Source of the DNA: a virus
Length of the DNA stretch: 31,339 bases
IMG/VR virus record: IMGVR_UViG_3300045739_000126
Coordinates: 1 to 31,339 of that record
Reading direction: 5' to 3' (one strand)
Shown: positions 1-31,339 of the stretch, piece after piece
How the letters are laid out: each line of letters starts with the position of its first letter
Numbering within the stretch: position 1 is the first letter of the stretch
Made by a program: the position numbers and the translations under genes
Notes under the pieces: generated by a model
The model's input: only the letters and a program-made list of their open reading frames with translations
Databases searched by the model: none
Told to the model about the DNA's origin: nothing

Positions 1-10
1 CAAACACTCA

Positions 11-44
11 TTGACTTCTTTGTTAAGAACTGTTAAGATAAATA
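11..44 (+). promoter_or_regulatory. psbD promoter region: sigma70-like promoter overlapping a late box
   Basis: TTGACT (11-16) is followed after 17 nt by TAAGAT (34-39), a good -35 and a fair -10 for the host sigma70-type polymerase. GATAAATA (37-44) matches the T4-type late box NATAAATA and overlaps that -10. The psbD ribosome site lies about 12 nt downstream of the late box. The layout predicts that psbD can be read both early and late; this is inferred from motifs only. Confidence 0.55.
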
Positions 45-64
45 TGAGAAATACATGGGAGGTT

Positions 65-1126
65 ATGACTTCTTCTACACTTTCACAACCAATTTCACAA
101 AGGGGATGGTTCGATGTCCTGGATGACTGGCTTAAACGAGATCGCTTTGTATTTGTGGGTTGGTCTGGACTCTTACTTTTTCCCACTGCTTATCTTGCCC
201 TTGGTGGCTGGCTTACTGGCACAACGTTTGTTACAAGCTGGTACACCCACGGGTTGGCGTCTAGTTACCTTGAGGGTGCTAATTTCCTTACGGCAGCTGT
301 GTCAACGCCTGCAGATTCTATGGGTCATTCTCTTCTTTTACTTTGGGGTCCTGAGGCTCAAGGGGATATCGTCAGGTGGTTCCAACTTGGGGGACTATGG
401 ACTTTTGTGGCGCTCCACGGGGCTTTCAGCTTGATTGGATTTATGCTTCGTCAGTTTGAGATTTCACGATTAGTTGGCATTCGTCCTTATAACGCAATCG
501 CATTTTCTGGACCCATTGCGGTCTTCGTGAGTGTGTTCCTGATGTATCCTCTGGGTCAATCTAGTTGGTTCTTCGCACCTTCTTTTGGTGTTGCTGCTAT
601 CTTCAGGTTCCTTCTGTTTCTTCAGGGTTTCCACAACTGGACCCTCAACCCCTTCCATATGATGGGAGTTGCTGGTATACTGGGTGGAGCATTGCTCTGT
701 GCCATTCACGGTGCCACAGTAGAAAATACGCTTTATGAAGATGGCGAACAGTCGAATACTTTCAAAGCTTTTGAACCCACGCAAGAGGAAGAGACTTATA
801 GTATGGTCACTGCGAACAGATTTTGGTCTCAAATCTTCGGCATTGCTTTTAGCAATAAGCGTTGGTTACATTTCTTTATGCTCTTTGTTCCCGTCATGGG
901 TCTCTGGACATCTTCTATCGGGATTATCGGTCTTGCTCTCAATCTTCGTGCTTACGACTTTGTTAGTCAGGAAGTTAGAGCAGCAGAAGATCCTGAGTTT
1001 GAAACCTTCTATACAAAGAATATTCTTTTGAATGAAGGTCTACGTGCCTGGATGGCACCAGTAGATCAACCTCATGAGCAGTTTGTATTTCCAGAGGAAG
1101 TTTTACCTCGTGGAAATGCATTATGA
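65..1126 (+). CDS. psbD: photosystem II D2 reaction-centre protein PsbD
   Basis: D2 is one of the two core reaction-centre subunits of photosystem II in the thylakoid membrane; cyanophages carry it to keep host photosynthesis running during infection. The ATG at 65 gives 353 aa, matching the usual 352-353 aa, and has GGGAGG just upstream; the frame also runs back to a TTG at 11, which lies inside the promoter and is rejected. Motifs typical of D2 are visible: [12 protein letters not shown] in the first membrane helix, the [12 protein letters not shown] segment, [10 protein letters not shown] and a C-terminus ending near [11 protein letters not shown]. Codons look richer in G and C than in the neighbours, as expected for a host-derived gene. 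psbA is not seen in this window. Identification is secure. Confidence 0.98.
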
Positions 1127-1134
1127 TATAAATA
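1127..1134 (+). promoter_or_regulatory. T4-type late promoter box TATAAATA
   Basis: A perfect TATAAATA begins directly after the psbD stop codon (1124-1126). With the usual T4 late spacing, transcription would start near 1140-1141, 16 nt before the ATG at 1156. This start falls at the end of the 5' arm of the hairpin at 1132-1157. Confidence 0.65.
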
Positions 1135-1157
1135 ATTCTATCGTGTGGTAGAATTAT
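1132..1157 (+). promoter_or_regulatory. hairpin covering the start codon of the endonuclease-like gene
   Basis: ATAATTCTA (1132-1140) pairs perfectly with TAGAATTAT (1149-1157) across an 8-nt loop; the 3' arm includes the first two bases of the ATG at 1156. Read-through mRNA from psbD can form the stem and hide the start. A transcript from the late box at 1127-1134 would lack the 5' arm and leave the start open. Confidence 0.7.
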
Positions 1158-1602
1158 GGAAAAAATAGGAATGCTTACCGTTCTTGATGAATGGTCCGAT
1201 AAACTTCACAGATACTGTAAAGTCCAGTGTGATTGTGGAACTATAAAAACAGTTCGTAGATCATCTATGAAACCTGGACAAACAGTATCTTGTGGGTGTT
1301 ATGCCAAATCACTCCGCAAGACAGGACAAGATCCAAGATCACCCATGTGGTCTCGGGCAAAATATAGGGCAAAGCAAAAAGGTCTGGATTTCAATATCAC
1401 AAAAGAAGATATTGTGATTCCAGACACTTGCCCTTTGTTAGGCACTCCTATGGAATCACCATCTTTAGACCGTATTAATCCTTCTAAAGGATATATTAAA
1501 GGTAATGTGTGGGTCATCAGTAACAGAGCCAACACTCTTAAAAATGATGCAACTCTAACAGAACTTAAAACCTTAGTGGAGAATTTACAGAGATTAAAAT
1601 AA
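1156..1602 (+). CDS. putative free-standing homing endonuclease (HNH-like, zinc-motif N-terminus)
   Basis: 148 aa. The N-terminal part has paired cysteine motifs (CDC at 25-27 and SCGC at 45-48) that could hold a zinc ion. The C-terminal part has SLDRINPSKGYIKGNVWV (103-120) followed by ISNRANTLKNDAT, a pattern common in small phage proteins annotated as HNH-type or homing endonucleases. Such free-standing enzymes nick or cut the allele lacking the gene and spread with the flanking DNA; a psbA-associated example (F-CphI) is known in cyanophage S-PM2. The gene sits 29 nt downstream of psbD with its own late box and start-codon hairpin, and ends in a terminator, so it looks like a self-contained inserted cassette. 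Catalytic residues were not assigned with certainty; activity is inferred. Confidence 0.7.
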   Translation: MEKIGMLTVLDEWSDKLHRYCKVQCDCGTIKTVRRSSMKPGQTVSCGCYAKSLRKTGQDPRSPMWSRAKYRAKQKGLDFNITKEDIVIPDTCPLLGTPMESPSLDRINPSKGYIKGNVWVISNRANTLKNDATLTELKTLVENLQRLK

Positions 1603-1604
1603 AT

Positions 1605-1632
1605 AAAGGAGTTCCACAAGAACTCCTTTTTT
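1605..1632 (+). terminator. intrinsic terminator after the endonuclease-like gene
   Basis: AAAGGAGTT (1605-1613) pairs perfectly with AACTCCTTT (1621-1629) over a 7-nt loop, and the 3' arm runs into six T residues. It would end transcripts from psbD and the endonuclease-like gene. Confidence 0.85.
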
Positions 1633-1726
1633 ATGCTTCTTATTCTAATTCTCTTTCAACTTTTTGGAATTCTTATGTTTATATTGTCAATAACCCAAGA
1701 ACTTTGATACATAAGAAGGTTGTATT

Positions 1727-1894
1727 ATGAATATGAAAAACTTATTTCTTTCAGAAGACCAGATTAAACTTCTTGCTGATGCTATTTGGATGCGTCAGAG
1801 GTGTTTTATTGCTGGAGATAGAAGATTTAAAGAATATGGATCGATGCTAGATACCCTCCTAGAAGATATGGACTACACACCACAAAGATCTTGA
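1727..1894 (+). CDS. small conserved-type phage protein, 55 aa
   Basis: Begins MNMKNLFLSEDQIKLLADAI and ends QRS. AAGAAGG (1713-1719) stands 7 nt before the ATG. The protein looks soluble and helical, with no membrane segment or known motif. Its stop shares a base with the next start (TGATG), indicating translational coupling. A weak sigma70-like site may lie at 1684-1712 (TTGTCA, then ATACAT after 17 nt). Function unknown. Confidence 0.65.
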   Translation: MNMKNLFLSEDQIKLLADAIWMRQRCFIAGDRRFKEYGSMLDTLLEDMDYTPQRS

Positions 1895-2007
1895 TGATTA
1901 CTTCAGAGACACCTTATAAGTTAGCAGAAATTATCAGAGACACTTGGCCTGGACTTTACAGACCTGTTAATGTGTCCTATACTAAGCAATATATAAAAAA
2001 AAAATAA
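1894..2007 (+). CDS. microprotein, 37 aa
   Basis: Starts MITSETPYKLAEIIRDTWPG and ends in KQYIKKK. Its ATG overlaps the stop of the previous gene by one base, and its stop codon directly abuts the ATG of the epimerase at 2008, so the three genes are read as a coupled unit. A run of ten A residues (1995-2004) encodes the lysine tail. It is a basic, helical peptide with no recognised family; being a conserved cyanophage gene is likely but unproven. Confidence 0.5.
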   Translation: MITSETPYKLAEIIRDTWPGLYRPVNVSYTKQYIKKK

Positions 2008-2901
2008 ATGAAATCTTTAGTAACTGGCGGAGCAGGATTTATTGGTTCTCATATTGTAGAGAAACTTCTCTCCATGAAACACGAAGTAATTGTGATTGAC
2101 AATGAATACTCAGATAATGAACAATTCAATTGGAACGAAAAAGCACACAATTACAAATACGATATCTGTGATTATATTCATACTCGTCCTTTGTATGACG
2201 GAGTTGATTATGTCTTTCATTGCGCCGCAGAAGCACGAATAGGACCATCTATTGAAAATCCTATTAACACAATGAATATTAATGCACTTGGAACTTGTAC
2301 AGTTCTTCAATGTGCTCGTGAAGCAGGTGTTAAAAAAGTGATGTACTCATCCACATCTGCTGCTTATGGATCAAATCCATCTCCAAATATTGAAACTCAA
2401 CCAAACGATTGTTTAAATCCTTATTCTGTGTCTAAAGTTGCAGGTGAAGAACTCTGCAAAATGTATACAAGTCTTTATGGACTTCCAACTGTTATTTTTA
2501 GATACTTTAATGTTTATGGGGAAAGAGCACCAAAAAGGGGGCAATATGCTCCTGTGATTGGTATTTTCTTGAGACAACTCACTGCAGGAGAACCTCTCAC
2601 AATTGTTGGTGACGGTGAACAACGAAGAGACTTTGTTTATGTCGGTGATGTTGCAAATGCAAATGTTATGGCAGCAATTTCTAATCTTGATCCAGAGAAG
2701 TATGGTCAGGTTTACAATGTTGGGACAGGAAAGAATTATTCTGTAAATGAAATTGCTGAACAAATTTCCGATAATACTACTAGAATTCCATCTAGAGTTG
2801 GTGAGATAAAAACAAGCCTTGCTGATATTTCAAAAATTAAGTCTGTACTGGGTTGGGAACCAAAAACAGATATTCGGAAATGGATATTAAGTTACATTTG
2901 A
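2008..2901 (+). CDS. NAD-dependent nucleotide-sugar epimerase/dehydratase
   Basis: Extended short-chain dehydrogenase of the GalE/WcaG type, 297 aa. The Rossmann glycine motif GGAGFIGSH is at 7-15, the HCAAEA segment at 71-76, the YSSTSAAYG substrate strand at 113-121 and the catalytic YxxxK pair at Tyr139/Lys143 (NPYSVSK). RYFNVYGERAPKRGQY and the VGDGEQRRDFVYVGDVANA segment are typical of UDP-glucose 4-epimerases and related enzymes. It is slightly shorter than the usual 310-340 aa at the C-terminus. Expected role: interconversion of nucleotide sugars in the cytoplasm, perhaps altering host surface polysaccharide or glycosylating phage components. The exact substrate cannot be read from sequence. 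Confidence 0.88.
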   Translation: MKSLVTGGAGFIGSHIVEKLLSMKHEVIVIDNEYSDNEQFNWNEKAHNYKYDICDYIHTRPLYDGVDYVFHCAAEARIGPSIENPINTMNINALGTCTVLQCAREAGVKKVMYSSTSAAYGSNPSPNIETQPNDCLNPYSVSKVAGEELCKMYTSLYGLPTVIFRYFNVYGERAPKRGQYAPVIGIFLRQLTAGEPLTIVGDGEQRRDFVYVGDVANANVMAAISNLDPEKYGQVYNVGTGKNYSVNEIAEQISDNTTRIPSRVGEIKTSLADISKIKSVLGWEPKTDIRKWILSYI

Positions 2902-2907
2902 TAAATA
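2900..2907 (+). promoter_or_regulatory. late-box match GATAAATA before the glutaredoxin gene
   Basis: GATAAATA overlaps the epimerase stop codon (2899-2901) and lies 20 nt before the ATG at 2927, with GGAG in between. A match to NATAAATA alone is weak evidence in AT-rich DNA; the position at a gene junction supports it. Confidence 0.4.
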
Positions 2908-2926
2908 CTCGGAGCATTTTTTTCTT

Positions 2927-3163
2927 ATGAAGTTTACAGTTTATTCAAAGGATGGTTGTCCTTATTGCACAAAAATTAAACAGGTGCTAGAATTAGCAGA
3001 CCTACAACATGTTGTTTATAAACTTGGAACTGATTTTACAAGGGAAGAGTTTTATGCAGAGTTTGGTGAGGGGTCTACCTTTCCTCAAGTTATTATTGAC
3101 GATCAACACCTTGGGGGATGCACTGACACAGTGAGATATCTCCAGGAAAAAAATATTGTATGA
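2927..3163 (+). CDS. glutaredoxin
   Basis: 78-aa single-domain glutaredoxin. The redox motif CPYC is at Cys11-Cys14, the cis-proline segment TFPQV at 51-55 and the glutathione-binding GG at 63-64 (GGCTDT). In T4-like phages such a protein (NrdC) supplies electrons to ribonucleotide reductase; cyanophages also use glutaredoxins as general thiol reductants. No nrd gene lies in this window, so the partner is inferred. The stop overlaps the next start (ATGA). Confidence 0.92.
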   Translation: MKFTVYSKDGCPYCTKIKQVLELADLQHVVYKLGTDFTREEFYAEFGEGSTFPQVIIDDQHLGGCTDTVRYLQEKNIV

Positions 3164-3339
3164 CAATAAATAGTCAAGAACCCCAGATTAATCGGGGTAT
3201 TGAATTATTACTACGCAATAGGAGGAGAAAATCTGAAAGACCAAAGACTTTTCAAGTGAAGTTTGGTAAGATGATTTCTCTCTTCCGTAGAGAATTTCAC
3301 TTCTTTATCGATTTTCACTTTGACATAAAGAAAAAATAA
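3160..3339 (+). CDS. small basic protein, 59 aa, conserved type
   Basis: Starts MTINSQEPQINRGIELLLRN and is followed by a run of arginine and lysine; the C-terminal half is rich in aromatic residues (FRREFHFFIDFHFDIKKK). It overlaps the glutaredoxin stop by 4 nt. An internal inverted repeat ACCCC/GGGGT (3180-3198) lies early in the gene, and GGAGGAG (near 3222) is inside the coding region but is not followed by a usable ATG, so the 3160 start is kept. I recall similar small proteins in other cyanomyoviruses; no function is known to me. Confidence 0.6.
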   Translation: MTINSQEPQINRGIELLLRNRRRKSERPKTFQVKFGKMISLFRREFHFFIDFHFDIKKK

Positions 3340-3356
3340 ATTCTCTGGAGAAAAAA

Positions 3357-3581
3357 ATGTTAGCAGTAACTCTAACCATAGGAACATTAGTTTCAATTAT
3401 GTTCTTTTTTGTGGGAGGTGTGGTAGGATGGTTAGCAAAAGAACATTTCTACCAAACTCAACCAGTTTATACACACCCAGAGATGTTTGATTCAAATGGG
3501 AATGTAATACCCGACGAAATTTTAGCTGTGAGATTTGAAAACGATTATGACTACAACGAAGACGAAGAAGACGACGACTGA
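3357..3581 (+). CDS. small membrane-anchored acidic protein
   Basis: 74 aa. Residues 1-27 form a hydrophobic helix (MLAVTLTIGTLVSIMFF then VGGVVGWLA), followed by a soluble tail that ends in a strongly acidic stretch of Asp and Glu. This predicts an N-terminally anchored inner-membrane protein with the acidic tail on one face. CTGGAGA gives a good ribosome site. Its last 35 nt overlap the next gene in another frame. Conserved in type among cyanophages as far as I recall, function unknown. Confidence 0.65.
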   Translation: MLAVTLTIGTLVSIMFFFVGGVVGWLAKEHFYQTQPVYTHPEMFDSNGNVIPDEILAVRFENDYDYNEDEEDDD

Positions 3582-4116
3582 ATCTCCAATCGAAACTCTT
3601 CCTATTAATCCTTTTGTTTTTGAAGTTTTAGAACTTGCTTCAAAACAAAGAAGTAACGCAAAAAAAGTAGAAGTGTTAAAAACATATGAACACGATTCTT
3701 TAAAATCGATTTTTATTTGGAATTTTGACGACAGTGTTATTTCACTTCTTCCGGAAGGACCTGTTCCATATGCAGATGCAAAAGAACAAAATGTTTATTC
3801 CGGAAATCTTTCTGATAATCTGGCAAAAGAAGCTGCAGGTGGAGAGTCTGCGACTGGTCAAGATTTGAATGGTAGAGGAAAAACTTCTCTTCGTAGGGAG
3901 TTTAAAAACCTCTATCATTATATTAAAGGTGGAAATAATGGACTTTCTGCAATTCGTAGAGAAACTATGTTCATTAATTTGTTGCAGGGTCTTCATCCTA
4001 AGGAGGCCGAAATAATAATTTTGGTAAAGGATAAAAAACTTTCCAATAAATATAAAATAACTCTTGATAATGTAAAGGAGGCATATCCCGATATTAAATG
4101 GGGAGGTCGTTCGTGA
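3547..4116 (+). CDS. conserved phage protein of unknown function (possibly DUF6433-like)
   Basis: The frame is open from a TTG at 3535, but the ATG at 3547 is preferred and gives 189 aa starting MTTTKTKKTTTE, a low-complexity Thr/Lys leader. The core begins NPFVFEVLELASKQ and the C-terminal part reads GLHPKEAEIIILVKDKKL then YKITLDNVKEAYPDI. That C-terminal pattern occurs in a conserved family of marine T4-like phages, which I recall only tentatively as DUF6433. The protein is soluble and mixed helical. It overlaps the gene before (35 nt) and after (4 nt). It is not gp62, gp44 or another replication gene that I can recognise. Confidence 0.7.
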   Translation: MTTTKTKKTTTESPIETLPINPFVFEVLELASKQRSNAKKVEVLKTYEHDSLKSIFIWNFDDSVISLLPEGPVPYADAKEQNVYSGNLSDNLAKEAAGGESATGQDLNGRGKTSLRREFKNLYHYIKGGNNGLSAIRRETMFINLLQGLHPKEAEIIILVKDKKLSNKYKITLDNVKEAYPDIKWGGRS

Positions 4117-4445
4117 CAACTGCTCTAAGTATGGAGAAAAATATGGCAGAGTATGGAAAAGAAGATAAAAATATTCTGTCTAGTAATTATGGATGTGATA
4201 TTCTACTTCAAGATATTACAATTGACAAAGCAAAAGATTCTTCCTTTCCAAATGATGCATATTTAATTTGGTACAATCATGATGGAAAGGAAAAAATTGA
4301 TTTGGTAAGAGGATCTAGAGTTCGTATTTTTGATATGTACTATGATAAGTATGGACCTGGAGTTATTCAAAAAATTGATTTTGGATATGGAAGAACAAAT
4401 CCAAAACTTTGGGGATATAAACAACCAGATAAAAAGAAAAAATGA
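4113..4445 (+). CDS. conserved phage protein, 110 aa, function unknown
   Basis: The GTG at 4113 overlaps the upstream stop (GTGA) and has GGGGAGG about 6 nt before it, so it is preferred over an ATG at 4098 that lies upstream of that ribosome site. The protein starts MTTALSMEKNMAEYGKED and contains LVRGSRVRIFDMYYDKYG and an ending WGYKQPDKKKK. It looks soluble and mostly beta. No domain recognised. It is coupled to genes on both sides. Confidence 0.65.
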   Translation: MTTALSMEKNMAEYGKEDKNILSSNYGCDILLQDITIDKAKDSSFPNDAYLIWYNHDGKEKIDLVRGSRVRIFDMYYDKYGPGVIQKIDFGYGRTNPKLWGYKQPDKKKK

Positions 4446-4621
4446 AAGAAGGTTTTGAAGTAGAAATTGAAATGCCTAAGTCCGATATTGGTAGACTTTT
4501 AAAAAAATATAAGAAATTAAAAAAATATCAAAAATCTTCTTTATTTGCAGTGAAGACTATGGATGGAACTGAAAATATTATTAGTAAAATGATTAAGGAA
4601 GTGGAGGATAATCCTTTATAA
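4442..4621 (+). CDS. small lysine-rich protein, 59 aa
   Basis: Starts MKEGFEVEIEMPKSDIGRLL and has a lysine-rich central helix (LKKYKKLKKYQK), ending EDNPL. The ATG overlaps the previous stop (ATGA) and its TAA directly abuts the speD ATG at 4622, so it is translationally linked to both. The charge pattern would suit a nucleic-acid or protein contact, but nothing specific can be said. Confidence 0.6.
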   Translation: MKEGFEVEIEMPKSDIGRLLKKYKKLKKYQKSSLFAVKTMDGTENIISKMIKEVEDNPL

Positions 4622-4948
4622 ATGGGAAAACATTACTTACTTAATTTGTATGGATGCTCGTTTGTTCTTTTGGACAACGAGCGTTGTCTTATAGACTTAC
4701 TAGAAAATGCTGCAGTTGCTAGTGGAGCCACTGTAGTTCAGACTATTTCAAAAAAGTTTGAGCCACAAGGAGTTACTGTTATTTGTTTGCTTTCTGAAAG
4801 TCATATTAGTATTCATACTTGGCCTGAGGAAGGTAAAGCAGCAGTGGATGTTTATACCTGCGGAGATTGTAATCCTAAGATTGGTTGTGATATGATTATT
4901 CATCAACTTTATGCTCAAGATCACACTTTAAGTTATATTGAGCGATAA
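4622..4948 (+). CDS. speD: S-adenosylmethionine decarboxylase proenzyme (prokaryotic type)
   Basis: 108 aa, close to the short prokaryotic (SpeH-type) enzymes. The self-cleavage site LLSESHIS places the pyruvoyl-forming serine at Ser60, after Glu59. The processing His is His65 (SIHTWPE) and the catalytic Cys is Cys80 (YTCGDC). The enzyme cleaves itself, makes pyruvoyl at Ser60, and decarboxylates AdoMet to supply aminopropyl groups for spermidine. Many cyanophages carry speD; polyamines are thought to help DNA packing or photosystem stability. It follows a microprotein gene with no gap. Key residues are intact. Confidence 0.95.
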   Translation: MGKHYLLNLYGCSFVLLDNERCLIDLLENAAVASGATVVQTISKKFEPQGVTVICLLSESHISIHTWPEEGKAAVDVYTCGDCNPKIGCDMIIHQLYAQDHTLSYIER

Positions 4949-4975
4949 CTAAATACACTATATCTGGAGAAATAT

Positions 4976-5293
4976 ATGCTCTCTACTCAATATCGTTTAC
5001 GACTTGAAGCAATCTGTGAAAGAATTGTAAAAGGTGAATCTGTAGAGCTAAGTGATATGATATGGGTAGAAAAATTAGCAAAATCAAATAGATCTGCCGC
5101 AACTATTTTGCGGCAGGCACGTCGTCGTGCTGCTAATCCTAATATGCAAGAAGATAGTTTGGATAGTTTTATGAATGCTTTAGATCTAGGAGATCCAGAT
5201 CCTTCAAATCATAGAACTAGATTCAATGGTGCAGATGATATTATTGATTTCTTTACTGGAGATAAACCAGATGATTGGAGACAGAGAGATTAA
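4976..5293 (+). CDS. conserved cyanophage-type hypothetical protein, 105 aa
   Basis: CTGGAGA (4964-4970) precedes the ATG. The N-terminal half is helical and basic (YRLRLEAICERI, then AATILRQARRRAANP); the C-terminal half is acidic (ALDLGDPDPSNH, DDIIDFFTGDKPDDW). The split charge suggests a small scaffold or nucleic-acid contact, but this is speculation. It ends 43 nt before the promoter of the riboswitch-like leader. No family recognised. Confidence 0.7.
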   Translation: MLSTQYRLRLEAICERIVKGESVELSDMIWVEKLAKSNRSAATILRQARRRAANPNMQEDSLDSFMNALDLGDPDPSNHRTRFNGADDIIDFFTGDKPDDWRQRD

Positions 5294-5336
5294 TAATTTT
5301 TTTATTATTAAAAATGTATAATATATTACAAATTTT

Positions 5337-5365
5337 TTCGCATAACTAAGTAATAGGTCTATAAT
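5337..5365 (+). promoter_or_regulatory. candidate promoter of the riboswitch-like leader
   Basis: A consensus -10, TATAAT (5360-5365), has TTCGCA (5337-5342, 4 of 6 matches to TTGACA) 17 nt upstream. A start near 5372 would place the first aptamer base (5373) at the 5' end of the RNA. Confidence 0.55.
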
Positions 5366-5372
5366 GACCTTA

Positions 5373-5416
5373 CGTTCATCTGATATATTCAGACGGAAGT
5401 AAGCCGACTCGGAACG
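5373..5416 (+). ncRNA. glutamine-riboswitch-like aptamer, copy A
   Basis: Closing stem P1 is CGTTC (5373-5377) with GAACG (5412-5416). An inner hairpin pairs TCTGA (5379-5383) with TCAGA (5389-5393), followed directly by CGGAAGTAAG. The order CGTTC-AT-hairpin-ACGGAAGTA-GAACG matches my memory of the glnA and Downstream-peptide glutamine riboswitch classes found in cyanobacteria and cyanophages. In those RNAs glutamine binding controls the following gene. Family membership needs a covariance-model check. Confidence 0.7.
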
Positions 5417-5419
5417 GAT

Positions 5420-5460
5420 CGTTCATCCCATTAGGGACGCAAAAGCCGACTGAAGGAACG
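5420..5460 (+). ncRNA. glutamine-riboswitch-like aptamer, copy B
   Basis: A second copy of the same plan, 3 nt after copy A: P1 CGTTC (5420-5424) with GAACG (5456-5460), inner hairpin TCCC (5426-5429) with GGGA (5434-5437), then CGCAAAAGCCGACTGAAG. Both copies share CGTTCATC and AGCCGACT. Copy B has GACGCAAAAG where copy A has GACGGAAGTAAG, so it may bind ligand differently. The ribosome site TTAAGGAG of the next gene is 17 nt downstream. Confidence 0.65.
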
Positions 5461-5492
5461 CTCTTTAGCCTCAGAATTAAGGAGAAAACCTA

Positions 5493-5654
5493 ATGTCTAA
5501 AGTTGTATATCGTGGTATTGAGTATGATACTGCGAATCGTCCAAATCAAACATTTAAGATTGAACCGCATGTAGAAATCTACCGTGGTACTATGTTTTAC
5601 GTTGATGAAAACGGAAACAAACTGTCTATGCAACGAGCAGGAGGACAGAAATGA
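5493..5654 (+). CDS. YRG-motif microprotein (DUF4278-like), 53 aa
   Basis: Starts MSKVVYRGIEYDT and contains a second copy of the motif, IYRGTMFYVDE; ends RAGGQK. YRG repeats are the hallmark of the cyanobacterial DUF4278 family and of the short peptides found behind Downstream-peptide glutamine riboswitches; as I recall, the PII-interacting regulator PirA belongs to DUF4278. TTAAGGAG (5477-5484) gives a strong ribosome site. The position directly behind the aptamers suggests expression tied to glutamine, and a role in tuning host nitrogen metabolism is a reasonable but untested inference. The stop overlaps the next start (ATGA). Confidence 0.75.
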   Translation: MSKVVYRGIEYDTANRPNQTFKIEPHVEIYRGTMFYVDENGNKLSMQRAGGQK

Positions 5655-5752
5655 ATACTTACTTCGTTCGTTATCTTAAGAGAAAAGCAAAGAAGGAAAG
5701 TCTTCTTAAGGCTGCACAACTAAATATGGCAAAGCAACCACAAGTTGCATAA
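5651..5752 (+). CDS. basic microprotein, 33 aa
   Basis: Starts MNTYFVRYLKRKAKKESLLK and ends AKQPQVA. The ATG overlaps the stop of the YRG gene by 4 nt, so it is coupled to it and shares its promoter and aptamers. One amphipathic, lysine-rich helix is expected. A terminator begins 4 nt after the stop, so the transcript seems built for just these two small genes. Function unknown. Confidence 0.6.
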   Translation: MNTYFVRYLKRKAKKESLLKAAQLNMAKQPQVA

Positions 5753-5755
5753 TCT

Positions 5756-5786
5756 AAAGAGGGGACTTGACTCCCCTCTTTTTTTT
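5756..5786 (+). terminator. strong intrinsic terminator
   Basis: AAAGAGGGGA (5756-5765) pairs perfectly with TCCCCTCTTT (5772-5781) over a 6-nt loop, with eight T residues at 5779-5786. It closes the two-gene riboswitch unit. Confidence 0.92.
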
Positions 5787-5795
5787 AACTATAAT
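5767..5795 (+). promoter_or_regulatory. sigma70-like promoter embedded in the terminator
   Basis: TTGACT (5767-5772) lies in the loop of the terminator hairpin and is followed after exactly 17 nt by TATAAT (5790-5795). It should drive the small gene at 5819 and thyX. The same 30 nt thus end one transcript and start the next. Confidence 0.75.
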
Positions 5796-5818
5796 ATTCT
5801 TTGTCAGGGTTGATAAAA

Positions 5819-5995
5819 ATGGATAGAGAAAAGCTTAAGCTTATTGTCAGAAACCTTGAATCTCTGGTAGAATGTCTAAAGTCAGAGATTCATTCTGATA
5901 TTGATTCATATAAAATGAATTATGAGGAAATAGCTCCTCACCTTGCTGACTACGATGAAATCTTTGAGGATAGTGATTTAGATGACTATGATTGA
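5819..5995 (+). CDS. small acidic protein, 58 aa
   Basis: Starts MDREKLKLIVRNLESLVECL, a helix with a leucine heptad look, followed by an acidic C-terminus (EIFEDSDLDDYD). The frame extends upstream to a TTG at 5801, but the ATG at 5819 is taken as start because it leaves room for a leader after the promoter. It overlaps thyX by 14 nt. Conserved-type cyanophage small protein, function unknown. Confidence 0.65.
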   Translation: MDREKLKLIVRNLESLVECLKSEIHSDIDSYKMNYEEIAPHLADYDEIFEDSDLDDYD

Positions 5996-6704
5996 AAATA
6001 CCGACTTCGAGTTTATGAAACCAGAAGTAAAACTCATTAGTGTTACTCCAGATGCAGAGAAGCACATGGCTTACTGTGCTAGGGTAAGTAATCCTGCTAA
6101 CCAAGAGAATGAAAAGTTCTCTGGTCTTCTCAAGTATTGTATTCAACATCAGCACTGGAGCATCTTTGAGCAGGCATCGATGACTGTAGAGATTAATACT
6201 ACAAGAGGTATCGCAGCTCAAATCCTCCGGCATAGATCCTTCACATATCAAGAATTTTCACAACGATATGCTGACAGCACTCTTCTTAGTAAGACTATTC
6301 CTCTGCCAGAACTTCGTCGTCAGGATGATAAGAATCGTCAGAACAGTATCGATGACATTCCAGATTATCTGAAACTGACCCTGACAGAAGATATTCGTGT
6401 TCATTTTGAGCAGTCTATGCGTCTCTACAATCGTCTTCTAGAGAAAGGTGTGGCAAAGGAATGTGCAAGGTTTGTACTGCCCCTCGCAACTCCCACAAGA
6501 CTCTATATGACTGGCTCTGTAAGGTCATGGATACATTACATTGATCTTCGTTCTGCACATGGGACGCAGAAGGAACACATGGAGATTGCAGAACTTGTTC
6601 GTTGTATCTTTACCTGCCAGTTCCCTGCTGTGTCTGAAGCACTTGGTTGGACTCGTGAAGGATGCTCGGAGTGTACTGATGCTCCTTCCATTACTATTGA
6701 ATAA
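5982..6704 (+). CDS. thyX: FAD-dependent thymidylate synthase ThyX
   Basis: 240 aa. The ThyX signature RHRxxSxxExSxRY is present as RHRSFTYQEFSQRY (83-96), though the Ser of the canonical motif is Thr88 here. AYCARVSNP (30-38), HWSIFEQASMTVEI (58-71) and RFVLPLATPTRLYMTGSVRSW near the middle are typical for the family. The enzyme makes dTMP from dUMP using methylene-tetrahydrofolate, FAD and NADPH, without producing dihydrofolate, supplying thymidine for phage DNA synthesis. It overlaps the small gene before it by 14 nt and shares its promoter. An unusual short Cys-containing tail (EGCSECTDAPSITIE) follows the core. Confidence 0.96.
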   Translation: MTMIENTDFEFMKPEVKLISVTPDAEKHMAYCARVSNPANQENEKFSGLLKYCIQHQHWSIFEQASMTVEINTTRGIAAQILRHRSFTYQEFSQRYADSTLLSKTIPLPELRRQDDKNRQNSIDDIPDYLKLTLTEDIRVHFEQSMRLYNRLLEKGVAKECARFVLPLATPTRLYMTGSVRSWIHYIDLRSAHGTQKEHMEIAELVRCIFTCQFPAVSEALGWTREGCSECTDAPSITIE

Positions 6705-6707
6705 ATA
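6700..6707 (+). promoter_or_regulatory. late-box match AATAAATA at the thyX stop
   Basis: AATAAATA overlaps the thyX stop codon (6702-6704) and lies 24 nt before the ATG at 6731. It fits NATAAATA. No other promoter is seen for the gene at 6731. Confidence 0.4.
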
Positions 6708-6730
6708 TCCCTATAGGTTTTAATTATCAT

Positions 6731-6979
6731 ATGGCAGTATACCCTATTATCAACAGAGAAACTGGTGAACAAAAAGAAATTACAATGAGTGTTCACGATT
6801 GGGATCAGTGGAGAAAAGACAATCCGGACTGGGAACGAGATTATTCTGATCCATCTACATTCCCAAATTTCGGGGAAGTGGGTGAGGTCTATGATAAACT
6901 CAAAAAGTCTCATCCAGGATGGAATGATGTTTTGAGAAAAGCATCAAAAGCTCCAGGATCTAATGTAAAACCAATCTAA
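6731..6979 (+). CDS. conserved phage protein, 82 aa, function unknown
   Basis: Starts MAVYPIINRETGEQKEITMS, with a WDQWRKDNPDWERDYSDPS segment and PGWNDVLRKA near the end. The first part resembles FmdB-like zinc-ribbon starters of phage proteins, but there is no cysteine at all, so no zinc site. The tryptophan-rich centre is notable. It lies 4 nt before phoH and probably shares its mRNA. Confidence 0.65.
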   Translation: MAVYPIINRETGEQKEITMSVHDWDQWRKDNPDWERDYSDPSTFPNFGEVGEVYDKLKKSHPGWNDVLRKASKAPGSNVKPI

Positions 6980-6983
6980 ACCT

Positions 6984-7739
6984 ATGGCAAGAAAAAGAAG
7001 AAGTAATGATCAACCTATTGGTGTTGGTCTAACTGCAAAACAAATGAAGCGTAAAAAGCCGATTAACGCAGAATTGTTAATTGATATTGATCCACTAACA
7101 GATAATCAGAAAAAATTATTTGATGCATATTCAAAAGGACAACATTTGGTTGCTTATGGTTGTGCAGGAACTGGTAAAACCTTTATCACTCTATACAATG
7201 CTTTATGTGATGTTCTAGATGAAAGAACTCCTTACGAAAAAATTTATATCGTTAGGTCTCTTGTCTCTACTCGTGAAATTGGATTTCTTCCTGGAGATCA
7301 TGAGGATAAATCTGCACTTTACCAAATTCCTTACAAGAACATGGTAAAGTACATGTTTCAGATGCCATCAGATGCTGATTTTGAAATGCTCTATGGTGCT
7401 TTGAAAGCACAAGAAACTATTAAGTTTTGGTCAACTTCCTTCCTCCGTGGAACAACTCTTGACAAGGCAATTATCATTGTTGATGAGTTTCAAAACTTGA
7501 ATTTTCACGAACTTGATAGTATAATTACTCGTGTTGGTGAAGATAGTCGTATTTGCTTTTGTGGTGATGCAACTCAATCAGATCTGATTAAAACAAATGA
7601 GAGAAATGGGATTATTGATTTTATGAAGATTTTGCGAGAGATGCCATCCTTTGATATGATTGAGTTTGGTGTTGATGATATTGTCCGTTCTGGAATTGTT
7701 AAAGAATACATTATGGCAAAAATGGGTCTTAATCTATGA
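6984..7739 (+). CDS. phoH: PhoH-like P-loop ATPase
   Basis: 251 aa. Walker A is GCAGTGKT (59-66) and Walker B is AIIIVDEFQN (162-171), followed by the family motif FCGDATQSD (192-200). SLVSTREIGFLPGD (92-105) is typical of PhoH. It belongs to the PhoH branch of RNA-helicase-like ATPases; homologues are nearly universal in marine phages, and a role in RNA metabolism or phosphate stress has been proposed but not settled. The lysine/arginine-rich N-terminus may contact nucleic acid. It overlaps the next gene by 4 nt (ATGA). Confidence 0.94.
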   Translation: MARKRRSNDQPIGVGLTAKQMKRKKPINAELLIDIDPLTDNQKKLFDAYSKGQHLVAYGCAGTGKTFITLYNALCDVLDERTPYEKIYIVRSLVSTREIGFLPGDHEDKSALYQIPYKNMVKYMFQMPSDADFEMLYGALKAQETIKFWSTSFLRGTTLDKAIIIVDEFQNLNFHELDSIITRVGEDSRICFCGDATQSDLIKTNERNGIIDFMKILREMPSFDMIEFGVDDIVRSGIVKEYIMAKMGLNL

Positions 7740-8410
7740 CATTTACCCATTGTAATTTTCTAGGTGAACTTGAATTACAGAAAAAAGAAGAAAATGGCAC
7801 CCGTCTTTACTTACTTCCAAGTGGGCAATGGGTGCCTTCTATTACAACAGTTACTGGATTCTTTAAAAAGGAAAAAATTTTAGAGTGGCGTAAAAGAGTT
7901 GGGGAAGAAAAGGCAAATCAAATTAGTAGGAGTGCAGCTGCAAGAGGAACTGACTTTCACCAAGTTTGTCAAGATTATCTAGAAAATAAAGAACTAAATT
8001 GGGATGATTATAAACCCCTAACAAAGTTTATGTTCTTTCATGCCAAACCTTATCTTGATAAAATAAATAACATTCATGCAATTGAAAGAACTCTTTATTC
8101 CGAATATTTTGGAGTTGCTGGTAGAGTTGATTGTATTGCAGAATACGAAGGAGAACTAGCAGTTATTGACTTTAAAACTTCTACAGAAATTAAGCCAGAA
8201 TCTTGGATTGAAAATTATTTTGTTCAAGAAATGTTTTATGCTGCTGCTTACTATGAATTAACTGATATTCCACCCATTAAATTAATCACCATTATGGTCA
8301 CTCCAAACGGTGATGTTAAAGTGTTTGACAAAAGAAATAAAGCAGAGTATATTAAACTATTAGTCCAATACATTAAGAAGTTTGTAACTTTTAATTTTCA
8401 TGAAGGATAA
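7736..8410 (+). CDS. PD-(D/E)XK nuclease, RecB/Cas4-like
   Basis: 224 aa. The catalytic set of the superfamily can be placed: GTDFH with His75, Glu118 (AIERTLYS), Asp132 (GRVDCIAEY) and DFKTS with Asp145/Lys147. SITTVTGFF near residue 35 is usual in phage RecB-like exonucleases. It should degrade or process DNA ends, serving recombination, replication or host-DNA breakdown. It overlaps phoH by 4 nt and gp33 by 11 nt and lies in the replication block. There is no helicase domain. The precise polarity and substrate are unknown. Confidence 0.86.
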   Translation: MTFTHCNFLGELELQKKEENGTRLYLLPSGQWVPSITTVTGFFKKEKILEWRKRVGEEKANQISRSAAARGTDFHQVCQDYLENKELNWDDYKPLTKFMFFHAKPYLDKINNIHAIERTLYSEYFGVAGRVDCIAEYEGELAVIDFKTSTEIKPESWIENYFVQEMFYAAAYYELTDIPPIKLITIMVTPNGDVKVFDKRNKAEYIKLLVQYIKKFVTFNFHEG

Positions 8411-8654
8411 AATCACAAAAGCACTAGAAGAGAAGTTTTTATGCTCTGACAAATTTTCTCAAAAAATTGAAACAATTGTAAGAGACAATAAGGTTTCTTA
8501 CATTGATGCTATTGTTCAATTTTGTGAAGAAAATAGTGTTGAAGTGGAAACTATTCCTAAATTAATTTCAAAACCTTTAAAGGAGAAATTAAAGTATGAA
8601 GCTATGCAACTTAATTTTCTTAAAAAAACAAGTAAGGCTATATTGAAATTTTAA
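8400..8654 (+). CDS. 33: late transcription coactivator gp33
   Basis: 84 aa. Residues 22-75 align by eye with T4 gp33: IETIVRDNKVSYIDAIVQF and then EENSVEVETIPKLI match the T4 EEFGMSYLEATTAF / EENSIPETQFAKFI region, with similar spacing to the KLKYEAMQLNFL segment. gp33 binds the RNA polymerase beta flap and links it to the sliding clamp for late transcription from TATAAATA promoters. It is shorter than T4 gp33 (112 aa), lacking N-terminal residues. Its presence agrees with the late boxes in this window. Confidence 0.8.
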   Translation: MKDKITKALEEKFLCSDKFSQKIETIVRDNKVSYIDAIVQFCEENSVEVETIPKLISKPLKEKLKYEAMQLNFLKKTSKAILKF

Positions 8655-9250
8655 TGACTCCTTTTGATTGTTATAAAACATATCTGGCATTTAAAAATCA
8701 TTTTACAAAGGAGTCATATGATTACCATAAGTATTGTGGCAAATCTAGAGCAACATTAGAATCTTTCTATAAAAGAAAGGATAGATATTTTTTTGAAAAA
8801 ACTTCAAGACAAAAAAGTGATAAAGAAGTAGAAGATTTTTTTATTTCTAACTTTGTTTCATGCGACGATCCTCAATCTCTATGGATTGGAGAAATTATTA
8901 GTAATGGAACAAAAAAATATTCAGAATGGCAGAAAAAAATACAAGGTCTTAAATATCGTTTCAAGCAAGAGACTGAAGGATTATTTTCTGATACTATTTT
9001 AGATTATGTTTTTGATTGTTCAAAAGGACATCCACTTATTTTGAAAAATTTTTTGAGTGGAAAAATAAGTTTAGAAACAATGGTAATATATGATAGAATA
9101 TTTTTTTATAGAAAAAAATTTGATTCTAAACTTAAAGACCCAGTTTGGAAAACTATAAGCCTAAGAATAAAAAAATATGATCCATTCATAAATATTGATG
9201 TGTTTGAGTATAAAAGAATAGTGAAAGAAATTGTTTTAGGTGGACCATGA
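8654..9250 (+). CDS. 59: helicase loader gp59
   Basis: 198 aa, against 217 in T4. The N-terminal HMG-like half shows YKTYLAFKNHFTKESYDYHK, then KRKDRYFFEK (60-69) and VEDFFISNFVS, which match the T4 gp59 segments RRDKYFFQKLSEK and ALIFISNLVA. QSLWIGEIISN corresponds to T4 DAWIGDIS. gp59 binds branched DNA and loads the gp41 helicase onto gp32-coated strands at forks and recombination intermediates. It lies between gp33 and DUF1825 with 1-nt and 4-nt overlaps, in the same block as gp32. Very AT-rich and lysine-rich. Confidence 0.86.
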   Translation: MTPFDCYKTYLAFKNHFTKESYDYHKYCGKSRATLESFYKRKDRYFFEKTSRQKSDKEVEDFFISNFVSCDDPQSLWIGEIISNGTKKYSEWQKKIQGLKYRFKQETEGLFSDTILDYVFDCSKGHPLILKNFLSGKISLETMVIYDRIFFYRKKFDSKLKDPVWKTISLRIKKYDPFINIDVFEYKRIVKEIVLGGP

Positions 9251-9579
9251 GTTTTTTCAGTTCAGATATCGTTCAGGAAGAAGTTCGTAAACTATCTGAA
9301 TTGCAAAAAGAAGTTTACAAAAATATGTTTAATTTTGTTTTGATGGATAAGGAAGATAAATTAAAACATCTTTCTATCCTCGAAGAACTCATTGAAACTC
9401 AAAGAATATTATATACTCGTTTGAGTTTATCTGATGATCCAGAAGCACAAGAAATGAAAGAAAGAATTATCAATCATGCTATTTCTATGGGAATGTCTCC
9501 CAATGTTGATTTGAATGCACTTTTGGATAATATGAAAAATCTTTTAGAAAACACAAAAAATCAGGTTGACAAAAGTTGA
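9247..9579 (+). CDS. DUF1825 family protein
   Basis: 110 aa. The start MSFFSSDIVQEEVRKLSELQ and the later RILYTRLSLSDDPEAQEMKE, then MGMSPNVDLNALLDNMKNLL match the pattern of DUF1825, a small helical family shared by cyanobacteria and cyanophages. The protein should be all-helical and soluble; its role is not known. The gp32 promoter starts inside its last codons. Confidence 0.85.
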   Translation: MSFFSSDIVQEEVRKLSELQKEVYKNMFNFVLMDKEDKLKHLSILEELIETQRILYTRLSLSDDPEAQEMKERIINHAISMGMSPNVDLNALLDNMKNLLENTKNQVDKS

Positions 9580-9594
9580 CCTGCACACTAGAAT
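9566..9594 (+). promoter_or_regulatory. sigma70-like promoter of gene 32
   Basis: TTGACA (9566-9571) and TAGAAT (9589-9594) are separated by exactly 17 nt. A second TTGACC copy lies at 9576-9581. The -35 is inside the last codons of the DUF1825 gene. Expected start near 9601, 37 nt before the gp32 ATG; CGGAGAA serves as ribosome site. Confidence 0.78.
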
Positions 9595-9637
9595 ACAAAA
9601 GTAATCCAATCAAATACGATTAATACGGAGAATACGA

Positions 9638-10552
9638 ATGTCTTTTTCAGATCTTAAAAAGCAATCTAAACTTGGTTCGCTGACTGCCAAGTTGGTAAAA
9701 GAAGTAGAAAAAATTAGTTCTGGTGAATCATCTACTGATGATCGTTTCTGGAAACCCGAAGTAGATAAAGTAGGAAATGGTTTTGCAACTATTCGTTTCC
9801 TACCTGCTCCTGAAGGAGAAGAACTTCCCTGGACAAAAATTTGGAGTCATGCATTCCAAGGTCCCGGCGGTTGGTATATTGAGAACTCTCTAACCACTCT
9901 TGGTCAGAAAGATCCTGTGTCGGAATACAACCGTGGACTGTGGAACAGTGGTAACGAGAAAGATAAAGAAATTGTGCGTAAGCAGAAGCGCAAACTTTCT
10001 TATTATTCGAATATCTATGTTGTAAAGGATCCCGCTAATCCTCAGAATGAAGGGAAAGTTTTTCTTTATAAGTTTGGTAAAAAGATTTTTGATAAGATTA
10101 TGGGTGCTATGCAACCAGAATTTGAAGATGAAGAAGCAATCAATCCTTTTGACTTTTGGCAAGGAGCAAACTTCAAGATCAAAATTGTGAAGAAAGATGG
10201 ATATTGGAATTATGATAAATCAGAGTTTGATCGACCCGGTCCTCTTCTAGAAGATGATGAGGCACTTGAAGCACTTTGGAAAAAGCAATATGCTCTGACT
10301 GCTCTTGTTGCTCCCGATCAATTCAAGACATATGATGAACTAGAGGCACGACTCAATTCAGTTCTTAACTCAAAACCTCAACAACGACGAATTGATGAAG
10401 AAGTAGAAAATGAAGATAATGATCGTGGATCTTATACCCCAGACTTCACTTCTCGACGTTCTGAACCAGAACTTCCTTCTGTAAGCTATAAATCAAACGA
10501 TGAAGATGAAGATGACGCTCTAAGTTATTTCCAACGTCTTGCTGAAGATTGA
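9638..10552 (+). CDS. 32: single-stranded DNA-binding protein gp32
   Basis: 304 aa, similar to T4 gp32 (301 aa). The N-terminal basic part (SDLKKQSKLGSLTAKL) serves cooperative binding; the OB-fold core shows FATIRFLPAPEGEELPWTKIWSHAF, YYSNIYVVKDPANPQNEGKV and FLYKFGKKIFDKI, all close to T4. The C-terminal tail is acidic and ends DEDDALSYFQRLAED, the usual protein-contact tail. The T4 zinc ligands Cys77, Cys87 and Cys90 have no counterparts; this protein has no cysteine. It coats single-stranded DNA in replication, repair and recombination. It has its own early promoter and ends convergently against gp53 with no gap. Confidence 0.96.
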   Translation: MSFSDLKKQSKLGSLTAKLVKEVEKISSGESSTDDRFWKPEVDKVGNGFATIRFLPAPEGEELPWTKIWSHAFQGPGGWYIENSLTTLGQKDPVSEYNRGLWNSGNEKDKEIVRKQKRKLSYYSNIYVVKDPANPQNEGKVFLYKFGKKIFDKIMGAMQPEFEDEEAINPFDFWQGANFKIKIVKKDGYWNYDKSEFDRPGPLLEDDEALEALWKKQYALTALVAPDQFKTYDELEARLNSVLNSKPQQRRIDEEVENEDNDRGSYTPDFTSRRSEPELPSVSYKSNDEDEDDALSYFQRLAED

Positions 10553-11251
10553 TTATAGATCAGTAAGTTTAATATTATCAGTTTTCTTCAGATTATCTGA
10601 TAGATAATCTGAAGATTGTTTATAAGTCGAGATATCTTCAAGATCGTTTAATGCATCTTGAAGATATCTTTGTCTTAAGACAAAGATATTTCTTTTGTTA
10701 TTGTTCAATTCTTCTTCATAATCCAAAAAAGTCACTGGAACAGAAATTTCTGATCCTGCTTTTTGAATTACAACTCCAATATTTTCATCGTAATATTCAA
10801 GAGCAGATTGACCTTCAATTGAAAGTTTGTCGTAAAAAACTTTATCGACAATTATATTTGCATTTTGAACTATTTGATTCGAAGAATTTCTAATTTCTAA
10901 AGTTTTATAATGTTTAATTTGATATAGATTTTCTTCTGACCCATACTTTTCAATTAAGTAATTATAAAGTGCTTGTTCATTTAATGGCCATTCATTGTAT
11001 ACATCTAAGATATTATTAATAGTTAAAATTACCCAATCGTAGAGTGGGGTTCCATAAAATTTTTCTGAAACTTGATCTGGTCTTTCATCACCGACTATTG
11101 TGTATTTTGTAAAAAATGCAGTGTTTTGAAAAATGTCTGCACGAATTTTTCCTCTACGAAAAAAATTCTTTGTGGTAGTAGTATTCAAACTTGAGTTTGT
11201 ATCAACTAAGTTTGAATGATATTCAATGTTTGGGAGAGTTTTAAAGTACAT
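10553..11251 (-). CDS. 53: baseplate wedge protein gp53
   Basis: 232 aa (T4 gp53: 196). The region YTIVGDERPDQVSEKFYGTP then LYDWVILTINNILDVYNEWP corresponds to the T4 gp53 segment with RPEELANAIYGNPQLYWVLL and YDPYYGW, the LysM-like core. gp53 links wedges around the hub in baseplate assembly. It lies 1 nt after gp48 on the minus strand. Its last 45 codons contain three perfect inverted repeats, an unusual feature for coding DNA. Confidence 0.88.
   Translation of the reverse strand: MYFKTLPNIEYHSNLVDTNSSLNTTTTKNFFRRGKIRADIFQNTAFFTKYTIVGDERPDQVSEKFYGTPLYDWVILTINNILDVYNEWPLNEQALYNYLIEKYGSEENLYQIKHYKTLEIRNSSNQIVQNANIIVDKVFYDKLSIEGQSALEYYDENIGVVIQKAGSEISVPVTFLDYEEELNNNKRNIFVLRQRYLQDALNDLEDISTYKQSSDYLSDNLKKTDNIKLTDL
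10585..10615. repeat. inverted repeat IR1, 14-bp perfect stem
   Basis: TCTTCAGATTATCT (10585-10598) is the exact complement of AGATAATCTGAAGA (10602-10615) with a 3-nt loop. It lies 33 nt past the gp32 stop and inside the 3' end of gp53 on the other strand. Confidence 0.9.
10630..10669. repeat. inverted repeat IR2, 15-bp perfect stem
   Basis: AGATATCTTCAAGAT (10630-10644) pairs exactly with ATCTTGAAGATATCT (10655-10669) across a 10-nt loop. Its 3' arm shares six bases with IR3, so the two hairpins exclude each other in part. Confidence 0.9.
10664..10689. repeat. inverted repeat IR3, 26-nt perfect palindrome
   Basis: A continuous palindrome centred on TTAA (10675-10678) with flanks ATATCTTTGTC and GACAAAGATAT. 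On the plus strand it is followed by TTTCTTTTGTT, so it could serve as the terminator of gp32. Confidence 0.88.
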
Positions 11252-11252
11252 G

Positions 11253-12704
11253 TTAGTAACCGATTACTTCGTCTTTATCTTGATCTAAGTTTGTATAATC
11301 ATCATCAAATATTGGATCTATTTCTGAGAAAGTAAGTGTCATATCATACCCAACCATAGATCCATCACCATATGTCATGTAAGAACCATCTGGCATATAA
11401 TTCATTGACATATTTTGTAATGCACATACTTTCAGTCTAGGTAAGAAAGGATGCTCTTTAGGAGTTCCTGCAATAATTTCTGATTCTCCAGAAATTGGTT
11501 CTACGTACCAAAATTTTAATCTAAAAACATTTGGTGATGCAAGAAATACTTGATTCGCAGTTCTTTTAACTGCCATCCCTTGTTTCAGAGTTCTTATAAT
11601 TTTTTTGATGACCTCAGATTCTTTTTTACTTCTAGGAGTCATCTTAAAACTGAATGTAAAAGTTCTAAGTGAAGGACCTTTAAAGAGAAGTTCTGTGTTT
11701 GGATTTACTACAGCACCTGTAGATCTTGTTAAAGTATTTACTCCAAGAATTTGTTTAATAATCTCATTGTTTAAAATTGGTTTTATGGTGTCTGCATTTT
11801 GTCTTGCAACATCAGCTCCTTTTTTTATTTCCGATCCTACACTTGCTGCAAAATTTCCTCCACCTAAAATTCTTCCAATTGCTCCAGCACCATATGCTTG
11901 AAGTGGATTTAATTCTGAATTAGTCCAATCTACTGGATTTGAATCTATTAAATTTGATGGAATTGGTAGAGTTATTTTTGCTATTGATGCCTCACTACTA
12001 GATCTTTCACTGATTCCAGGTAAACCCAATCCACTATCAAAAACACTTCCAGTATCATCTGAACCACTTACAATACCTAAACTGAGATTGGAAGAAGGAA
12101 CATATCTAATCATTTCAATCGTAAAATAATCATTCCCTTCATATGCAACTGGATATTTTAGATCAGTATCGTATTTTGTTCTTGCTACCTGACCTTTACT
12201 GACAGTATCTAAAATACTTTTTTGTTGTTCTGGAGTAAGAGATTGTGAACTTCCAGAAGTTTCTGCATCTGTAGGAGCATTTGTTCCTCCCGATGATCCA
12301 TCTATATTTTGATCAGGTTCAACTAAGGCAGTAGTTCCTGTTATATTTTGACTAATATCTAAAGCTTGTCTTGCTTGAGCATCTGTTATTCTTGCATTTG
12401 TTTTTAATGCAGCAATTGTTGCATTGTCTAATTGAGATGTTAAACTGCCAGGACCTCTTTTAGTTAAATCTTTTTTTATATCATCACCTGCAGCTGGAGT
12501 AAAAGTCCATCCGCCAGATACGTTTCTTTCTGCAATATTTACGTATCCTACAGGAAATCCCAAATCTAATTGTAGTGTTGTTTTTGCACTACCTGTGACA
12601 ATAGTTCCTGGAGTTCCAAGAGTGTTATAGATTGTTGCAGTTCTAAAAGTATATCTTTGACCATTATATTCTTTATTAATTGTACCACTATATGATTGGG
12701 CCAT
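11253..12704 (-). CDS. 48: baseplate tail-tube cap protein gp48
   Basis: 483 aa. The C-terminal part has the signature of gp48-type proteins: LPRLKVCALQNMSMNYMPDG, then YMTYGDGSMVGYDMTLTFSE and the ending IDPIFDDDY. The middle contains TFSFKMTPRSKKESEVIKKI, a tube-like domain seen in gp48 and gp54. The N-terminal part is a beta-rich insert with a Ser/Thr/Gly linker. gp48 caps the baseplate hub and starts the tail tube. A late box (12719-12726) precedes it. gp54, the other tube initiator, is the divergent gene at 14153, so the pair is split across strands here. A gp54-like alternative is less likely given that gene. Confidence 0.8.
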   Translation of the reverse strand: MAQSYSGTINKEYNGQRYTFRTATIYNTLGTPGTIVTGSAKTTLQLDLGFPVGYVNIAERNVSGGWTFTPAAGDDIKKDLTKRGPGSLTSQLDNATIAALKTNARITDAQARQALDISQNITGTTALVEPDQNIDGSSGGTNAPTDAETSGSSQSLTPEQQKSILDTVSKGQVARTKYDTDLKYPVAYEGNDYFTIEMIRYVPSSNLSLGIVSGSDDTGSVFDSGLGLPGISERSSSEASIAKITLPIPSNLIDSNPVDWTNSELNPLQAYGAGAIGRILGGGNFAASVGSEIKKGADVARQNADTIKPILNNEIIKQILGVNTLTRSTGAVVNPNTELLFKGPSLRTFTFSFKMTPRSKKESEVIKKIIRTLKQGMAVKRTANQVFLASPNVFRLKFWYVEPISGESEIIAGTPKEHPFLPRLKVCALQNMSMNYMPDGSYMTYGDGSMVGYDMTLTFSEIDPIFDDDYTNLDQDKDEVIGY

Positions 12705-12713
12705 TTACTTTTT

Positions 12714-13064
12714 TTAAATATTTATCCTAAACTTTTGATAGTTCAATGCTAGTAGGGTATTTAGTTCTTCTTTATTGACTTTATGCAAGTTTCCAACTAA
12801 CTCTAACCAAGTGTAATTGTGTGGAGATTTCCAATGAAAATTGTATGCTCTAAATCCCCAACGAAATAAATCCGAAACCACAACTAATGGATATTGATCA
12901 TATTCAATTTGTGGTGTTTTTGGTGAATAGACAAAGGTATACAATCCACCGATATCAGGTATGATTTCAGTTTCTTTCAGAATATCAAGAATTTCCAGCA
13001 TTCTATCATCTGAATTTGGGTACGACTTAATTTTAGACGCAATATCTTCGGATATTCTATTCAT
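12714..13064 (-). CDS. conserved cyanophage protein between gp4 and gp48, 116 aa
   Basis: Starts MNRISEDIASKIKSYPNSDD; the core is YTFVYSPKTPQIEYDQYPLV followed by VVSDLFRWGFRAYNFHWKSP and YTWLELVGNLH. The aromatic-rich core looks like a compact beta domain of a virion or assembly protein, and I recall such proteins in other cyanomyoviruses next to gp48. It overlaps gp4 by 4 nt. Function unknown; being structural is inferred from the neighbours. Confidence 0.7.
   Translation of the reverse strand: MNRISEDIASKIKSYPNSDDRMLEILDILKETEIIPDIGGLYTFVYSPKTPQIEYDQYPLVVVSDLFRWGFRAYNFHWKSPHNYTWLELVGNLHKVNKEELNTLLALNYQKFRINI
12719..12726 (-). promoter_or_regulatory. late promoter box GATAAATA for gp48-gp53
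   Basis: Read on the minus strand, GATAAATA ends 15 nt before the gp48 ATG (12704). It lies within the last codons of the gene upstream. It fits the T4-type late consensus and a late baseplate operon. Confidence 0.5.
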
Positions 13065-13513
13065 ATTCCCAATTCTTTTTCGGTGATGATTTTAAATTCC
13101 ATCATATGGTCTTTGCAAAACTCTCTTGCTGCTTCCCATTTAGCTTGGTTTTTTGCGTAAGTTAATGTTTCATTTAAAAGTGTTTTTTTTCTTTTATTTT
13201 TTGTGGAAACGGGTTCTTTAGTTTCTCTCAAAGGTTTTATTTCTACAACTGCTTTTTTAATTTCTCCCTTTGACGAAATGTATTTCACACAAAAATCAGG
13301 AAAATATCTTCTGACCTTTTTTGTTGTTGGATCAAAATATGGTATGAAAAATTCTTCAGAACTATATTCTAAAATATTGTTATTAGTATCGCACCATTTC
13401 ATAAATTTAAGTTCCCAACTACTTCTATAAATGATATTTTTAACATCACCTTGATATTTTTGTGGGTTTTGTGGGTGAAATCTTCCTTGATAATATTTTG
13501 CATCACGAGGCAT
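13061..13513 (-). CDS. 4: head completion protein gp4
   Basis: 150 aa, the same length as T4 gp4. FHPQNPQKYQGDVKNIIYRS then SWELKFMKWCD matches T4 FVPQNPQKYKGNPENIIYRSLWELKFMRYCD nearly residue by residue. RRYFPDFCVKY and VVEIKPLRET follow, the ExK-like elements of the TnsA/restriction-enzyme fold suspected in this family. gp4 acts late in head completion, together with gp50 in T4. Its first 11 nt overlap the end of the NUMOD-type gene upstream, so its translation may depend on that gene. Confidence 0.93.
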   Translation of the reverse strand: MPRDAKYYQGRFHPQNPQKYQGDVKNIIYRSSWELKFMKWCDTNNNILEYSSEEFFIPYFDPTTKKVRRYFPDFCVKYISSKGEIKKAVVEIKPLRETKEPVSTKNKRKKTLLNETLTYAKNQAKWEAAREFCKDHMMEFKIITEKELGI

Positions 13514-14069
13514 TTTTCCACCCTCTATGTGATTTATTTCTCCCAGAAACTACTTGTTGCAAACATCCAATACTTAAATCATTGTCTTTAGCAAACTTAG
13601 TTAAATTTTTTACTTTTATAGTTTCTCCATATGGAGAAACTAATTGGTATTCTTTACTATTTTTTTCTGATAATTTTTTCTTAGTGCTTTCTAAACAGGG
13701 TTTCCCTTTGTGTGGACTTTCATTATTTCTAAACCATTCTTTTCTTTTTTCACTTTGTTTTCTTTTTGTTTCTTCTGAGTGATTTTTCCCCCACATAGGA
13801 TTAAGTTTTCCGGTTCTTGAACTACCATACATTCCATTTTTTTCTTTTGGATTGAATCTTGTCATCCTAAAATTTTCGTCTTCGTATAATTTCAAAATTA
13901 TTTTTTTTAGTTTTTCTTTGGTTTCTTTAGTGTGTTTTTTTCCATAAAAAGGATTTAGTTCACCTTCGTGAGAAGATTTACCTTCAAAAAAAATTTCAAT
14001 AATTTCTGCAGACCCATTAATATTAAAATTTTTGCAAAGATTACTTGTATCAAACTCTACTCTTCTCAT
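13503..14069 (-). CDS. NUMOD-repeat homing-endonuclease-like protein without a visible nuclease domain
   Basis: 188 aa. Three NUMOD3-like units are visible: NPFYGKKHTKETKEKL, NPMWGKNHSEETKRKQ and SPHKGKPCLESTKKKL. The C-terminus has a NUMOD1/IENR1-like DNA-binding unit (NLTKFAKDNDLSIG, then SGRNKSHRGW). These modules form the DNA-binding part of GIY-YIG and HNH homing endonucleases. The first 35 residues show neither GIY-YIG nor HNH, and only 83 nt separate its start from the divergent gp54, so no missing domain can be found nearby. It may be a decayed endonuclease, a DNA-binding protein, or a half needing a partner. Very AT-rich and basic, it looks inserted ahead of gp4. Confidence 0.72.
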   Translation of the reverse strand: MRRVEFDTSNLCKNFNINGSAEIIEIFFEGKSSHEGELNPFYGKKHTKETKEKLKKIILKLYEDENFRMTRFNPKEKNGMYGSSRTGKLNPMWGKNHSEETKRKQSEKRKEWFRNNESPHKGKPCLESTKKKLSEKNSKEYQLVSPYGETIKVKNLTKFAKDNDLSIGCLQQVVSGRNKSHRGWKNAS

Positions 14070-14095
14070 TTTATGAATTAAACATTACTTATTAA

Positions 14096-14103
14096 TATTT
14101 ATT
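14096..14103 (-). promoter_or_regulatory. late-box match AATAAATA on the minus strand
   Basis: AATAAATA read on the minus strand lies 27 nt before the ATG at 14069; a second match lies at 14142-14149. Either could start a late transcript of the NUMOD gene and gp4. The AT-rich context makes chance matches possible. Confidence 0.35.
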
Positions 14104-14152
14104 AAAATAACTCATCTACATAGTATATAATAACTAAAAAATATTTATTTCC

Positions 14153-15022
14153 ATGGCGGGAAATATTCCAATAAGACACTATAAAACGTCTGACTTAATA
14201 AGTAAGTTTGGTAGACTTGCACAAACATCTCAGTATTATGTTTTAATTTCTGCTGATTCCACTAAAGAACTTTCTGGTGTTGATAGAAATGTAGAAAAAT
14301 CATTTGATTTTGATAGAGTGTTTGCAGGAGAAGAACTTGGTATGTATTGTAACGAGGCTTCTCTTCCTGGAAATTCATTTGCTACAACTGAAATGAATAC
14401 AGATTTTCCTGGTGTGTCCCAAAGATTTCCTTACAGAAAAATATATAATGATCTTCAATTAACTTTTTATGTTGACTCTAGTTATAATGTAATTAAATTT
14501 TTTGAATCTTGGATGAGTTACATTGCAAGTCCTTATGGTTTTGGTCAACCAATATATGAAAGTAGTGGGCAAAGGGGATCATTTAGGTTTAATTATCCCG
14601 ACAATTATAAATGCAATATATTCGTTTCTAAGTTCAATAAAGATTCCGCATTGAATAATAAAATTACATATAGATTTGTAAATGCATTTCCAATTGATAT
14701 CACATCAATGCCAATTTCTTATGATTCTTCAGATATTTTAAAGTGTTCTGTTTCTTTTGCATATGATAGATATATTTTTGATAGAACTGGAAGTCTTGTA
14801 ACTAGTGTTCCGGAACCATCTCAGGTTACAAATAAAAAAGATGAAGTACTTCCACAAACATCTACACTCACTCAACCTTTGAAGTCTATATCTAAGATAG
14901 GTGGCGCCGCCATACAGGAAACCTTTGGGGCATTTGGTGGATCAGTTGAAGGATCTGTGCCATTTAATACAGATCGTTTAACTAGAAATTTGGGAAATAG
15001 AGAAGTTGGTGGATCTGCATAA
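14153..15022 (+). CDS. 54: baseplate tail-tube initiator gp54
   Basis: 289 aa (T4 gp54: 320). It has a tail-tube-like fold: MYCNEASLPGNSFATTE, then YRKIYNDLQLTFYVDSSYNV, FFESWMSYIASPYG and, near the end, VNAFPIDITSMPISYDSSDI and KCSVSFAYDRY. T4 gp54 shows the equivalent order (LSYETDW..., DPLVISFRMDSE, MQDWVNSVQDP, CIPISVSAPELSYD, FDVTFAYR). gp54 sits on gp48 and starts tube polymerisation. It is the first gene of the plus-strand hub block and is divergent from the gp4 block. A long tail-tube paralogue would be the alternative. Confidence 0.75.
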   Translation: MAGNIPIRHYKTSDLISKFGRLAQTSQYYVLISADSTKELSGVDRNVEKSFDFDRVFAGEELGMYCNEASLPGNSFATTEMNTDFPGVSQRFPYRKIYNDLQLTFYVDSSYNVIKFFESWMSYIASPYGFGQPIYESSGQRGSFRFNYPDNYKCNIFVSKFNKDSALNNKITYRFVNAFPIDITSMPISYDSSDILKCSVSFAYDRYIFDRTGSLVTSVPEPSQVTNKKDEVLPQTSTLTQPLKSISKIGGAAIQETFGAFGGSVEGSVPFNTDRLTRNLGNREVGGSA

Positions 15023-15025
15023 ATA
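15018..15025 (+). promoter_or_regulatory. late-box match CATAAATA before gp26
   Basis: CATAAATA overlaps the gp54 stop codon (15020-15022) and lies 26 nt before the ATG at 15052, with a TAGGAT ribosome site in between. It fits NATAAATA and a late hub operon. Confidence 0.45.
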
Positions 15026-15051
15026 ATCTTACTGAAGTTTTATAGGATATT

Positions 15052-15774
15052 ATGCCTTTACCGAAGATTGCTACCCCAACATATCATCTTGTATTGCCCT
15101 CTACAAAACAAGAAATTAAGTATAGACCTTTTTTAGTAAAAGAAGAAAAAGTTTTAGTTCTTGCATTAGAAAGTCAGGATAATAAGCAAATTTCTACAGC
15201 AATTAAAACTGTTCTGAATAATTGTATTCAGACAAAGGGAATTAAGATAGAACAATTACCAACTTTTGATATTGAATATTTGTTCCTCAACATTCGTGGA
15301 AAGTCTGTTGGTGAAGAAGTTGAAGTTACTATTATTTGTCCTGATGATGAAGAAACGACAGTTCCTATTAAAATTGCATTGGATGAAATTCAAGTTCAAG
15401 AATCGGAAGAGCATAATAAAGATATTAAATTAGATGATAATCTAGTGATGAGATTGAAGTATCCTTCACTTGAAGAGTTCATTAAAAACAATTTTGATTT
15501 TACTGGAAATAATGCAAATATTGATCAATCTTTTGATTTGATTGCATCTTGTATTGATGTCATTTTCAATGATGAAGAATCATGGGAATCGAGTGATGTT
15601 ACTAAAAAAGAATTAATTGATTTTCTTGAGCAATTAAATTCAAATCAATTTAAACAAATTGAGAAGTTTTTTGAAACAATGCCAAAATTAAGTCATAAAA
15701 TTGAAGTTACAAATCCAAAAACAAAGGTAAAGAGCACTGTCGTTTTGGAGGGATTAGCATCTTTTTTCGGGTGA
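15052..15774 (+). CDS. 26: baseplate hub protein gp26 (T4 baseplate family)
   Basis: 240 aa (T4 gp26: 208). The start MPLPKIATPTYHLVLPSTKQ then EIKYRPFLVKEEKVLVLALE is the signature of the gp26-type T4 baseplate family. LFLNIRGKSVGEEVEV and a C-terminal helix EQLNSNQFKQIEKFFETMP follow. gp26 takes part in assembly of the central hub. It begins a run of hub genes and overlaps the next small gene. Confidence 0.84.
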   Translation: MPLPKIATPTYHLVLPSTKQEIKYRPFLVKEEKVLVLALESQDNKQISTAIKTVLNNCIQTKGIKIEQLPTFDIEYLFLNIRGKSVGEEVEVTIICPDDEETTVPIKIALDEIQVQESEEHNKDIKLDDNLVMRLKYPSLEEFIKNNFDFTGNNANIDQSFDLIASCIDVIFNDEESWESSDVTKKELIDFLEQLNSNQFKQIEKFFETMPKLSHKIEVTNPKTKVKSTVVLEGLASFFG

Positions 15775-15776
15775 GC

Positions 15777-15953
15777 ATGAACCACATTGATTTGGAATCT
15801 TACTACAGAATTAATTTTGCTTTGATGCAATATCATAAATATTCATTAACAGAGATTGAAAATTGGATTCCTTGGGAACGAGAAGTCTATGTTGGTTTAT
15901 TAAAACAGCATTTAGAAGAAGAGAAACTCAAGCAACAACAAAATGGCGGTTGA
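15777..15953 (+). CDS. small hub-assembly protein, gp51-like
   Basis: 58 aa from the ATG at 15777 (a GTG at 15771 overlapping the gp26 stop is also possible). FALMQYHKYSLTEIENWIPW and EREVYVGLLKQHLEEEK are conserved in small proteins that follow gp26 in cyanomyoviruses and are annotated there as gp51, the hub assembly catalyst; T4 gp51 also neighbours gene 26. It is much shorter than T4 gp51 (about 249 aa), so the name rests on position and my memory of cyanophage annotations. All-helical, soluble. Confidence 0.55.
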   Translation: MNHIDLESYYRINFALMQYHKYSLTEIENWIPWEREVYVGLLKQHLEEEKLKQQQNGG

Positions 15954-17985
15954 ACAAGTAAGCACAGACATACTTAGAATACTGGGCCTTGAAGAGACCG
16001 ATGAAATTGATATGCAATCCTATAAAGGATTTCTGCGTGAAAAATTAACTGAAATTAGTATGGGAAAGAGTGGACTTTCCCGTGAAGAAGAAATGATAGT
16101 TCGTGAAGAGTTTCAAAGAGTTAGAGGATCAACTGCAGTTAAAGTTAAGAAAACAAAGATTAATCCTCAAGCAGTTTTTAATAGAAGACTTGGAGCAGGT
16201 GGTGCTGGATTAGTTAAATATCGTCCACCTGCACCCGGTTCAATTGCAAGAAGAGCAATACCTCAACAGAAAGTTACTGATGGTGGAGTTTTAGATAAGA
16301 TTTATCCAATTGTTTTAGGAATTCAAAAAAATCTTCTTGCAGAAGAGACTAGAAGAAAAAAAGGAGAAAGAGATAGAAAATCTAAAAGAGATAAGGAAGA
16401 AAAGATATCAAAAGAATCCTCTCTTGAAAAAGCAGCAAAAGGAATTGTAGGGGCATTAGAAAAAACTTTTAAACCTGTTATTGATATCTTTAAAAGAATC
16501 CGTGATGCTTTAATTTTATTATTTTTGGGTTGGACAGCAAACCGACTTCTTGACTGGATTAAAGATCCAAAAAATCTTAAAACATTTAATGCTATTGTTG
16601 ACTTTCTAGCAAGAAATGCTGGAAAATTATTAATGTTATTTGTTTTATTGAATAATCCTCTAGTAAAAGTTATTAGATGGTTGGGTAGAAACATGATTAA
16701 GTTTCTTGTGAGAATGATTGTTGATCTTACTAAGGGCAAAAATCTTCTTAGAGGTATTCGTGGGGGTAGGGGAGGTCCTCTAGGCGCAGCAGCAAGAGTT
16801 ATAACAAATCCAGTTACTGCAGCAACGGCAGGTGTTATCGGTGGGTCTGCATTGGCAAATGAAGTTACTGGGCAGAGGGCAGCAGCAGGGGTTCAGGCAG
16901 AAAATAAAGCACGATCTCAAGCAGGGCAGGGTTTAGGTTTACAGGGTGTTGGAGGAGTTGGTGATATGGGTCTAACAACACCTTATGGATCTCTCCAGGG
17001 AACTGGAATTATTGGGGAACAAAACTTTGATGATGGTGGCATTGTTAAGGGACCATCTGGAATTGATAAAGTTCCTGCAAACCTGACCGAAGGAGAAGTG
17101 GTTTTTTCTAAACCGGCAGTTAAAACATTTGGTGAAGACTTTTTACTTGCTATGAATAAACTAGGTGGTGGATCAAATAGGCCGACTTATTCTGGAGGAA
17201 GAATGTATGCCGCAGGTGGTGGTATTGTTAATCCCGTTCCTTCTCAAAATATTGCCACAAATAAAGGAGGATATGCAGCAGATACTGGACTGGATATTTT
17301 GACATCTATAGGATCGAGAGTTGTTTCTCCAGTATCTGGAATTTTGGAGTACGCTGAAAGGGGACATGTTAGACAAATGGGACAGGATGCAAATCCGGAA
17401 ATGCCAGGGCACCAGGATCAACATAGTGTAAGAATTAAGTTAGATAATCCTTTCGAGTATGCTGGGAAAAAAGTGAATTTTTTCTATGCCACACACATGT
17501 ATGACTTAGCAAATTCTATTAAAAATAAAAAAGGAATTAAAATAAATGCTGGAGACTTTTTAGGAAAAAGTGGAGTTGCTAATGATACTCCACATGTTCA
17601 TGTTGGATTTGTAGAGGATAGAGAGCAAAATAGTTTTCTTAATTATAAACAAGTGAGATCTTTATTGAGCGGAGCATCTATAAAAGATTTGGGTGGAGAT
17701 ATTGATCATGGAAATGTAGATTCTTCATCTTCTGAAATATCGGCAATTGCATTTGCATCAGAAAGAGATAGGCAATTAACTTCGGCATATTTAAAGTATA
17801 TTACTCAACCAATGGGAAGGGGTTTAGATATTAGACCAATCATTGATCAGGTTAGTGGTGTTCCCGGATCAACGGGTCCAGGACCATCTCCACAAAGTGT
17901 AGTTCCATCTAGACCTGCTGCTAGTTCAAATGCGGAGAGAGTTACTGGAGCAGCAGCAAGACAAATTGCTACTCCAACAGGATAA
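15943..17985 (+). CDS. large tail protein with tape-measure-like motif and degenerate M23 peptidase domain
   Basis: 680 aa. Order: helical N-terminus; charged coiled coil (135-165); hydrophobic segment ALILLFLGWTANRLLDWI (189-206) and a second one at 228-247; Ala/Gly-rich stretch (270-345); GPSGIDKVPANLTEGEVVFS (370-389), a motif frequent in tail tape-measure proteins; and an M23-like fold (about 444-560). In that domain the first motif is DTGLD (447-451) where active M23 enzymes have HxGxD, while THMYD (517-521) and HVHVG (551-555) keep the later histidines. It likely sits in the tail or hub and acts on peptidoglycan or the host membrane at injection. It is a possible counterpart of T4 gp29. 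Paralogous in part to the next gene. Confidence 0.7.
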   Translation: MAVEQVSTDILRILGLEETDEIDMQSYKGFLREKLTEISMGKSGLSREEEMIVREEFQRVRGSTAVKVKKTKINPQAVFNRRLGAGGAGLVKYRPPAPGSIARRAIPQQKVTDGGVLDKIYPIVLGIQKNLLAEETRRKKGERDRKSKRDKEEKISKESSLEKAAKGIVGALEKTFKPVIDIFKRIRDALILLFLGWTANRLLDWIKDPKNLKTFNAIVDFLARNAGKLLMLFVLLNNPLVKVIRWLGRNMIKFLVRMIVDLTKGKNLLRGIRGGRGGPLGAAARVITNPVTAATAGVIGGSALANEVTGQRAAAGVQAENKARSQAGQGLGLQGVGGVGDMGLTTPYGSLQGTGIIGEQNFDDGGIVKGPSGIDKVPANLTEGEVVFSKPAVKTFGEDFLLAMNKLGGGSNRPTYSGGRMYAAGGGIVNPVPSQNIATNKGGYAADTGLDILTSIGSRVVSPVSGILEYAERGHVRQMGQDANPEMPGHQDQHSVRIKLDNPFEYAGKKVNFFYATHMYDLANSIKNKKGIKINAGDFLGKSGVANDTPHVHVGFVEDREQNSFLNYKQVRSLLSGASIKDLGGDIDHGNVDSSSSEISAIAFASERDRQLTSAYLKYITQPMGRGLDIRPIIDQVSGVPGSTGPGPSPQSVVPSRPAASSNAERVTGAAARQIATPTG

Positions 17986-17988
17986 GAT

Positions 17989-20547
17989 ATGGCTATTTCA
18001 CCTCAGAAACTACTACCACAATCAAGTTCTGGTGGAATGAAGATGTCTTCTTCCATTGTTAAAACAACTAATCTCAGCATCACTAAAAGATCATCAACTT
18101 TTAGTAAAGATGTTGAGTCTTCAAATGAAGGTGGAAAATTAGTTCCAATTTATGAAAGTTTATTGAATATTAATGAAATTTTGTCGAGAAGATCAAAAGA
18201 GGAGAAGGTAGAAGTAAAAAGAAAAAAAGAAGCAGAAGACAAGAAAGAAAAGAAAAAGGAAGAAGATCAATTAGAACTTAAAACTCAAAAGAAAAAAATA
18301 GATCTTCCCAAAATTAAAACTCCTTTTGCCAGTTTCTTTGATCGTCTTAAGAATTCTTTAGTTCTTTTATTTGTTGGTTGGTTAGTTAATCGTTTCTTTG
18401 ATTATATTCCAAAGATACTTGAAGGTGTTTCTAATTTTATGAAGACACTTGAAGATATTCGTAAGTTTTTGAAACCTGCTACTGATGCTTTGGGATCTGC
18501 ACTTTATAATGTTACTCTTTCTGGAACTAAGATGTTAGGTGCCATTACTGGTGCTCAGATCGATAAGAATGAAAAAGATCTTGCAGTAGCAATTAATGAA
18601 CTTGATAAAAAGTTTAGTATTATAGACGCATTGATGGCAGGAATTATTATTGGTGATATATTTTCTGCTGTTGCTGATGGATTGGATTTATTTGAAAGAC
18701 CTGGAAGAAGTGGAGGACCAATAGGTATTCAAGGTAGCATACCTGGTAGAGGTCGTTATGGTGTTAGTTCCGATGTAGCAAGAAGGTATGCCGAAAGATA
18801 TGGGAGAAATGCAGCTATTCGTAGATTTGGTGAAGAGGGAGTTCGTTCATTAGGAGGTAAATATGCAAGATCTGGAATTACAAATCTTGCAAGACGAGGA
18901 TTAGTAGCAACTCTTGGTAGGGGTGGAGTAAAGAATGCGATTAGAATTATTAAACCATTAACAAAAGCAATACCATTTATTGGTGGATTGATTGAATTTG
19001 GTCTTGCTTTAATGGAAGGAGACAAACCGGGAAGAGCTGCTTTCAGAGCAGCTGGGTCAGTTTTGTTTGGTGCTATTGGAGCAGCGTTGGGTGGACCATT
19101 TGCCTTATTCACTGGTGGACTTGGAGCTTATTTTGGTGGAGAAGCTGCTGGTAAATTATATGACTTTATATTTGCTGGTAAGAAAGCTCCATCAAAAGAT
19201 ACTGGAAAAAAAGGACCAAAGAAAAAAACTGAAAAACCAAAAGGATATTTCTTTGGTGGACTGGTGAGTGGAGTTAGAAATTTTTTCAGTGGTAGATCCG
19301 CAAAAGTTTCTCAACCATCAAGGTCTACTGGTATTTCACAAAAAGTATCTCAGCAAGCACCCAGTTATTCCACATCAATTAAACCAATCAGTGTTGATCC
19401 AAATCTAGTGGATAGAATTGGGTTGGCAGTTATAAGTGGTTTTGTTGGAGTAAATCAGGCTTTATCATCTATTCCTTACTTTGGACCACTTGTTGCTTTA
19501 GGAATAAATTTAGCATTAGGAAAAGATAGATTTTCTAAGGGGACTTCACTTTCTGTTGCGGCTGGAATAGGAAATTTACTTGGAAATCCTCTTTCACTTG
19601 CAATTTATAATTATTTTGATAAAGTAATGCCTGGATTGGGTAGATTAGTTCAGAAAGTTGTTGGAAAAGATTTTGGTTCTTTCTTATCGGGATGGATTAC
19701 TCAATTTTTAGGAACAGAATTATATAAAGCAATATATCCGATGATTGATTTTATCAAAAATATAATCTCTTCTTCTCAATTGGAATCTAAGAAAGTATCA
19801 AAAGAAAAAGAAACTCCAGGAGGTGATGTTACTCCAGTTAATGTTCCTACTGGCAAAGACGATAAAATCAAAGAAGCACTTGCTTTCTATAAATCAAAAG
19901 GTTTTTCTGATACTGGTGCGGCTTACATGGTGGGAAATCTTTTGCAAGAATCTGGACTAAGACCAGATGCTGTTGGTGATAATGGAAAAGCATTTGGATT
20001 GGCTCAATGGAGAATTGATGCAGCATCAGGTGCCAGATGGTTGGGATATCAAAAGTGGGCTGCACAAAATAATAAACAGATTGGAGATTTTTATGCTCAA
20101 TTGGAATATACAATTGTAGAAGGTCTGCAATATAATGCTGGACTTTCTATGATGAAAGGAAATGATAAGTCAGCACATAAAAATTTTGTTAGGGGATATG
20201 AAGGATACTCTGAAGAAGGAAATAGATTTGGATTTGCTGAAGATATATTAAAAAATGCCGAGAAGTATGGTTTACAAAAAGGAAGAGGTGGTGGAAGATT
20301 TAAAGAAACTAATTTAAAACCTGTTGACATAAAACCGTCAAAATCAACTTCAATATCAGCAACTTCTTATCCTAGTGTTTCTAGGTTTGCGTCTTATGAT
20401 AGACCATCAACAATAGTTCAACCTGTCAGACAAATTGTTTATGTTCCTATGCAACAACCCCAGTCTAGTGGTGGAATTGTAATGATGGGAAGTGGTGGTG
20501 TAAATAATATAGATTATCAAATTGCAGCAACAAAAGCAGCACTATAA
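17989..20547 (+). CDS. large tail protein with C-terminal tail-lysozyme domain
   Basis: 852 aa. Order: Ser-rich N-terminus; long lysine/glutamate coiled coil (65-103); hydrophobic segment SLVLLFVGWLVNRFFDYI (123-140), clearly similar to that of the previous gene; several Gly/Ala-rich membrane-like stretches (about 340-400 and 470-560); then a tail-lysozyme domain of the Phage_lysozyme2 kind at about 624-735, with GNLLQESGLRPDAVGD (Glu654 as likely catalytic acid), AFGLAQWR and YQKWAAQNNK. It ends in a Gly/Ser/Pro-rich tail. It probably travels in the tail and opens the cell wall during injection, the job done by the gp5 lysozyme in T4. A tape-measure role is also possible from its length and hydrophobic pattern. 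Confidence 0.76.
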   Translation: MAISPQKLLPQSSSGGMKMSSSIVKTTNLSITKRSSTFSKDVESSNEGGKLVPIYESLLNINEILSRRSKEEKVEVKRKKEAEDKKEKKKEEDQLELKTQKKKIDLPKIKTPFASFFDRLKNSLVLLFVGWLVNRFFDYIPKILEGVSNFMKTLEDIRKFLKPATDALGSALYNVTLSGTKMLGAITGAQIDKNEKDLAVAINELDKKFSIIDALMAGIIIGDIFSAVADGLDLFERPGRSGGPIGIQGSIPGRGRYGVSSDVARRYAERYGRNAAIRRFGEEGVRSLGGKYARSGITNLARRGLVATLGRGGVKNAIRIIKPLTKAIPFIGGLIEFGLALMEGDKPGRAAFRAAGSVLFGAIGAALGGPFALFTGGLGAYFGGEAAGKLYDFIFAGKKAPSKDTGKKGPKKKTEKPKGYFFGGLVSGVRNFFSGRSAKVSQPSRSTGISQKVSQQAPSYSTSIKPISVDPNLVDRIGLAVISGFVGVNQALSSIPYFGPLVALGINLALGKDRFSKGTSLSVAAGIGNLLGNPLSLAIYNYFDKVMPGLGRLVQKVVGKDFGSFLSGWITQFLGTELYKAIYPMIDFIKNIISSSQLESKKVSKEKETPGGDVTPVNVPTGKDDKIKEALAFYKSKGFSDTGAAYMVGNLLQESGLRPDAVGDNGKAFGLAQWRIDAASGARWLGYQKWAAQNNKQIGDFYAQLEYTIVEGLQYNAGLSMMKGNDKSAHKNFVRGYEGYSEEGNRFGFAEDILKNAEKYGLQKGRGGGRFKETNLKPVDIKPSKSTSISATSYPSVSRFASYDRPSTIVQPVRQIVYVPMQQPQSSGGIVMMGSGGVNNIDYQIAATKAAL

Positions 20548-21938
20548 TGGCAAATCCAGATTTAAAATCAGCAAAAGAAGCAAAATTTATAAAGTTTTTT
20601 ATAAAGAAAGATCAAAGTAATGGTGTTGAAATTTCTAGTGGAATATCTGAAATAAGTTACTATGAAAGTATTTTAACATCAACCACTAGCATGGAAGTTA
20701 CTTTAATGGATGCTGGTGGTGGAAATATTGATGGAAAACAAAAAAATGTTCTTTCTGGATTTTTGAGAGGTGGTGAAGAAGTAGAAATTATTTTAGAAGA
20801 TTCTCAGGGAATTAAATTAAAAACAAATCTTTACACAAATACAATTAAATCTGGAGATGTTGGAACTCAAAAAGTTTCCTTAAGTATGTCTTTATTTCCA
20901 AAAGAGTACTTATCAAATGAACAAACTAGAGTTGTTAGAAGATATGATGGTAAGATATCAGAATCTGTTAAAAAAATATTAAAAGATCCTAGAATTTTTA
21001 ATTTAAATGATTCGCAAATTGACATTGAAGATACAGAAAATAATTATAACTTTATAGGAAATGATAGAAAACCTTTATATATTTTTGATTGGTTATCCTC
21101 AAAATCAGTACCAGTAGGAAAAACTGGATCGTGTGCAGGATTCTTTTTCTTCAACTCTAATAATAAATATAACTTCAAATCCGTTGATGGATTATTGAGT
21201 CAAAATCCAAAGAGAAAGTACATTTATACAAACACACCACCAAGTAAATCAGACGAATATTCAAATGGAACTTATGGAAAAATACTACAATACACTATAG
21301 ATGAAAATATTAATATTCAAAACAAGATGCAGATAGGAACATATAATACTAGAGTTATATATTTTGATCCTTATAGCTTTAAAGTAGATGCCATTATTAA
21401 TTCTGCAACTGAAGTGTCAAAATCTTCTCCGGAGAGAAGTAAAGATGTAGATTCTCCTCAAGTTTCTGGAGCTTCTCCCCAAAAAGGTAATGCTACTACT
21501 GCAGCAAAAACTTTGGATTTTATTGAAAAACAATTTTTAAATCCTGACCTTCCTTGTAGGTTAATGACTGTCGTAAAAGACAATGGAAATTTACCTTTTG
21601 GAAAAGATTCTCAAAAACAATTAGAAAGTTGGAAACAAAATCCAACCACCATGAATGATCGCAAAGATCTAACACTACATCAATCTATTGCAAGATATAA
21701 CCAATTATTTTCAAATAAAATAGCAATTACTGTTCCCGGTGATTTCAATCTTCATGCAGGAGATACAATTTATTGCGAATTTCCTAATCCAACTTCAAAC
21801 AATAATATGGAAAACACTATTAACAATGAACTTAGTGGAGTTTATTTAATTGCTGATGTAAATCAGACTGTTACACGACAAACTCACTATACTTATCTCA
21901 ATCTTGTTAGAGATTCTGTTGGAAAAGTGATTAAATAG
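20547..21938 (+). CDS. 27: baseplate hub protein, gp27-like
   Basis: 463 aa (T4 gp27: 391). The N-terminal domain shows EISYYESILTSTTSMEVTLM and GEEVEIILEDSQG, the hub-barrel pattern shared by gp27, VgrG and gpD. The later parts FNLHAGDTIYCEFPN and SGVYLIADVNQTVTRQTHYT then YLNLVRDS match the T4 gp27 order FNLTPGVKIIFND / [22 protein letters not shown]. The hub trimer connects the tube to the spike. It overlaps the previous gene by 1 nt and lies upstream of the gp5-like gene, with CP12 in between. Identification rests on pattern and position; overall identity to T4 is low. Confidence 0.68.
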   Translation: MANPDLKSAKEAKFIKFFIKKDQSNGVEISSGISEISYYESILTSTTSMEVTLMDAGGGNIDGKQKNVLSGFLRGGEEVEIILEDSQGIKLKTNLYTNTIKSGDVGTQKVSLSMSLFPKEYLSNEQTRVVRRYDGKISESVKKILKDPRIFNLNDSQIDIEDTENNYNFIGNDRKPLYIFDWLSSKSVPVGKTGSCAGFFFFNSNNKYNFKSVDGLLSQNPKRKYIYTNTPPSKSDEYSNGTYGKILQYTIDENINIQNKMQIGTYNTRVIYFDPYSFKVDAIINSATEVSKSSPERSKDVDSPQVSGASPQKGNATTAAKTLDFIEKQFLNPDLPCRLMTVVKDNGNLPFGKDSQKQLESWKQNPTTMNDRKDLTLHQSIARYNQLFSNKIAITVPGDFNLHAGDTIYCEFPNPTSNNNMENTINNELSGVYLIADVNQTVTRQTHYTYLNLVRDSVGKVIK

Positions 21939-21951
21939 TAATAGTAATTAA

Positions 21952-22173
21952 ATGAATTGTATGGGAACAATAGAAGACCATATTGAAAGGGATCGTAGTA
22001 TTATTGAAGATCCAACGGTATCGTCTCAGGCAAGAAGACATGCTGAAGATGAACTTGAATCCCTTCAAAAATATCAAAAAAATCATCCAGGAGATCATCA
22101 TGATCCTACTCCTTTGGAGTTATACTGTGATTCGAATCCAGATGCTTTAGAGTGTAGGGTTTACGAAGACTGA
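21952..22173 (+). CDS. cp12: Calvin-cycle inhibitor CP12
   Basis: 73 aa. The C-terminus LELYCDSNPDALECRVYED is the CP12 signature, with the redox pair Cys59 and Cys68. HAEDELESLQKYQ (30-42) corresponds to the core AxDxVEELxA motif. The N-terminal cysteine pair of plant CP12 is absent; only Cys3 is there. CP12 ties up phosphoribulokinase and GAPDH, switching off carbon fixation; phage CP12 is thought to send NADPH and carbon to the pentose phosphate pathway for nucleotide synthesis. It is embedded between the hub genes (gp27-like and gp5-like, TGATG overlap with the latter), so it may be made late. Confidence 0.9.
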   Translation: MNCMGTIEDHIERDRSIIEDPTVSSQARRHAEDELESLQKYQKNHPGDHHDPTPLELYCDSNPDALECRVYED

Positions 22174-24650
22174 TGCTTGATTCTGGACTGCTCTCCAAAA
22201 ATTTTATAGGAAGAGATGGATTCATTTGGTGGATCGGTCAAGTTCCTGATGCAAAATATTGGAAAGGAAATTTACCATCTTTACCTCAAGATGATCCATC
22301 AAACTTACCTGGATTTAAATATAGAGTTAAGGTAAGAATTCTTGGATATCATACTGCAGACTTAAATAATCTTTCAGACGAAGATCTTCCTTGGGCTCTT
22401 GTTATGCTGCCCACCACAGCAGGATCTGGATCTGGTAGTAGTGCAGTAACTCCAAGATTTTCTGGAGGAGAATTTGTATTTGGATTCTTTTTAGATGGTG
22501 ACAATGGACAGCAACCAGTTATCATTGGTACACTTGGAAACTCTACTCAAACTGTATTATCCAAGTCTTTACCATCCGTTGGATTTAAACCATTTTCCGG
22601 TCACATATCTAGCGGAAAGGCAGTTCCTCCTCATAGTATTAAAGATAGTTCTGGAATTGATAAAAGCACAGTTCCAAATAATAATCAATCTATTCCATCA
22701 GGTTCTAAAGGTGGAACTCCAAATGTAATTGTAAGTGGAAACTCTCCCGATCCAAATAAATCAATCAACCAAGAATCTTCAAATTCTACAGGAGACATTA
22801 AAACAGCTCATCAAGAAAGACAGCAAGAAAATAATAGATCTTTTCCTTTAGGAAATGCTTGTAAAAAAGATAAAAATAAAAAAGATGGAATTAAAAATGC
22901 AATAAAAGATTTAATTAGGGTTATTAATGGAGTTCAAAAATACTATGATTCATACTTATCTCCAACATTAAATTCCATTCAAAATATTTCAACCGAAATA
23001 AGTTTATGTGCAGGACTTATTGCTGGTTATTTAAAAGATATTTTGAATGGTTGGAGATCCGATTTGTTTATAGAAATAAACAAAAGAATTAAAAAACTAC
23101 AGTCTAAATTGAGCACCAAAAAACAAATTATAAGTGGTGAAGTTCAACAAAAATCAATTGATTCCATTGGATGCATTTTTAATAAAATTATCAATTCTTT
23201 AAAGTCTTTAGTTGAACAATTTTTAACTAAGTTTCTTGATAGAATTTTTGATGCTGCTGAATGTATTATTGATACTATGATAGGATCTTTGTTTGATAGT
23301 ATCATAGGTCCATTGGAGGGTGCAATTTCTTCTGCTTTGGGTCCATTAAATAAACTGATTTCTGGGATATCTGGAGGATTGTCTCAAGCTATTAACTTTG
23401 CATCGATGATTCAGAATTTTCTTTCTTGTGAAGAAGAAGATGCTTGCCCAGAAGTTCAAACTTGGTCTTGGTTAGATGGTCCAAAACCAGGAACTGAAGA
23501 TGATTATTCAAATGCACTTTCTAAAATTTCATCTACAGGATTTAGTAATTTATTAGGAAATCCTTCATTGTCTTCATTAAGAACCGGAAATGTTCTTAAC
23601 TGTTTATCAGGGCCCTCTTTGTGTGGACCACCAAAAATTGAAATATTTGGAGGAGGTGGTGGAGGAGCATCTGCAAATGCCATCATTGGGGATGATGGAG
23701 AAATTCTTGCTGTTGATTTGTTGACTCCGGGATTAAATTACTATAGTAATCCTTTTGTTTACTTTGATGATGTCTGTGGTAATGGATCTGGAGCAAGAGC
23801 AGAAGCAATAGTTGGAACTGATGGTAATGATTGTGGAAAGTTGATAGGAATTAAAGTTACTAATGGAGGTAAAGGATATAAGAGAAGAAGTGATGGAAGT
23901 CTTGGATCGGGAGGAAAAACTCTTGTTGGCATTGGATCGACTGCAAAGGCAATGGTTCTTCCTTCCGGAGCAAACTTTTCAATCAATAGTTCTAGTTTTA
24001 ACTTTAAAATACTTTCTGGAATCATTACATCTTTATCGGGAATTTCTACTACTGTTTTATCAGGACCCGAAATTCCATGTGGAGTGACTACTTCTTATTC
24101 TTCAGTTGCAGCTTACGTGAGACAAGGTTCTACTGTAACAATTCCTCCAAATGGTTCTATTATAATTCCAGCATCAACAACATTAACTAATTTACCAAGC
24201 AATGTTCAGAAAAATGGAACTACTTATACATTCCCTTCAGGAGGAACTATTACAGTTCCTGTGGGGATAGGAACAACTTCAATTTCTTCTGTTACATCTC
24301 CAATAACTAATTATGGTGTTGTTTTAGAATTGGATGAAGTATTGGTTAAGAACACTGGTATAAATTATTCTCCAGATGATAAAATTTGCATATCTCCGGA
24401 TAATGGAGCTAACTTGATTCCTCAGTTTGATCCATATGGAAGATTGCTCAGTGTTAGAATTCTAAATAAAGGTACATTTGTTACTGCTAGACCGACTATT
24501 TCTATATGCAATAGTGATACTGGAATAAATGCAGAAATGTTTGCTGTCTTAAAACCGAAAAAGGTTACTCCCGAAGAAGCACAAACTTTAGGATTAGATC
24601 AAGATAAAATTATAAGTGTTATGGATTGTGTAGGTAAGGTAAATGTCTGA
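22173..24650 (+). CDS. 5: baseplate spike hub protein gp5-like, without lysozyme domain
   Basis: 825 aa. The N-terminal OB-fold (about 10-125) matches T4 gp5: IWWIGQVPDAKYWKG, FKYRVKVRILGYHTADL, LPWALVMLPTTAGSGSGSSA and VFGFFLDGDNGQQPVIIGTL. The T4 lysozyme domain that follows is missing; instead there is a Ser/Asn/Pro linker, a long helical region (about 230-420) and Gly-rich beta repeats with VTNGGKGY-type and NPFVYFDD-type units (about 490-600), which look like a trimeric spike stem. The C-terminal part is beta-rich. It would sit on the hub and continue into the needle, with the next gene's product as a likely tip. The lysozyme function may have moved to the protein encoded at 17989. Confidence 0.74.
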   Translation: MLDSGLLSKNFIGRDGFIWWIGQVPDAKYWKGNLPSLPQDDPSNLPGFKYRVKVRILGYHTADLNNLSDEDLPWALVMLPTTAGSGSGSSAVTPRFSGGEFVFGFFLDGDNGQQPVIIGTLGNSTQTVLSKSLPSVGFKPFSGHISSGKAVPPHSIKDSSGIDKSTVPNNNQSIPSGSKGGTPNVIVSGNSPDPNKSINQESSNSTGDIKTAHQERQQENNRSFPLGNACKKDKNKKDGIKNAIKDLIRVINGVQKYYDSYLSPTLNSIQNISTEISLCAGLIAGYLKDILNGWRSDLFIEINKRIKKLQSKLSTKKQIISGEVQQKSIDSIGCIFNKIINSLKSLVEQFLTKFLDRIFDAAECIIDTMIGSLFDSIIGPLEGAISSALGPLNKLISGISGGLSQAINFASMIQNFLSCEEEDACPEVQTWSWLDGPKPGTEDDYSNALSKISSTGFSNLLGNPSLSSLRTGNVLNCLSGPSLCGPPKIEIFGGGGGGASANAIIGDDGEILAVDLLTPGLNYYSNPFVYFDDVCGNGSGARAEAIVGTDGNDCGKLIGIKVTNGGKGYKRRSDGSLGSGGKTLVGIGSTAKAMVLPSGANFSINSSSFNFKILSGIITSLSGISTTVLSGPEIPCGVTTSYSSVAAYVRQGSTVTIPPNGSIIIPASTTLTNLPSNVQKNGTTYTFPSGGTITVPVGIGTTSISSVTSPITNYGVVLELDEVLVKNTGINYSPDDKICISPDNGANLIPQFDPYGRLLSVRILNKGTFVTARPTISICNSDTGINAEMFAVLKPKKVTPEEAQTLGLDQDKIISVMDCVGKVNV

Positions 24651-25224
24651 TAAATTTAAGGCAGAATTTTGTATACATGATGAAACTGCCGATAGGATTA
24701 TTGAGACTGGTAGATATTGGGAAGATGAAACTACTTTCTCTGCATATAAATTAACTTCTGGATATGACCCAGACCACTATTTGTCTTTTGATGTAAATCG
24801 TGGTCCAGAGGAATCTGGATGGACACTTTTTAGTACTCCTGGAACTTTTCAAGTAAGAGCTGGATCAAAAACACCACCTAAATCCGGTGCAGTAAATTTC
24901 TTTGCAGAAAACGGAGATGTTAATATTACCTGCATGAATGGTGATATTCGTTTAAAGGCACGAAATATTCATATCGATGCTTCTTTAAATGTCTCTGATA
25001 ATAGAAATGGAATAGTCCATATTAAAGGTAGTGAAAAGGTTTCAATCCACGCACCAACTGTTGAGGTTGAAGCAAAAAGAATGTTAAGAGTAGTTTCTAG
25101 TGGAAGTTTTGTTCTTGATATTGCCAATGTCAGTGAATTAAATATGGGCATGTGTAAAGCATTCTCAAATTCATCATCAACAATACTTCCACTTGTTGGA
25201 ACTACAAAGAATTTTGTTAGTTAG
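24643..25224 (+). CDS. spike/needle-type structural protein
   Basis: 193 aa, overlapping the gp5-like gene by 8 nt. The middle has short repeated strands FFAENGDVNITCMNGDIRLK, ARNIHIDASLNVS and KVSIHAPTVEVEAKR, the pattern of a triple-stranded beta helix seen in the C-terminal needles of gp5 and VgrG. Position after the gp5-like gene suggests that needle and hub are separate polypeptides here. No tip-type zinc or iron motif (HxH) is seen. Structural role is inferred. Confidence 0.65.
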   Translation: MSDKFKAEFCIHDETADRIIETGRYWEDETTFSAYKLTSGYDPDHYLSFDVNRGPEESGWTLFSTPGTFQVRAGSKTPPKSGAVNFFAENGDVNITCMNGDIRLKARNIHIDASLNVSDNRNGIVHIKGSEKVSIHAPTVEVEAKRMLRVVSSGSFVLDIANVSELNMGMCKAFSNSSSTILPLVGTTKNFVS

Positions 25225-25235
25225 GAGATAAAAAA

Positions 25236-25907
25236 ATGCCATTTTCATTTGATGTAACAAATGTAACTTTTTTAAATGCTGGATCAGGAGAAAGTAAGTT
25301 AGTAGATATTGATGGACAAGGACCAACTCAGGGATGTGCATATTTGGAAGGACCTGTTCATATCGGAAACGAGAGTGGATATACTCCAGTAGATATAAAT
25401 GAGTTCGGTGCTTTGAGTGTAGATCAGTGCCAAAATATATCTCAAAAACCACTTCCATTTTATTCTTTTTTCGCAAAAACTTATGCAAGAATTAAAAGTT
25501 TTTTAAAGGTAGATAAACTTTTAACAGTTGAATTGATAAAGTCAAAAATAATTTATACGGATGTCTTAATGGCAAAGACAAAAAACTTTGTTATAAATCA
25601 TCCAGACAAAAAAGATAAAAAGTTAGTTCATGCTTGTTTAGAAGGACCTGAAAATGGAGTATACATAAGAGGGAAAACAAAGGATAATAAAATTTTATTG
25701 CCAGATTATTGGACAAATTTAATAGATCATGATACAATAACAGTTTCATTGACTCCTATTGGTTCACATCAAGATTTGATTGTAAAAGAAGTGAAGGAAA
25801 ATTATATTTCAATACAGTCTAATTGCAGTATACCAATAAATTGTTTTTATCATATTTTTGCGGAAAGAAAAGACATTTCTAAATTAGAAACGGAGATTGA
25901 TAACTAA
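25236..25907 (+). CDS. virion structural protein with a C-terminal LEGPE domain, copy 1
   Basis: 223 aa. TTAGGAGA gives a strong ribosome site. The C-terminal domain reads KTKNFVINHPDKKDKKLVHA, CLEGPENGVYIRGKT and LPDYWTNLIDHDTITVSLTP, a unit common at the C-termini of phage and algal-virus tail proteins. Its function is not known to me; it may bind surface ligands or trimerise fibres. The N-terminal half is unrelated to the next gene. The stop overlaps the next start by one base. Confidence 0.68.
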   Translation: MPFSFDVTNVTFLNAGSGESKLVDIDGQGPTQGCAYLEGPVHIGNESGYTPVDINEFGALSVDQCQNISQKPLPFYSFFAKTYARIKSFLKVDKLLTVELIKSKIIYTDVLMAKTKNFVINHPDKKDKKLVHACLEGPENGVYIRGKTKDNKILLPDYWTNLIDHDTITVSLTPIGSHQDLIVKEVKENYISIQSNCSIPINCFYHIFAERKDISKLETEIDN

Positions 25908-26686
25908 TGCCAGGACCTTTTATTTTTAAAGACTATGGAACTTTTACGGGTCCAAATAGTTTTGATGGAAATTATGATTACGATAACTCATCTTTAGAAG
26001 GATTCTGGCACTCAGATTTGCCCACAGATACTTCTTTTTCTTTGACTGATGTAGCATCTATTTTATACTCAAATAAGTCAAATTATCTCGGACATTATTT
26101 GTTTTATAATTCAACTGGGGTTTTAAATCTTGGACATAGCACTGGTTCTATTCCAACTTATATTAGAAATCTTGGGACAGAAATACAGAATGGAAACGGA
26201 ATACAAAATGGAACATATACAATTAATGGAATTACAAATATCAATGGATCAACAACAATAAATGGAAATTTAAATGTTAATGGATATGTATCTTGGAGTG
26301 GATCTATTGTAGGAACCACTAAAGATTTTGACATCTCACATCCAAATAAAGAAAATTATAGACTCAGACATTCTTGCATTGAAGGTCCAGAATATGCGGT
26401 CTATGTTAGAGGTAAGTTAGAAGGAAGTAATGTTATAGAACTTCCAGATTATTGGGATGGACTGGTGGATCTCGAAACAATTACTGTACATCTCACACCA
26501 TATAAAATATATCAAGAATTATTTGTGGAAACTATTCGTTGGGGCAAACAAATCATAATTAAAAACAATGCTGGTGGACCTATTAACTGCAGTTACACAA
26601 TTTCTGCAAAGAGAATCGATGTGAGGGATATTATTGTTGAATATGAGGGAAATGAAGTTCAACATTTTGATTTAGAGAGGAAATAG
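25907..26686 (+). CDS. virion structural protein with a C-terminal LEGPE domain, copy 2
   Basis: 259 aa. The N-terminal half starts MPGPFIFKDYGTFTGPNSFD; a beta-repeat neck follows (GITNINGSTTINGNLNVNGY), as in fibre shafts. The C-terminal domain (TKDFDISHPNKENYRLRHSC, IEGPEYAVYVRGKLEG, LPDYWDGLVDLETITVHLTP) is a paralogue of that in the previous gene. It is probably a short fibre or decoration protein of the baseplate. Confidence 0.7.
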   Translation: MPGPFIFKDYGTFTGPNSFDGNYDYDNSSLEGFWHSDLPTDTSFSLTDVASILYSNKSNYLGHYLFYNSTGVLNLGHSTGSIPTYIRNLGTEIQNGNGIQNGTYTINGITNINGSTTINGNLNVNGYVSWSGSIVGTTKDFDISHPNKENYRLRHSCIEGPEYAVYVRGKLEGSNVIELPDYWDGLVDLETITVHLTPYKIYQELFVETIRWGKQIIIKNNAGGPINCSYTISAKRIDVRDIIVEYEGNEVQHFDLERK

Positions 26687-26688
26687 TA

Positions 26689-27528
26689 ATGGCATTTGCA
26701 ATAGGATATACCAGTCCAATTACTCTTTTATCTGATAGAATAACAGGAATACAAAGTTCAAGTAATACACTTCCACAAGCAGTGGGAATTGCTTCAAGCG
26801 GAAGATCTTTGTTTACCCCTGCTGCCGAATTACTTGACAATCTTGCTTTAGATAAAGTTGATATTGTTAATTATTATAAACAAGAAATAGTATCTGCTGG
26901 GCTTGCTGCTACAAATTCTTGTTTGCAAAGTAGATGGCCTCCTTATGTGACTGATCCTGGATATACGGGAACTCCAAGTGATGCTACATTAAAAAGTTCA
27001 GTTGACAATTTATTTGGAGATATAATTGTCGGGACAGCGAAAACTGCTTTAGGGACAGTTGTTGGATTGACTACAACCGGAATGGTTGGATTTGGATCCG
27101 TTAGAGAAGATCTTCTAAGAGCATATTACTACCCTAAAATTGAAAATGAACAATATGATACGGACAATCCTTTTCAAAATCAAAATTGGATTACGATAAC
27201 AACTGGAAATTTGGGGATTGGTGCGAGTGTTAATGTTTGGGTTAATCCAGAAAATGGTAGTTTGATAGGGACAGTGTACTCATTAATCGATACAGGGAGC
27301 CCATGTAATACTTCATCTACATCTATAGGTAGTTCTATTACAACTTTAAAAATTATTCGAGAGGAAGCCCTGGGATTAACTACATCAAACACTATTTTAA
27401 AAGATCAAAAAACATCATATGACCTTCAAATTTGGTCATATAATAGAACTATACAAACTAATACAACAACAGTTACTGGTCTAACATCAGCAATCTCAAT
27501 ATTGCAACAATATGAAGGTCAGTACTGA
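26689..27528 (+). CDS. conserved cyanophage virion-type protein, 279 aa
   Basis: Starts MAFAIGYTSPITLLSDRITG and ends ISILQQYEGQY. The middle has an Ala/Gly/Thr-rich stretch (GTAKTALGTVVGLTTTGMVG) and a YYYPKIENEQYDTDNPFQNQ segment. Two Cys residues are far apart. It follows two structural genes within 3 nt and ends just before an early promoter, so it closes the late block. I know of no function; a structural role is inferred. Confidence 0.65.
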   Translation: MAFAIGYTSPITLLSDRITGIQSSSNTLPQAVGIASSGRSLFTPAAELLDNLALDKVDIVNYYKQEIVSAGLAATNSCLQSRWPPYVTDPGYTGTPSDATLKSSVDNLFGDIIVGTAKTALGTVVGLTTTGMVGFGSVREDLLRAYYYPKIENEQYDTDNPFQNQNWITITTGNLGIGASVNVWVNPENGSLIGTVYSLIDTGSPCNTSSTSIGSSITTLKIIREEALGLTTSNTILKDQKTSYDLQIWSYNRTIQTNTTTVTGLTSAISILQQYEGQY

Positions 27529-27531
27529 CGC

Positions 27532-27560
27532 TTGACACGGACTCACTGCTGTGATATGAT
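27532..27560 (+). promoter_or_regulatory. sigma70-like promoter of the 27.5 kb accessory island
   Basis: TTGACA (27532-27537) and TATGAT (27555-27560) are 17 nt apart, a near-consensus promoter that begins 4 nt after the preceding stop codon. Start expected near 27567, about 19 nt before the ATG at 27586. Confidence 0.82.
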
Positions 27561-27585
27561 ACATGGGTAATCAACGGACGACCGA

Positions 27586-27768
27586 ATGCAAGACGAGTAC
27601 CTCTCACGTTGCGTGGTAGACCCAATTAAACGTACAGTTTATCTGTATTCTAATGAAGGGACGGAAAAGCAAGTGACCTGTGACACGGTAGATGAATTTA
27701 TGAACGTGCTAGAGTTTGTTCGTGCTACAGTGGATGAAGAGACCCTCTCATACGCAAATCCACTTTAA
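27586..27768 (+). CDS. small conserved-type protein, 60 aa, early gene
   Basis: Starts MQDEYLSRCVVDPIKRTVYL and then YSNEGTEKQVTCDTVDEFMN, ending ATVDEETLSYANPL. A small alpha/beta domain is expected. The near-consensus promoter at 27532 makes it an early gene. The ribosome site is weak (CGGACG). I recall similar proteins in cyanophages with no assigned role. Confidence 0.68.
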   Translation: MQDEYLSRCVVDPIKRTVYLYSNEGTEKQVTCDTVDEFMNVLEFVRATVDEETLSYANPL

Positions 27769-27830
27769 GTTTCCAAAAAGGTCGAAAAAAATCCCGGCAA
27801 AATTTTACCCTTATTACTTTTTTGAAAAGT

Positions 27831-28034
27831 ATGGTTTATAAAATTTCATATAAAGACCTCAAGGAGGAACCAGTTAAAACTACTCCTGAGAATGTAAAAG
27901 AGGCAAATGAAGCACTCTTTACAGCAAAGTGGAATCTTCCCAAAGCAGCAAAGCACTGTGGAATGTCACAAAAAGAAATGAAGTTGACATTCTGGGAGTT
28001 TATCAAGTATAATCCTATAACCTACGAAGGTTAA
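27831..28034 (+). CDS. small protein with a helix-turn-helix-like segment, 67 aa
   Basis: The ATG at 27831 is preferred over a TTG at 27822. The sequence starts MVYKISYKDLKEEPVKTTPE. Residues 34-56 (AKWNLPKAAKHCGMSQKEMK, then LTF) resemble the Fis/NtrC-type helix-turn-helix, in which A..G.S are spaced as in DNA-binding helices. It may be a small transcription factor acting on phage or host promoters. It follows the 60-aa gene in the same early unit, 8 nt before the tRNA-Leu. Confidence 0.62.
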   Translation: MVYKISYKDLKEEPVKTTPENVKEANEALFTAKWNLPKAAKHCGMSQKEMKLTFWEFIKYNPITYEG

Positions 28035-28041
28035 TTTTTTT

Positions 28042-28125
28042 GGGCGAGTGTCGTAATAGGTAGCCGAATCGCACTTAAAATGCGCTGGGAGTAATCCCGT
28101 GGGGGTTCGAGTCCCCCCTTGCCCA
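28042..28125 (+). tRNA. tRNA-Leu (anticodon UAA)
   Basis: 84 nt class II tRNA. Acceptor GGGCGAG (28042-28048) pairs with CTTGCCC (28118-28124), discriminator A28125. Anticodon stem CGCA/TGCG with loop CTTAAAA gives anticodon TAA. A long variable arm (CTGGGAGTAATCCCGT) and T-arm GGGGG-TTCGAGT-CCCCC are present. CCA is not encoded. It reads UUA codons, which are frequent in this AT-rich phage. Confidence 0.95.
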
Positions 28126-28126
28126 T

Positions 28127-28172
28127 TAGAAAAGGTAAACATTATAAATAAATATATCGTCTACCTTTTCTA
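28127..28172 (+). promoter_or_regulatory. hairpin covering the HNH gene start codon
   Basis: TAGAAAAGGTA (28127-28137) pairs perfectly with TACCTTTTCTA (28162-28172); the 3' arm ends on the A of the ATG. The 24-nt loop holds the late box at 28143-28150. Read-through RNA from the early island would form the stem. Confidence 0.75.
28143..28150 (+). promoter_or_regulatory. T4-type late promoter box TATAAATA
   Basis: A perfect TATAAATA inside the hairpin loop. A start near 28156-28157 would give a late mRNA without the 5' arm, with about 15 nt before the ATG. Confidence 0.65.
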
Positions 28173-28624
28173 TGAAATACACTGAAGAACAATTTATTGA
28201 TGCTGTAAAGTCCTCAACAAGTGTAAGACAAGTTTTAAATAAGCTTGGACTTAAAGAAGCAGGTGGTAATTATTCCATCACTAAAACAAGAATTAAAAAT
28301 CTTGGATTAGATACTTCACACTTTAAAGGACAAGCTTGGAATAAAGGACAAACATTTGGTCCACGAAAACCTATAGAAGAACTTTTGGTGAATGATAGGA
28401 AATATCCTTATCAATCTCATAAATTAAAAAATCGTCTTTTGCAGGAAGGTATTAAAATTCATCAGTGTGAAATGTGTGGTATATCTGAATGGAGAGGTAG
28501 TCCAACTCCTCTAGAATTGGATCATATAAATGGTGTCAATTATGATAATCGTTTAGAAAATCTCCGTTTATTATGCCCCAACTGCCACGCTCAAACACCA
28601 ACTTATCGTGGTAGAAATAAATAA
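28172..28624 (+). CDS. HNH homing endonuclease
   Basis: 150 aa. The C-terminal HNH domain is complete: zinc pair Cys99/Cys102 (CEMC), LELDHINGVNYDNRLENLRL with Asp117-His118 and Asn130, then LCPNCHAQ with Cys135/Cys138 and His139. The N-terminal part (FIDAVKSSTSVRQVLNKLGL, then NYSITKTRIKNLGL) is a DNA-binding region common in phage HNH proteins. It lies between tRNA-Leu and tRNA-Thr with its own late box and start-codon hairpin, as a free-standing mobile gene. tRNA genes are common targets, so the flanking tRNA region may be its cutting site; this is inferred. Confidence 0.9.
   Translation: MKYTEEQFIDAVKSSTSVRQVLNKLGLKEAGGNYSITKTRIKNLGLDTSHFKGQAWNKGQTFGPRKPIEELLVNDRKYPYQSHKLKNRLLQEGIKIHQCEMCGISEWRGSPTPLELDHINGVNYDNRLENLRLLCPNCHAQTPTYRGRNK
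28616..28623 (+). promoter_or_regulatory. late-box match AATAAATA before the gene at 28648
   Basis: AATAAATA overlaps the HNH stop codon (28622-28624), 24 nt before the ATG at 28648. A weak 5-bp hairpin TAGGA/TCCTA (28635-28648) again covers the start and its AGGA ribosome site. Confidence 0.35.
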
Positions 28625-28647
28625 TCAAAAGTACTAGGAATTATCCT

Positions 28648-28917
28648 ATGAAGTACAGAATTGATTCCAGATACGTTTGGTATAATAGAGGAAACTCAAT
28701 AGTTCTAATGTATTTCATAAATCAAGTTCCTTTTACTTTTGACGAACTCCCTGACGAATCTTTATTTGACTTGGAGTTAGTTGAATTAGCAGACAAAGAA
28801 AGAAGGTTTGAACAGGAAGATTTATACCAATCTTCGTATTATTTGATTCTTGAAGAATGTCATCCATTGATGTTTGAACTTGAATTAGAAAATCCTGAAA
28901 TGTTGCCTGTTGATTAA
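28648..28917 (+). CDS. acidic conserved-type protein, 89 aa
   Basis: Starts MKYRIDSRYVWYNRGNSIVL and continues with FDELPDESLFDLELVELADK; the second half is acidic, ending ELENPEMLPVD. A small alpha/beta fold is likely. Its stop is one base before tRNA-Thr. No family recognised. Confidence 0.62.
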   Translation: MKYRIDSRYVWYNRGNSIVLMYFINQVPFTFDELPDESLFDLELVELADKERRFEQEDLYQSSYYLILEECHPLMFELELENPEMLPVD

Positions 28918-28918
28918 T

Positions 28919-28990
28919 GCCTTTCTAGCTCAGTGGTAGAGCACTCGCCTTGTAAGCGAGCGGTCATCGGTTCAAATCCGATGGGGGGCT
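28919..28990 (+). tRNA. tRNA-Thr (anticodon UGU)
   Basis: 72 nt. Acceptor GCCTTTC (28919-28925) pairs with GGGGGGC (28983-28989) through three G-U pairs; discriminator T28990. D-arm region TAGCTCAGTGGTAGAGC, anticodon stem CTCGC/GCGAG with loop CTTGTAA (anticodon TGT), T-arm ATCGG-TTCAAAT-CCGAT. CCA is not encoded. It reads ACA codons. Confidence 0.94.
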
Positions 28991-29008
28991 TGAGTTCACA
29001 AAACTCCA

Positions 29009-29167
29009 ATGTCACTTATTTCACAACAAGACCGCGAGATGGTCATTGAAGCACTTGAATATTATGTTCAGAAACTTAAGGAAGATAACTGCACCCCTGC
29101 CTCTATCAGTGCTTTCCAAACCCTCCTTAATTGGGTCGAATTGGAGCATTTCAAACATGAAAATTAA
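29009..29167 (+). CDS. small helical protein, 52 aa
   Basis: Starts MSLISQQDREMVIEALEYYV and continues QKLKEDNCTPASISAFQTLL, ending EHFKHEN. Helical throughout. It overlaps the next gene by 11 nt. No clear ribosome site (CAAAACTCC precedes). Function unknown. Confidence 0.55.
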   Translation: MSLISQQDREMVIEALEYYVQKLKEDNCTPASISAFQTLLNWVELEHFKHEN

Positions 29168-29330
29168 TCTTTGGTATTGCGATTCTATGAAACAGTGGCG
29201 TTGGATTCTTACCGATGATTCTAGACCCATTCTAAAGCAAGAATCTGGACAGCAACCATTTCTCCGTGATGCTATGAATGACGTAGCAAATACAGTAGAA
29301 TATATGATGCAATGTAAGCAAAGTGAATGA
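29157..29330 (+). CDS. small protein upstream of the Mom-like gene, 57 aa
   Basis: The ATG at 29157 starts MKINLWYCDSMKQWRWILTD; the frame is open further upstream (ATG at 29046), but that stretch is a shadow of the 52-aa gene. Ends VEYMMQCKQSE. Tryptophan-rich N-terminus, helical C-terminus. It overlaps the Mom-like start by 4 nt (ATGA), so the two are coupled and may work together. In phage Mu the gene just before mom (com) controls its translation, but no Com-like zinc finger is visible here. Confidence 0.58.
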   Translation: MKINLWYCDSMKQWRWILTDDSRPILKQESGQQPFLRDAMNDVANTVEYMMQCKQSE

Positions 29331-29935
29331 AGTCTGACTTCTATATTGATAAAGTTTCTAAAAAACAAGCAGAAGAACTTCTTCTTGAATATCACTATCT
29401 TAAGGATATTTCAAAAAGTTTTAAGTCTGGTTATAACTACGGACTCTTCAGGAAAAATGAGTTTTCTCCTTTGAATATTGGTGGTCTTCTTGGGGTTTGT
29501 ATTTTTACTGGACTACCTGTACCTGAAATTGCGAAGGGGGCATTTGAACTTGAACGAAATGAACAACAAGGATTATTTGAACTCTCAAGACTTTGCATCC
29601 ACCCTGGTACGCAGTCAGAGGAATATAACATCACTTCTTGGTTTGTGTCAAAGGCGATTAGACAATTTCGGAAAGATACTGAAGTTAAAGCAATCCTTTC
29701 TTATGCTGATTCAGATCACCATTCTGGTACAATTTATCGTGCTTGCAACTTTAAGTATTACGGTCTCACAGATAGAAAAAAAGATTTCTATTATTCAGAC
29801 GGAACTAAACACTCTCGTGGAAAAGTAAAAGATTCTAAAGGTGAGTGGAGAGAAAGAAGTAGAAAACATCGATATCTTATGGTATTTGATAAAGATTTAA
29901 AAAATAAATTGACATGGGAAGAAGTAGTGTGGTAA
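29327..29935 (+). CDS. Mom-like DNA adenine modification protein (GNAT-related)
   Basis: 202 aa. The family pattern of phage Mu Mom can be followed: LLEYHYLKDI near the N-terminus, GVCIFTGLPVPEI (56-68), FELSRLCIHPGT (84-95), NITSWFVSKAIRQF (101-114), ILSYADSDHHSGTIYRACNF (123-142) and KYYGLTDRKK. Mom changes adenine to N6-(1-acetamido)-adenine (methylcarbamoyl adenine), protecting phage DNA from restriction enzymes. A similar role for this protein is likely but not shown. It is the last gene of the accessory island, with a terminator 44 nt after the stop. Confidence 0.78.
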   Translation: MKSDFYIDKVSKKQAEELLLEYHYLKDISKSFKSGYNYGLFRKNEFSPLNIGGLLGVCIFTGLPVPEIAKGAFELERNEQQGLFELSRLCIHPGTQSEEYNITSWFVSKAIRQFRKDTEVKAILSYADSDHHSGTIYRACNFKYYGLTDRKKDFYYSDGTKHSRGKVKDSKGEWRERSRKHRYLMVFDKDLKNKLTWEEVVW

Positions 29936-29978
29936 AATATTAAAGTCCGTGTGAAGGAAAGACGCACTTTATGTGCTT

Positions 29979-30007
29979 TTAAGCATCCAAATTTTGGATG
30001 CTTTTTT
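29979..30007 (+). terminator. intrinsic terminator after the Mom-like gene
   Basis: AAAAGCATCCAA (29979-29990) pairs with TTGGATGCTTTT (29994-30005) across a 3-nt loop, ending in six T. A small GCAC/GTGC hairpin lies just upstream (29964-29976). The 114 nt between the Mom-like gene and 30050 hold only these elements and a late box. Confidence 0.9.
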
Positions 30008-30010
30008 AAT

Positions 30011-30018
30011 GATAAATA
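30011..30018 (+). promoter_or_regulatory. late promoter box GATAAATA
   Basis: GATAAATA lies 4 nt after the terminator and 31 nt before the ATG at 30050. It fits NATAAATA and the structural nature of the following gene. Confidence 0.5.
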
Positions 30019-30049
30019 ATCCATAACGGAACTATAAGAATCTAATAAA

Positions 30050-31339
30050 ATGCCTTTAAGTCGTTTAGAGAATTTCCTAAAGAATACCAAAGGTAACATT
30101 CTCTATGTAAGTCCAAATGATATTGACTCTACCGATGCGTATGAAAATAGAGGAAATTCTTTAACAAGACCTTTTAAAACTGTTCAAAGAGCACTTATTG
30201 AAGCAGCACGATTTTCATATCAATCTGGAGTAAATAACGATTTATTCAACAAAACAACAATTTTACTTTATCCGGGTGATCATATAATTGACAATAGACC
30301 TGGATGGATTCCTTATGATAATGGATCCGGAGAAATTAGATATTATGATCGTGCAGGAAATTCTAATTTGATTCTTGGTCCTTTGACTAGCACTTCTAAT
30401 TTAAATTTAGAAGACGCTGCAAATGATATGTATAAATTGAATAGTATTCATGGTGGAGTTATTCTACCAAGAGGAACTTCAATTGTAGGATTAGATCTTC
30501 GCAAAACAAAAATAAGACCAAAGTATATTCCTGACCCAGAAAACAATAATATTGAAAGAACTGCAATTTTTAGAGTTACTGGAACTTCTTATCTTTGGCA
30601 ATTTACAGTTTTAGATGCAGATTCAAATGGAAATTGTTATAAAAATTATTTGAATGATTTATTTGTTCCTAATTTTTCTCACCACAAATTAACTGCATTC
30701 GAATATGCAGATGGACTCAATGATGTAGTTATCAATGACGCATTCTTGTCTCTTCAAACGACAAGAACAGATCTGGAAATGTATTATGAAAAAGTTGGAG
30801 ACTTTTTCGATTCTCCTTCCGGAAGACCTGTTGAACCAGATTATCCTTCAGGTGGATTTGATTTTGAACCAAAAATTGACGAATATAGAATTGTTGGTCC
30901 TATTTCTGGATCTGTAGGAATTTCTAGCATTAGGTCTGGAAATGGAACTCTGGCTGGGGCGAGTCCAACAATTACTGTTACACTCGACAATCCTTTGCAA
31001 GGACTTGATGTTGATACTGCATTTTCAATTAGTGATGTAGATGCAGATTATAATGGACAATATGTTGTAAGTGGAATCACCAGTTATTTTGGCGGGACAA
31101 GAGAATTTACATATCAAGTTCAAAATATTCCAACTAATCCACTTCCAATATTAACAAATGCAGTTGTAGAACTTTCAAGTGATACTGTAACTTCTGCTTC
31201 TCCATATATCTTCAATATTTCTTTAAGATCTGTTTGGGGTATGTGTGGACTTCATGCAGATGGTAGCAAGGCAACAGGATTTAAGTCCATGGTCGTTGCT
31301 CAGTTTACTGGAATTGGACTTCAGAAAGATGAAAATGCT
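30050..31339 (+). CDS. large virion structural or fibre-like protein (partial, runs off the end)
   Basis: Open for 430 codons to the window end. Starts MPLSRLENFLKNTKGNILYV and continues DSTDAYENRGNSLTRPFKTV, then QRALIEAARFSYQSG, ILLYPGDHIIDNRPG and HGGVILPRGTSIVGLDLRKT. The DSTD..NRGNSLTRPFKTVQRAL pattern is a frequent start of large cyanomyovirus structural proteins and resembles pectate-lyase-type beta helices, in which parallel coils form a fibre shaft. A tail-fibre or baseplate appendage role is inferred. The C-terminal part is not in the window. Confidence 0.75.
   Translation, partial: MPLSRLENFLKNTKGNILYVSPNDIDSTDAYENRGNSLTRPFKTVQRALIEAARFSYQSGVNNDLFNKTTILLYPGDHIIDNRPGWIPYDNGSGEIRYYDRAGNSNLILGPLTSTSNLNLEDAANDMYKLNSIHGGVILPRGTSIVGLDLRKTKIRPKYIPDPENNNIERTAIFRVTGTSYLWQFTVLDADSNGNCYKNYLNDLFVPNFSHHKLTAFEYADGLNDVVINDAFLSLQTTRTDLEMYYEKVGDFFDSPSGRPVEPDYPSGGFDFEPKIDEYRIVGPISGSVGISSIRSGNGTLAGASPTITVTLDNPLQGLDVDTAFSISDVDADYNGQYVVSGITSYFGGTREFTYQVQNIPTNPLPILTNAVVELSSDTVTSASPYIFNISLRSVWGMCGLHADGSKATGFKSMVVAQFTGIGLQKDENA

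Follow-up and report, generated by a model that had tools for sequence, protein, structure and literature searches.

A composite glutamine-I-type riboswitch, probably formed by two interlocked copies, ahead of a small YRG gene in a cyanophage-like genome

The window (the whole stretch of viral DNA that was analysed, a record of 31,339 nucleotides, or 31.3 kb, whose nearest isolates are T4-like phages of Synechococcus) carries two glutamine-riboswitch-like copies (5373-5416 and 5420-5460; these and all features below are on the + strand), which are 3 nt apart and precede a small YRG gene, as a preliminary description of the sequence had it. With a probability of roughly 0.7, the two are the interlocked halves of one composite glutamine-I-type riboswitch that governs the start of the YRG gene, and the P2 loops of its relatives are slots for other genes. 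Judged by comparison of sequences, the element most likely responds to glutamine by controlling translation of the YRG protein.

Copy 1 consists of CGTTC (5373-5377), the P2a hairpin (5379-5393, with arms TCTGA, 5379-5383, and TCAGA, 5389-5393), CG followed by GAAGTA (5394-5401), AGCCGACT (5402-5409) and GGAACG (5411-5416). The linker GAT (5417-5419) joins it to copy 2, which consists of CGTTC (5420-5424), the P2b hairpin (5426-5437, with arms TCCC, 5426-5429, and GGGA, 5434-5437), CG followed by CAAA (5438-5443), AGCCGACT (5444-5451), GAA (5452-5454) and GGAACG (5455-5460). Assignment to the glutamine-I (glnA) family is borne out by copy 2 (5418-5464), which matches Rfam RF01739 at 40.4 bits (E 1.3e-5 in a scan of the whole window) against a membership cut-off of 35 bits. 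Copy 1 (5373-5416) alone reaches 25.3 bits (E 0.0013 in a 221-nt search), under the cut-off, and the glutamine-II (Downstream-peptide) model RF01704, which overlaps copy 2 (5417-5468), gives 23.3 bits where 33 are needed, so that the scan with both models that had been proposed succeeded for the glnA model and copy 2 only. The GAA and GGAACG at the 3' end of copy 2 fit the RF01739 consensus GAAGGAACG; CG plus GAAGTA in copy 1 also fits, whereas CG plus CAAA in copy 2 departs from the consensus GGAAGUA. Copy 2 deviates at the GGAAGTAAG site, as had rightly been remarked, and the difference proved informative. In RF01739, AAGUA and GAA, the two sides of loop E, flank P3 inside one copy; here neither copy has both sides and the two together have one, so the composite, and not each copy, is the candidate member of RF01739. 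The three-way junction of the family (P1, P2 and P3) is likewise formed by the two-copy composite, according to covariation in relatives, and not by a copy alone.

The copies belong to a compact unit consisting of a predicted sigma-70-like promoter (5337-5365, TTCGCA and TATAAT 17 nt apart, 10 of 12 consensus matches), the aptamers, the YRG gene (5493-5654), a 33-aa basic ORF that overlaps the YRG stop (5651-5752, MNTYFVRYLKRKAKKESLL...; a similar ORF occupies the equivalent place in the DNA of relatives) and a predicted intrinsic terminator (5756-5781, a 10-pair stem and a T run). The unit is flanked by a SpeD-type gene (PF02675) on one side and a ThyX-type gene (PF02511) on the other, and the array of phage S-PM2 is likewise flanked by SpeD and Td. 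The 53-aa YRG protein is DUF4278-like: it matches phrog_5049 (E 5e-8) and, weakly, PF14105 (DUF4278; 19.7 bits, E 0.0011, under the gathering score of 25.3). The YRG context noted earlier extends to nearly every array, the protein being encoded directly after the array in 121 of 150 and more internally in nearly all the others, with a few tails too short to tell. Transcription is predicted to start at about 5372, directly ahead of P1, and a -10-like element occurs at the equivalent place in many relatives. Upstream of copy 1, an inverted repeat (AGGTC-TATAAT-GACCT, 5355-5370) encloses the -10 box; its arms vary among relatives yet remain complementary (GTGTTA..TAACAC, GGTATG..CATACC and others), with arms of at least 6 in 82 of 128 arrays versus about 10 expected from shuffles, and it may be an operator, a cruciform or an RNA hairpin. 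Three freshwater arrays (L021, L040 and L072) have CTAAATA ahead of copy 1 in place of the TATAAT box, which resembles T4-type late promoters, so expression of the array may differ in timing between phages, early in some and late in others.

That related phages keep both units, a check put forward earlier, was borne out by at least 144 distinct arrays, taken from viral contigs searched by the YRG protein and then by the junction pattern, plus a few fetched phage records; this collection required the standard P1 and the AAGTA element and left the P3 strands free. Two forms are distinguished: the long form, which is that of the window, with 8-nt P3 strands, and the short, marine form with 5-nt strands (AGUCG/CGACU). 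A 40-nt short-form junction query matched 427 GenBank phage records and a 35-nt long-form query matched 44 (both counts include redundant records), all of them cyanophages or marine viruses by name, and the array is present in more than 400 GenBank cyanophage records, again counted with redundancy. Glutamine riboswitches in cyanophages are already known (PMC9964418), and the S-CREM1 record carries a glutamine riboswitch annotation at such an array. A set of 349 genomes of the cyanobacterial order supplied 30 loci, none of them a host tandem array, and a sample of the genus Prochlorococcus gave a single match, one single-cell genome with the same kind of array; in this assembly (L210, G001 contig 3), the array sits on a 189-kb contig that is probably cyanophage and not host DNA. 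A single-copy glutamine-I RNA of phage-like sequence (L459, G283), with an ordinary P3 (AGCC-AGAG-GGCU), is possibly an ancestor-like form.

The two P3 strands, which follow AAGTA in copy 1 and xAAA in copy 2, are complementary to each other. In the window, AGCCGACU at 5402-5409 pairs with AGCCGACU at 5444-5451, with two C-A mismatches among the eight positions, and this helix is by itself computed to be weak. Among long-form relatives, the closing pair is U-A in 26, G-C in 12, A-U in 6 and U-G in 1 of the 45 distinct rows, all 45 being paired, as are 101 of 101 arrays; the other end is A-U, G-C or G-U with a single exception, and at positions 3 and 6 A-C or C-A mismatches predominate. The covariation score of the shared P3 is 0.236 versus 0.097 for shuffled rows, far over the slid controls, and was reached in none of 500 shuffles. 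In the short marine form (AGUCG with CGACU), all five positions are paired in 35 of 35 arrays, with one switch from G-C to A-U. In five arrays (L029, L068, L110, L125 and L132), copy 1 reads GGACGACG or GGACGG and copy 2 has CC instead of CU, a joint change at the two ends of the shared P3. A tree-based count gave at least 22 joint changes; it is not taken as a number of events, because the gene tree is weak and recombination, which is likely, inflates the count. Covariation shows one P3 helix common to both copies: the conserved AGCCGACT provides the two strands of this inter-copy helix and does not form a hairpin within each copy.

Single aptamers in genomes of the cyanobacterial order have AAGUA, P3 and GAA within one molecule, with an ordinary P3 hairpin, and the single-copy RNA of G283 keeps the same arrangement; in the phage arrays, AAGUA occurs only in copy 1 and GAA only in copy 2. 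In the window, 5394-5401 contains the conserved G of the junction together with the AAGUA that makes the 5' side of loop E, the 3' side (GAA) is at the start of 5452-5460, and the CG and CAAA of the inner junction (5438-5443) have no loop E. With the halves of loop E split between the copies, pairing of the shared P3 brings them together into one canonical loop E, which suggested that P1 too is formed between copies. An outer P1 would pair CGTTC of copy 1 (5373-5377) with 5456-5460, within the GGAACG of copy 2, and an inner P1' hairpin (5411-5424, GAACG-GAU-CGUUC) would pair 5412-5416 with 5420-5424 around a loop at 5417-5419.

Natural variants of P1 agree with this arrangement. Two loci fetched by protein alone (L427 and L434) have CAACG at the 3' end of copy 1 and CGTTG at the 5' end of copy 2, the other two strands being standard. 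A scan that selected non-standard bases on both sides of the inner pair, whatever their combination, and set no condition on the outer strands yielded 67 distinct arrays with a complementary C-G in all; their outer strands are mutually complementary wherever both are readable, four having co-changed to CGTTT/GAAACG. A relaxed recount over all loci (231 arrays) found outer CGTTC/GGAACG with inner GGAACG/CGTTC in 143, the same outer pair with inner GCAACG/CGTTG in 78, outer CGTTT/GAAACG with inner GCAACG/CGTTG in 10, and no fourth combination. P1 would be mismatched in 88 of these 231 marine arrays if local and in none if swapped. When 30 distinct rows of the short form are fitted to the nested twin, 99.1% of cells are paired, with 11 compensated pairs, a level that none of 500 shuffles reach, and local P1s are broken in both copies in 17 of the 30. 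This covariation shows that the P1 strands are swapped between copies in the marine relatives. A search of the window's long-form lineage for P1 variants gave no hits, so in the window itself homology and energy point to the swap (computed fold energies of -21.4 for the nested and -18.9 for the local fold); when the longer window leader is folded freely, the minimum-energy fold is a different one, not the twin.

The pairs of both P2 hairpins covary, and in many relatives their loops hold small ORFs: ORF A in the loop of P2a (46 of 144 arrays) and ORF B in that of P2b (87 of 144), with all four combinations of filled and empty loops; neither loop of the window holds one. The nested ORFs usually begin 3-5 nt past CGTTCA, their start codon lying within the 5' arm of P2 or next to it, and the arms vary yet stay paired around the ORF (TCTTATG/CATAAGA, TCTCATG/CATGAGA, TCCCATG/CATGGGA), with just three contiguous pairs left in the P2 arms of some ORF A'. 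ORF A stops in the 3' arm of P2 or a few bases ahead of it. The frame of ORF B crosses the 3' arm and the aptamer core, and its stop adjoins P1; a stop at TAG in P2 was considered wrongly, as the frame continues to TGA in GACTGAAGGAACG. Median dN/dS is 0.32, 0.26 and 0.33 for three ORF families and below 1 in all pairs used, which shows, by comparison of sequences, that the nested ORFs are under coding selection. ORF B corresponds to PHROG 504, of unknown function, is mostly annotated as a hypothetical protein in isolates, and is modelled by AlphaFold2 as three helices (pLDDT 76); ORF A had no family match in Pfam/PHROG-type family searches. At 5437-5453, in the copy 2 core, the window reads GAC GCA AAA GCC GAC TGA (D A K A D stop). 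In relatives these conserved codons end ORF B; the window lacks that ORF, and the codons may be a scar or ancestral sequence. One ORF family (MLSLALIFFSHV...) is found in the copy 2 loop of L096 and L120 and in the copy 1 loop of L132, as if genes move between P2 slots. Three different ORF families (L217-L296, L297-L376 and L377-L456) have a common layout of a hydrophobic start and two cysteines about 30 residues apart, and their products are possibly exported, disulfide-linked helical hairpins. A tmRNA nested in the aptamer, an idea taken from the Melnitz paper (PMC9004378), was discarded when no tmRNA was found near the array in AG-345-P14.

The nested ORFs might be passengers, accepted by P2 loops that take any insert and not regulated by the switch, as the free length of the P2 loop in the family and the occurrence of all four filled and empty combinations would allow. 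This is less likely than not. Among 240 loci retrieved with the ORF proteins alone, limited to the 80 closest in each family, the aptamer 5' half is directly ahead of the ORF start in 240 and the 3' half is present in 234; the start codons lie in or right beside P2, and the frame of ORF B extends into the aptamer core. In the short form, moreover, a GGAG in the linker occurs in 29 of 30 arrays with ORF B versus 0 of 7 plain-hairpin arrays (Fisher p 8e-7), so that the nested gene's ribosome site is likely in the P1' loop; this motif is absent from the linkers of long-form arrays.

As for the architecture, two junctions with local P1s might kiss through their AGCCGACU strands, the shared helix being then a pseudoknot. 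Such an arrangement would account for the inter-copy covariation of P3 and is compatible with the window's lineage, where P1 is invariant, but the P1 covariation of short-form relatives is that of swapped and not local strands, and the linker, at least 3 nt in every array although the parse allowed 1-2 nt, behaves like the hairpin loop of P1'. This reading, with its local P1s, was abandoned once the P1 variants turned up in relatives, and is given little credence.

Slightly less credible still is the side-by-side arrangement of the preliminary description, two independent tandem glutamine-I aptamers, each with its own P1, P2 and small P3, giving a steeper response. Each half does resemble RF01739, the identical strands would let local P1s form in the window, and known tandem glnA RNAs have been linked to more-digital control (PMC2864571). 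However, the P3 hairpin within each copy is broken in both copies in 18 of 45 rows, with no compensatory changes, while the pair between the copies is kept in every one; one side of loop E is missing from each copy; the 88 marine arrays are mismatched under local P1s; and the nested fold has the lower energy in 37 of 37 short-loop arrays, by a mean of 3.4 kcal/mol. The array therefore differs from a tandem riboswitch, in which each aptamer closes its own P3, and in marine short-form relatives it also lacks the own P1 of each aptamer, P1 being invariant in the window's lineage. Covariation of P3 and P1 rules out side-by-side aptamers for the relatives, and two consecutive, separately folded aptamers are not supported, given the inter-copy P3 helix and the P1 strands swapped in relatives. 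An alternative fold joining both copies into one unrelated structure had been named as grounds for giving up the glutamine interpretation; a joined fold was indeed found, but its core is still of the glutamine-I type.

How the composite riboswitch would control the YRG gene is suggested by the strand CUGAAG (5450-5455 in the window, complementary to CUUUAG at 5463-5468). In marine arrays this candidate switching strand (CUGAAG, CUAAAG or CCGAAG, consisting of the end of P3, GAA and G) is complementary to a hexamer that overlaps the YRG Shine-Dalgarno sequence. Across 75 distinct tails, one position is A-U in 24, G-C in 22, G-U in 23 and mismatched in 6, and at another position C never faces A. 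Since the C/U base in question is also a partner of copy 1 in P3, only one of the two pairings can form at a time, the pattern of a switching strand. This Shine-Dalgarno pairing model fits the marine forms; the window has a different anti-Shine-Dalgarno hairpin (5461-5484, CUCUUUA at 5461-5467 with UAAGGAG at 5478-5484), which belongs to the minimum-energy fold, dominates the computed folding (Shine-Dalgarno bases unpaired with a probability of at most 0.03 in free folding) and is not kept in all relatives. That copy 2 is a glutamine-II-like pseudoknot, made of P1 and of CUGAAG with the downstream CUUUAG, and copy 1 a degenerate helper, is the least probable reading: the weak RF01704 match, the pairing with 5463-5468 and the covariation of the strand with the Shine-Dalgarno region in marine forms speak for it, but the match is under both the RF01704 cut-off and the copy's own RF01739 score, the downstream complement is absent from several freshwater relatives (L059, L083), and the inter-copy helix is left unexplained.

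In the composite riboswitch, the outer P1, formed by the 5' strand of copy 1 and the 3' strand of copy 2, would combine with P2a, loop E (AAGUA from copy 1, GAA from copy 2) and the shared P3 into a canonical glutamine-I junction, and the far end of P3 would lead into a second, inward-facing junction with P2b and the P1' hairpin, closed by the 3-nt linker. In this nested twin, the two junctions would stand back to back, and the inner one, having no loop E, may not bind glutamine. Glutamine would stabilise the outer core and thereby decide whether ribosomes start on the YRG (DUF4278-like) gene; in the marine model, it would keep the switching strand inside the aptamer and free the YRG start site. 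The YRG gene would probably be turned on by glutamine, as with host glutamine riboswitches, which are reported to be ON switches (Klahn et al. 2018, as reviewed in PMC6316151 and PMC6698751). In relatives whose P2 loops serve as gene slots, folding of the switch would hide the nested start and shut the nested gene, which would give opposite outputs from one RNA. Glutamine binding, polarity and reciprocal output are thus predicted features. The complete scheme, in which interlocked strand-swapped sensors let glutamine close the nested starts and open the YRG start so that the phage picks its protein by host nitrogen, is offered tentatively, at somewhat less than even odds.

Group I introns also carry ORFs inside peripheral loops, the RNA being a ribozyme and the gene encoding a mobility enzyme. 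The arrays are like them in having a protein gene in a peripheral loop of a structured RNA, but unlike them the RNA is a predicted ligand sensor and the proteins are tiny and of unknown function. With glutamine-I (RF01739) they share P1, P2, CG ahead of loop E, AAGUA/GAA, the nitrogen or YRG gene context, and the ends of P1, which PMC6698751 describes as touching the ligand in the solved structure; unlike glutamine-I, the array copies have one P3 in common, their P1 strands are swapped (in marine relatives), their loop E is split, and genes lie inside P2 in relatives. Marine metagenomic glnA RNAs in tandem were reported by Weinberg et al. 2010 (PMC2864571) and are probably the same element; the excerpted text of that paper describes two RNAs in tandem and no shared P3, P1 swap or nested ORFs. 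Like glutamine-II (Downstream-peptide, RF01704), the arrays have CGUUCA...CGCA...GGAACG and small YRG/DUF4278 proteins downstream. Glutamine-II was crystallised as a strand-swapped dimer (PMC6698751, PMC7357161), but it has a pseudoknot architecture, and its swap is between molecules in the crystal, unlike the swap within one RNA proposed here. The tandem glycine riboswitch likewise has two homologous aptamers with a short linker and mutual contact (PMC7357161); its aptamers have their own P1 helices and make tertiary contacts, whereas in the array both copies contribute strands to common helices. Neither a shared P3 nor swapped P1 strands nor nested genes are described in the literature examined, although Ames & Breaker 2011 and Klahn et al. 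2018 may mention nested ORFs, and that literature yielded no case of a protein gene placed within a riboswitch aptamer. These three features, as read from sequence, would thus be new, whereas cyanophage glutamine riboswitches and tandem glnA RNAs are known.

If this reading is correct, a common feature of T4-like cyanophages that has been taken for two ordinary riboswitches is a strand-swapped twin sensor, a natural covalent case of the strand swapping hitherto seen between riboswitch molecules in crystals. The choice of a phage between small proteins according to host glutamine would become testable, and the arrays would offer a genomic way into a standing question, the regulation of glutamine synthetase in marine picocyanobacteria.
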